Shown here: piece by piece, positions 1 through 42,652 of the stretch | Numbering within the stretch: the first letter of the stretch is position 1 | Layout: every line of letters begins with the position of its first letter | NCBI GenBank assembly: GCA_030038095.1 | Contig: JASHPK010000015.1 | Span: 1-42,652, forward strand | DNA from: Thermoplasmata archaeon | GTDB lineage: Archaea > Thermoplasmatota > Thermoplasmata > Lutacidiplasmatales > UBA184 | Length of the DNA stretch: 42,652 bases | Direction: 5' to 3' | The notes under the pieces: generated by a model | What the model saw: the letters and a program-made list of their open reading frames with translations, nothing else | Told to the model about the DNA's origin: nothing | Database searches by the model: none | Made by a program: the position numbers and the translations under genes

Positions 1-294
1 GTGAGCGCGTTCCGGGAGGTGTTTCGAACCTTACGGCCAGGCGGCCGATTCGTGGTGTGGACCGGCTCCCCGAAGATGTACGGGACGCCCGCGGTCGGCC
101 CCAAGCGAAGGGGAGGCGTGCGACTGTACGAGGACCGCGTAGTGGTCCGATTCGCCCGAAGGGCCGGGTTCTCGGACGTGCGGGTCGACCACCCCGACCT
201 TCGGCCCATCGCCAGGGCCGTCGGGGTCCCCGAGCCCTCTCGGTTCCTCTTCGGCCCCGAGTACGGGGGCTTCCTCTGGGCCCGGAGAGGCTGA
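1..294 (+). CDS. Class I SAM-dependent methyltransferase, C-terminal fragment
   Basis: The reading frame is open at the window edge and ends with TGA at 292-294. The visible 97 residues carry a segment of the type LRPGGRFVVW near residues 11-20, which is the late beta-strand motif of Rossmann-fold methyltransferases (methyltransferase type 11 group). The SAM-binding glycine motif would lie upstream of the window, so the GTG at position 1 is probably internal and the gene is truncated by the window. The substrate cannot be inferred. Confidence 0.6.
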   Translation: MSAFREVFRTLRPGGRFVVWTGSPKMYGTPAVGPKRRGGVRLYEDRVVVRFARRAGFSDVRVDHPDLRPIARAVGVPEPSRFLFGPEYGGFLWARRG

Positions 295-465
295 ACCGCG
301 GCGCGCTCGACGGGCCCGAGGGTACCTGGCCGCCGCCGGGCAGGAGTCCCGGGAACGCCACCCCCACGATCGCCGGGAGCCGTGCGCCGCCGTCCTCCTG
401 GGTCCCGCGCGCGATTCGCGGTCCCGTCACCGGAAACGCGGAACCCGACTTGGCGGAAGCCGAAA

Positions 466-539
466 TGGACTGGTCGGGATTTGAACCCGAGGCCTCCGGT
501 TTGCAAAACCGGCGATCTTCCGAACTGATCTACCAGCCC
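466..539 (-). tRNA. tRNA-Ala (anticodon UGC)
   Basis: The reverse complement folds into a complete cloverleaf of 74 nt. The acceptor stem GGGCTGG pairs with CCAGTCC and contains the G3:U70 wobble pair that is the alanine identity element. The anticodon stem CCGGT/ACCGG encloses loop TTTGCAA, giving anticodon TGC. The T arm is TCGGG-TTCAAAT-CCCGA and the discriminator base is A. No CCA is encoded, which fits archaea, and I see no intron. The gene starts 32 nt downstream of the stop of the swivel-NUDIX gene on the same strand. A GGATAAGG element overlapping that stop, about 35 bp upstream of the tRNA 5' end, could be its TATA box. Confidence 0.97.
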
Positions 540-571
540 GCGCGGTCGTTCGAGAGGGGCCGCTCGCCGCC

Positions 572-1294
572 TTATCCTTTCGGCCGGAGCGGCGGGGCCA
601 CCGACTCCCAGACCCGGTCGAGCTTCGGCACGGTCGTCCGCCGACGGATCTCCGACGGCGCCACCCATTCCGCCCGCGTATGTTCCCAGTCGAGGCGCAC
701 GTCCGTCCGTTCGGCCCGGAACCGGAACGGGTAGACCACGAAGATCCTCCTCCCGTCGCGGGCGAGCGCGGGAGTACCGACGGAGGCGAGCCGAAGGTCC
801 GTGGGCTCGAGGCCGGTCTCCTCCCGGATCTCGCGATAGATCTGGTCGAGCGGGTTGGGGTCCTCGAGGAACCCGGAGACCCCGGCCCACTGCCCCGGAA
901 AGCTCCCCACTTGATGGCTCCGCTCGAGCAGGAGGACCGCTCCGTCGTCCCGCTCGAGGAACGCCGTGACGACGGGGACCTCCTCGACCCCGGGGATCGA
1001 GATCGTCCCGCGAGATCCGTCGACCTCGATCGCCTCCCCCTCCCGCAGGACGTCCCGGTCGATCTCTCCGACCGCCGGGATCCCGGGGGGTCCGCCCGGG
1101 CCACCCGGCGTCCCGTGCAGGACGACCGCTCGAGCGCCCGCCGGGAGCGCCTCCGTCGGCGGCCACCAGAGGGCGGGGAGCGCGAGGACCTCCTCGGACG
1201 CTCCGCGACCGGATCCCCAGACGAGGGGATCGTCGCAGAACCGCACGCGCCCGATCGCGACCCCGGGGGCGACGGCAAGACCCGGCAGCGTCAC
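572..1294 (-). CDS. PEP-utiliser swivelling-like domain fused to NUDIX hydrolase
   Basis: This is a 240-residue protein from the GTG at 1294. Residues about 1-105 resemble the mobile swivelling domain of PEP-utilising enzymes, with the hallmark run GIPAVG followed by a strand of the type VDGSRGTISI; the usual phosphorylatable histidine context is not intact. Residues about 110-235 are a NUDIX hydrolase, with REIREETGL as the core of the NUDIX box and a nearby upstream glycine. NUDIX enzymes cleave nucleoside-diphosphate-linked compounds; the substrate here is unknown. An ATG at 1399 in the same frame would add 35 low-complexity residues and overlap the divergent gene. I prefer 1294 because the domain begins right after it and GAATAGCC at 1313-1320 is a TATA-like element about 23 bp upstream. 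Confidence 0.8.
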   Translation of the reverse strand: MTLPGLAVAPGVAIGRVRFCDDPLVWGSGRGASEEVLALPALWWPPTEALPAGARAVVLHGTPGGPGGPPGIPAVGEIDRDVLREGEAIEVDGSRGTISIPGVEEVPVVTAFLERDDGAVLLLERSHQVGSFPGQWAGVSGFLEDPNPLDQIYREIREETGLEPTDLRLASVGTPALARDGRRIFVVYPFRFRAERTDVRLDWEHTRAEWVAPSEIRRRTTVPKLDRVWESVAPPLRPKG

Positions 1295-1353
1295 GGCCGG
1301 AGGAAGGGGCCCGGCTATTCGACCTTGCGCCCGGTCGTTTCCGAGGAAAAGCC

Positions 1354-1359
1354 AATTAG
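1354..1359. promoter_or_regulatory. AATTAG TATA-like element of the luciferase-like gene
   Basis: A short AT island in GC-rich sequence lies about 24 bp upstream of the GTG at 1380, the spacing expected for a leaderless archaeal transcript. It is nearly symmetrical, so it might also serve the divergent NUDIX gene with a leader of roughly 35 nt. Confidence 0.4.
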
Positions 1360-1379
1360 CCGGGCCGGCTCGCGCCGAC

Positions 1380-2366
1380 GTGAAGCTGAGCGCCTTCACG
1401 ATCGTCGACGACTACGCCGACCGCCCCGGCGGGCCCACCGCGCGGCTCGCGGACGTCGTGGCGCTCGCCGAGGCGGCCGAGTCGAGCCGTCTCTCGACCC
1501 TGTGGATCGCGGAGCACCACTTCCAGCCGAGCGGGATCTGCCCGGCGCCCGCGGTGCTGCTGGCGGCCTGCGGCGCCCGCACCCGGGCCCTCCGGCTCGG
1601 AGTGCTCGTCTCCGTCCTGCCGTTCCACCGGCCGGTGGAGGTCGCCGAGCAGTACGCCCTCCTCGACCAGATTGTCGGGGGCCGGCTGAACGTGGGAGTG
1701 GGCAGTGGATACATCCCGAGCGAGTTCGAGGGCTTCGGCGTCGATCCGGCGACGAAGCGCGAGCGGTTCGACGACGCGCTCCAGACGCTCCTCGCGGCCT
1801 GGGAGGGCCGCGATGTCCGCGTCGCGGGGGCGCGAACCTCCGTCCGGCTGAACGTGCTTCCGCTGCAGCGCCCCCATCCTCCGATCTCGATCGCGGTCCA
1901 GCGGCGGGAGGCGATCCCGTTCGTCGCGCGCCGCGGAGTGTCGGTCGCCCTCATCCCGTACGCCACCGTCTCCGGGCTCCCGGAGCTCGCGGAGGAGATC
2001 CGGGAGTTCCGCTCCGCCCTTCCGCCCGGGTCTCCGGCGGGGGTGACGGTCGGCCTCCACCTCTACGCGGGGGAGCACCCGGAGCGGGCCCGGGCCGCCC
2101 TCGACCGCTTCCTCGAGAGCCGGCTCAAGACCCAGAGCACCTTCTACCAGGCGAAGTCGGCGAACCATCCGGCCGAGGCGAGCCGCAACGGTCTCGAGGA
2201 GAGCGACCTCGCCCTCATCGGGTCGCCCCGGGACGTCGTGCAGCGACTCGAGCGGTTCCGCGGAATCGGGGTCGACGAGGTCGCGGGCATCTTCGACTTT
2301 GGCGGGTTGCCGCGCGAGGAGGTCATCGCCTCCGTCCGCTCGCTCGGGGCGGAGTATTCCCGCTGA
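1380..2366 (+). CDS. Luciferase-like (LLM class) flavin/F420-dependent oxidoreductase
   Basis: The 328-residue protein shows the TIM-barrel pattern of the bacterial luciferase-like superfamily: an early WIAEHHF segment near residue 40, followed by LGVLVSVLPFHRPVEVAEQ and a glycine-rich GRLNVGVGSGY segment near residues 100-110, then RFDDAL. These enzymes use FMN or, in many archaea, coenzyme F420; the substrate is not visible. The frame extends upstream without a stop to 966, but homology begins at the GTG at 1380, which has an AATTAG element 24 bp upstream. It is transcribed divergently from the NUDIX gene and converges with the surface-protein gene that ends at 2463. Confidence 0.85.
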   Translation: MKLSAFTIVDDYADRPGGPTARLADVVALAEAAESSRLSTLWIAEHHFQPSGICPAPAVLLAACGARTRALRLGVLVSVLPFHRPVEVAEQYALLDQIVGGRLNVGVGSGYIPSEFEGFGVDPATKRERFDDALQTLLAAWEGRDVRVAGARTSVRLNVLPLQRPHPPISIAVQRREAIPFVARRGVSVALIPYATVSGLPELAEEIREFRSALPPGSPAGVTVGLHLYAGEHPERARAALDRFLESRLKTQSTFYQAKSANHPAEASRNGLEESDLALIGSPRDVVQRLERFRGIGVDEVAGIFDFGGLPREEVIASVRSLGAEYSR

Positions 2367-2462
2367 GGGCCGTGGTCGGAGCGCCGGCCGCGCGGGTTCC
2401 ACCCGGACCAGCTCGAAGGGAAGAGGGCGGAGAAGGGGTTGGTTCCAGGACCCAAGCTGCGT

Positions 2463-4973
2463 CTAGGTGGCGCCCGGGGGCGGGGTGGGCAGGGGAGGCT
2501 GTCCCTCCTCCGGCGCGGGAGGCTCTTTCCACTCGGCGGCCGCGGGGGTCGAGGGGGCCGGCGCGGGCGGGCTCATCGGCTCCGTGACGTTTGCTGGCGG
2601 GGTCCCTCCGGAGGGGGGCGGGGCGGGCGAGTGGGAGCGGCGGTGCCGCACCCACAGGACGAGTCCCACGATCACCACGAGGAGGATGATCAGGAAGAGG
2701 ATCAGCCACCCGAGCGTGAGACCCGTCCCGGGACTCAGGTCGAGCGAAAGCACCGACGGGTTGGCGTTCACGGTGATCGCGGTCATCCCCGAGCAGGTGC
2801 CCTCGAAGCAGGAGTTGCCGGTGAGGTACGTGCCGTTGAGGACGATCTCGATGAACACGATGCCGCTCGGCCAGCTCGACGGGATGGTGAGCGGGAACGA
2901 GCCGGACGTGCTGGTCGTCGAGACAAGGCCGCCCAGCTGCGTACCTGCGAGCGCCACGTGGAAGGTGTAGACGACCGGCAGCGGAGCGTTGCCGTAGGGG
3001 CTGATCTGGTAGGTGACCGAGATCGTCTCTCCCGGCTGGAAGCTCCCGTCCGAGTACTTCGAGAGGGTGCTGACGCCGACGATGACGTTGTAGCCGAAGG
3101 ACTGGTTGAGGGTCAGCACCGCCGAGGCGACCGTGCCCGCGGCGGGAGAGCCGAGGTAGGCATAGATCTCGTACGAGCTCGGTGCCCCCGAGGACGGGAC
3201 GCTGATCGTGAAGGAGCTGTCGTTGGCCACGGTGCCCGACGCGACGAGCCCGTGTCCTCCGTAGTTCGGATAGCCGTACTCCGCGTAGACCTGGTAGGTG
3301 ATCGCGGCCCCGCTACCGAGCGCGCTCGCCCCCCAGTCGATCGCGGTGATCGAGATCGATTGTCCGGGCGAGAAGGCGGTCGAGCTCGGGTTGAGGGCGA
3401 GGGTGGGGGTCTCGACCACGGCGGAGGCCTCGCCCGCGAACGCGGAGGTGGCGTTCGCCGCCAGCACTTCGATCGTGAATCCCCCGATGAACCCGGAGGG
3501 GAGGGAGAGCGCGATCGTGCCGGTGCTCGCCGTGCTCGAGATGGTTCCTTGGCCGAGGAAGTAGCCGGTCGCATCGGCGTAGTCGTACCATTCGGTCGCG
3601 GTGAGGGGACCGGTCCTGGTGGAGTTACTGTTGAGCGTCCAGGTCGCGGTGATCGCTTGGCCGGGGAAGTACGCGAGCTGGTTCAGGGTCACCGTGACCC
3701 CGACGGCGTTCTCGCTGGGCTCCATGTAGAACGAATAGTTGCCCCACGCGACGAAGTCCCGGTTCGCGGGGACGGGGGCGGCCCCGGGGTCAGTGACGGT
3801 GAGGTTGACGGAGTTGTAGAAGGGATACTGGTAGTACGTGCTGAACTGGGGCGAGTCCGCGTAGAACGAGAACGCGACGATGCCGGTCGCGTTGCTGACG
3901 AGGGACGTGGGCGGATTCCCCGGCGGGGTCACGATCTTCGTGCCGTTCCAGAAGTGAATCGCGACCGGAAGGCCCGCGACCGGGGTGAACTGGTCGTAGC
4001 CGCCGAAGGCCCCGACGAGGGCGCAGACCTGGACATACGAACCGGAGTAGAAGTACTGTTGATACCCGCTGTAGATGCCGCAGAAGTTCGGCGAGTCGGC
4101 GTACATGAAGAATGACTCGATGACCACCTCACCGACGATGTAGTAGACCGTCTCCGACTCGTTCTCGGCGATGTGACCGCTCACGTTGATGTCCGCCCAG
4201 AGGGTGATCACGATGTCCGAGTTCCAGGTCGCGTTCGCGGGGACCTTCCACGTCGTGTTGCCGAGCGGGGAGGACCCGAGATTGAGGGGTTTCGCGAACA
4301 GCGCGACCTCGGTGCCGTTCGCGCCGAAATAATACCCGTCCATCCCGACGTTCGTGATCTGGGTGGCCGGACTGAGGTTCACCAGCGAGAGCGCGTCCCA
4401 GACGGTGTTGATCCGCTCTTCGGGGAGGACGATCGTGTACGGGTAGGGGGTCCCTCCGGCCTCGAAGAGGTAGGTGCGGACGGTGATATTGTACGATACG
4501 CTCCCACCGAGGGGAGCCGTGGCGTTCACGACCCAGTTGCCCCCGATCTTGACGCTCGCCGGGAACGTGTAGGAGAGCCCGGTCTCCGCCGAATAATAGC
4601 TGAACGTCGTGGCGTTGTTCGGGACCTCGACGTGGTACGCCGGTTGGGGAACGCCGTCTCGCGCCGCGTTCGGGTCGGTGATCGTGAAGTTGATCGACTT
4701 GTCAGCGGTCGGGTCGTAGATGGCGAAGTAGAGGATGTTGGCTCCGAGGGATCCGTCCGCGGTCCCCGTCGTGTAGCTGGTGATGTTACAGTAGGGGCAT
4801 TCGCCCGACGAGGTGTACATCTGGAGGGTCGAAAACGCGGGGTGGGGCGCGCTCCCCCGAACGGTCGGGGTCAGAGGGGTCGCGCGCGCCGCGGGGGCCG
4901 CAAGCACGGCCAGGGACGAGACGACCAGCAATACGACTACCGCCAATAGCCACGGACGATTCGCCATCGCCAT
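2463..4973 (-). CDS. Large secreted, membrane-anchored surface protein with proline-rich tail
   Basis: The protein has about 836 residues. A hydrophobic signal peptide (WLLAVVVLLVV core, residues about 7-32) is followed by a long Ser/Thr/Asn/Tyr-rich beta-type region with many N-x-S/T sequons, a membrane segment near residues 750-775, an RHRR stop-transfer cluster and a proline-rich cytoplasmic tail of about 60 residues. Cysteines occur in three pairs (ECPYC near the N-terminus, FCG with VCAL in the middle, CFEGTC near the end), suggesting extracellular disulfides. I recognise no enzyme motif; it may be an S-layer-like, adhesion or binding protein. ATG 4973 has a good Shine-Dalgarno AGGAGGT 7 nt upstream. 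ATG 4967 would fit a leaderless transcript from the TATA at 4990-4998, and the frame stays open to 5015. Confidence 0.8.
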   Translation of the reverse strand: MAMANRPWLLAVVVLLVVSSLAVLAAPAARATPLTPTVRGSAPHPAFSTLQMYTSSGECPYCNITSYTTGTADGSLGANILYFAIYDPTADKSINFTITDPNAARDGVPQPAYHVEVPNNATTFSYYSAETGLSYTFPASVKIGGNWVVNATAPLGGSVSYNITVRTYLFEAGGTPYPYTIVLPEERINTVWDALSLVNLSPATQITNVGMDGYYFGANGTEVALFAKPLNLGSSPLGNTTWKVPANATWNSDIVITLWADINVSGHIAENESETVYYIVGEVVIESFFMYADSPNFCGIYSGYQQYFYSGSYVQVCALVGAFGGYDQFTPVAGLPVAIHFWNGTKIVTPPGNPPTSLVSNATGIVAFSFYADSPQFSTYYQYPFYNSVNLTVTDPGAAPVPANRDFVAWGNYSFYMEPSENAVGVTVTLNQLAYFPGQAITATWTLNSNSTRTGPLTATEWYDYADATGYFLGQGTISSTASTGTIALSLPSGFIGGFTIEVLAANATSAFAGEASAVVETPTLALNPSSTAFSPGQSISITAIDWGASALGSGAAITYQVYAEYGYPNYGGHGLVASGTVANDSSFTISVPSSGAPSSYEIYAYLGSPAAGTVASAVLTLNQSFGYNVIVGVSTLSKYSDGSFQPGETISVTYQISPYGNAPLPVVYTFHVALAGTQLGGLVSTTSTSGSFPLTIPSSWPSGIVFIEIVLNGTYLTGNSCFEGTCSGMTAITVNANPSVLSLDLSPGTGLTLGWLILFLIILLVVIVGLVLWVRHRRSHSPAPPPSGGTPPANVTEPMSPPAPAPSTPAAAEWKEPPAPEEGQPPLPTPPPGAT

Positions 4974-4989
4974 TGGCTCGACCTCCTGG

Positions 4990-4998
4990 TATAAAAAC
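4990..4998 (-). promoter_or_regulatory. TATA box of the surface-protein gene
   Basis: On the minus strand this reads GTTTTTATA, the strongest TATA-like element in the window. Its centre is about 21 bp from ATG 4973 and about 27 bp from ATG 4967. It faces the divergent hydrolase promoter across an inverted repeat. Confidence 0.6.
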
Positions 4999-5015
4999 GC
5001 TCGTGCCCAAGTCAT

Positions 5016-5040
5016 GCCGTTCTGTCGGCGGTAGAACGGC
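5016..5040. promoter_or_regulatory. Inverted repeat between divergent promoters
   Basis: GCCGTTCT (5016-5023) and AGAACGGC (5033-5040) form a perfect 8-bp inverted repeat with a 9-nt spacer. A further half-site-like GAACGG occurs at 5073-5078. The repeat lies between the TATA of the surface-protein gene and that of the hydrolase, where an operator controlling both would be expected. Confidence 0.4.
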
Positions 5041-5101
5041 CCCGGGCGGGGTCGGTCCGATTGGCCTTTATGGAACGGTCCGCTGACTCCGCGGATTGAC
5101 C

Positions 5102-5770
5102 ATGACCGAGATTCTCCCTGGTGTGCACCTGATCGATGGGATCGACCCGTCCCCCGACTTCTCGACGCACGTCTACCTGCTCAAGGACCCGGGGGCTTCG
5201 TGGACGCTGATCGACACCGGCCTTCCCGGCGCCTATGAGAAGGTCGAGGCGTACCTCACCAAGGTCCGCGTCGAGCCGCGTTCGGTGAAGAAGATCCTCA
5301 TCACCCACCTCCACCGGGACCATGTGGGTTCGCTGAAGCACCTCGCCCAGAAGACCGGCGCTCGCACCTTCGCCCACTGGATCGAGGCGGCGTACCTCGC
5401 CGAGCAGCCGAAGTACGAAGGCCCGGGGACCCCGCCCGCGGAGCCGTTCCGGGTCGATGAGGTCCTAAAGGACGGGGACTCGGTGGACGCGGCGGGAGGC
5501 TTGATCGCCTACCACACCCCCGGGCACACTCCGGGGCACACCGCCTTCTACCAGGCCGAACGGAAGATCCTCTTCTCGGGGGACCTCTTCTTCGGCCATG
5601 GGTCGGGCGTTGTCCTCACCCCACCGGAGTACACCTTCCACACGCCCACCGCTCAGATCTCCGCCCGCCGGATGAGCCAGCTCTCCGTCGATGCGCTGAT
5701 GACGTACCACGGGGGTCCGATCCTCTCCTCGGGTGGAGCGGCCGTCCGCAAATTGGTCGAGAAGCTGTAG
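5102..5770 (+). CDS. Metallo-beta-lactamase-fold hydrolase
   Basis: The 222-residue protein has the metal-binding signature HLHRDH near residue 65, a second histidine region HTPGHTPGHT near residue 140 and the FSGDLFF motif supplying the bridging aspartate near residue 160. This is a single-domain member of the glyoxalase II/lactonase branch; the hydrolysed substrate cannot be assigned. ATG 5102 is preferred over the in-frame TTG at 5096. CCTTTATGG at 5065-5073 is a TATA-like element about 33 bp upstream. Confidence 0.87.
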   Translation: MTEILPGVHLIDGIDPSPDFSTHVYLLKDPGASWTLIDTGLPGAYEKVEAYLTKVRVEPRSVKKILITHLHRDHVGSLKHLAQKTGARTFAHWIEAAYLAEQPKYEGPGTPPAEPFRVDEVLKDGDSVDAAGGLIAYHTPGHTPGHTAFYQAERKILFSGDLFFGHGSGVVLTPPEYTFHTPTAQISARRMSQLSVDALMTYHGGPILSSGGAAVRKLVEKL

Positions 5771-5776
5771 TCCGGA

Positions 5777-5789
5777 GGACCCGCGGTCC
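5777..5789. other. Short palindrome after the hydrolase gene
   Basis: GGACC-CGC-GGTCC is a perfect inverted repeat 6 nt after the hydrolase stop and 30 nt before the 3' end of the convergent tRNA-Pro. It could help end transcription, but it has no T-run and may be chance. Confidence 0.2.
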
Positions 5790-5818
5790 ACCCGCGTCAC
5801 CGACCCGAGCGGCGTGAG

Positions 5819-5893
5819 TGGGACTGGCCAGATTTGAACTGGCGTCTCGGAGTCCCGAACCCCGAAGGATGGACCAAGCTACCCCACAGTCCC
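5819..5893 (-). tRNA. tRNA-Pro (anticodon CGG)
   Basis: The reverse complement gives a full cloverleaf of 75 nt. Acceptor GGGACTG pairs with CAGTCCC; the D stem is GGGT/ATCC; the anticodon stem CGGGG/CTCCG (one G-U pair) encloses loop TTCGGGA, so the anticodon is CGG; the T arm is GCCAG-TTCAAAT-CTGGC; the discriminator is A. No CCA is encoded and I see no intron. It reads codon CCG, expected to be frequent in this GC-rich genome. Confidence 0.95.
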
Positions 5894-5917
5894 AAGCGGC
5901 GGCGACGCACCAGCCCC

Positions 5918-5928
5918 CGCTATTTGAG
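5918..5928 (-). promoter_or_regulatory. TATA box of tRNA-Pro
   Basis: On the minus strand the sequence is CGCTCAAATAGCG around an AAATA core. It is centred about 30 bp upstream of the mature tRNA 5' end, as expected for an archaeal tRNA promoter. Confidence 0.5.
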
Positions 5929-5990
5929 CGTGCGGGCGCGTGGGCCCACGCGATCGCTCGGGCGAGGCGTTTCAGCACCCCTCCCTAGGC

Positions 5991-5996
5991 GTATAG
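5991..5996 (+). promoter_or_regulatory. TATA-like element of nreA
   Basis: GTATAG is centred about 28 bp upstream of ATG 6022, consistent with a leaderless transcript. Confidence 0.4.
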
Positions 5997-6021
5997 AGGC
6001 CTCACGACCCTCGAGCGGGTG

Positions 6022-7338
6022 ATGGGAAGCGCGGGCTCGACACCTCCGATCCCGGGTTTTGCCCCGGTGGAGTCGCTCTCCTGGAGCATCCCCGGCCTCC
6101 GCGAGGATCCCACGATGTGCCTTCGCTGCCGCTCGGCCCAGATGCTCTGCGGCAAGCCGATCTGTCCGATCCTGCTCAAGTACAACGCCTTCCAACGGAC
6201 GCTGCCGATGGTCGGCGGGACCAACTTCGAGGGATCCTCTCCGCCGGGCGTCTTCGTGGGACGATTCGGCTATCCGAGCGTCGCCTTGGGCCCGCTGCTC
6301 AGCCCGGAGCACGGCTCGACGGAGCTCTACGACACTCCGGAGGACTGGGTGGGGCGTTCGGTCGCGGAGGTCGTGTCGTTCCGCACCGGGCTCGTCCGGG
6401 GGACGACGCGCATGCGGGTGACGGACGCGGAGCGCCCGATCCCGCTCCTCGAGGAGTACCAGCTGCTCGGGATCGCGGCCGAGTCCGCCGAGAGCGAGGC
6501 GACCTTCCGCCGGCCCCCCCGGGGACACCTCGCCCTCTCCGACACCGCCCCGCCGTTCGGGCCGACCGCGCCGATCGAACGGTTCGAGCTCAACGTCCGG
6601 CGGGTCGATCCCCACCTCGACCGGCTGACCTCGGACACCGACGCGAACGCCCGGGTGGCGGTGGGCGAGCTCTACCAGCGGGGGGTCCGGGTGAGCCGGA
6701 TCCAACGGGCGTTCAGCGTAGGGACCCTCGGGCGACACGGCCGACGGAGGCTCGTCCCGACCCGCTGGAGCATCACCGCGGTGGACGACCTCTTGTCCAA
6801 GATGAACCTCGAGCGGATCCGCCTGCTCCCCGAGCTCGGCGAAATCCTCGTCTACCAGCTCACCGCCCTCGACAACCGTTGGCTCCTCGTCTTCCTCCCG
6901 GGCGCCTACCGCTATGAGTCCATCGAAGCGTGGTATCCGAACACGCTGTGGAACCCCGACCCGAACCAGATCGTGATCATGGGAGACCACGAGGGCCACG
7001 AGGGGAGGACGACCTACGCGTCGATCGGCGGGTGCTACTACGCGGCCCGGCTCGCGACCAGCGAGGCGCTCCTGGCGCTCCAGCGCCAGGCGGGGGTCAT
7101 CGTCCTGAGAGAGGTCCACCCGGGCGAGATCCTCCCGCTCGGGGTGTGGAACGTGCGGGAGCACGTCCGCGCGGCGCTTCGGCAGCGACCGGAACGGATC
7201 GGTTCCCTCGAGGAGCTCCTGACCCGGATCGGCTCGACCTTCGTGATCCCGGTGCCTCGATGGATGCGCGCGAGCGCGGTCCTGCACGACGCGCGCACTC
7301 AGCGCCGGCTCGACGACTGGCTCCCGGCGGGCGCCTGA
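6022..7338 (+). CDS. nreA: DNA repair protein NreA
   Basis: The 438-residue protein matches the archaeal Nre family, which takes part in DNA repair. It has the N-terminal zinc site CLRC...CGKPICP (residues about 33-50), the conserved segment NFEGSSPPGVFVGRFGYP (about 68-85) and the long central and C-terminal Nre domains. The extreme C-terminus, QRRLDDWL, fits the PCNA-interacting (PIP) pattern Q-x-x-L-x-x-aromatic that family members are known to use for binding the sliding clamp. ATG 6022 is chosen over the GTG one codon upstream because of the TATA spacing. The gene converges with the zinc-ribbon membrane gene, leaving a 9-nt gap. Confidence 0.9.
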   Translation: MGSAGSTPPIPGFAPVESLSWSIPGLREDPTMCLRCRSAQMLCGKPICPILLKYNAFQRTLPMVGGTNFEGSSPPGVFVGRFGYPSVALGPLLSPEHGSTELYDTPEDWVGRSVAEVVSFRTGLVRGTTRMRVTDAERPIPLLEEYQLLGIAAESAESEATFRRPPRGHLALSDTAPPFGPTAPIERFELNVRRVDPHLDRLTSDTDANARVAVGELYQRGVRVSRIQRAFSVGTLGRHGRRRLVPTRWSITAVDDLLSKMNLERIRLLPELGEILVYQLTALDNRWLLVFLPGAYRYESIEAWYPNTLWNPDPNQIVIMGDHEGHEGRTTYASIGGCYYAARLATSEALLALQRQAGVIVLREVHPGEILPLGVWNVREHVRAALRQRPERIGSLEELLTRIGSTFVIPVPRWMRASAVLHDARTQRRLDDWLPAGA

Positions 7339-7347
7339 GCGGCCGAT

Positions 7348-8286
7348 CTACGCGTACCGCTCGCCACACCGGCCACAGAAAGTGTCCTTGGGCCCCCGGC
7401 TCGCGCCACAGTGGGGGCAGCTCAACCCGGGCTTCGGGCGCCCGCAGCCCCGGCAGAAGACGTCCTCCGCGAGCATCGGGTAACCGCAGTCGGGGCACCG
7501 GTTCGCGCTGGCGACCCGATCGGCCGCCGCCCCCGGGTCGATCGGCCCGTCGGCGAGGCCGCCTTCCCCGGCGGCCGGCCCGGCGGACCTCGCCGGGGGT
7601 GGGAGCGTCTCGACGCTCGCCCCGAGCTCTCGGCGGGCCCGGAGGGCGAGGCGGAAGGCCTCGGTGTAGTCCCCTCGCGCGTACGCGGCAGCGGCCTGCT
7701 GGCGAATCCCGTCCGCCGCGACCACCCGGCTCGTCGGCGCGTGCTGGGTCCTCGCCTGGTCGAGCTCGGTCGCGAGCAGGTGGAGCTGGAACTGGGACTC
7801 TACCTGGTTCTTCGGGAGGGAAGGGACCGAGGCCGCGGGCGGGGGGCTCGAGGCCGCGCCCGCCCCTCCGTTCGGGGCCGCCCCGGGGTCGTGGACGATC
7901 GTCGCGGGCCGCTCGGTGGAGGACGGCAGCGGGGTGGTCGACGTGCGGGCGTGCACGAGCGACTCGTGCACGGACTGGGCGGTCTGGTACGCCCGGTCGT
8001 AGTTCTGGGTGTCGAATGCGCCCTGGGCCTCCGCGATCTGCTCCCGCGCGCGCGACACGTCGCCGCCCGAACGCGCCAGGATCTCCACTTCGCGCCGGGC
8101 CATGGCAATCCGATTGAACGCCCGGTCCTGGACGAGCCCGGGAGAGGACTTCAGTTCGCCGAGGAGCTTGTCCCGTCGGCGGTGCAGTCGGCGCAGGATG
8201 TAGAGCCCGACACCGGCGAGCACGCAGGCAAGGAGAACGATGACGAGGATGATGCCGAGTTCGACGCCCGTGAGAGAGCCGGCCAT
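7348..8286 (-). CDS. Membrane-anchored protein with C-terminal double zinc ribbon
   Basis: The 312-residue protein begins with one membrane segment (IILVIVLLACVLAGVGLYIL, residues about 12-31) followed by a basic cluster, placing the rest in the cytoplasm. Residues about 35-115 are a helical, charged region with a repeat-like pattern (DTQNYDRAYQTAQ) that resembles TPR-type helices, echoed later by YARGDYTEAFRLAL. A Pro/Ala-rich linker separates them. The C-terminus has two zinc ribbons, CPDCG...CRGCG and CPHCG...CGRCG, about 28 residues apart. No enzymatic motif is seen; a scaffold or regulatory adaptor at the membrane is plausible. A TATA-like AAATACT at about 8348-8355 would give a leader of about 40 nt. 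Confidence 0.8.
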   Translation of the reverse strand: MAGSLTGVELGIILVIVLLACVLAGVGLYILRRLHRRRDKLLGELKSSPGLVQDRAFNRIAMARREVEILARSGGDVSRAREQIAEAQGAFDTQNYDRAYQTAQSVHESLVHARTSTTPLPSSTERPATIVHDPGAAPNGGAGAASSPPPAASVPSLPKNQVESQFQLHLLATELDQARTQHAPTSRVVAADGIRQQAAAAYARGDYTEAFRLALRARRELGASVETLPPPARSAGPAAGEGGLADGPIDPGAAADRVASANRCPDCGYPMLAEDVFCRGCGRPKPGLSCPHCGASRGPKDTFCGRCGERYA

Positions 8287-8406
8287 GCCGACGACCGCGG
8301 GGGGCCTGGAGGAGAGGGCCCGCCCCGCGAACTAGTGCGCCGACCGAGTATTTAGAACGCGGGACGCTCGGCGGCTCTGTAGGAGAACCCTGGACCGACC
8401 GGAGAA

Positions 8407-8736
8407 CTAGGCTGAGCTTAGGGGGATCGCGACGCCCTCTGACCCGCCCACTTCGAAGTGAGAGACCGTGGTTTCCCGGTCGACCAAGAACTCGTCATCC
8501 AAGGGATAGAAGACTGCCTGGTCGATCCGGTCCCCCGCGAGCGCGTGGACCGACTCGAGGGACTCCCAGAAGGAGATCGTGACCACCTCCGCTCGATCCC
8601 CGGTCCGCCGACAGAGGAGGAGGGATCCTACTTTCCCGGGCATCCCGACCTGCTCCTGGATCCTCTTCCGCAGGCCGTTCATGTAGGCCTCCGCGTCCTT
8701 GGCCTTGGTCCACCCCCGCCACATCCGGGCGATCAT
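8407..8736 (-). CDS. Antibiotic biosynthesis monooxygenase (ABM) domain protein
   Basis: The 109-residue protein has the size and pattern of the dimeric alpha/beta-barrel ABM family: an N-terminal MIARMWRGWT strand, then DAEAYMNGLRKR helix, then strands VVTISFWESLESV. Members range from quinol and small-molecule monooxygenases to proteins of unknown role, so no reaction can be assigned. It stands alone downstream of the methylthiotransferase gene, behind its own structured upstream region. Confidence 0.7.
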   Translation of the reverse strand: MIARMWRGWTKAKDAEAYMNGLRKRIQEQVGMPGKVGSLLLCRRTGDRAEVVTISFWESLESVHALAGDRIDQAVFYPLDDEFLVDRETTVSHFEVGGSEGVAIPLSSA

Positions 8737-8746
8737 GCGAACCCCC

Positions 8747-8774
8747 TCTCGAAGGGAAGACCCAGGCTTCGAGA
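8747..8774 (-). promoter_or_regulatory. Inverted repeat in the ABM-gene leader
   Basis: TCTCGAAG (8747-8754) and CTTCGAGA (8767-8774) are perfect 8-bp inverted arms with a 12-nt loop, starting 11 nt upstream of the ATG at 8736. In the transcript they would form a hairpin just before the start codon. Confidence 0.35.
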
Positions 8775-8782
8775 AGAGAGCT

Positions 8783-8812
8783 CCGTCAAGCCTCTTTCAT
8801 ACGCCGTCAAGC
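8783..8812 (-). promoter_or_regulatory. Direct repeats flanking a TATA-like element
   Basis: GCTTGACGG (minus strand) occurs exactly twice, at 8804-8812 and 8783-8791, 21 bp apart or about two helical turns. CGTATGAAAG between them resembles a TATA box and lies about 60 bp upstream of the ABM gene. This arrangement suggests a dimeric regulator site around the promoter. Confidence 0.4.
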
Positions 8813-8935
8813 GGACCCGGGAGGAAGTTGAGTGACGGGGATCGTCAGCGTCCCCTCGAGCGATCCGCCGGGCGATGGGGAACTGGACCCTGTTGCGCGG
8901 CGCGCCGGTTGAAGAACCAGGGTGGAAGTCAGGAT

Positions 8936-10279
8936 CTACCCGTACAGCCGGTGCTCGGCGGCCGAGTCCTCCCCGCCCGAAGGTGAGGCCGTGCAGCGGT
9001 CCTTGCCGGTGCCTACGGGCCGGCCGAGCAGGTAGGTCGAGCGAGCACCCTCGATCTCGAGCTCGATCTCGGCCCCGAGCCGCGGCCGGTGGTCGAGGAC
9101 GACCGGCAGGTAGTTCGGGAGGCGGGCCATCGCCGAGCCCCCCGCCCCGTACTCGACCACGCGCCCCGGCGCCCGCGTCCCGATCCAGCGCTCGAGACGG
9201 CGCCGGGCGATGGCGCGACGCAGCTCCGCGAGCGAACGGGAACGTCGCTTCGCGACCCCGCTCGGGACCGGTCGGCGACGGGCCGCCGGGGTGCCGGGCC
9301 TCGGTGAATACCGGGTGACGTTCACGGTCTCGGGGCCGACCTCCTCGAGGAGGGACCGGGTCGCCTCGAAGTCGCGCTCGGTCTCCTCGGGAAAGCCCAC
9401 GATCACGTCGGTCGCGAGATGGAGTTCCGGGAACGAGGCCCGGGCGAGATCGACCGTCCGGCGGAACTCCGCGGCTGAGTAGCCGCGCCGCATCGCCTCG
9501 AGGACGGAATCCGACCCGCTCTGCACGGGGAGGTGGAGGAACTGGTAGAACCGCGGGTCCGAGATCGCCCGGAGATACGGCGTGACGATCGGGATGAGGC
9601 TCTGGGGGCTCATCATTCCGACCCGGACCCGGAACTCGCCGGGAAGGCCGGCGACCTGATCGAGGAGGTCCGGCAGCCGCTCGCCGGTCGGCAGGTCGAG
9701 CCCCCAGGCGGACGTGTCGAGGGAGGTGAGCCGGACCTCGACCGCCCCGCGGTCGACCGCAGCGCGGACGCGCCGGAGCACCTCGAGGCTCGGAACGCTC
9801 TCGAGCGGCCCGCGGGCGAGCCGGCTGTAGCAGTAGGTGCAGCCGCTCGTGCATCCCTGGGCGATCACGACCTCCTCCGTCACCGGTCGGAGGGTGGGCT
9901 CGGCCGGGCGCGGGGAAGGCGCCGAGGGGATCCGAGCCTCTCCTGGACCCCACGCCTCCAGGAGCTCGGGGACGCGGCCCTGCTGACGGATCGGGACGAA
10001 CGTCGTCCGCTCGGCCCCCGGTCCGGTGAGGAGCCCCGTGCGCAACGGGACGAGGCAGCCGGTCACGACCATCCGGGGCACGCGGTGGGCCAGGTCCTGC
10101 CAGCGACGGACCATCCGCGCCTCGGTCGCGCCGATGACCCCGCAGGTGACGAGGATCCCGACCTCCGCCCCCTCGGGGGAGCGAAGGAGCTCGTGGCCCT
10201 GGGCCCCGAGCGCGCGCGCGAGGGCGGCTCCCTCTCCCTGGTTCTGGGCGCACCCGTACGACTCGAGGTAGACGCGCAC
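8936..10279 (-). CDS. Threonylcarbamoyladenosine tRNA methylthiotransferase
   Basis: The 447-residue protein has the three domains of methylthiotransferases. The N-terminal UPF0004 domain carries cysteines in SYGCAQNQ (about 10), VTCGVIG and VTGCLVP. The radical SAM domain has the CxxxCxxC site CTSGCTYC near residue 145 and FLHLPVQSGSD. A C-terminal TRAM-like region contains the segment RVVEYGAGG. Archaeal members are of the CDKAL1/e-MtaB type, converting t6A37 to ms2t6A37 in tRNAs reading ANN codons. The start is GTG 10279. It lies 34 nt downstream of SAM synthetase on the same strand, which suggests cotranscription with the enzyme that makes its cofactor. Confidence 0.88.
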   Translation of the reverse strand: MRVYLESYGCAQNQGEGAALARALGAQGHELLRSPEGAEVGILVTCGVIGATEARMVRRWQDLAHRVPRMVVTGCLVPLRTGLLTGPGAERTTFVPIRQQGRVPELLEAWGPGEARIPSAPSPRPAEPTLRPVTEEVVIAQGCTSGCTYCYSRLARGPLESVPSLEVLRRVRAAVDRGAVEVRLTSLDTSAWGLDLPTGERLPDLLDQVAGLPGEFRVRVGMMSPQSLIPIVTPYLRAISDPRFYQFLHLPVQSGSDSVLEAMRRGYSAAEFRRTVDLARASFPELHLATDVIVGFPEETERDFEATRSLLEEVGPETVNVTRYSPRPGTPAARRRPVPSGVAKRRSRSLAELRRAIARRRLERWIGTRAPGRVVEYGAGGSAMARLPNYLPVVLDHRPRLGAEIELEIEGARSTYLLGRPVGTGKDRCTASPSGGEDSAAEHRLYG

Positions 10280-10313
10280 GTCCGGCCTCCTCGGGGCCCC
10301 GTAGGCCCGGGAC

Positions 10314-11513
10314 CTAGAAGACGGTCAGCTTGTTCGTGAGGAGGAGCCGCGGGATCGTGTCGATCTGGTCGAACCAGCCCTGGGCGACCGCCTCGGCCTT
10401 CGCCTTGACCTGCGCGAGCTTCACGCCCGCGGCGGGGAGCACCTGGAGGCTCGCCACCTGGGGCTGGTCGACGGGCTTGCCGATCTGGGAAAGGATGCGG
10501 ACGTGGACCTCCCGGACGTTCCCGCCCGTCTCCTTCACGATGTCGTTCGCGATCAGGTTCCCGAGCAGGTTGTAGATCTTCCCGACGTGGTTGACCGGGT
10601 TCTTCCCGGCCGACGCCTCGAGGCTCATCGGCCGGCACGGGGTGATGAGGCCGTTCGCGCGATTCCCGCGGCCGACGGAGCCGTCGTCCCCGGCCTCCAT
10701 GGAACAGCCCGTGACGGTCAGGTAGTACCGCCCGAGCTCGGGGTCGTCCGCGGTATTCACCTCGATGGAGACCTCGCGGCGGGTCAGCTTCGCCGCATGG
10801 TCCGCGAGCGCCGACTGGATCTCGTCACAAACGGACCGGTACTCGGTCGGGTCCTTCACCTCGCGGTCGACGAGGGCGGCCGCGACCGTGAGGCGGATCT
10901 TGTCGTGGTCGCGGTACCCCATCACCTTCACATCCTCGCCGAGCGCGTGGAGCTTCTTCTTGAGCTTGAGCGTGAGGAAGTGCTCGCTCTCGAGCACGAG
11001 CCGCTCGGTGTCGGAGAGGGGGGCGAACCCGACCCCGAACGACGTGTCGTTCGAGAGGACGCTCTTCTGCTCGAAGACGCCGCGCAGATCGACCGACCCC
11101 TGCCCGATCCGGCAGTCGAAGTCGATCTGGTGCTCGACGTCGATGTGGGCGCAGATCGACTGGACGTACTTCTTCGCGGCCTCGATCGCCGTCTCGCGGT
11201 AGGCGAGGCGCTCCCCGTTGACCTCGGTCGTCGCCCGTCCGACCAGCAGGATGTAGATCGGCTGGGTGACCTTTCCCCCGCCGAACTTCGGTTCGGAGGC
11301 CCCGCCCACGACCTGGGTCTCGTCCGTGTTGTGGTGGAGGATCCGCCCGAACTCGTCGAGGTACAGGCGCGAGAGCGCCCGGCTCACCGACTCGGAAACG
11401 CCGTCGGCGATCGAATCGGGGTGCCCGAGGCCCTTCCGCTCGACGAGCTCGACTTCCTGGTCCTCGATGTGGACGGTCCTGAGCGGTTCGACCTCGATGT
11501 TCCGGGGGGCCAT
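10314..11513 (-). CDS. mat: Archaeal S-adenosylmethionine synthetase
   Basis: The 399-residue protein matches the archaeal-type methionine adenosyltransferase, which makes SAM from methionine and ATP. Recognisable segments are [15 protein letters not shown] (residues about 24-38), [12 protein letters not shown] (about 60), GQGSVDLRG, and [12 protein letters not shown] near residue 285. Length is typical for the family. The open frame continues to 12248 but that stretch lies under elp3 and lacks homology; ATG 11513 is the family start. A GTTAAAC element about 42 bp upstream may be the TATA box. Confidence 0.95.
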
Positions 11514-11596
11514 GGAGGGGGTTCCTCGGGCGTCCGAGCCGGGGGTGGGTTTAACGGTTGCGCGAACGACGGGGGGACGACGGCCCCTGCGACTCG

Positions 11597-13135
11597 TCAG
11601 AGGTTGTGTCCGGCGAAAATCGCCTTCGCCATGTGCGGGCCCCGGCGCTCGTAGCCGCGCGCCCGGTAGTACTCGCGGGTCCCGACCGCGCTCCGAACGT
11701 AGATCTCGGAGAACCCCTCCGCGCGGACCTGGGCTTCGGCCGAGTCGAGCAGGGCCCGCCCGAATCCCCGGTGCTGGTAGTCGGTCGGTCCGGTCCCCGG
11801 GGTCCCCACGGGGACCTCGCGGCCGAGCACCTTGAGCTCTCGGATGACCGGGGCCGTGAGGCCCCCCTCCGTCCGGTCCGACGGGAAGCGGAGGCGGAGG
11901 AATCCGGCGACGGTATCGGTCGCCTCGTCCTCGAACGCAAAGAAGACCTCCCGCCCGAGCGAGGCCCCGTACTCGGTCTCCGTGAGCCGGAACACCTCGG
12001 CGGGCGGGGCCTCGTGCCGTCCGACCTCCCGACAGCGCAGGCAGCGGCAGCGTCGGCCGTCCTCGGCCAGACGCGAGAGCGCCGCCTCGCGGACGTTGGA
12101 GGTGCGGACGCCCGCCGCGATCAGTCGGGCGGGGATGTCCCGCTGGATGCGCTGGACGCGGACCCAGGGGGGCAGCTCGGCCTTGATCCTCGCGAGGAGC
12201 TCGACGGCGGTCCGGGTGTCGTACGGGGTGTAGCGGCCCGCCTTCCATTCGTCATAGAGCGGGGCGCCCTGAACCACGAGGGTCGGGTAGATCTTGAGCA
12301 GGTCGGGCCGAAAACCGTCCCGCGCGAACAGGCGCCGGAAGTCCGCGAGGTCCTGCTCGGGGTCCATGCCCGGCAGGCCGAGCATGACGTGGTAGCAGAC
12401 CTTGAGGCCCCGGTCCCTCGCCTCGCGGGTGGCCCGCTCGACGTCGCCGCTCGAGTGGGCCCGACCCACCGCGGCGAGGACGTCGTCGTGCAGGCACTCG
12501 ACCCCGATCTCGACCCGGGTCACTCCCGCGTCCAAGAGGAACGGCAGCACCCGCCCGTCGCACCAGTCCGGCCGGGTCTCGACCGTGAGGCCGACCATGC
12601 GGTGCTCCGCGGTCTCGTTCGTGCGCTCGGCCTCCTCGAGGCTCGCGGAGACCGTGCCGTTGAGCCCGTCGTAGATCCCTCGCAGCACCTCGGCCTGGTA
12701 CCCGGGAGGGCGCGAGGGGAACGTCCCCCCCATCACGATCACCTCGACCTTCGAGGTCGGGTGGCCGATCGCCCCGAGGGTCTCGAGCCGGTTCCGCGTG
12801 ATCGCCCGGGAGTCCCAGTGGAACTGCGCCCCTCGCAGGGCGGACGGCTCCTCCCCGGTGTAGCTCTGGGGGCTCCCGTTCTCGACCCCACCGGGGCAGT
12901 AGGTGCACCTCCCGTGCGGGCAGCGGGCGGGAGCGGTCATCACGGCGACGACGGCCACGCCCGAGAGGGTGCGGGAGGGCTTGCGGAGCACGCCCCCCTC
13001 GTACCGGGCCCGCTCCGCCGGGGCCAGCCCCTCCAGCCACTCGGCGTTGGTCGGCAGCGCGCCGGAGCGGCCGTCCCGCATCCACGCGAGCTTCGCCCGG
13101 TGGATCTCCTCGGGCGACGGCGGGCTCCCGCTCAT
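11597..13135 (-). CDS. elp3: Elp3-type tRNA uridine(34) acetyltransferase / radical SAM enzyme
   Basis: The 512-residue protein has the Elp3 architecture. The radical SAM domain carries CPHGRCTYCPGG near residue 72, followed by SQS/TGEEP-type and VIVMGGTFPS motifs. The C-terminal GNAT domain contains YQHRGFGRALL, the acetyl-CoA-binding glycine signature. Two further cysteine pairs (CRCLRC) lie between them. Archaeal Elp3 acts alone in forming the carboxymethyl side chain on wobble uridine 34. The start ATG overlaps the stop of the IPP isomerase gene (ATGA at 13132-13135), so translation is probably coupled. Confidence 0.93.
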   Translation of the reverse strand: MSGSPPSPEEIHRAKLAWMRDGRSGALPTNAEWLEGLAPAERARYEGGVLRKPSRTLSGVAVVAVMTAPARCPHGRCTYCPGGVENGSPQSYTGEEPSALRGAQFHWDSRAITRNRLETLGAIGHPTSKVEVIVMGGTFPSRPPGYQAEVLRGIYDGLNGTVSASLEEAERTNETAEHRMVGLTVETRPDWCDGRVLPFLLDAGVTRVEIGVECLHDDVLAAVGRAHSSGDVERATREARDRGLKVCYHVMLGLPGMDPEQDLADFRRLFARDGFRPDLLKIYPTLVVQGAPLYDEWKAGRYTPYDTRTAVELLARIKAELPPWVRVQRIQRDIPARLIAAGVRTSNVREAALSRLAEDGRRCRCLRCREVGRHEAPPAEVFRLTETEYGASLGREVFFAFEDEATDTVAGFLRLRFPSDRTEGGLTAPVIRELKVLGREVPVGTPGTGPTDYQHRGFGRALLDSAEAQVRAEGFSEIYVRSAVGTREYYRARGYERRGPHMAKAIFAGHNL

Positions 13136-14238
13136 CGGTGGAGCCACGCGCGGGACTCGCCGGTGACCACGTACGGGGCCCGCTGGAGGTCGGCGACCGT
13201 CCGCGACCCGGTGAGGAACATGGCGACCTTGAGCTCGTGGACGAACAGTTCGAGCTCGTGCCGGGTCTCTTCGTATCCGGTAGCGGCGGCGCGCAGCACG
13301 CCGCCCGCGGTCCCCGCGGCGCTCGCCCCCAGGGCGATCGCCCGCGCCACATCGAGGCCGGAACGTACCCCGCCGCTCGCGATCACGGGGAGCCCGAGCG
13401 GGACGAGCTCGAGGACCGAGATCGGGGACGGGATCCCCCAGTCCCAGAACGTCTTGCCGATCCGGGCCTCGCGCACCGCGCCCTGGTCGACTGCCCGGTA
13501 GTGCTCCACGGCCGCGAACGACGTCCCGCCCGTGCCGCTCACGTCGAACGCGCGCACGTGACGGTCCCGCAGCTCCTCGGCGACCGAGCGCGAGATCCCC
13601 GCCCCGGTCTCCTTCACGAGGACCGGAAACGTCGCGGCCAGCTCGCCGATCCGGGCGAGGCACCCCTTCGCGCGGCGATCCCCTTCGGGCTGGGCCATCT
13701 CCTGAAGGAAGTTGAGGTGCACGGCGAGGACGTCGGCCCCGATCAGCTGCATCGCCGATCGCACCTCGTCCGGTCCGACCACGCGGTCGCCGGGTCGCTG
13801 CGGGATGATCTGCGGGGCCCCGAGGTTCGCGAACTTGAGCGGGACCGGGAACCGCGCGACGCAGGAGTAGCTCTCGGGGTACTGGCCCTTCAGGATCGCG
13901 GCCCGTTCGCTGCCGACGCCCATCGCGACGCCCACCTCCGCCGCCGCCTGGGCGAGGTTCTGATTGATCTTCGCGGCGTCCGGGAAGCCCCCGGTCATCC
14001 CGGTGATCACGATCGGAGCTCGCAGCGCGTGCCCGAGCAGGGTCACGGAGGTGTCGATCTCCTCGAAGTCGAGCTCGGGCAGGGCCCGGTGGACGAGCTG
14101 GATGTCGTCCCAGTACCGGTACCGCCCCTCGACGTTGCGTCCGAGGACGACCTTGACGTGCTCGGCCTTGCGGTGGGAGAGGTCGATCCCTCCCTCGTCA
14201 GCCGCGCTCGTCGGTTCCCGCGCGCGCCCAGCTCCCAT
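13132..14238 (-). CDS. fni: Isopentenyl-diphosphate delta-isomerase, type 2
   Basis: The 368-residue FMN-dependent TIM-barrel enzyme interconverts IPP and DMAPP. Visible family features are the N-terminal HRKAEHV motif, IVITGMTGGFPDAA near residue 80, GVGSERA, the LAVHLNFLQE strand with substrate-binding HLN, and the phosphate-binding VIASGGVRSGLDVA near residue 310. ATG 14238 is the best start; it overlaps the end of the kinase gene by 41 nt. It sits between isopentenyl phosphate kinase, which makes its substrate, and elp3. Confidence 0.94.
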   Translation of the reverse strand: MGAGRAREPTSAADEGGIDLSHRKAEHVKVVLGRNVEGRYRYWDDIQLVHRALPELDFEEIDTSVTLLGHALRAPIVITGMTGGFPDAAKINQNLAQAAAEVGVAMGVGSERAAILKGQYPESYSCVARFPVPLKFANLGAPQIIPQRPGDRVVGPDEVRSAMQLIGADVLAVHLNFLQEMAQPEGDRRAKGCLARIGELAATFPVLVKETGAGISRSVAEELRDRHVRAFDVSGTGGTSFAAVEHYRAVDQGAVREARIGKTFWDWGIPSPISVLELVPLGLPVIASGGVRSGLDVARAIALGASAAGTAGGVLRAAATGYEETRHELELFVHELKVAMFLTGSRTVADLQRAPYVVTGESRAWLHR

Positions 14239-15025
14239 AGACCAGCTCTCCGCGGATGGCGCGAGGAAGCTCGCCATCCTTGAGTCCGCTAATAATACCT
14301 GCGTCCACCCCCAGACGCGCGATGGCGAGCATCGCCTCCGCCTTGCCCCGGATGCCGCCCGTGACGTCGGCCGCCCCCGGCGGGGGACGCAGCGCGGCGA
14401 CCAGCGATTCCGTCACCTCCGCGGCGACCCGGCGGCGGCCCGTCGGCGGTCCCTCGAGGATCCCCGGGACGTCGCTCACGAATAGGACCCGGCGGGGCGC
14501 GAGGTGCCGGGCGAGTTCGACCGCGATCGTATCGGCGCTCAGAATCGACGCCCCCCACGCCTCGTCCGGGACGACGTCCCCGAAGGAGACCGGCAGGAGG
14601 CCGCGCTCGAGCGCTTCGGAGATCGGTCGGGGATCGAGCGCCGCAAGCCGGCCCTCCCGGTTCCTCGCGTGAGTGGCCATGGGGATCGAGGCCGGGGCGG
14701 CGCCGGCCCGCAGGAGCTCCTTCAGGACGGAGAGGTGGAGCCGGCGCACCTCGGTGGCGACGATGGCGGCCCCTCGGGCGCGCTCCCCGGCGGATGCTCC
14801 GGCCGCGGGCGCCCGGGCGAGGCCGAAGCGCCGGGCTCCAGGGTGGCCGAACGATCCCGCGCCGTGGAGGAGGATGCGAGGGACTTCGGGGCAGCTCGCC
14901 ACCTCGTGCGCGAGTCGGGCGAGCAGCTTCGGCCGGAGGCGTTCCACCTCCTTCTTCCGGGTGATGACGCTGCCCCCGAGCTTGATGACGACGGGACGCC
15001 GAGCGCTCTCGGGCGGGGCCGCCAT
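14198..15025 (-). CDS. ipk: Isopentenyl phosphate kinase
   Basis: The 275-residue amino-acid-kinase-fold protein phosphorylates isopentenyl phosphate to IPP, the last step of the archaeal mevalonate route variants. The N-terminal VVIKLGGSVIT phosphate loop and the HGAGSFGHP segment with the catalytic histidine that marks IPK within the family are both present, as is FVSDVPGI for the nucleotide site. ATG 15025 is 17 nt downstream of the small membrane-protein gene, and the 3' end overlaps the isomerase gene, so three or four genes are probably one operon. Confidence 0.93.
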   Translation of the reverse strand: MAAPPESARRPVVIKLGGSVITRKKEVERLRPKLLARLAHEVASCPEVPRILLHGAGSFGHPGARRFGLARAPAAGASAGERARGAAIVATEVRRLHLSVLKELLRAGAAPASIPMATHARNREGRLAALDPRPISEALERGLLPVSFGDVVPDEAWGASILSADTIAVELARHLAPRRVLFVSDVPGILEGPPTGRRRVAAEVTESLVAALRPPPGAADVTGGIRGKAEAMLAIARLGVDAGIISGLKDGELPRAIRGELVYGSWARAGTDERG

Positions 15026-15042
15026 CGCTTCCGGCGCCGCCC

Positions 15043-15264
15043 TCAGGCGTGGTCCCAGCCGGCCCGCGGGCTGAAGAGCATGTAGGCGCCGAGCGCGAGC
15101 GGGACCACTCCGCCGAAGAGGATCCACGTGAAGGTGATCAACCAGTACGACAGCGAGAGGATTCCAAGGCCGCAGAGCACCGCGGCCAGGATGACCCACG
15201 GCACGGAGATCGGGACGCGTTCGACCTTGGGCTCCGTCCCCTCGCCTCCCGCGAACTCCGACAT
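15043..15264 (-). CDS. Small two-helix membrane protein
   Basis: The 73-residue protein has two hydrophobic stretches (residues about 22-38 and 42-63) joined by a short turn containing SLSYWLI. It is the first gene of the apparent ipk-fni-elp3 operon. CCATTTGAAG at about 15288-15297 is a TATA-like element about 28 bp upstream of the ATG. I do not recognise the family. Confidence 0.65.
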   Translation of the reverse strand: MSEFAGGEGTEPKVERVPISVPWVILAAVLCGLGILSLSYWLITFTWILFGGVVPLALGAYMLFSPRAGWDHA

Positions 15265-15317
15265 CGGTCCGGGAGCAGTCGGCCCCCCTTCAAATGGCTT
15301 CGGTCGTGTTCCGGCGT

Positions 15318-15366
15318 GCGTCGGACGGTCGTCGGGTCGGTCCGACGCGTCCGTCGCGTCGCGACG
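15318..15366. promoter_or_regulatory. Inverted repeats upstream of cdc6
   Basis: GCGTCGGAC (15318-15326) and GTCCGACGC (15340-15348) form a perfect 9-bp inverted repeat with a 13-nt spacer, followed by the palindrome CGTCGCGACG (15357-15366) and a short A-run. They lie in the 177-nt divergent region next to the initiator gene, so an origin-type or autoregulatory site is possible. They do not match the classical origin recognition box I know. Confidence 0.35.
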
Positions 15367-15441
15367 GCAAAAATCCGGCGCAAGGTAGATATGGCTCGCG
15401 ACCCTCGCGCCCTCCGCCCGAGGCCCGGGCAGGCTTAGACG

Positions 15442-16875
15442 GTGTCACCTGCTCCCGAGGACCGTCCGGCGGAAGCGCCGGAACGGCCCGCCAATGTAGC
15501 CGCGACGAACCCTGCGGTCGCCCCCGTCAGCGATCGCAAGCCGGGCGGGGTCCCGGCGGCCGCTTCCTCCGCGGGATCGGCCGCCGCCCCGCCCGGCCCC
15601 CCGAGCTCGGCAGGCGAGTTCCTCGACTCGATCCTCCAGACGAAGAGCGAGCTGTTCCGAGGGAGCCGCGAGGTGCTCCGGGACTCGTACGTCCCGAGCC
15701 GTCTCCCGCACCGCGAGAACCAGATCCGCGCCGTCGCCGAGGTGCTCGCCCCGGCCCTGCACGGGGACCTGCCCTCGAACCTCCTCATCTACGGGAAGAT
15801 CGGCACGGGCAAGACCGCGGTCGTCGCCCAGGTGCGTCAGGACATCCAACGGCGCGCGGACACCGCCGACCGCCTCACGTTCGTCACCGTGAACTGCGGG
15901 ACGATCGACACCGCGTACAGCCTCCTCCAGACGGTGGGGAACACGTTCGCGAAGAGCGAGCCCGACCGCATCCCGACCGGCTGGTCGCTCGATCGGGTGC
16001 AGGCCGCCATGCGTCGGCTCATGGACGCGCGCGGAGGGACGATCCTGCTCGTCCTCGACGAGATCGATCGGCTGGTCGCGCGGAGCGGGGATAACGTGCT
16101 CTACACCCTGAGCCAGATCAACACCGAGCTCGAGATCGCGCGGATGGTCCTCGTCGGCATCTCGAACGACCTCAAGTTCACGAACCACCTCGACGCGAGG
16201 GTCCGGAGTCGCCTCAACGAGGAGAAGATCCTGTTTCCCCCCTACGACGCGATCCAGCTGCAGGACATCCTGCGCGACCGGGCGCGGGAGGCGTTTAAGG
16301 ACGGCGTCGTCGACCCCGGGGTCGTCGAGCGGTGCGCGGCGTACGCCGCGCTCGAGAACGGCGACGCGCGCCGGGCGCTCGCCCTCCTGCGCCTCGCCGC
16401 GGAGATGGCGGAGCGGGACAAGGCGAAGCGGATCACCCCCGACCACGTCGTGAAGGCGAAGAACCGCCTCGAGCAGGACGTGATCGTCGAGTGCTGCCGG
16501 ACGCTGCCGCCCCACTGCAAGGTCCTGCTCTACGCGATCCTCCAGTCGTACGAGCGCCGCCGCAACGGCGTGCTCACCGGCGAGGTCTACGACAGCTACA
16601 AACGGCTCGCCGAGCGCCTCGGCCTCCAGCCGCTGCACGCCCGCAGCATCTCGAACTACGTCTCCGAGCTCGAGTCGCTCGGCCTCATCCGCGCGACGAT
16701 CGTCTCCCGCGGCCGCGGGGGCCGCACGCGCGAGATCATCGTGGACGTCCCGCTCTCCGAGACGATGCCCGCCCTGGAGGAGGATCCGCTCATCGCCCCG
16801 GTCGGTCGGCCGAAGCCGCGGGGCCAGATGCTCCTCACGAACTTCGACAATCCCGGGCGGACCGGTCCGTACTAG
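15442..16875 (+). CDS. cdc6: Orc1/Cdc6 replication initiator
   Basis: The 477-residue AAA+ ATPase has an Ala/Pro-rich N-terminal extension of about 58 residues, Walker A GKIGTGKT near residue 118, Walker B LLVLDEIDRL near residue 205, a sensor region and a C-terminal winged helix (about 370-440) for origin binding. The tail contains QMLLTNFD, which fits the first positions of a PIP box. The start is GTG 15442. The only upstream in-frame ATG, at 15391, is cut off by a stop at 15436. GTAGATATGG at 15384-15393 may be the TATA box, giving a leader of about 28 nt. Confidence 0.94.
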   Translation: MSPAPEDRPAEAPERPANVAATNPAVAPVSDRKPGGVPAAASSAGSAAAPPGPPSSAGEFLDSILQTKSELFRGSREVLRDSYVPSRLPHRENQIRAVAEVLAPALHGDLPSNLLIYGKIGTGKTAVVAQVRQDIQRRADTADRLTFVTVNCGTIDTAYSLLQTVGNTFAKSEPDRIPTGWSLDRVQAAMRRLMDARGGTILLVLDEIDRLVARSGDNVLYTLSQINTELEIARMVLVGISNDLKFTNHLDARVRSRLNEEKILFPPYDAIQLQDILRDRAREAFKDGVVDPGVVERCAAYAALENGDARRALALLRLAAEMAERDKAKRITPDHVVKAKNRLEQDVIVECCRTLPPHCKVLLYAILQSYERRRNGVLTGEVYDSYKRLAERLGLQPLHARSISNYVSELESLGLIRATIVSRGRGGRTREIIVDVPLSETMPALEEDPLIAPVGRPKPRGQMLLTNFDNPGRTGPY

Positions 16876-16898
16876 AGGATTTCCCCGCCGGGGGGACG

Positions 16899-18269
16899 CT
16901 ACGGGAGATTGACGGCCACCGTTCCGGAGAACGCGGCTTGGCCGATCGCCACGAGCTCGAACCCTTGGCCGACCGGGTTGGACGTGCCCATGTCCACGAC
17001 GACGTACATCACCGTGGTGATCGGGGTCGACCCGGAGTAACCGGTGCCGAAGGTCCAACCGGTCGTCGATCCGCCATCGTTGCATACGTCCGCCGCGCAG
17101 ATCGCGGGGACGGTGGCGGCACTGTCGGTGTCGATCGAGTCGAAGGCCAGGCTGACGGTTCCGGTGTACGGGACTCCGGTCGTGGTCTTCACCTCGAGCC
17201 CCACGGCGGAAAACGTGAGGCCCGCGGAAGCCTGCTCGACCAGCACGTCATAGCAGTAGTCGCCGGTGCGGCAGCCGATGCTGTTCGTGGAGGAAGTGCC
17301 GGTCGTGAGCGTCGGACTGCCCATCGATAGCGCCGAGCCGAGCGGAGTGCTCTTCGGCTGTTGCGTGGGAGAGATGGAGAACTCGTTGCAGGCGATCGCG
17401 CGGACCCCGCCGTTCGTAGTGACCGTGCCGGCCGTTCCGTTGACCGTGGCGGAGAATTCGGACCCGGTGCCGCTGGTCGCGTTGATCGAGCAGTTCGTGT
17501 AGTCCACGGTCCAGGTGGCGGCGCTGGTGAACGTTTGTGTGCCTTCCGTGATCGAATATCCCGAAATGAAGAAAAGGACCGAGGAAGCGGTCGAATAGGT
17601 CGAGAGGAACGAGCTCGCGTCCGAGGCCACCGCACTCGTCGCGGCGGGGCTGTCGATCACGCCCGAGGCCCCGGTGAAGTAGTCGAACGCGCTGCTGAAG
17701 CAGGAAGCCCCGACGATCGTCCCGAGCGTCGTGGTGGACGACCCGATGACGAGCAGGAGGAGCAGCGTGCTCGACGAGCTCTGGAAGAGGAAGAAGATCC
17801 ACCCGGTCTGGTCTCCCGAAGAGTACGAGCCTGAATAGGCCGGCAGGGAAGGTACGGAGCTCGACTGATTCGTCACCGGACAGGACAGGCCGAGCAGGCC
17901 GGCGATGTTCGAAGGGGGAGCGAGCGGTTTGACCGAGTCCACTCCAACGGCGGCGATGGCCACCCAGGAGCCCCCCCGGCTCGACGCGGTACTGTTCGCC
18001 GTGCTCAGAGCGGTCTTGAACGAGGTCACCGAGGGCGTGCTGCTCGACGAGCTTCCCAGCTTGAAACCGGGGATGGCCCCCGAGAACAGGAGGGCCAGCA
18101 CGACGATGACCACGACCACCACGACCACGATCCCCACGAGCGCCCCCTTCGACATCCCGGTCTTCGGGGGGGGAGCCCCGGGAGGGGCGGTCCCGGGCGG
18201 TGGAGCGGCTCCGGGAGCGGTCGCGATCGGCGTCGTCGAATCGGGCCCGGCGGCAGGAGGGGTCGACAT
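16899..18269 (-). CDS. Ser/Thr-rich surface protein with N-terminal proline-rich tail
   Basis: The 456-residue protein starts with a Pro/Ala/Thr-rich stretch (1-38), then a lysine, a valine-rich membrane segment (residues about 44-66) and a long Ser/Thr/Gly-rich region with N-x-S/T sequons. The expected topology is N-terminus inside and the bulk outside. Eight cysteines lie in the outer part, including CRTGDYCYD and CAADVC. A second very hydrophobic patch near residue 165 could be a buried strand pair. AAGTAT at about 18301-18306 is a TATA-like element. No family is recognised; an S-layer, pilus or binding role would be a guess. Confidence 0.72.
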   Translation of the reverse strand: MSTPPAAGPDSTTPIATAPGAAPPPGTAPPGAPPPKTGMSKGALVGIVVVVVVVIVVLALLFSGAIPGFKLGSSSSSTPSVTSFKTALSTANSTASSRGGSWVAIAAVGVDSVKPLAPPSNIAGLLGLSCPVTNQSSSVPSLPAYSGSYSSGDQTGWIFFLFQSSSSTLLLLLVIGSSTTTLGTIVGASCFSSAFDYFTGASGVIDSPAATSAVASDASSFLSTYSTASSVLFFISGYSITEGTQTFTSAATWTVDYTNCSINATSGTGSEFSATVNGTAGTVTTNGGVRAIACNEFSISPTQQPKSTPLGSALSMGSPTLTTGTSSTNSIGCRTGDYCYDVLVEQASAGLTFSAVGLEVKTTTGVPYTGTVSLAFDSIDTDSAATVPAICAADVCNDGGSTTGWTFGTGYSGSTPITTVMYVVVDMGTSNPVGQGFELVAIGQAAFSGTVAVNLP

Positions 18270-18343
18270 AGAAAAGCCGGATCGCCGGAACGGGGTCGGG
18301 ATACTTGAACCCTCTGAAACAGGACCCCGATGAGCGACCGGCG

Positions 18344-18556
18344 CTAGAGGGAGGCGGCCTCGGCGGATTCTTCCGGTAGGGGGACCTCCACCCGGGTCTC
18401 CGCGCGTCGCCGGGCCCTCTCCCGATTCAAGAGGCGCAGCTCCCGGTCGAGCTCCGAAAGTTCCGCCGCGGCGCGGCGGACCCGGAGGCGCGCGATGCGC
18501 TCGACGGTCTCGATCTCCCGCTCGAGCGCCTCATCAGATCCGCGGAAGCCCGTCAT
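18344..18556 (-). CDS. Small charged coiled-coil protein
   Basis: The 70-residue protein is almost entirely alternating Arg/Glu heptads (ALEREIETVERIARLRV, then ELDRELRLLNRERARRR), typical of a coiled coil. Its ATG at 18556 overlaps the TGA of the aldehyde dehydrogenase gene (ATGA at 18553-18556), so it is probably translated by coupling. The function is unknown. Confidence 0.6.
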   Translation of the reverse strand: MTGFRGSDEALEREIETVERIARLRVRRAAAELSELDRELRLLNRERARRRAETRVEVPLPEESAEAASL

Positions 18557-20049
18557 GCCGCGGTCTCGGAATCGATCTGCGCTTTCTGCAACTTGGAGGA
18601 GAAGTCGACGAACACCGACTTGAGCTCGGTGAACTCCTCGACCGCGACGCTGCCGGCCTCGCGCCCCCCGTTCCCCGTGTTCTTGATCCCGCCGAACGGG
18701 AGCTGCACCTCCGCCCCGATCGTCGGGGCGTTCACGTACGTGATCCCGGCCTCGAGATCCTGGATGGCGCGGAACGCGCGGTTGACGTCCTGGGTGTAGA
18801 TCGCGGAAGAGAGGCCGTACTCGACGTCGTTCGCCACCCGGACCGCCTCTTCGTACCCCCCGACCTTGACGACGGACAGGACCGGTCCGAAGATCTCCTC
18901 CTTCGAGATCCGGGTGCCGTGCTTGGTCTCGAAGATCGTCGGCTCGATGAAGTAGCCGCGATCGTACGCTCCCCCCGTGAGCTTGCGTCCGCCGTACCGC
19001 AGCTTCGCCTCCTTCCTTCCGATCTCGATGTAGGCCAGGATCTTCTTCTCCTGGTCGGCGGAGGCCACCGGTCCCATACCGGTGCTCGGGTCGAGGGGGT
19101 CCCCGACCGAGAACTGCTCGAGCCGCTCGGTGAGCATCTCGAGAAAGACGTCGTACACCTTCTCGTGGACGATCAGTCGGCTCGTGGCCGTGCAACGCTG
19201 GCCCGCCGTCCCGAACGCTCCGAAGAGGACCCCGTCGAGCGCGAGACGGAGGTCGGCGTCCTCCATCAGGATCACGGGATTCTTGCCGCCGAGCTCGAGG
19301 TGGACCATCTTCAGGCCCTTCGCCCCGCGCGCGTACACCTCACGACCGGTGTCGACACCCCCCGTGAACGATACGGTCCGCACGCGAGGATCGTCGATGA
19401 GCGCATTGCCGACCACCCCACCGGACCCGGTGACGAAGTTGAGGACGCCGGGGGGGAGTCCCGCGTCCTCGTAGACCTTCACCACTTCCGCCGCACACCG
19501 GGCGGTCGCCGTCGCCGGCTTGAAGACGACCGTGTTCCCGCACACGAGCGCCGCGGCGATCTTCCAGTTCGGGATCGCCGTGGGAAAGTTCCACGGCGTG
19601 ATGCAGGCCACGACCCCCTTCGGCTGGCGGACGGTGAGGCAGAACTTGCTCCGCAGCTCGGAGGGGACCGTCTCGCCGAAGAGCCGCCGGCCCTCCCCCG
19701 CCATGTACTCGATGAAGTCGATCGACTCCTGCACGTCGCCGAGGCCCTCCGAGATCACCTTGCCCATCTCGCGGGTCACGGTCTCCCCCATGAGCGCCTT
19801 TCGGGACTTCAGGACCCGGGACGCCTCGAGGAGGACCTCGCCCCGCTTCGGGGCGGGCGTCTCCTTCCAGGCGGGGAACGCCTTCTGCGCGGCCGCGACC
19901 GCCCGGGCGACGTCGTCGGGAGTTCCGAGGACGAAGGAGCCGACGGCTTGCTTCGTCGCGGGATTCACCGTCTCGAACCGCTTCGCCTTGGCCGGGCTGG
20001 TCCACCGGCCGCCGATGAACAACCCGTATTCTTCGAACTTGAACGACAT
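18553..20049 (-). CDS. NAD(P)-dependent aldehyde dehydrogenase
   Basis: The 498-residue protein is a full-length ALDH-superfamily enzyme. It shows TPWNFPTAIPNWKIAAAL (residues about 156-173), the cofactor-binding FTGGVDTGREV, the catalytic glutamate in HLELGGKNPV near residue 260 and the catalytic cysteine in GTAGQRCTATSR near residue 295. The sequence resembles the 2-oxoglutarate-semialdehyde / succinate-semialdehyde dehydrogenase branch, but the substrate cannot be fixed. TATGTAG at 20087-20093 may be the TATA box, with purine-rich GAGGGGGTCAGGG before the ATG. Confidence 0.92.
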   Translation of the reverse strand: MSFKFEEYGLFIGGRWTSPAKAKRFETVNPATKQAVGSFVLGTPDDVARAVAAAQKAFPAWKETPAPKRGEVLLEASRVLKSRKALMGETVTREMGKVISEGLGDVQESIDFIEYMAGEGRRLFGETVPSELRSKFCLTVRQPKGVVACITPWNFPTAIPNWKIAAALVCGNTVVFKPATATARCAAEVVKVYEDAGLPPGVLNFVTGSGGVVGNALIDDPRVRTVSFTGGVDTGREVYARGAKGLKMVHLELGGKNPVILMEDADLRLALDGVLFGAFGTAGQRCTATSRLIVHEKVYDVFLEMLTERLEQFSVGDPLDPSTGMGPVASADQEKKILAYIEIGRKEAKLRYGGRKLTGGAYDRGYFIEPTIFETKHGTRISKEEIFGPVLSVVKVGGYEEAVRVANDVEYGLSSAIYTQDVNRAFRAIQDLEAGITYVNAPTIGAEVQLPFGGIKNTGNGGREAGSVAVEEFTELKSVFVDFSSKLQKAQIDSETAA

Positions 20050-20161
20050 ACCCTGACCCCCTCGGAGTCCGGAATCTCCTTCGAAGCTACATAGGAGTTT
20101 GCGGGCCCCGTCCGAGCCGTGTCCGATCGCTCCCCGGGAGGGGCCGCGGACCGGCGGGGGC

Positions 20162-20170
20162 AAAGATATT
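20162..20170 (+). promoter_or_regulatory. TATA box of serS
   Basis: AAAGATATT is centred about 30 bp upstream of the GTG at 20196, as expected for a leaderless or near-leaderless transcript. Confidence 0.5.
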
Positions 20171-20179
20171 CGCGGGGTC

Positions 20180-20195
20180 GGCCCTCGGGAGGGCC
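20180..20195. promoter_or_regulatory. Palindrome abutting the serS start codon
   Basis: GGCCCTC-GG-GAGGGCC is a perfect inverted repeat whose last base is directly followed by the GTG start. It lies between the TATA box and the start, where a bound repressor would block transcription initiation. It could also be a chance GC palindrome. Confidence 0.3.
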
Positions 20196-21491
20196 GTGAT
20201 CGATGTCGACCTCCTTCGCAAGGAGCCGGCGAAGGTCAAGGAGAACCTCGAGCGACGGCGGAACCCCGCCTATCTCGAGCTCTTCGAGAAGGCGCGGGCG
20301 CGGGACGCCGAGTGGCGGGCCTGCCTCGGCGAGGCCGATGCGCTCCGCAAGCGGCGGAACGAGCTGAGCCGGCAGATCGCCGACGCCCGCTCCCAGGGAA
20401 GGTCGGTCGCGGAGATCGAGGCCGAGGCGAAGCGGATCCCGGACTCCCTCCACGAGGTGGCGGCGCGCGAGGCGAGCCTGAAGCAGGAGGCCGATCTCCT
20501 CCTCCGCCGGCTCCCGAACCTGCTCGACGTGACGGTCCCGTACGGGAAGGACGACACCGAGAACGTCGTGGTCGCGACCTGGGGGGAACCCGAGAAGGGA
20601 GCGCCCCAGCTCAAGTCCCACTCCGAGCTCCTCGAGGCCCTCGGCCTCGCCGAGTTCGATCGGGCGCACCGCGTGAGCGGGGCCGGCTTTTACTACCTGA
20701 AGGGGCCGGTCGTTCTCCTCGACCTCGCCCTGCAGCGCTTCGCGCTCGACCTACTCGTCGAGCGGGGGTTCACCCCGGTCGAACCCCCGTTCATGCTCCG
20801 CCGCGGCCCGTACGAGGACGTCACCGACCTCGCGGACTTCGAGAACGTGATGTACAAGATCGATCAGGAGGACCTCTACCTGATCGCGACCAGCGAGCAT
20901 CCCCTCGCGGCGCTCTACCGCGGTGAGATCCTCGACGAGGACCGACTGCCGATCCGGCTCGCCGGGGTGAGCATGAACTTCCGCCGGGAGATCGGCGGGC
21001 ACGGGGTCGACCAGAAGGGGATCTTCCGGGTCCACCAGTTCTCGAAGGTCGAGCAGTTCATCTTCAGCCGGCCCGAGGAGTCCCCCCGGCTCCACGAGGA
21101 GCTGCGGGCGAACGCGGAGGAGGTCTTCCGGCGCCTCGAGATCCCGTACCGCGTGGTCAACGTCTGCACCGGCGACGTCGGGACGGTCGCCGCCAAGAAG
21201 TACGACGTCGAGGCATGGTTCCCGCGCCAGCAGGCGTACCGCGAAGTGGTGAGCTGCTCCAACTGCACGGACTACCAGGCCCGCCGGCTCCGCATCCGCA
21301 TGGGGAAGGCCGGTAAGCCCGGCAAGGTGGTCCCCCACACGCTGAACTCGACCGCCGTGGCCACCTCGCGCGCGCTCGCGGCGATCCTCGAGCAGTACCA
21401 GCAGCCGGACGGTTCCCTGACCGTGCCGAAGGTGCTGCGGCCGTACCTGGGCGGCCGGACCACGATCTCGGCTCCGTCCGGTCCGAACTAG
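20196..21491 (+). CDS. serS: Seryl-tRNA synthetase (common type)
   Basis: The 431-residue class II synthetase charges tRNA-Ser. An N-terminal antiparallel coiled coil (residues about 30-100) contacts the long variable arm. The catalytic core has motif 2 NFRREIG with the ATP-binding arginine near residue 260, the TSEHPLAALY serine-binding segment near 230, and motif 3 near the C-terminus (STAVATSRALAAILE). It is the widespread SerRS type, as opposed to the rare methanogen form. Confidence 0.95.
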   Translation: MIDVDLLRKEPAKVKENLERRRNPAYLELFEKARARDAEWRACLGEADALRKRRNELSRQIADARSQGRSVAEIEAEAKRIPDSLHEVAAREASLKQEADLLLRRLPNLLDVTVPYGKDDTENVVVATWGEPEKGAPQLKSHSELLEALGLAEFDRAHRVSGAGFYYLKGPVVLLDLALQRFALDLLVERGFTPVEPPFMLRRGPYEDVTDLADFENVMYKIDQEDLYLIATSEHPLAALYRGEILDEDRLPIRLAGVSMNFRREIGGHGVDQKGIFRVHQFSKVEQFIFSRPEESPRLHEELRANAEEVFRRLEIPYRVVNVCTGDVGTVAAKKYDVEAWFPRQQAYREVVSCSNCTDYQARRLRIRMGKAGKPGKVVPHTLNSTAVATSRALAAILEQYQQPDGSLTVPKVLRPYLGGRTTISAPSGPN

Positions 21492-21501
21492 GTCGCGCTA
21501 G

Positions 21502-23247
21502 GTGCGGTCGGACGAGGGGTCCGTGAACGGTCAGCGACGACTCGACGACTTCGTCGGGGAGGAGGGAGTCGCGGCGGCCCCACCGGTAAGGCTTCGCCGG
21601 GACCACCCCGACGCGCTGCCCGGGGTATGGAAGGTCGCGGACGGGTGCGTGGAGCACCCGTTCCTCCGTCCCGGGCTCCTGCGGGCCCTCCCGTTCCAGA
21701 TCGACCTCGCTCGGATCGGTCTTTCCGAAGACCTCCTCGTGGTGCTGCCCACGGGCCTCGGCAAGACGGTCATCGCGGCGCTCGTGGCCGCCGAGGTGCT
21801 TCGCCGCTCCGACGGCAAGGTCGTCTTCCTCGCTCCGACGCGGCCGCTCGTCCAGCAGCATTCGGACTCGTTCGGTCGCTGGCTGGTCCCGATGCGGGCG
21901 GCTCGGTTCACCGGGACGGTCCGCCGGCCGGTCCGGGAGGGCGCGTGGGAGACGGCGGACCTCGTGTTCGCGACCCCCGAGATCGTGCAGAACGACCTCG
22001 CGGCCGGCCGCTACGATCTCTCGGGAGTGAAGCTCCTCGTCTTCGACGAGGCGCACCACGCGGTGGGCAAGTACGTCTACGTTCCGATCGCCGAACGGTA
22101 CCGCGCCGACCGGACCGCGGACGCCCGAGTCCTCGCCCTGACCGCCTCCCCGGGCGGCAAGGACGAGCGGATCGAAGAGGTGGTGGGGGCCCTCGGGGTC
22201 GGCCGGATCGAGGCGCGGACCCGGGACGACGAGGGGGTGAAGGAGTACGTCCAGCCCGTGGAGATCGAGGACATCTGGGTCGACCTCTCGCCCGAGGCCG
22301 AGCGGATCCGCGGTCTCCTCGCGGAGGCGGCGCACGCCACCGCGCGGAAGCTCCAGAAGATGGGCTTCCTGCGGAAGAAGCCGATCCGCTCGCTCTCGGT
22401 CAAGGACCTGATCGCCCTCCGGACGGAGATCTTCGCCCGGCCGGGGCCGATGGTCCGGCGGTTCGGACCGCTGTTCCACCAGCTCATCCTCCTCCATCTC
22501 CACCACGCCCAGGAGCGGCTCGAGACCCAGGGGATCGCCCCGTTCCTCCAGTACGTGGAACGGGTCGCCGCGAAGCCGAAGCCGAGCCGGGGGGACCTCG
22601 CGTTCTTGAAGCTCCCCGAGGTCGTCCAGGGCCGCCGGGAGGCGGAAGAGTTCCTCCGCACCTCCAAGGCGCCGTCCCATCCGAAGATCGACGCCCTCGT
22701 CGAGCTCGTCCGAACGACGATCGCGCGGCCGTCGGAGCATCCGCCGCGGATCCTCGTCTTCGCGCAGTACCGGGACACGATCCAGTCGATCCAGTCGGTG
22801 CTCGAACTAGAGGGCTGGACGGTCGGCCGGTTCGTGGGCCAGGCGACGCGGGACGCGGACGACCCGGGGATGAGCCAGAAGGAGCAGGCGCGCGTCCTCG
22901 GCGGCTTCCGGGACGGCCGCTTCCCGATCCTCGTCGCGAGCAGCGTCGCCGAGGAGGGGCTCGATGTTCCCGACGTCGACCTCGTCGTCTTCTTCGAATC
23001 GGTCCCGAGCGAGATCCGCGCGATCCAGCGCCGGGGCCGGACCGGTCGGACCTCCCTCGGCCGCGTCGCGGTCCTTCTGACGCGCGAGACCCGCGACGTC
23101 GGTTATCAGGTCGCGGAGGTCCGTCGGGAGAAGGCGATGCGCCGGATCGTCCGGCGCCTTTCCGACGAGGCCCGGCGGCGCCGCGCGGCCCCGGAGCGTC
23201 CCCCACCCACCGGTGGAAGCCACGAAACGCGGGCGGGACCCGTATAA
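21502..23247 (+). CDS. Hef-type superfamily 2 helicase without nuclease domain
   Basis: The 581-residue protein carries helicase motifs PTGLGKT (Walker A, near residue 85), LAPTRPLV, FDEAHH (DEAH, near 180), LTASPG and QRRGRTGR (motif VI, near 515). The insert between the two RecA lobes is typical of Hef/FANCM. Archaeal Hef often continues into an XPF-type nuclease; this protein stops about 65 residues after motif VI, so that part is absent. The N-terminus has QRRLDDFV, a PIP-like motif, just after GTG 21502 or GTG 21523. It may act on stalled forks or branched DNA. It lies 10 nt downstream of serS. Confidence 0.88.
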   Translation: MRSDEGSVNGQRRLDDFVGEEGVAAAPPVRLRRDHPDALPGVWKVADGCVEHPFLRPGLLRALPFQIDLARIGLSEDLLVVLPTGLGKTVIAALVAAEVLRRSDGKVVFLAPTRPLVQQHSDSFGRWLVPMRAARFTGTVRRPVREGAWETADLVFATPEIVQNDLAAGRYDLSGVKLLVFDEAHHAVGKYVYVPIAERYRADRTADARVLALTASPGGKDERIEEVVGALGVGRIEARTRDDEGVKEYVQPVEIEDIWVDLSPEAERIRGLLAEAAHATARKLQKMGFLRKKPIRSLSVKDLIALRTEIFARPGPMVRRFGPLFHQLILLHLHHAQERLETQGIAPFLQYVERVAAKPKPSRGDLAFLKLPEVVQGRREAEEFLRTSKAPSHPKIDALVELVRTTIARPSEHPPRILVFAQYRDTIQSIQSVLELEGWTVGRFVGQATRDADDPGMSQKEQARVLGGFRDGRFPILVASSVAEEGLDVPDVDLVVFFESVPSEIRAIQRRGRTGRTSLGRVAVLLTRETRDVGYQVAEVRREKAMRRIVRRLSDEARRRRAAPERPPPTGGSHETRAGPV

Positions 23248-23256
23248 GCCTTCACC

Positions 23257-23272
23257 AACGCCCGACGGCGTT
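23257..23272. promoter_or_regulatory. Inverted repeat upstream of the kdp promoter
   Basis: AACGCC-CGAC-GGCGTT is a perfect 6-bp inverted repeat 9 nt after the helicase stop and 20 bp upstream of the kdp TATA box. It could be a regulator site for kdp or part of the helicase terminator. Confidence 0.35.
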
Positions 23273-23291
23273 ACCGGTCGGTCGTTGAGGC

Positions 23292-23298
23292 TAAATAA
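23292..23298 (+). promoter_or_regulatory. TATA box of the kdp operon
   Basis: TAAATAA is a clear AT island centred about 33 bp upstream of the kdpF ATG, implying a very short leader. Confidence 0.6.
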
Positions 23299-23327
23299 GC
23301 CCCGGGTCCGAGCCCCCGAAGCACTCG

Positions 23328-23444
23328 ATGGGGCCCCTCACCTGGGTCGCGGACCACCTCGGCCTCATCGTCCTCACGGTGCTGGCGCTGGGCCTCTCGA
23401 TCTACCTCGTCTACGTGATGATCCGGCCCGAGAGGTTTGGATAG
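23328..23444 (+). CDS. kdpF: KdpF-like small membrane subunit
   Basis: This 38-residue ORF has one membrane helix (LIVLTVLALGLSIYLVYVMI) ending in RPERFG. A single helix followed by a tail like Y-L-x-x-x-x-x-R-P-E-R-F is the usual form of KdpF, which stabilises the KdpFABC complex. It overlaps the kdpA start by 8 nt and is the first gene after the operon TATA box. The position before kdpA strongly supports the call. Confidence 0.8.
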   Translation: MGPLTWVADHLGLIVLTVLALGLSIYLVYVMIRPERFG

Positions 23445-25167
23445 ACCCTGGGGGACCACGTTCGATCTCTCCTCGCTCTGGGACGTCATCGTTCTCTTTG
23501 CGATCGTCATCGCCATCGCGCCGTTCTTCGGCAGCTACCTCGGGAAGGTCTACTCGAACCGCCCGGCGTTCGGCGACACCCTCCTGACCCCGATCGAGAA
23601 CGCCGTCTACCGGCTGCTCGGGACCTCCCCGCGCCGCTCGATGCGGGCGCGGGAGTACATGTGGGCGGTCCTCCTGGTCAACGGGGTCCTGCTGGGCTTC
23701 CTGTACTTCTGGTTCACCTTCCAGTCGAGCTTGCCGTACGACGCGACCGGGGCGCCGCCGATGAGCTGGAGCCTCGGCTTTCACTCCGCGGCGAGCTTCA
23801 CGACGAACACCGACTTCACGCACTTCACGAACGAGGCCCAGATGAGCATGGGCTCGGAGATGATCGCCTGGCAGCTCGCGCTCTTCGTCTCCCCCGCGAC
23901 GGGACTCGCGGTCGCGGCCGCGATGATCCGGGGATGGATCCGCAAGGACGGTACCCTCGGGAACTTCTACGTGGACCTGACCCGCTCGATCACGCGGATC
24001 CTCCTGCCCCTCGCCATCGTAGGGGCCCTCCTGTACGTGCTCATGGGCGTCCCCGAGACGCTCACGAACTTCGTGACGGCGCATCCGATCACGGGCGGGA
24101 CCCAGATTCTCTACCTCGGTCCCGTGGCGAGCTTCCAGTCGCTCTCGCTCCTGGGGACCAACGGGGGAGGGTGGTACTCCGCGAACGCGGCCTCGCCGCT
24201 CGCGAACCCGACCGCCCTCTCGAACCTGTGGTCGATCTTCCTGATGATGCTGATCCCCTTCTCCACGCCGTTCGCCTTCGGCCAGATGATCCGCAAGCGC
24301 GGGGAGGCCTGGCCGTACTTCGGCACGATCCTGATCGTCGTGGTCGTCGCCCTCACCCTCTTCATTGCCTTCCAGGCAGCGAGCAATCCGGCGCTCGCCA
24401 CCGTGCCGGGTCTCGGCGTCCAGACCAACGGATATCCCGTCGGCCAGGAGGTCCGCTTCAGCCTGCCCGAGGGCTCCATGTTCCAGGTGGTGAGCGTCTA
24501 CGGGAACGTGGGGGCGAACAACATGGACATCGGCGCCCTCTCGCCGGTCGCCCAGATCGTGCTGCTCTTCGGGATGTTCACCCAAAGCACCCCGGGCGGA
24601 GAAGGCACCGGCTTCGGCACCCTGCTCCTCTTCGCGATCCTCGCGATCTTCATCGCGGGGCTCATGGTCGGCCGCACCCCCGAGTACCTGGGCAAGAAGA
24701 TCGGAACGGCCGAGGTGAAGTACGCGGCGCTCGCCCTGCTCGTCCATCCGGCGGCGATCCTGATCCCGTTCGGGGTGGCGATCGTCGGAGGCTTCGCCAA
24801 CCTTCCGAATGCCGGGATCCCGGCGAACGCCCACAACTTCACGAGCGTCCTCTACGAGTTCACGAGCGAGTCGGCGAACAACGGCAGCGCCCTCTCGACG
24901 GCCGCCTTCAACGACACGACCGTGTTCTTCAACGTCGCCGGGGCGATCGTGATGCTCGTCGGCCGGTTCGTGCCGATCTGGGCGATGCTCCAGATCGGCG
25001 GTCTGTTCTCCAAGCAGAGCGAGATGCCGCCCGGGCCCGGGACCTTACAGACCGCGAGCGTGACGTTCACGATCTACCTCACGCTGATCCTGATCATCAT
25101 CTCCGCGCTGTTCTTCCTGCCGGTCTTAGCGCTCGGACCCCTCGCCCAGATCACGGGAGGGATCTAG
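23437..25167 (+). CDS. kdpA: Potassium-transporting ATPase subunit KdpA
   Basis: The 576-residue polytopic protein is the K+ channel-like subunit of the Kdp pump. Four pore loops can be located: TTNTDFTHF (near residue 125), GTNGGGWYSANAASPLANPT (near 240), a divergent third loop SVYGNVGANNMD (near 350) and YEFTSESANNGSAL (near 475). The conserved VGRTPEYLGKKI follows the third loop. The third loop normally reads S-C-G-A-V, so here the cysteine appears replaced. The start is TTG 23437, overlapping kdpF, and the stop is one base before kdpB. Confidence 0.94.
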   Translation: MDRPWGTTFDLSSLWDVIVLFAIVIAIAPFFGSYLGKVYSNRPAFGDTLLTPIENAVYRLLGTSPRRSMRAREYMWAVLLVNGVLLGFLYFWFTFQSSLPYDATGAPPMSWSLGFHSAASFTTNTDFTHFTNEAQMSMGSEMIAWQLALFVSPATGLAVAAAMIRGWIRKDGTLGNFYVDLTRSITRILLPLAIVGALLYVLMGVPETLTNFVTAHPITGGTQILYLGPVASFQSLSLLGTNGGGWYSANAASPLANPTALSNLWSIFLMMLIPFSTPFAFGQMIRKRGEAWPYFGTILIVVVVALTLFIAFQAASNPALATVPGLGVQTNGYPVGQEVRFSLPEGSMFQVVSVYGNVGANNMDIGALSPVAQIVLLFGMFTQSTPGGEGTGFGTLLLFAILAIFIAGLMVGRTPEYLGKKIGTAEVKYAALALLVHPAAILIPFGVAIVGGFANLPNAGIPANAHNFTSVLYEFTSESANNGSALSTAAFNDTTVFFNVAGAIVMLVGRFVPIWAMLQIGGLFSKQSEMPPGPGTLQTASVTFTIYLTLILIIISALFFLPVLALGPLAQITGGI

Positions 25168-25168
25168 C

Positions 25169-27304
25169 GTGAGCGCGCCGTCCCCGGTGCCCCCCGGGGC
25201 GAAGGTCTCGGTCCGCCGGGTCGCCCACACCTCCTGGCGCCGCGTGTTCGCCGACTCGTTCCGCAAGTTCGACCCCCGCCAGCTCGTCCGCCACCCGGTG
25301 ATGTTCACCGTCTACGTGCTGTTCCTGTTCCTGGCGGTGCTGACCGTCTATCCCCGGGCGTTCCCCGACATCGCCCGCTTCTACAACGCGGGCTACTACC
25401 TCGGCGTCACCCTCATCCTGTTCCTCACGATCTGGTTCGCCAACATCTCCGACGCGATCGCCGAGGCGCAGGGACGGGCCCAGGCGGAGAGCCTACGCGA
25501 GATCCGCAGCGGCATCCGCGCCCGCCAGGTCCTTCCCGACGGCTCGGTCCGGTGGGTCCCGGCGGACGTCCTCCACATCGGGGACACCGTCGAGATCCAC
25601 GCGGGCGAGCCGGTCCCGATGGACGGGGACGTGATCCAGGGGGCCGCGCAGATCGACGAATCGATGATGACGGGCGAGAGCGCTGCGGTGACCCGGGAGA
25701 GCGGCGGCGACAAGACGAGCGTCCTCGGGGGCACGCGGGTCGTCCAGGGCACGATCCGGGTCCGCGTGAGCGCGGTCCGTGGCGAGTCGTTCCTCGACCG
25801 GCTCATTCGGCTCGTCGAGGGGCTCGGCCGGGAGCCGACGCCCAACGAGATCGCGCTCGGAGTGTTCCTGGCCGCGCTCACGGTCTCGCTGTTCATCGTC
25901 GTCATCACCTTCCTGTACCTCGCGAACTTCACGAACATCGTCGCGATCGATCTCGCGACGATTGTCGCGCTGTTCGTCTGCCTTATGCCGACGACGATTG
26001 GCGCGCTGTTGCCCGCGATCGGGATCTCGGGGATCAACCGGGTGGCCAAGACCAACGTGATCGCCAAATCCGGTAAGGCGATTGAGGCCGCCGGCGACCT
26101 CGACACCCTCATCCTCGACAAGACCGGCACGATCACGGTTGGCAACCGGCTCGCGGTCCAGCTCGTCCGGGCGCCGGACGTGTCGATGGAGCAGCTGGTC
26201 GAGGTGGCGCTCCTCTCCTCGAGCCTCGACGAGACCCCCGAAGGCAAGTCGATCGTCCGCCTCGCCGCCCGCCGGACCACCCCGACGCGCAAGCTCGAGA
26301 CGGGAACGTTCAAGGTGCTCCCCTTCACCCAGGAGCGCCGGATGAGCGGCGTCTCGTTGCAGGACGGCACCGAGATCTACAAGGGGTCGCTCGAAGCGAT
26401 GGAGGCGTACGGCGTCGCGATGGCGCCGGAGCTCCGCACGGCCGCGACGAACGCGGCGAAGGAGGGGATGACGCCCCTCGTCTTCTCCGAGAACCACCGC
26501 GCGATGGGCCTCGTCTTCCTCAAGGACGTCGTGAAGCCCGGGATCAAGGACCGGATCCGCGAGCTCCGGACGATGGGCATTCACACGATCATGTGCACCG
26601 GCGACAACCGCATCACCGCGGCGGCGATCGCCCGCGAGTGCGGCGTCGACGAGTTCATCGCCGAGGCGAAGCCCGAGACGAAGCTCACCGTCATCGAGCG
26701 GGAGAAGGCCCGGGGCCGGCTCGTCGCGATGAGCGGGGACGGAACGAACGACGCGCCGGCCCTGGCGCGCGCCGACGTCGGCCTCGCCATGAACTCGGGG
26801 ACGAGCGCCGCCAAGGAGGCCGGGAACATGGTCGACCTCGACAACGATCCGACGAAGCTGATCGAGATCGTCTCGATCGGTAAGCAGCTCCTCATCACCC
26901 GGGGGGCGCTCACGACCTTCTCGATCACGAACGACGTCGCGAAGTACTTCGCGATCATCCCCGCCATCTTCGTGGCGGCGGGGGCGGCGACGCTGCCGGG
27001 CGTCGCGATCCTGAACGTCCTCGATCTGACGAACGCGAGCCTCGCGGTGCTCGCGACGCTCCTGTTCAACGCGCTCGTGATCCCCCTGCTCGTCCCCCTC
27101 GCCCTCGCGGGGGTGCCGTTCCGCCCGCGGAGCGCGATCGACCTGCTCCGCCGCAATCTCGTCTGGTACGGCTTCGGGGGGCTCGTGAGCGCGTTCATCG
27201 GGATCGAGCTCGTCTACCTGTTCCTCGCCTGGATGGTGAGGCTCTCGTTCTTCGTCGCGATGGGCGCCGCGGTCGGCCACTTCCTGCCGCTCGGAGGGGT
27301 ATGA
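25169..27304 (+). CDS. kdpB: Potassium-transporting ATPase ATP-binding subunit KdpB
   Basis: The 711-residue P-type ATPase energises K+ uptake through KdpA. It has the actuator motif TGES (near residue 172), the phosphorylation motif DKTGTIT (near 315) and the hinge motif GDGTNDAPAL (near 525), plus membrane helices of the KdpB pattern. The serine in TGES matches the position known as an inhibitory phosphorylation site in E. coli KdpB. The start is GTG 25169, and the TGA overlaps the kdpC ATG (ATGA). Confidence 0.97.
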   Translation: MSAPSPVPPGAKVSVRRVAHTSWRRVFADSFRKFDPRQLVRHPVMFTVYVLFLFLAVLTVYPRAFPDIARFYNAGYYLGVTLILFLTIWFANISDAIAEAQGRAQAESLREIRSGIRARQVLPDGSVRWVPADVLHIGDTVEIHAGEPVPMDGDVIQGAAQIDESMMTGESAAVTRESGGDKTSVLGGTRVVQGTIRVRVSAVRGESFLDRLIRLVEGLGREPTPNEIALGVFLAALTVSLFIVVITFLYLANFTNIVAIDLATIVALFVCLMPTTIGALLPAIGISGINRVAKTNVIAKSGKAIEAAGDLDTLILDKTGTITVGNRLAVQLVRAPDVSMEQLVEVALLSSSLDETPEGKSIVRLAARRTTPTRKLETGTFKVLPFTQERRMSGVSLQDGTEIYKGSLEAMEAYGVAMAPELRTAATNAAKEGMTPLVFSENHRAMGLVFLKDVVKPGIKDRIRELRTMGIHTIMCTGDNRITAAAIARECGVDEFIAEAKPETKLTVIEREKARGRLVAMSGDGTNDAPALARADVGLAMNSGTSAAKEAGNMVDLDNDPTKLIEIVSIGKQLLITRGALTTFSITNDVAKYFAIIPAIFVAAGAATLPGVAILNVLDLTNASLAVLATLLFNALVIPLLVPLALAGVPFRPRSAIDLLRRNLVWYGFGGLVSAFIGIELVYLFLAWMVRLSFFVAMGAAVGHFLPLGGV

Positions 27305-27933
27305 GCTCCCCGCCGCCGACCTCGAGCGCCCCGGTCCCTCCCCCCGCCCACTCCCGGGCGGGGCACGTGCGCGCGACGGTCGTCTTCCTCGTCCTGATGG
27401 TCCTCGTGTCCGGGTTCGCCTACCCGTTCCTTGTGGTCGGGATCGCCCAGGTGATCGATCCGTACGCCGCGAACGGATCGATCCTCCACTACGGGAACAA
27501 CGGGACGATCGCGGGCTCGGCGCTCGTCGCGCAGAACACAAGCGCGCCGTACCTGTTCTGGGAGCGGCCGTCGCCGACCGACTACAACACGACGCTCGGC
27601 GCCGTGACGCCGTACGGGCCCACCGATCCCGCCCTCGCCGCGCTCCTCAACGAGACCATAGCGTACATGAAGGCGTACGGGGACTACACGGTCAATGCGA
27701 CGCTCCCGTTCTGGCTCGTCTCACAGTCGGCGTCGTCGATCGACCCCGACCTCACCCCCGAGGCGGTCCTCGTCCAGATCCCGCGCGTCTCGGGCAACAC
27801 CAGCCTGTCGATCCCGTTCCTGCAGAATCTGGTCAACCAGCACATCACGCAGCCGCCCGTCCCGGACCTCGGGGTCCCGTACGTGGACGTCCTCCAGCTT
27901 GACCTCGCCCTCCTTCCGTTGATCGGGAGGTGA
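27301..27933 (+). CDS. kdpC: Potassium-transporting ATPase subunit KdpC
   Basis: The 210-residue protein has one N-terminal membrane helix (residues about 24-45) and an outer domain with the KdpC signatures NGSILHYGNNGTIAGSALVAQN and SQSASSIDPDLTPEA, followed by YVDVLQLDLAL at the end. It is the stabilising subunit next to KdpA/KdpB. The order F-A-B-C is the classical one. Confidence 0.94.
   Translation: MSSPPPTSSAPVPPPAHSRAGHVRATVVFLVLMVLVSGFAYPFLVVGIAQVIDPYAANGSILHYGNNGTIAGSALVAQNTSAPYLFWERPSPTDYNTTLGAVTPYGPTDPALAALLNETIAYMKAYGDYTVNATLPFWLVSQSASSIDPDLTPEAVLVQIPRVSGNTSLSIPFLQNLVNQHITQPPVPDLGVPYVDVLQLDLALLPLIGR
27926..27933 (+). promoter_or_regulatory. Strong Shine-Dalgarno overlapping the kdpC stop
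   Basis: GGAGGTGA lies 4 nt before the GTG at 27938 and includes the TGA stop of kdpC. It supports internal, coupled translation of the universal stress protein gene from the kdp transcript. Confidence 0.6.
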
Positions 27934-27937
27934 CCCC

Positions 27938-28744
27938 GTGTACAAGGAGATCCTCATCCCCGTCCAGGAGCCGAGCGAGGTCGAGCCGCTGATTCGCTTC
28001 GGCGCGATGCTGCTCGACGCCGAGGGGGAGATCCGGGTCCTTCACGTCATCCCGACGACGACCCTCCCGCAGGTCACGCGCGAGTGGCGGGCGTCGGTCG
28101 ACCTCGTGATCCCAGCGCACGAGGCGGCCGCCGCGCTCGACGTCCGCATCGAGCCCGAGGTGCGCGCGGCGACGGACGTCCCGGGCGAGATCCTCGAGAG
28201 CGCCGAGTCGCACGACGTCGACGCGATCCTGCTCACGCTCCGCGGGGACCGCCGCAACCGCAACCCGTTCGTCGGCCACACCGCCACCGGGATCCTCCAG
28301 CACTACCGGCGCGACGTGGTCGTCGTGAACCGGCTCACGCTCGCCGCCGACCGGTTCCCGCGCATCCTCCTGCCGACCCTCCGCCCCGCCCCGAGCCCGA
28401 AGGCGATGCAGCTCGCCGAGGAGATCGCGGTCCGCAACCAGGGGGCGCCGGTCATCACCCTCGCCCTCGGACCCCGCGGCGCCCCGGAGTCGGTCGCCGG
28501 GTGGGAGGAGCGGACCAGCCGGGGCGTGCCGATCACCCACAAGCGCTCGTTCTTCTCCGAGGCGATCCTCGGCCGTCGCCGTCGCCTGCCCGAGCTGATC
28601 CTCCAGGCCGCGTCCCACGAGCGCTACGGGCTGCTCCTCGTCGGAGAGGAGCAGGACCAGGAGGGGGCGCGCCTATTGACCCGGCGCTTCCTCGAGGAGC
28701 TGTTCCGCGCGGCCCCCTGCCCCGTGATGGCCCTTCGGGTCTAG
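27938..28744 (+). CDS. Universal stress protein with two UspA-like domains, kdp-linked
   Basis: The 268-residue protein consists of two UspA-like alpha/beta domains. The first begins YKEILIPVQEP and ends with GHTATGILQHYRRDVVVVN, resembling the nucleotide-binding G-x-x-G-type loop. The second begins FPRILLPTLRP and ends PCPVMALRV. USP domains bind ATP or other nucleotides and occur in the KdpD sensor and on transporters. No KdpD or KdpE is in the window, so this protein may carry a regulatory or sensing role for the pump. It is 4 nt downstream of kdpC with a perfect Shine-Dalgarno. Confidence 0.85.
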   Translation: MYKEILIPVQEPSEVEPLIRFGAMLLDAEGEIRVLHVIPTTTLPQVTREWRASVDLVIPAHEAAAALDVRIEPEVRAATDVPGEILESAESHDVDAILLTLRGDRRNRNPFVGHTATGILQHYRRDVVVVNRLTLAADRFPRILLPTLRPAPSPKAMQLAEEIAVRNQGAPVITLALGPRGAPESVAGWEERTSRGVPITHKRSFFSEAILGRRRRLPELILQAASHERYGLLLVGEEQDQEGARLLTRRFLEELFRAAPCPVMALRV

Positions 28745-28758
28745 CGCCCCGAGGGTCG

Positions 28759-29547
28759 ATGGGAGAGCTCTGGTTCGTCGGGCTCGGCCTCGGGGACGAG
28801 CGCGGCCTCTCGCGCCGCGCGATCGAGGTCCTGAGGGCCTCCGACCGGGTGCTCGCGGAGGAGTACACGGCCGCCGCGCCCGAGGGGACCCTCGATCGCC
28901 TCGCGCGCGAGATCGGCCGGCCCATCGAGCGCCTCGACCGGCCGCTCCTCGAGTCGGAGCGACCGATCCTCGACGCGCTTCAGGGGGACCGGCGGGTCGC
29001 CCTCCTCGTGGTCGGCGACCCGTTCGCCGCGACGACCCACGTGGCCCTCCGGCTCGCCGCCGAGGACGCGGGCCACCGGTGGCGGTATCTCCCGAACGCG
29101 AGCATCCTCACGGCCGCGGCCGGGTTCCTCGGCCTCATGCAGTACCGGTTCGGCCGGACGGTCTCCCTGCCGTTCCCGGCGCCGGGGTTCGAGCCGCAGT
29201 CCCCCCTCGAGCAGATTGCCGCGAACCGGACCCGGGACCTGCACACCCTCGTGCTCCTCGATCTCGACCCGGCCCGGGGCCGCTACCTCGGCGCGCACGA
29301 CGGCCTCGAGATCCTCCGGGACCGCGACCCGGACGGCTCGCGGCTCCCCGAGGACGCCACGGTCGCCGTGGCCGCCCGGCTCGGACGCGAGGCGGAAGCG
29401 GGCTTTTCCGGCCCTTTCGCCGAGATGCGGAAGGCCGACTTCGGACCCCCGATGCACGCGATCGTGGTCGCCGCGGCCCGCCTCCACTTTGAGGAGGAGG
29501 CGGCGCTGGACCGGTTCCGGATCGGGAGGGGCCGCCGTCCGCCCTAG
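28759..29547 (+). CDS. dphB: Diphthine synthase
   Basis: The 262-residue protein is a tetrapyrrole-methylase-fold SAM methyltransferase that methylates the modified histidine of elongation factor 2 in diphthamide synthesis. It opens with LWFVGLGLGDE, has the SAM-site motif VVGDPFAATTH near residue 80, ASILTAAAGFLGLMQYRFG near 115, and LLDLDP near 160. It starts 14 nt after the USP gene, so it may be read from the kdp transcript. Its TAG overlaps the stop of the convergent receiver gene in the palindrome CTAG. Confidence 0.95.
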   Translation: MGELWFVGLGLGDERGLSRRAIEVLRASDRVLAEEYTAAAPEGTLDRLAREIGRPIERLDRPLLESERPILDALQGDRRVALLVVGDPFAATTHVALRLAAEDAGHRWRYLPNASILTAAAGFLGLMQYRFGRTVSLPFPAPGFEPQSPLEQIAANRTRDLHTLVLLDLDPARGRYLGAHDGLEILRDRDPDGSRLPEDATVAVAARLGREAEAGFSGPFAEMRKADFGPPMHAIVVAAARLHFEEEAALDRFRIGRGRRPP

Positions 29548-29936
29548 GTCGGTCTCGACCCGTCCGACGGCAGCAGGGCCTCGGCGAACTGGCGGATGCG
29601 GAACGGCCGCAGGAGCACGACATCGGGCTCCCGGGTCGTGTCTCCCGCGGATACGGGCGGCCGGGACGCGGGGGCGACGAGGATGATCCGAACGTTCGGC
29701 AGGAGCGACCGCGCCCCCGAGACGAGGGCCGCCGAGCTCCCTTCGGCGAGGTTGACGTCGGCGACGAGGAGCGCGGGCTTGTGGTCCTTCAGGAGCTGGA
29801 GCGCCTCGGTCGAGCCCTGCGCCTCGCCGTCCACCCGGAAGTGGTGGAGCCGCAATAGACCGCGAAGGAGGACGCGAGTCTCCTCGTCCCCGGCCACGAC
29901 AATGGCGGTCAGGCTGCTGCCGTTCTCAGCGCTCAC
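29544..29936 (-). CDS. Degenerate stand-alone receiver (CheY-like) protein
   Basis: The 130-residue protein has the receiver-domain pattern. The phospho-acceptor-like aspartate is in LLVADVNL near residue 60. The lysine of the usual KPF is arginine (LLRPFR), and the switch Ser/Thr region reads LVAPAS, so phosphorylation-dependent signalling is uncertain. There is no output domain and no adjacent histidine kinase. The start is GTG 29936 with AGGAG about 14 nt upstream, and CTATATG at 29986-29993 would give a leader of about 26 nt. Confidence 0.75.
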   Translation of the reverse strand: MSAENGSSLTAIVVAGDEETRVLLRGLLRLHHFRVDGEAQGSTEALQLLKDHKPALLVADVNLAEGSSAALVSGARSLLPNVRIILVAPASRPPVSAGDTTREPDVVLLRPFRIRQFAEALLPSDGSRPT

Positions 29937-29985
29937 GAGGTCCCCGGCTCCTAGTGGGCGGCGCGCGCATACGCACTCTGCCGAG

Positions 29986-29993
29986 CATATAGC
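29986..29993 (-). promoter_or_regulatory. TATA box of the receiver gene
   Basis: GCTATATG (minus strand) is an isolated AT element about 53 bp upstream of the GTG start. A second AT island, AAAATAGA, lies about 20 bp further upstream. Confidence 0.45.
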
Positions 29994-30078
29994 GTGAGGG
30001 AGGGCCGTCTATTTTGACATACCGTCCGAGCGCGTTCGGCTCCGGAATGGGGTCCCCCGTCCTTCCGGCTGCTTCCGC

Positions 30079-31632
30079 CTAGGGGGTGGCGTCCTCCCGG
30101 ACCCCCCAGTCCGCGACGCCCGCGGTCTGCAGGAGCCGGTCGAGCGCGGCGTGGTAGCCCTCGGCCGGGGCGTGGAGGAGCTCGCGCGCCCGCTCGCTGA
30201 GCGCCGTGCCGAACTCCTGTTCCGTGGGCGAGAACTGCCAGGCATGGGCGGCCCCGCGTCCGAGGGCCAGGAGGAAGCCGTAGGCGAGCCCCCGCTCCTT
30301 CCCTTCGCGCGGGAGCGTCTGGGCGATCGCCCGCTCCGCCCCGGCCTCGCGGTGGGTCCGATATTCCCGGGCGATGCGGTCGACCCACTCGGCCTCGCGC
30401 GAGAGCCGGCGATAGCGGGGCAGCTGTCCCAGGAGCTCGCGTTCCTCCGACCGCTGCTGGGCGCGTCGCAGAATCTCCGCCACGCGGCCGGGCGCTCCCC
30501 GGGCGTCGTCGACCAGTCGGCGGGCCTCGTCCGGGTCCGGGACGATCGTGCGCACGATCTCCTCGGCGTGGTGGGGCCACAGGCGCTCGAGCGCCCGGCT
30601 CGCCGACGGCTCGTCGACCTCGAAGTACCCGTCCGAGCCGTTCAGCGCCGACTCGAGCGCCCGGCGCTCCACCGCAGTCGGGTTCAGGGCGTCGAGGAAG
30701 GCGCCGAGCTCGCTCCCGTAGCAGGTCCCTCCGGCGACGTACGTCGGACGGCCGGTCCGATCGATGCGGGCGCGGGCCTCGGCGATGTACGCGTCGAGGA
30801 ATTTGAGGTCCGACAGTCGCCCGAGCTCGTAGCCCCGCCGCGCCGCCTTGGGTACGGGCGGGAGGTCCGCGTGGACGCAATCCGGTCCCCCGCGGCAGCG
30901 CACGTTCAGCTCCGCGGAGACCGGGAACTCGTCGGTCGGCTCCGGCACGAGCGCGCCGTCGGAGACGCTCGAGAGCAGGTGGCGTTCGTCCTTCACGCAC
31001 CGGCGGCAGACGCGGAACGTCGTCCCGGCCCCCTGCCAGGCGACCGCGAGGAACGGTCGGGGCTCCCCGTCCTTCAGGTGCGGGCAGTCGAATCGGTGCG
31101 CGCTCGCGACCTCGATCAGGCGGTACGGGAGGTCCTGGACCCGTTCGCTGCGGAACTCCTCGGGCGGGGCGTTCGACTGCCCCGTGCACCAGAGCGTCCG
31201 CCGGGTCGCGAAGAAGTGGTAGCCGCGCTTCGCCCAGTCCATGTACCCAAGCAGGAGACGGGAGGGGTCGTCGGACTGTTGCACCGCGACCTCGGCCTCC
31301 CGGGGGGCTCGCGAGAGCGCCGCGTACGAGGCGTCGCCGACGGGGAGGGGGAATGAGAGGATCGTCGGGTTCCCCGGATCGAGGTGGAACTTGAGCAGCC
31401 CGGCGTAGGCGCGCGGCAGCGGCTCGCCCCAGCGCGAGAGCCGCTCGAGCCGCTTCGCATCGTCCCGCGCCTCCCGGACCTCCTCGAGCTCCGACTTGAG
31501 GCGCTCGAACCGCTCGGGGGGACAGTCGCGGGTACGTCGGGGGAGGAGCGGCTCGACCGAGCCCCGGAGGGCCTTCGCCCGCGACTGCAGGTCCTGTTCG
31601 CGGATGCCCGACGCCCGATGGGCCCTCGGCAT
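30079..31632 (-). CDS. Unrecognised 517-residue protein with two cysteine clusters
   Basis: I do not recognise the family. The N-terminal 75 residues are charged and helical, probably a coiled coil. The middle has two possible metal sites: DCPH (near residue 180) with VCRRC (near 207), and VRCRGGPDCVH (near 245). The C-terminal half is helical and rich in Arg/Glu, with no catalytic motif visible. No signal peptide or membrane segment is seen, so it should be cytoplasmic. The gene has its own promoter: ACATATT on the plus strand (TATA core on the minus strand at 31661-31668), about 32 bp upstream of the ATG, so it may be leaderless. Confidence 0.7.
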   Translation of the reverse strand: MPRAHRASGIREQDLQSRAKALRGSVEPLLPRRTRDCPPERFERLKSELEEVREARDDAKRLERLSRWGEPLPRAYAGLLKFHLDPGNPTILSFPLPVGDASYAALSRAPREAEVAVQQSDDPSRLLLGYMDWAKRGYHFFATRRTLWCTGQSNAPPEEFRSERVQDLPYRLIEVASAHRFDCPHLKDGEPRPFLAVAWQGAGTTFRVCRRCVKDERHLLSSVSDGALVPEPTDEFPVSAELNVRCRGGPDCVHADLPPVPKAARRGYELGRLSDLKFLDAYIAEARARIDRTGRPTYVAGGTCYGSELGAFLDALNPTAVERRALESALNGSDGYFEVDEPSASRALERLWPHHAEEIVRTIVPDPDEARRLVDDARGAPGRVAEILRRAQQRSEERELLGQLPRYRRLSREAEWVDRIAREYRTHREAGAERAIAQTLPREGKERGLAYGFLLALGRGAAHAWQFSPTEQEFGTALSERARELLHAPAEGYHAALDRLLQTAGVADWGVREDATP

Positions 31633-31660
31633 GGGTACTCGTCGCCGAGCGTCGGGTCGT

Positions 31661-31668
31661 ACATATTC
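31661..31668 (-). promoter_or_regulatory. TATA box of the 517-residue protein gene
   Basis: GAATATGT on the minus strand lies about 32 bp upstream of the ATG at 31632, giving a very short leader. Confidence 0.5.
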
Positions 31669-31689
31669 CGGAGGGTGGGACCCCGCGGA

Positions 31690-32253
31690 CTAGCGACGGC
31701 AGGCGTCGAGGAAGTGGCGGAAGATCTCCCGTCCCCCCTCCGTGTGCTCGACCTCGGGGTGGAACTGGACCCCCCAGATCGGCTTGTCCGGGTGCGCCAT
31801 CGCCTCGACGCGGCAGGTCGGGGAGTGGGCGAGGACCCGCCAGGACGGTGGAGGGTCGGCGACCTGGTCGTTGTGGCTCGCCCAGACCCGGAGCCGGTTC
31901 GGCAGGCCCCCGAAGAGCGGATGGGCCGTGTCGTCGACGGTGAGCTCGACCGCGCCGAACTCGGGGGCGCCGTGGGCGATCCGTCCGCCGAAGTGCCGGC
32001 CGAGGAACTGGTGGCCGACGCAGATCGCGAGGACCGGGACCGGGACCCGGTCGATCCACTCGCCGACCCGCCCGAGCGGCGCGTCCGACCCCTCGAGGCT
32101 GAGCGCCCCGCCCGACAGCACGACCCCGTCCGCGTCGAGGGCCTCGAACGCCGTGGAGTTCGGCACGATGGCGCTCTCCGCGCCGAGGTCCCGCAAGACG
32201 CGCCACTCCCGGTGGGTCCACTGCCCGCCGTTGTCCAGCACGGGGATCCTCAC
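31690..32253 (-). CDS. guaAA: GMP synthase, glutamine amidotransferase subunit
   Basis: The 187-residue class I amidotransferase supplies ammonia to the separate ATP-pyrophosphatase subunit for XMP to GMP conversion, the split form found in many archaea. It begins IPVLDNGGQWTH, has the nucleophile elbow AICVGHQFLG (near residue 76) and the His/Glu pair in VQFHPEVEHT (near 167). The start is GTG 32253, which overlaps the stop of the upstream membrane-protein gene (GTGA). The partner subunit is not in this window. Confidence 0.94.
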   Translation of the reverse strand: MRIPVLDNGGQWTHREWRVLRDLGAESAIVPNSTAFEALDADGVVLSGGALSLEGSDAPLGRVGEWIDRVPVPVLAICVGHQFLGRHFGGRIAHGAPEFGAVELTVDDTAHPLFGGLPNRLRVWASHNDQVADPPPSWRVLAHSPTCRVEAMAHPDKPIWGVQFHPEVEHTEGGREIFRHFLDACRR

Positions 32254-32609
32254 CGGGGCCCTCCCGGAGGTCGGGTCGGGCCGGTCGACCCCCGTCGGTC
32301 CGCCGCCTCGCGCGCCTCGAACGCCTTCTTGAGGTCGCGCACCTCCGCGCGCATCCGGAGCATCTCCTCCTCGAACGGGGTGAACGTCGACGGGCTCCAG
32401 AGGCGGTGGGACACCCAGATCCCGATGAAGATGGCGCCGACGAGCGCGAGCAGCGACGTGAACAACAGGGCGATGACGACCGCGAGGGGGTCGCCGAGGG
32501 CGGTCTGGATCGGGAGCGTGTACGACCGGGTGATCTCGGCGAGCTCGATGAGCAGGAGGATCGTGATCAGCGCGCTCCAGAAGACGATGACCGCGCGCGA
32601 CGGGCGCAT
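32250..32609 (-). CDS. Two-helix membrane protein with cytoplasmic coiled coil
   Basis: The 119-residue protein has two membrane helices (residues about 7-25 and 40-66), then FTPFEEEMLRMRAEVRDLKKAFEAREA, a coiled coil, and a Pro/Arg-rich end. Its ATG shares one base with the upstream stop (TGATG) and its TGA overlaps the guaAA start, so it belongs to the ubiX operon. The function is unknown. Confidence 0.65.
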   Translation of the reverse strand: MRPSRAVIVFWSALITILLLIELAEITRSYTLPIQTALGDPLAVVIALLFTSLLALVGAIFIGIWVSHRLWSPSTFTPFEEEMLRMRAEVRDLKKAFEAREAADRRGSTGPTRPPGGPR

Positions 32610-33178
32610 CAGATGCCTCCCATCGAGTTCGTGACGAGCAGGATCGTGAGCGGGAGGGAGGAGTTCGACACGGCGGTCGAGCTGGGGACCGCGACCCCCG
32701 AGGTCGACGACGCGGCGTACAGCGTCTCGCCCGAAGCCGAGGAGCCCCCCACGAAGAAGGCGAGGATGCCCACGTAGAGAGCGTTGCCGCCGGCGCTGAC
32801 GAAGAACGCCGAGACGTTGACCGCCACCGGGTTCGCGGCCGACGTGAGCGAGAGCTCGAGCACGTTCGACTCGTTCGTCCACGACCCCCAGACGAGGTTC
32901 GACCAGGGGACCCCGCCCGAGCCGTCCCAGCCGAAGTCGTCCGCGAGGCCGAGCCGGATCTCGGCATACCGGTCGGTCGCCCCGAGCGCGCGGACGTAGA
33001 AGCTCAGGGTCGACTGCCCGACGACCCGATCGACGATCAGCTCCGCCTCGCTCGTGATGCCGGGCGCCGAGCCGATCGAGAGCAGGACCGGGGTGACGAG
33101 GATGAAGACGACGAGAAGGACCGTCACTCCGACGAAGGGCCAGGGGATGTAGTCCCCGAGCTGCATCCGGGTCGTCAC
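32609..33178 (-). CDS. Single-pass membrane protein with outer beta-rich domain
   Basis: The 189-residue protein has a membrane segment (PFVGVTVLLVVFILVTPVLL, residues about 13-32) followed by a Ser/Val/Asn-rich outer domain, including the segment WSNLVWGSWTNESN, and a moderately hydrophobic patch near residues 130-145. Overall it resembles signal-anchored archaeal surface proteins. GTG 33178 gives a GTGA overlap with ubiX; ATG 33166 is the alternative start. The function is unknown. Confidence 0.6.
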   Translation of the reverse strand: MTTRMQLGDYIPWPFVGVTVLLVVFILVTPVLLSIGSAPGITSEAELIVDRVVGQSTLSFYVRALGATDRYAEIRLGLADDFGWDGSGGVPWSNLVWGSWTNESNVLELSLTSAANPVAVNVSAFFVSAGGNALYVGILAFFVGGSSASGETLYAASSTSGVAVPSSTAVSNSSLPLTILLVTNSMGGI

Positions 33179-33750
33179 GACGGATCGGCCTTCCACCCTC
33201 GGTAGAGACGGTGGGCGACGCCGAAGTGGTCGAGGACCTTCCCGGCGAGGTAGGCGGTCTGGTCGTCGACGGTCTTCGGATGCAGGTAGTACGGCGGCGC
33301 GGCGTCGAGGACAACGACCCCGAGCTCGCTCAGGGTCGTGAGGTGACGGAGCAGTACGGTGGGGAGGGGGGACTCCCGGGGCACGACCACGAGCGGACGG
33401 TGTTCCTTCAGGTGCACGTGGGCCGCCCGGGTCAACAGCGTGTCCGCGAGGCCGAGGGCGAGCTTCGCGGCCGTGTTCGCGGAACACGGCACGATGACCA
33501 TGCCCCGGGTCCGCCGGGAGCCGCTCGCGATCGGGGCCCCGAGATCGTGGTCGGAGTAGACGGCGCCCGCGAACCGCTCGAGCGCGGCCGGCTCGACGCC
33601 GCACTCCTCCTTCAGGACCGCGCGCGCCCCATCCGACACGACGAGCGCAACCGGCGCCTTCGCGTCGCGCAGGGCCTCGAGGACCCGGACGGCGATCGGA
33701 GCGCCGCTCGCGCCCGAGATCCCGACTACGATCGGCGGCTCTTCCTCCAC
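33175..33750 (-). CDS. ubiX: Flavin prenyltransferase UbiX
   Basis: The 191-residue protein belongs to the flavin prenyltransferase family, which joins dimethylallyl (mono)phosphate to FMN to make the prenyl-FMN cofactor of UbiD-type decarboxylases. It shows the N-terminal GISGASGAPIAVRVL flavin-binding segment, PCSANTAAKLALGLADTL near residue 98 and the VVVPRESPL motif near residue 130. The frame continues upstream, but GTG 33750 matches the family N-terminus. It is the first gene of an operon with two membrane proteins and guaAA. No UbiD-type decarboxylase is in the window. Confidence 0.93.
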   Translation of the reverse strand: MEEEPPIVVGISGASGAPIAVRVLEALRDAKAPVALVVSDGARAVLKEECGVEPAALERFAGAVYSDHDLGAPIASGSRRTRGMVIVPCSANTAAKLALGLADTLLTRAAHVHLKEHRPLVVVPRESPLPTVLLRHLTTLSELGVVVLDAAPPYYLHPKTVDDQTAYLAGKVLDHFGVAHRLYRGWKADPS

Positions 33751-33788
33751 GGGCCTCCCCGGCCTTATGAGGCTCGAACGACTCGGGC

Positions 33789-33794
33789 GATAAG
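33789..33794 (+). promoter_or_regulatory. TATA-like element of the thiolase gene
   Basis: GATAAG is centred about 25 bp upstream of the TTG at 33816, which supports that unusual start codon on a leaderless transcript. Confidence 0.4.
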
Positions 33795-33815
33795 ACGGTT
33801 CGCGAGGCGGGAACG

Positions 33816-34979
33816 TTGGGGCATCGGGCGGCGATCGTCGGCGCGGGCCATACCCGCTTCGGCGTTCTCGAGCCTGGTCCCCGGGCCCTGCTGCGCTCGG
33901 CGGTTTCGGCGGCGTTCGCGAGCGTGGACCACGGCGCGGCACCCCGCGACGTGGGCGAGGCGTTCCTGGCGTCGCTCGGCTTCGGAGGATGGCAGATCGG
34001 GAACGCCTCGGCGGTCCTGGGGGAGGAGGCCGGCGCGGTGGGCGTGCCCACGACGCGGGTCGAGAACGCGTGCGCGTCGGGCGGGTTCGCCCTCCGCGCG
34101 GCCGTCCGCGCGATCGAGGCCGGAGCGCGCGAACTCGTGCTCGTCGCCGGCGTCGAGAAGATGACCGACGTGGCGAGCGCTCGACGCCGCTATTGGCTCG
34201 GAGTCTCGGGCGACACGGAGTGGGAGCGGCTCGCCGGTCTCACCTTCGCGGGGGTCTACGGTCTCATCGCCTCGCACTACCTCTTCGAGCACCGCCTCGG
34301 GCCGGAGGCGCTCGCCGAGGTCGCCGTGAAGAACCATGAGAACGGGACCCTGAATCCCAACGCCCACTTCCAGAAGCGGGTCTCGCGGGAGGAAGTGCTC
34401 CGCTCGGCCCGCGTGGCCGACCCGCTCGGCCTCTTCGACTGCTGCCCCGTCAGCGACGGGGCCGCCGCGCTCCTCCTCGCCCCGGCGGACTCGGCCCGGA
34501 GGTACACGGACACTCCCGTGTACGTCGATGGGCTCGGCGCCGCGTCGGACCACCTCGCGGTCCAGGAGCGGCCTGAACTGACCCGCTTCGAGGCGACCCG
34601 GCGAGCCGCGGACGAGGCGTTCCGGGGGGCCGGGTGGGATCGGTCCGAAGTCTCCTTCCTGGAAGTGCACGACTGTTTCACGATCGCAGAGCTCCTCGCG
34701 CTCGAGGACCTGGGTTTCGCCGGACCGGGGGAGGCGGCCGCCCTCACCCTGTCGGGCGCCACCCGGAGGACGGGACGCCTGCCCACGAACCCGGACGGGG
34801 GGTTGAAGGCGAAGGGGCACCCGATCGGGGCGACCGGAGTGAGCCAGCTCTACGAGGTGTTCCTCCAGCTCCGCCGTGCGGCAGGCGCCCGCCAGGTCCC
34901 GCAGGCGACTCGAGCCCTCGCCCACAACGTGGGAGGCGCCGGCGCCACCGCGACCGTCTCCCTGCTCTCCGGGGGTTGA
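33816..34979 (+). CDS. Thiolase-like acetyl-CoA C-acetyltransferase (archaeal type)
   Basis: The 387-residue protein has the SCP-x-type thiolase features of archaea: the nucleophilic cysteine in VENACASGG (C86), HDCFT near residue 285, and GLKAKGHPIGATG near residue 330. Archaeal homologues condense acetyl-CoA to acetoacetyl-CoA for the mevalonate pathway and work in complex with HMG-CoA synthase through a DUF35 protein. The start is TTG 33816. The next gene, which overlaps its stop (TTGA), carries the DUF35 domain. Confidence 0.9.
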   Translation: MGHRAAIVGAGHTRFGVLEPGPRALLRSAVSAAFASVDHGAAPRDVGEAFLASLGFGGWQIGNASAVLGEEAGAVGVPTTRVENACASGGFALRAAVRAIEAGARELVLVAGVEKMTDVASARRRYWLGVSGDTEWERLAGLTFAGVYGLIASHYLFEHRLGPEALAEVAVKNHENGTLNPNAHFQKRVSREEVLRSARVADPLGLFDCCPVSDGAAALLLAPADSARRYTDTPVYVDGLGAASDHLAVQERPELTRFEATRRAADEAFRGAGWDRSEVSFLEVHDCFTIAELLALEDLGFAGPGEAAALTLSGATRRTGRLPTNPDGGLKAKGHPIGATGVSQLYEVFLQLRRAAGARQVPQATRALAHNVGGAGATATVSLLSGG

Positions 34980-36037
34980 AGGCGGTGTCGCAAGGGATCC
35001 GGTGGTCGACGTACATCCCGGCCTCGACCGCCGGGGGCCGTCGCGTCGCGGCGCCCGACGAGGATCCGTTCACCCTGGTCGCGACCGCGCTCGAACTCGG
35101 GATCTCCGCCACCGCCCCGTCCCACCCCCTCGCCCGGATCGATCTGGTCGGAGATTGCCCTCCCGTGGCGGATTGGGGTCTCGCGGCGCTCCTGGGCACG
35201 CCGCTCGAGATCACGCGTCATCCGGCGGGGCCCGCCGCGTTCCGTGGAGCCCTCGAAACGCTCGGGAGGGGGCTGCCTGCGGGGCGCTCGGGGGCGGTCG
35301 TCGCCGCGGAGATCCCCGAACGCTCGGCGGACGGGGCCCCGAACCGCGGCGGAGCGCCCGGGGCCGCCGCGGTCGCGGCCTGGGTCGACGGGGCGGACGA
35401 GCGCCGAGGATTCTCCTTCGAGGAGTTCGGGGGGACCGGTGGCGTCGTGGAGGCCGCGTTCTCCCGATGGAGGACCCGGGCTCCGGGTTCCTCCGACGTC
35501 TGGCTGGGCGAATGGGGGGTCGAGCCTTCGGCCGGCCGCTCGGTGAACCTGGAACGCGTGCTCTCGGCCGCCCAACCGTCCCTCTCGGCCGTCTCCGAGG
35601 GAGCGTACGTGCCCCGGTCCCGGTACCTGGAGAACCTGCCCAGCCGCTGGAGGTTCGTCGCGGAGGAGTGCGACGCGTGCGGCGCCCGCACGTTCCCGGC
35701 CCGGGGGGTCTGCCGCCGCTGCGGGAAGGGCGAACGGCTGCGGGCTACCCCGCTTCCGACGGAGGGGGCGACCGTGGTCGCGGCCACCTGGATCGGCCCG
35801 GGAGGCCAACCGACCGAGTTCGACGCCCAGGTCGCCGCCATGGGCGGCTATGGCGTGGTCCTGGCCGACCTCGCGCCCGGGGCCCGCGTCACCCTCCAGG
35901 TGACGGACGCCGACCCGGGCGAGGTGGGGATCGGCTCGCGCGTGGGGACCCGCCTGCGTCGACTGTACCCGATGGAGGGGGAGTGGCGGTACGGTCGAAA
36001 GGCCGTCCCGAGGCCCCGCCCCCCGCCCTCCGGTTAG
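34976..36037 (+). CDS. Degenerate HMG-CoA-synthase-like domain fused to DUF35 OB-fold protein
   Basis: The 353-residue protein joins two parts. The C-terminal part (residues about 215-340) is a DUF35 protein with the zinc ribbon CDACG...CRRCG and an OB-fold, the acyl-CoA-binding scaffold of archaeal thiolase/HMG-CoA synthase complexes. The N-terminal part (about 1-205) is thiolase-fold-like. Its DEDPFTLVATALE resembles the early DED-T helix of archaeal HMG-CoA synthase, and TRHPAGPAA (80-88) aligns with the segment that normally carries the nucleophilic cysteine, here a histidine. It is therefore probably non-catalytic. TTG 34976 overlaps the thiolase stop; GTG 34985 is the alternative. Confidence 0.7.
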   Translation: MKAVSQGIRWSTYIPASTAGGRRVAAPDEDPFTLVATALELGISATAPSHPLARIDLVGDCPPVADWGLAALLGTPLEITRHPAGPAAFRGALETLGRGLPAGRSGAVVAAEIPERSADGAPNRGGAPGAAAVAAWVDGADERRGFSFEEFGGTGGVVEAAFSRWRTRAPGSSDVWLGEWGVEPSAGRSVNLERVLSAAQPSLSAVSEGAYVPRSRYLENLPSRWRFVAEECDACGARTFPARGVCRRCGKGERLRATPLPTEGATVVAATWIGPGGQPTEFDAQVAAMGGYGVVLADLAPGARVTLQVTDADPGEVGIGSRVGTRLRRLYPMEGEWRYGRKAVPRPRPPPSG

Positions 36038-37818
36038 ACCTTCGCCGCGGGCTCGGCCTTCGCACGGGGCTCCCACTTCGCGCCCAGCCAGCTCTCGTAG
36101 ATGCGCCGGGCGAGCTCGCTCGGACTCTCGACGGGAGAGAACGCGTAGGCGGTCGGGGGAGGTTTTCCCATCGTGAGCGGGACGGGGTGGACGTACCCTC
36201 GGCGGAAGACGGTGAGCTCCACCCGGGTCCCGGGCGGGTAGGCCTGCAGGACCTTCTCGAAGCCGGCATAGGTGACCTTCGCGCCGTTGATCGCGACGAT
36301 TTCGTCTCCGGCCGATAGGCCGGCACGCCGTCCCGGGGTCTCGGAGAGCACGTGCTTGACCCGGACGAGCCCGTCCGCGTTCTCGAACTGGATCCCGAGG
36401 TACCCCGGTTCGGGGGTCTCGTCGTCGGGCGGCTTCGGCTTCGGGCCGAAGGCGAGGCCCGCCAGTCGCGCAAAGGCGTCGAAGTCGATCTCGTCGGTCC
36501 CCGCGACGTACCGGGCGAAGAACGGGCCGAGGTCGAGCCCGGTCGCGCGGTTCGCGATCGGGAGGAGCTCGTCCTCGCCGACCCGGCGGCCGGTCTTGCC
36601 GTAGTCGTTCCAGATCGCCCGCATCACGGTCTCGAGCGAGGCCCGGACCTCGGTGCGCGCCCGGATCTCGAGGTCGAGGCACATCGAGACGAGGAGTCCC
36701 TTCGTGTAGTACGATACCGAGTGGTTCGGCGTCTCCTCGTACGGCTGGTAGAAGTCGACCCAGCTCAGGAACGAGAGCTCCTCGAGGCTCTGCGTCCGCC
36801 GGCCCGGCTGGGCGAGGTACTCCTTGATCATCTTGGCCTCGGCTTCGAGGAACCGCGCCGGCGAGTAGACGTCCGCGCGGCGGAGCACGAGGTCGCTGAA
36901 GTAGTCGGTCGCGCCCTCCATCCACCAGAGGAGCCGCGTGTAGTTCTCCCGGGTGTAGTCGAACGGGTCCAGGGCGCCCGGGCGGATCCGCTTCACGTTG
37001 TACAGATGGAAGTACTCATGGCTCAGGAGCGAGAGGAACCGGCGGTACCGCTCCTCGGGGGCGAAGAGGGTCCGGGGGAGGACGCAGGAGCAGGACGTGG
37101 CGTGCTCGAGGCCTCCATCCCAGAGGTCGGACAGGTGGAGGAAGAACGTGTAGCTCGAGAGGGGGGAATCGCCCATCAACCGGACCGTGGCCCCGACGAT
37201 CCGGCCGACATCCTCCTCGAGACGATGGGCCTCGTAGTTCCCGCCCTCGCCGCAGAGCACGATGCGGTGGGGGATGCCCGCCGGTCGGACCGCGAGCACG
37301 AGCGGTCGTCCGATGTCGACCGGGGAGTCGACGAGCTCGTCGTAGCTCTTCGCTCGGAAGCGGGGAGGCTCGAGGCCGACGGAGGCGAGCTCGGTGATGA
37401 CCTGCCAGCCGGGCGGAGGATGGAGCGTCAGCTCGATCGGCTCGTTCTGGTGGCCGTCGACATACGGGATCGAGAGGGCGGCGTTGAGGAACACGTGGGT
37501 CTGGGTGATGTCGACCCCCTCGGTGATCAGGTCCCGGCCGTGCACCGTGTAGCCGACCCGAACGGACGGCGAGCCCTGGGTGGAGACCCTCCAGCGGGCC
37601 TTGTCGATCCGCTCGACGGGGAGCGGAGCGTGATCGTCCGACCGGGAAGCGCCGAGCCGTTCGATCCCCCGTACGTAGTTCACGATGTGGTAGCTGCCCG
37701 GCACCCAGGAGGGCAGCACGAGGTCGACCGTCGGTCGATCGATCCCCTCGAGCTCGAGGAGGAACTGGCCCCGGTGGTCGGAGAGATCGAACCCGCCCGC
37801 CTCGACGCGGATCCGCAT
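36034..37818 (-). CDS. M61-family metallopeptidase with PDZ domain
   Basis: The 594-residue protein matches glycyl-aminopeptidase-like M61 enzymes. An N-terminal beta domain (VLPSWVPGSYHIVNYVRG, residues about 34-51) precedes the gluzincin catalytic domain with the zinc site HEYFHLYNVKRIRP near residue 265 and the downstream glutamate in EGATDYFSDL near 300. A C-terminal PDZ domain (about 470-550) contains GLSAGDEIVAINGA. No signal peptide is seen, so it is probably cytoplasmic. Its stop overlaps that of the convergent DUF35 gene in TTAG. Confidence 0.92.
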   Translation of the reverse strand: MRIRVEAGGFDLSDHRGQFLLELEGIDRPTVDLVLPSWVPGSYHIVNYVRGIERLGASRSDDHAPLPVERIDKARWRVSTQGSPSVRVGYTVHGRDLITEGVDITQTHVFLNAALSIPYVDGHQNEPIELTLHPPPGWQVITELASVGLEPPRFRAKSYDELVDSPVDIGRPLVLAVRPAGIPHRIVLCGEGGNYEAHRLEEDVGRIVGATVRLMGDSPLSSYTFFLHLSDLWDGGLEHATSCSCVLPRTLFAPEERYRRFLSLLSHEYFHLYNVKRIRPGALDPFDYTRENYTRLLWWMEGATDYFSDLVLRRADVYSPARFLEAEAKMIKEYLAQPGRRTQSLEELSFLSWVDFYQPYEETPNHSVSYYTKGLLVSMCLDLEIRARTEVRASLETVMRAIWNDYGKTGRRVGEDELLPIANRATGLDLGPFFARYVAGTDEIDFDAFARLAGLAFGPKPKPPDDETPEPGYLGIQFENADGLVRVKHVLSETPGRRAGLSAGDEIVAINGAKVTYAGFEKVLQAYPPGTRVELTVFRRGYVHPVPLTMGKPPPTAYAFSPVESPSELARRIYESWLGAKWEPRAKAEPAAKV

Positions 37819-37830
37819 CGCGGTGGCCCG

Positions 37831-38058
37831 CTAGGCGAACCCGGGGAGGTCGCGGTCGCCCTCGGGCTTGCCCTTGCGCACGTACGGCTCGGAGGCGATC
37901 CCGAGGTGCGTCGCGAGCGTGCGGAACGTGGTGACGAGCTCGCCGATCGCCTTCGCCATCTCCCGCTGCTCGGTCCGGAGCTCGCGCAGCTCCTCCCGGA
38001 GCGAGCGCAACTCCGCCTCCCAGCGGTCCCCGTTCGTCGAAGATCCCATCACCGACAT
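37831..38058 (-). CDS. Small coiled-coil protein upstream of the M61 peptidase
   Basis: The 75-residue protein has one long heptad helix (WEAELRSLREELRELRTEQ) and a short polar tail. ATG 38049 is an alternative start. It ends 12 nt before the peptidase gene and follows the basic-tail gene, so the three are probably cotranscribed. The function is unknown. Confidence 0.6.
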   Translation of the reverse strand: MSVMGSSTNGDRWEAELRSLREELRELRTEQREMAKAIGELVTTFRTLATHLGIASEPYVRKGKPEGDRDLPGFA

Positions 38059-38109
38059 CCCCGGGGCCCGCCACGCCCCGCGCCGTACATAGGCGGTTCG
38101 GCCGAGCCC

Positions 38110-38664
38110 CTAGGTCCGCCGGCCGGACGGACCGAACGGGGAGTCGCTCGTCCCCTTGTCGGTGAACGGCACCCACTCGCCCTTCTCGGGGGAGTAGTCG
38201 ACGCGCTGGAGCTCGACCACGAACGCCTTCAGCAGGTCCGTGGGTGCCGGACGGACCACGACCGAGTACACGTAGATCCCAAAACCCATGAACTCGCTGA
38301 CCCGACGGAGCACCTCCGAGAGGTCCTCCCGGGGGACCGTGACCCGGATCGACGTTTCCCCGAGAAGGGTCGAGAACTCGTCGACGTCGAACGGGCGCTC
38401 GAGCCGGATCAGGGGGGGCGCCCCCCCGGCCCCCGGTGGGGGAGGCGCCGAAGCGCCCGCGGCCGTCGGAGCGGGAGGCGTCGCGGGCGAAGCGACCGTC
38501 ACGGTCGAGCCGATCCGGGATCCGAGACCGGCGTCCTTCGGGGGGTAGCGATCCAGCACCGGGGACGGGTCCCGGCCCACGAACCGGCGCGATGGAGAGC
38601 TCCGAGCATGCCCCGACTTCGATCGAGCCTTCGAACGAGAAACTCGCTTCCGGGATTTCGCCAT
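38110..38664 (-). CDS. Uncharacterised protein with basic N-terminus and small alpha/beta domain
   Basis: The 184-residue protein starts with a highly basic Lys/Arg/Ser segment (residues 1-30), continues with an Ala/Pro-rich linker (about 55-85) and ends with a compact alpha/beta domain (LIRLERPFDVDEFSTLLGE onward, about 85-165). The basic tail could contact nucleic acid or membrane. ATG 38664 is preferred over 38685 because the TATA-like element at 38687-38695 is about 27 bp upstream. I do not recognise the family. Confidence 0.6.
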   Translation of the reverse strand: MAKSRKRVSRSKARSKSGHARSSPSRRFVGRDPSPVLDRYPPKDAGLGSRIGSTVTVASPATPPAPTAAGASAPPPPGAGGAPPLIRLERPFDVDEFSTLLGETSIRVTVPREDLSEVLRRVSEFMGFGIYVYSVVVRPAPTDLLKAFVVELQRVDYSPEKGEWVPFTDKGTSDSPFGPSGRRT

Positions 38665-38686
38665 CAGCCCCCCGGAACCCCCCACT

Positions 38687-38695
38687 GCGATAAGC
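38687..38695 (-). promoter_or_regulatory. TATA-like element of the three-gene M61 operon
   Basis: AGCTTATCG on the minus strand is centred about 27 bp upstream of ATG 38664. Confidence 0.4.
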
Positions 38696-38826
38696 TATCC
38701 GGGACGGGGTCCCCCGGAGGGCATTCCAGGAGGTCCGGCAACGGGTCCCGGCGCGGTTGTAGCGAATAACACCGTGCGACTCCACGTCACGGGGCGGGAG
38801 GTTTGTCGCGCCCGAGACGACAGATG

Positions 38827-38834
38827 GATTATGT
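38827..38834 (+). promoter_or_regulatory. TATA-like element of the tetraether synthase gene
   Basis: GATTATGT is the best AT element in the 238-nt divergent region. It predicts a leader of about 45 nt, and AGAGGGA about 9 nt before the ATG could be a ribosome binding site. Confidence 0.4.
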
Positions 38835-38902
38835 AGGACGCGGTGGGTGGGCACTGCAGGTCCGAGCCGAAGGGCAGGGACCGAAAAGAGAGGGATCAGT
38901 CA

Positions 38903-40612
38903 ATGCCCGCACGCGTGATGAAGGAGTTCCAGGCGCCGCGAGGTCTTCCGCGAAAGACGGCCTCCGTCTGCCCGGAGTGCATCAAGGTCATTCCCGCGAT
39001 CGTCCGGGAGAAGGACGGCCGTGTGATCATGGAGAAGACGTGCCGGACGCACGGCTACTTTTGGGACATCATCTCGAACGACGTCGACTTCTACCTCCGG
39101 ATGGAGGTGTACGCCCACGACGGGGTAGGGTACGAGAACCCCTACTACGACAAGTTCCGCGGCTGCCCGACCACGTGCGGAATGTGCAGCCACCACAAGT
39201 CCCACACGGGACTCGCCCTGGTCGACCTGACCAACCGCTGCAACCTGAAGTGCCCCGTCTGCTTCGCGAACGCGAACGCGGCCGGCTACGTCTTTGAGCC
39301 GACGCGCGAGCAGATCCACTTCATGCTGAAGACCCTCCGGGAGCAGAAACCCGTGGGCACGGTCGCCGTCCAGTTCTCGGGCGGGGAGCCGACCCTGAGC
39401 CCGCTCTTCCTCGACGCGGTGTCGATGGCCCGCGACCTCGGCTTCAAGCAGGTCCAGGTCGCGACGAACGGCATCCGCGTGGCGAACGAGCCCGGCTTCG
39501 CCCAGGCCTGCCGGGACTCGGGGCTCCACACCCTCTACCTCCAGTTCGACGGCCTCGACGACGAGATCTACCGCAAGGTCCGGGGCGTCCCCCTGCTCAA
39601 GGTGAAGCAGAAGGCGATCCAGGCGGCGCGCGAGACCCACTCGTCGCAGGCGGAGCTGGCCGCGGGCAAGCCGGACAAGCCGCTCTCGGTCGTGCTCGTC
39701 CCGACGCTGGTCGGCGGGTTCAACGAGAAGGAGATCTGGCCGACCGTGAAGTTCGCAATCGACAACATCGACGTCGTGCGCGGCGTCAACTTCCAGCCGG
39801 TCGCCCTGACGGCGCGGATCCCCGACAAGGACCGCTTCCAGATGCGGTTCACCCAGTCGGATCTCGTGCGGATCCTGTGCACGGAGGGCCCGTTCGACAA
39901 GTCGGACTTCTTCCCCGTGCCGTCGGTCGCCCCGATCTCCGAGCTCGTCTCGATCATCCACGGCGAGGAGAAGATGACCCTCACGACCCACCCCGGCTGC
40001 GGCTGCGCGACGTTCGCCTTCATCTCGAAGGACGGGCAGAAGATCACGCCGCTCCCCCGGTTCATGGACGTCGACGGCTTCTTCGAGAACGTCGAGTCGA
40101 TGATCGAGAAGTACCGGGACGCGCGCTTCGCCCGCGTGCGCACGGCGGTCGCGGGGGCCCGGCTGCTCCACGACGTCTCGAAGTACTTCGACTTCTCGAA
40201 GGCGCCCGAGGGGCTCAGCGAGAAGAACTGCGTCAAGGTGATCGCGGGGATCTTCACCGAGGGCAACAAGGAGGCCCTCGCGAAGTTCACCTGGCGCACG
40301 CTCTACATCGGGAACATGCACTTCCAGGACGCGTACGACTACGACATCCAGCGCCTGATGCGCTGCGATATCCACTACGCGGTCCCCGACGGGCGGGTCA
40401 TCCCCTTCTGCTCGTACAACTCGGGCCCGATCTACCGGACGGAGGTCGAGAAGAAGTTCTCGATCCCGATCGCCGACTGGCAGACCGCGAAGAAGTCGGC
40501 CGGCGTGACGCTGAAGACGATCGAGACGATGGGCGTCAACGGCGAGGTCATCGTCGACCCCGAGTACTACAAGATCCGGGCGCTGAAGGGCGCGCCCGGC
40601 ATGTCGACGTAG
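38903..40612 (+). CDS. tes: Tetraether lipid synthase (radical SAM)
   Basis: The 569-residue protein matches the radical SAM family identified as tetraether synthase (MJ0619-like), which couples lipid biphytanyl chains to build membrane-spanning GDGT lipids. It has an N-terminal metal site (CPEC at 23-26 and C47), an auxiliary cluster motif CPTTCGMC (88-95), the radical SAM site CNLKCPVC (113-120), the SGGEP motif near residue 158 and later cysteines in HPGCGC and near RVIPFCSYN. Length and cysteine layout fit the family. Other radical SAM enzymes share parts of this pattern, so the lipid role is family-based. Confidence 0.87.
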   Translation: MPARVMKEFQAPRGLPRKTASVCPECIKVIPAIVREKDGRVIMEKTCRTHGYFWDIISNDVDFYLRMEVYAHDGVGYENPYYDKFRGCPTTCGMCSHHKSHTGLALVDLTNRCNLKCPVCFANANAAGYVFEPTREQIHFMLKTLREQKPVGTVAVQFSGGEPTLSPLFLDAVSMARDLGFKQVQVATNGIRVANEPGFAQACRDSGLHTLYLQFDGLDDEIYRKVRGVPLLKVKQKAIQAARETHSSQAELAAGKPDKPLSVVLVPTLVGGFNEKEIWPTVKFAIDNIDVVRGVNFQPVALTARIPDKDRFQMRFTQSDLVRILCTEGPFDKSDFFPVPSVAPISELVSIIHGEEKMTLTTHPGCGCATFAFISKDGQKITPLPRFMDVDGFFENVESMIEKYRDARFARVRTAVAGARLLHDVSKYFDFSKAPEGLSEKNCVKVIAGIFTEGNKEALAKFTWRTLYIGNMHFQDAYDYDIQRLMRCDIHYAVPDGRVIPFCSYNSGPIYRTEVEKKFSIPIADWQTAKKSAGVTLKTIETMGVNGEVIVDPEYYKIRALKGAPGMST

Positions 40613-40647
40613 TTCGGATCTCGGCCACGGTCGGCAACCCTTTCCCC

Positions 40648-40664
40648 ATCGGGCCCGGCCCGAT
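40648..40664. other. Palindrome after tes
   Basis: ATCGGGCCCGGCCCGAT is a near-perfect palindrome (one central base) 35 nt after the tes stop. It could take part in transcription termination. The rest of the 196-nt gap to the SWIM gene holds nothing I can name. Confidence 0.2.
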
Positions 40665-40808
40665 CGGTTCGACCCCTTGAACTCCGGAAGTCGGGGGATG
40701 GGTCCCGACCGGCCGGCTTTTGATCCGACTGCGACGCAGAACGGTTCGGTCGCTTCCCCAATCTGCTCTCGTGACCCGGGTCGATCGGGCCGGGAGAAAG
40801 CGGTAAGC

Positions 40809-41264
40809 TCAGCGTGGGTCGGTCTCGAAGAGGGCCGCCCCCGGTCGTCGGAACCGAAGGCTCTCCGGTCCCTCCCGGCCCGCAACGCTCGCGCTCCGAC
40901 GATCGATCTCCTTCCAGACCGCGGACGGACTCGGGCCGGCCCGACCTTCGAGCAGGGGGCGGGCGTCCCCGTGGACCCGAAGCCACTCGATCCCGGCCTC
41001 GAGATGCTTACAGGTCCCGAGCCCACGTCGGGCGAAGTCGGTGCACGTGCACAGCGCGCTCGCGCGGTCGGGAAACTCCGGCAACAGCGCGAGGTAGAGC
41101 GTGCCGTGGAGGGGATTCCGCACCTCGAGGATCGGGTACGGCTCCCGCGAACGGAGCCGGACGTCCAGCGGTTCCTCGATCGCGCGGGTCCGGCGCGCCG
41201 CGATTGCGGCCCGATCCTCGATCGGGTTCGAGGCTCGCCGGGGGGCGGCGCGTCGCGGGGTCAC
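40809..41264 (-). CDS. SWIM zinc-finger protein
   Basis: The 151-residue protein contains one SWIM domain, CTCTDFARRGLGTCKH (near residues 72-87), following the CxCx(n)CxH pattern that binds zinc and contacts DNA or proteins. The preceding segment PYPILEVRNP with LYLALLPEF is the usual beta region before SWIM. SWIM domains are often fused to SNF2 helicases, but here the protein stops soon afterwards and no helicase is adjacent. The start is GTG 41264, 26 bp downstream of a TAATTA element. Confidence 0.82.
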   Translation of the reverse strand: MTPRRAAPRRASNPIEDRAAIAARRTRAIEEPLDVRLRSREPYPILEVRNPLHGTLYLALLPEFPDRASALCTCTDFARRGLGTCKHLEAGIEWLRVHGDARPLLEGRAGPSPSAVWKEIDRRSASVAGREGPESLRFRRPGAALFETDPR

Positions 41265-41286
41265 GGTTGGGCGAGCCCGGGCGCCC

Positions 41287-41292
41287 TAATTA
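41287..41292 (-). promoter_or_regulatory. TATA-like element of the SWIM gene
   Basis: TAATTA is symmetrical and centred 26 bp upstream of the GTG at 41264, the expected leaderless spacing. Confidence 0.5.
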
Positions 41293-41293
41293 G

Positions 41294-41324
41294 CCTCGAC
41301 CCGGGACCGCCCGGAAGGTCGAGG
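41294..41324. promoter_or_regulatory. Inverted repeat between SWIM and antiporter genes
   Basis: CCTCGACC (41294-41301) and GGTCGAGG (41317-41324) are perfect 8-bp inverted arms with a 15-nt spacer, immediately upstream of the SWIM-gene TATA. It may be an operator shared by the divergent genes, or chance. Confidence 0.3.
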
Positions 41325-41420
41325 GTCCGGCGCCGACCGACGCAAAGTTAGTTAGCGCCCCGATGCACAAACCCACACGGACGTGAGGGGGAGCGGACCG
41401 GGTCTCCGCGGTCGCGAGCG

Positions 41421-42652
41421 ATGACCGACGAGACCACGCTCTTTCTCATCAGCCTCTTCCTGCTCCTCGCCTGCGCCGTCTTCGTGGGGGAGCTGTTCAG
41501 CCGGATCGGCCAGGCGGCCCTGGTCGGCCAGATCCTCGTGGGGGTGGTGCTCGGACCCTCGGTCCTCGGTCCGTACATCGGCCTTCCCGCGGTCTCGGTG
41601 GAGCTGTCGGGCCTCCAGGTGGTCGCGACCTTCTTCATCCTGATGATGGCCGGTATCCAGGTCACCCCGGCCCAGATCCGGAGCGCGGGGCTGGGTCCGG
41701 TCCTTCTGGGTCTCGGCATCTTCGTGATCCCGTTTCTGGCCGGGGCGGCCGTCGTCCACGTGCTGTTCCCCGCCTTCAGCAACCTCACGACGCTGTTCGT
41801 GTCGCTGACGATCTCGATCACTGCGCTGCCGGTCCTCGCGATCATGCTCCGCGACTTCGACCTGATGCGCTCGAGGCTCGGGCCCTACCTCATCAACGCC
41901 TCGGTCGTCAACGAGCTCACGGCGGTCACGGCGTTCGCGATCCTCCTTCGGATCCAGTCGGGGGGCTCGAGCACGTTCTACGACGTCCTCTACGCCATCG
42001 GCACGGTCCTGCTCTTCCTCGGCACGATCCTCGGCGTCTACCTCCTCCTTATCGCCCTGAGGCGTACGCAGCGTTGGGAGCGGCTGACCGACTGGTTCCG
42101 CGAGACGTGGCGCTCCCGGGAGGCGGGACTCGCGGTGCTGATCGTGGCCGCGCTCGGGGCGGCCCTCTACTCGCAGCTCCTCGGGCTCACCTTCATCGTC
42201 GGGGCGTTCTACGCCGGGATGCTCGTGACGCCCGAGAGCGCCGGGCGCCGCCAGCACCGCGAGATCTCGATGGTCTTCGACGCGGTCACCTGGGGATTCT
42301 TCATCCCGATCTTCTTCGCCCTCGTCGGCTTCGGCACCGACTTCCTCGACATCGCGCCGAGCTACCTCGCCCTACTCGCCTTCATCGCGCTCGTGCTGTA
42401 CGCGATCTTCTCCAAGGTGTTCGTCGGGACCGCCATCGCCCGGACGCTCGGCTGGGGGGGGCAGGAAGCGTACGCGACCGGGTTCCTCCTGACGAGCCGG
42501 GGGGCGGTGGAGCTGGCGATGGCCGTCATCCTCCTCGACCTCCACGTGTTCTCGACCGAGGTCTACACGATCGTGGCCGGGGTCGGCCTCCTCACGACCC
42601 TCGTCGCCCCGATCGGGGCGCGGCCGTTCGTCCGCCAGATCGCGGCCCTGCA
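41421..42652 (+). CDS. CPA2-type cation/proton antiporter, 3' end outside window
   Basis: The frame from ATG 41421 runs open to the window end (410 residues visible). It is polytopic, with the CPA2/Kef-NapA pattern: LVGQILVGVVLGPSVLG near residues 36-52, MMAGIQV near 77-83, SLTISITALPVLAIML near 130, and GFLLTSRGAVELAMAV near 355. It should exchange Na+ or K+ for protons. Where the family usually has an Asp-Asp or Asn-Asp pair in the fifth helix, this reads SVVNELTA, an Asn-Glu pair. A C-terminal regulatory domain, if any, is beyond the window. An AAAGTTAGTTAG stretch at 41344-41355 may hold the promoter. Confidence 0.88.
   Translation, partial: MTDETTLFLISLFLLLACAVFVGELFSRIGQAALVGQILVGVVLGPSVLGPYIGLPAVSVELSGLQVVATFFILMMAGIQVTPAQIRSAGLGPVLLGLGIFVIPFLAGAAVVHVLFPAFSNLTTLFVSLTISITALPVLAIMLRDFDLMRSRLGPYLINASVVNELTAVTAFAILLRIQSGGSSTFYDVLYAIGTVLLFLGTILGVYLLLIALRRTQRWERLTDWFRETWRSREAGLAVLIVAALGAALYSQLLGLTFIVGAFYAGMLVTPESAGRRQHREISMVFDAVTWGFFIPIFFALVGFGTDFLDIAPSYLALLAFIALVLYAIFSKVFVGTAIARTLGWGGQEAYATGFLLTSRGAVELAMAVILLDLHVFSTEVYTIVAGVGLLTTLVAPIGARPFVRQIAAL

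Follow-up and report, generated by a model that had tools for sequence, protein, structure and literature searches.

A thiolase and a fusion of an apparently eroded HMG-CoA synthase with DUF35 as a putative two-subunit thiolase in a Thermoplasmata archaeon

Introduction

The archaeal acetoacetyl-CoA thiolase/DUF35/HMG-CoA synthase (HMGS) complex, represented by that of Methanothermococcus thermolithotrophicus (PDB 6esq/6et9), is a standard example of a DUF35 protein that ties two consecutive enzymes together. Related assemblies depart from this plan. In PhlABC and MucABC (PDB 5m3k, 9skh, 9vbo), which carry out phenol C-acylation, an active thiolase-fold subunit is found with DUF35 and the HMGS-like PhlA. 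In the PhlABC study, catalysis is assigned to PhlC residues alone, the Cys and Glu of HMGCS are missing from PhlA, and expression of the entire operon is required (PMC6392133). The BktB and PhaA ketothiolases of Haloferax mediterranei consist of a catalytic alpha subunit and an OB-fold beta subunit. A review describes the beta subunit as required for activity, gives the triad of the haloarchaeal thiolase as Ser-His-His, and reports that deletion of the N-terminal region had little effect in BktB-beta and caused a 93% product loss in PhaA-beta (PMC7137286). A thiolase-fold subunit is also combined with DUF35 in BbsAB, Ltp2-ChsH2 and Sal-Shy. In Sal-Shy, a dimer has two DUF35 domains at its sides, and these shape the active site (PMC12329534). 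No HMGS-like domain is described for the solved complexes of this group. DUF35 homologues fused to thiolase-superfamily domains are mentioned in the SSO2064 structure paper, where PhlA is called inactive (PMC2954200).

Here we analyzed a gene pair from a Thermoplasmata archaeon (assembly GCA_030038095.1), located on a stretch of 42,652 nucleotides (contig JASHPK010000015.1) referred to below as the window. We propose, with a probability of roughly 0.7, that the products of the two genes form a single two-subunit thiolase in which the thiolase would be the only active subunit and the pseudo-HMGS/DUF35 protein an eroded beta subunit. This reading is based on sequences, a predicted structure and analogy with the systems described above.

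Results and Discussion

The features considered are the following:

33175..33765, minus strand: UbiX family flavin prenyltransferase, divergent neighbor, predicted start (comparison of loci)
33816..34979, plus strand: thiolase of the SCP2 kind, 387 aa, proposed alpha subunit (profile and structure-database matches)
34985..36037, plus strand: fusion protein, 350 aa, proposed beta subunit, eroded HMGS-like domain and DUF35 (profiles, AlphaFold model)
34985..35590, plus strand: N-terminal domain, residues 1-202, HMGS/thiolase-fold remnant without conserved nucleophile (hhalign, AlphaFold model, Foldseek)
35057..35074, plus strand: DED..T motif, residues 25-30 of the fusion (alignment)
35213..35239, plus strand: TRHPAGPAA, residues 77-85 of the fusion, position of the lost nucleophile (hhalign, alignment)
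35591..36034, plus strand: DUF35 half, zinc ribbon and OB fold (Pfam, alignment, model, Foldseek)

An earlier note on this DNA, made from the sequence alone, had described a thiolase followed by a DUF35 zinc ribbon and OB-fold protein with about 205 additional residues at its N-terminus. Both descriptions held, the N-terminal domain being assigned here about 202 residues. The same note considered the thiolase to be overlapped by the fusion gene, which had to be corrected. The overlapping open reading frame, which begins at 34634, is an in-frame upstream extension of the fusion frame, and in most relatives a start codon lies no more than a few residues from the position equivalent to the GTG at 34985. 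Five frames (L017, L026, L046, L053 and L069) have no start codon upstream of the match. The fusion gene most likely starts at the GTG, 5 nt past the thiolase stop, in which case there is no real overlap of the genes.

The best matches of the window thiolase among solved structures were 7yvy_A (6.8e-71) and the archaeal acetoacetyl-CoA thiolase 6esq_A (1.2e-70), and its score with the PRK06064 model was 420.1 (cut-off, 420). In the alignment, the Cys nucleophile and the HDCF and GHP motifs of the SCP2-type thiolase of the archaeal complex are all present: C86 (34071-34073), H285 (34668-34670), C287 (34674-34676) and H335 (34818-34820). Among 32 named loci whose thiolase is of the window type, 31 keep these four residues and the other is truncated before the first Cys. 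Separate counts with and without three long rows (L180, L087, L091) agreed for the window type. The window thiolase thus looks active, judging by its catalytic residues. It would follow the usual ping-pong mechanism, with Cys86, His335 and the HDCF pair acting in the cleavage or synthesis of a beta-ketoacyl-CoA, and its substrate is most likely acetoacetyl-CoA or another short beta-ketoacyl-CoA. No pathway genes that would name the substrate were found beside the pair.

The nature of the N-terminal half of the fusion was addressed by profile comparison and structure prediction, as the earlier note had suggested after proposing that it is a decayed thiolase-fold/HMGS domain. An hhalign comparison of 44 N-terminal domains with 61 HMGS rows gave a probability of 86 (E 4.6e-6) over 136 columns. 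With 42 intact HMGS rows and shuffled columns the values were 0.1 and 0.46, and the match to intact HMGS alone was limited to 63 columns (probability 61, E 8.2e-5). None of the HMGS profile models (TIGR00748/NF003274 family) was among the matches to the fusion, P0001, at E 1 or better. The AlphaFold model of the fusion had a pLDDT of 90.1 and a pTM of 0.91, with good confidence over most of the N-terminal domain and lower values around residues 111-150. In Foldseek searches with this model, DUF35 chains ranked first, followed by HMG synthases, FabH and PhlA (5kp7_A, 5.2e-06; 6esq_I, 6.5e-05; 5mg5_A, 1.3e-04). TM-scores with HMGS chains were low, about 0.3 by query length (rmsd 3.8-8.2), as expected because the match covers half of a two-domain protein. 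The matches to HMGS and FabH, together with the beta-alpha order of the model, indicate that the thiolase/KAS III fold is present, its first half being the only part that is clearly kept.

Only D25, E26, D27 and T30 are invariant in the N-terminal domains of 48 aligned sequences, a set chosen by start codon and by an acidic/T pattern that favors this DED..T motif. When the motif was recounted without the choice by pattern, it was kept in all 34 named loci that reach it, while 7 of the 41 loci do not reach it. The same motif is found in the intact HMGS of this genome (DEDTIT). At the nucleophile position, hhalign and the 48-sequence alignment supported the assignment of TRHPAGPAA, which has no Cys; in the stretch aligned to residues 74-92, a Cys occurs in 4 of the 48 sequences, at differing places, and none is conserved. 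The region of the triad around the HMGS His is largely absent from the fusion, according to both hhalign and the model. By sequence, the fusion thus falls outside HMG-CoA synthase proper, which is marked by a catalytic Cys, Glu and His. The domain was confirmed to be related to the HMGS/thiolase fold, and the DED..T motif, the profile comparison, the AlphaFold model and the Foldseek matches argue for an origin from an HMG-CoA synthase that now looks catalytically dead. Of the two findings that, according to the earlier note, would have spoken against its idea, namely no likeness to the thiolase superfamily or an intact Cys/His/Glu triad, neither was observed. A different kind of enzyme using residues outside the HMGS triad is barely credible: the domain persists across an entire family of genomes, but it has no invariant residues besides those of DED..T, a motif shared with intact HMGS, where it lies outside the triad.

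A functionless leftover, with only the DUF35 half being of importance, is a more serious alternative. The scarcity of invariant residues and the mild effect of the BktB-beta deletion are compatible with it, and in 13 of 14 close pairs dN/dS was higher in the N-terminal domain than in the DUF35 half, so that parts of this fast-evolving domain may be near neutral. However, dN/dS of the N-terminal domain was below 1 in all 14 pairs (0.16-0.75; some sequences occur in more than one pair, and 13 pairs are close to saturation at synonymous sites). Its reading frame is open in all 48 aligned sequences, at lengths of 175-218 aa in 36 and 245-293 aa in 12, and the model is confident over most of it. 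Considering also the severe effect of the PhaA-beta deletion, we regard a functionless leftover as unlikely. In the two-subunit thiolase that we propose, the remnant would instead serve as a structural cap that is no longer catalytic.

The DUF35 half has the typical rubredoxin-like Cys4 zinc ribbon followed by an OB fold. The ribbon scored above the Pfam cut-off (zf-ChsH2, 26.9 vs 23.2 bits) and its C229, C232, C243 and C246 are invariant in the 48 sequences. The OB fold scored below its cut-off (OB_ChsH2_C, 16.9 vs 27.1 bits) and bears the family motifs QPTEFD and LRRLYPMEGEWRYGRKA. This half matches the DUF35 chain of 6esq (6.2e-07) and structurally resembles 6esq_G and 5m3k_B. By analogy with 6esq, PhlABC and the Sal/DUF35 complex, it would dock on the thiolase and close the CoA pocket.

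The window pair therefore resembles the 6esq/6et9 complex in its homologous thiolase and DUF35 and in its HMGS-like third part, but this part has no conserved nucleophile, is joined to DUF35 and has shrunk to about 200 aa. The active HMGS of the channelling complex appears to have no counterpart in the fusion. The pair is a constant arrangement: the thiolase lies upstream of the fusion in all 30 named loci from Thermoplasmata metagenome-assembled genomes in which 1.3 kb or more of sequence is available. It also belongs to a wider kind in which a thiolase is accompanied by a dead HMGS-like partner and DUF35. Full-length dead HMGS proteins of other Thermoplasmata have lost all three residues in 19 of 19 cases (E to T, C to T or S, H to Q), and their genes adjoin a thiolase in 18 of 19 loci and DUF35 in all 19. 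Dead-HMGS/DUF35 fusions of about 475 aa occur on haloarchaeal and Pseudomonadota plasmids, with an adjoining thiolase in seven of the eight examined. PhlABC is a further, already known member of this kind.

One of these plasmids is the H. mediterranei megaplasmid, where a thiolase gene is followed by one for a 476-aa fusion. The haloarchaeal two-subunit ketothiolases, characterized by co-transcribed alpha and beta genes, match the window pair in gene pairing and architecture, in which the window thiolase would be the catalytic alpha subunit and the fusion the OB-fold beta subunit; the haloarchaeal fusion is full length, whereas that of the window is shrunk. Both the plasmid and the window thiolases have Cys at the nucleophile site, unlike the reviewed Ser-His-His triad. 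The plasmid pair could plausibly be BktB, but this is a guess because the locus tags could not be matched.

In a tree of 61 thiolases, built without the three long rows and the C22 and C8 paralogues, those with dead partners formed one side of a 100/100 branch. Window-type and haloarchaeal thiolases were sisters (96/89) with the ordinary ones as outgroup. A warning of the tree program concerned L095, a long ordinary row that meets the dead-partner side. The full-length dead proteins, the fusions of about 475 aa and the eroded N-terminal domains may represent intermediates in the decay of the synthase. The window pair would then descend from an archaeal thiolase/DUF35/HMGS complex by loss of synthase activity, fusion of the dead synthase with DUF35, and shrinkage.

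The full-length dead HMGS P0003 passed the NF003274 model (275 vs 244 bits) and failed TIGR00748 (190 vs 353 bits), and its match to the PhlA-type chain 9skh_A (1.7e-42) was almost equal to that with the HMGS chain 6esq_I (4.3e-43). Since PhlABC-type complexes and MucABC share the three parts, and PhlA has lost its Cys and Glu, the window pair could be a C-acyltransferase whose thiolase moves the acyl group to a non-CoA acceptor. This is very unlikely: the window thiolase has much closer matches in 6esq_A and 7yvy_A than in the distantly related PhlC-type chains (1.9e-24 to 5.4e-23), and no polyketide genes were seen when the frames of the window were read by eye. In PhlABC and MucABC the dead subunit is separate and full length. 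The PhlABC precedent (PMC6392133) agrees with one of the two roles offered in the earlier note, a scaffold imitating the synthase, with the thiolase left free for another pathway; this was the nearer of the two ideas.

The second idea, recruitment of a synthase encoded elsewhere, was not supported. A search of the genome did locate an intact HMGS on another contig (C46; 536 bits), with its own thiolase and DUF35 genes alongside on the same strand. In the C46 thiolase the nucleophilic Cys is replaced by Gly, a second Cys by Ala and a His by Arg. Loss of the nucleophilic Cys is seen in 33 of 41 distinct Thermoplasmata thiolases encoded next to an intact HMGS. With the C46 thiolase lacking its catalytic residues, acetoacetyl-CoA should come from another one, and the fusion might be an adaptor on which the C46 HMGS docks, so that acetoacetyl-CoA made by the window thiolase is channelled to it. 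This is decidedly unlikely, since the intact HMGS is already adjoined by DUF35 and thiolase-like genes, the HMGS-like domain of the fusion would occupy the place where HMGS has to bind, and a bacterial-type thiolase on contig C35 (TIGR01930, 410.6 vs 240.55 bits) is a candidate alternative source.

One set thus consists of an active-looking thiolase and a dead-looking synthase, and the other would have gone the opposite way, keeping the synthase with a dead thiolase. This suggests that a two-enzyme machine was divided between two sets, and the archaeal thiolase/HMGS/DUF35 complex seems, from these sequences, to have been split by reciprocal loss. A tentative extension is that the dead halves were retained because each forms part of its partner's shared CoA site. 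The two half-dead complexes would then act in series, with acetoacetyl-CoA being released and passed between assemblies or to other pathways rather than channelled within one. In a literature search with poor coverage of subscription journals, reciprocal loss in the complex and Thermoplasmata fusions of a dead HMGS with DUF35 were not seen described, which is weak evidence. A genome with a dead-looking copy of each enzyme makes it testable whether catalysis, channelling or the geometry of a shared CoA pocket keeps such subunits in place. The names given to these proteins can mislead: P0003 passes an HMGS model and the C46 thiolase passes PRK06064 (503.7 vs 420; it does not reach the threshold of NF053570, the acetyl-CoA acetyltransferase model, 506.6 vs 600), though their catalytic residues are gone. 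Pathway reconstructions may consequently assign activities that the proteins lack.

Two pathway assignments were considered from gene neighborhoods. At two loci of another Thermoplasmata family, genes resembling CoA-transferases and a gene for a PLP enzyme come after the dead-HMGS operon, and a lysine 2,3-aminomutase gene is divergent to it. A lysine route was rejected for the window pair, as the aminomutase was found in 0 of 47 genomes of its genus. UbiX is divergent to the thiolase in all 29 testable loci, and the window also carries genes for isopentenyl phosphate kinase and type 2 IPP isomerase, a combination suggestive of the archaeal anhydromevalonate-phosphate route. In this genome (91.9% complete), however, AcnX gave no match above the cut-off (22.9 vs 31.5 bits), and the sole UbiD hit was a 196-aa piece that matched best a menaquinone decarboxylase model, below its cut-off (271 vs 495.9). 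An isoprenoid role is therefore not claimed.

The thiolase and fusion genes

The pair of genes proposed to encode an alpha and a beta subunit is arranged as follows:

33816-34979, + strand: SCP2-type thiolase
34985-36037, + strand: 350-aa fusion protein, beginning 5 nt past the thiolase stop

The earlier note had claimed that the fusion gene overlaps the thiolase gene. However, the overlapping frame, which runs from 34634, is an open stretch 5′ of the likely start of the fusion, and the claim was not upheld. A start codon was found near the place matching 34985 (within a few residues) in most relatives, and five frames had none upstream of the match. The thiolase matched the thiolase chain of 6esq, the structure of the archaeal complex of acetoacetyl-CoA thiolase, DUF35 and HMG-CoA synthase (HMGS), at 1.2e-70, and the DUF35 half matched the DUF35 chain at 6.2e-07 (both by sequence). 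In Pfam, the zinc ribbon was above the cut-off (26.9 vs 23.2 bits), the OB fold was weak (16.9 vs 27.1 bits), and the first 200 residues had no match at E 1. The zinc ribbon and OB fold recognized earlier behind the thiolase were thereby confirmed. Six thiolase/DUF35 pairs are encoded in the genome (contigs C1, C3, C8, C22, C25 and C46). In the five other pairs the OB match starts at most 330 nt past the thiolase match and therefore, unlike in the window, no 200-residue domain lies between them.

Origin of the N-terminal domain

The earlier note had read about 205 N-terminal residues of the fusion as a decayed HMGS/thiolase fold and proposed a structure prediction and a profile check, and both found a resemblance to HMGS. 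When 44 N domains were compared with 61 HMGS rows, hhalign gave a probability of 86 (E 4.6e-6, 136 columns). The values were 61 (E 8.2e-5, 63 columns) for the 42 intact rows by themselves and 56 (E 1.2e-4, 135 columns) for the 19 rows of dead full-length proteins, and a control with shuffled columns of the 42 intact rows gave 0.1 (E 0.46). The AlphaFold model of the fusion (mean pLDDT 90.1, pTM 0.91) has the order beta-alpha-beta-alpha-beta-alpha-beta-beta at residues 6-135, with short elements behind. Foldseek ranked DUF35 chains on top, followed by HMG synthases, FabH and PhlA, with TM-scores by query length that were low (~0.3), in keeping with a match confined to the N domain.

An alignment of 48 proteins was built from the window fusion and 47 others, thinned from 65 of at least 270 aa in which a start codon and the motif pattern were both present. 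Only D25, E26, D27 and T30 were invariant in the N domain; the four zinc cysteines and many DUF35 residues were also invariant. Since the motif pattern was part of this choice, DED..T was recounted without it and was found at all 34 of the named loci where the contig extends to the motif. Its counterpart in the genome's own intact HMGS is DEDTIT, within PDEDTITISTEAL. Taken together, the motif, hhalign, the model and Foldseek indicate that the N domain is a remnant of an HMGS fold, of which mainly the first half is kept. N domains measured 175-218 aa in 36 and 245-293 aa in 12 of the 48 proteins, shorter than the HMGS proteins P0003 (full-length, dead) and P0005, at 341-350 aa. As noticed earlier, the nucleophile site reads TRHPAGPAA and has no cysteine; just 4 of the 48 proteins have one in the segment matching residues 74-92, at differing positions. 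Pairwise dN/dS was 0.16-0.75 for the N domain and 0.09-0.25 for the DUF35 half in 14 close pairs, which have members in common and of which 13 are near saturation at synonymous sites.

Dead-looking synthases in other genomes

Two other Thermoplasmata families yielded 19 loci with a full-length HMGS-like protein, adjoined by a DUF35 gene at all 19 and by a thiolase at 18, no thiolase being visible at the nineteenth. In this protein Glu is replaced by Thr, Cys by Thr or Ser, and His by Gln at 19 of 19 loci, while ordinary HMGS keeps all three in 42 of 42 rows (one gene present twice). Judged by these residues the protein is dead. It scored above the cut-off of NF003274 (275 vs 244 bits) and below that of TIGR00748 (190 vs 353 bits). 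The paired thiolases keep C, H, C and H (18/18). An extended gene order was seen at two loci, from one genus of one family:

L123:3586-10851 (also at L124): operon of live-looking thiolase, dead full-length HMGS and DUF35, with flanking genes

Next in this operon come a gene without an NCBIfam match, interpreted as CoA-transferase subunit A, a gene resembling subunit B (TIGR02428, 65 vs 244 bits) and a PLP enzyme above the cut-off of the glutamate-1-semialdehyde aminomutase model PRK00062 (406 vs 398). Divergent to it lies a lysine 2,3-aminomutase gene (TIGR03820, 591 vs 525). The operon perhaps encodes a degradation route via a beta-amino acid and a beta-ketoacyl-CoA.

Among named sequence collections, the search for fused forms covered plasmids; on haloarchaeal and Pseudomonadota ones, dead HMGS and DUF35 were found joined in a single protein of 471-486 aa. 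An annotated thiolase adjoins seven of the eight fusions examined; none is annotated beside the eighth, L183, whose gene table is incomplete. In an alignment, read by eye, of seven plasmid fusions and a PhlA-like protein of Priestia that is not fused, Glu and Cys were replaced in all eight and His was kept in one. Glu and Cys are likewise absent, by eye, from the H. mediterranei fusion (L185). In a thiolase tree of 61 rows (Pseudomonadota row L180 was excluded as too long), every dead-partner thiolase fell on the same side of one 100/100 branch, a division adjoined, as the program warned, by a long ordinary row. With ordinary thiolases as outgroup, the window and haloarchaeal types were sisters (96/89), to the exclusion of the type whose dead HMGS is a protein of its own. 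This fits a single loss of synthase activity, followed by fusion and afterwards, in the lineage of the window, by shrinkage, a direction that we infer from the intact state in 6esq and not from a root.

Apparent reciprocal loss between two complexes

The earlier note had suggested searching the genome for a separate HMGS, and an intact one was found on contig C46 (536 bits), with genes for a thiolase and a DUF35 protein adjoining it in the same orientation. In this thiolase (L080:6800-7945, minus strand), compared with the thiolase chain 6esq_A, the nucleophilic Cys is replaced by Gly, the HDCF Cys by Ala and the GHP His by Arg. Among the matches listed, which are not a census, the nucleophilic Cys is absent from 33 of 41 distinct Thermoplasmata thiolases adjoining an intact HMGS; of the eight that keep it, two keep all four residues, five carry Ala in place of the HDCF Cys, and one keeps three and ends before the fourth. 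In the window's genus the Cys is absent from 11 of 11. Window-type thiolases keep C, H, C and H at 31 of 32 named loci, the remaining sequence ending before the Cys. From these counts, the window's genus seems to have two oppositely half-dead complexes, one of live thiolase and dead synthase and the other of live synthase and dead thiolase. On mechanistic grounds we infer that these replacements abolish activity. The same opposite pattern was found in two genomes of another family (G041 and G054). A bacterial-type thiolase is also encoded in the window's genome, on contig C35, and might be another source of acetoacetyl-CoA for the intact HMGS.

Likely working of the pair

Several known systems offer precedents. 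According to PMC6392133, all acting residues of the acyltransferase complex PhlABC come from the thiolase-like PhlC, the HMGS-like PhlA is described as lacking HMGCS Cys114 and Glu82, activity requires expression of the whole operon, and CoA in 6esq lies at an interface common to all three proteins. In Sal/Shy, the active site is described as flanked and shaped by DUF35 (PMC12329534). According to a review, haloarchaeal thiolases require an OB-fold beta subunit, and cutting the N-terminus lowered the product by 93% for PhaA-beta and had little effect for BktB-beta (PMC7137286, section 19). By analogy with these precedents, the window pair is most likely a thiolase of two subunits in which an eroded pseudo-synthase serves as a cap.

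Gene neighborhood

Named Thermoplasmata MAGs, including Candidatus Lutacidiplasma silvani, contained relatives of the fusion at 41 distinct loci. Among family genomes at least 80% complete, 63 of 71 had relatives at E 1e-12 or better, many matches spanning the DUF35 half only; the eight others include all four of one genus. Over the 41 named loci, restricted to those with room on the contig, a thiolase lies upstream in 30 of 30 (at least 1.3 kb), a divergent UbiX gene is present in 29 of 29 (at least 2 kb), and a convergent gene resembling the one at 36034-37818 of the window in 28 of 39 (at least 1.5 kb downstream). The latter is M61-like from motifs read by eye and had no NCBIfam match. The window's UbiX gene (33175-33765, -) is divergent to the thiolase, and the genome has one UbiD match. 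Also in the window are a gene for the tetraether lipid synthase Tes (38903-40612, +; NF045702, 575.8 vs 450 bits) and adjoining genes for type 2 isopentenyl-diphosphate isomerase and isopentenyl phosphate kinase (13132-15022, -).
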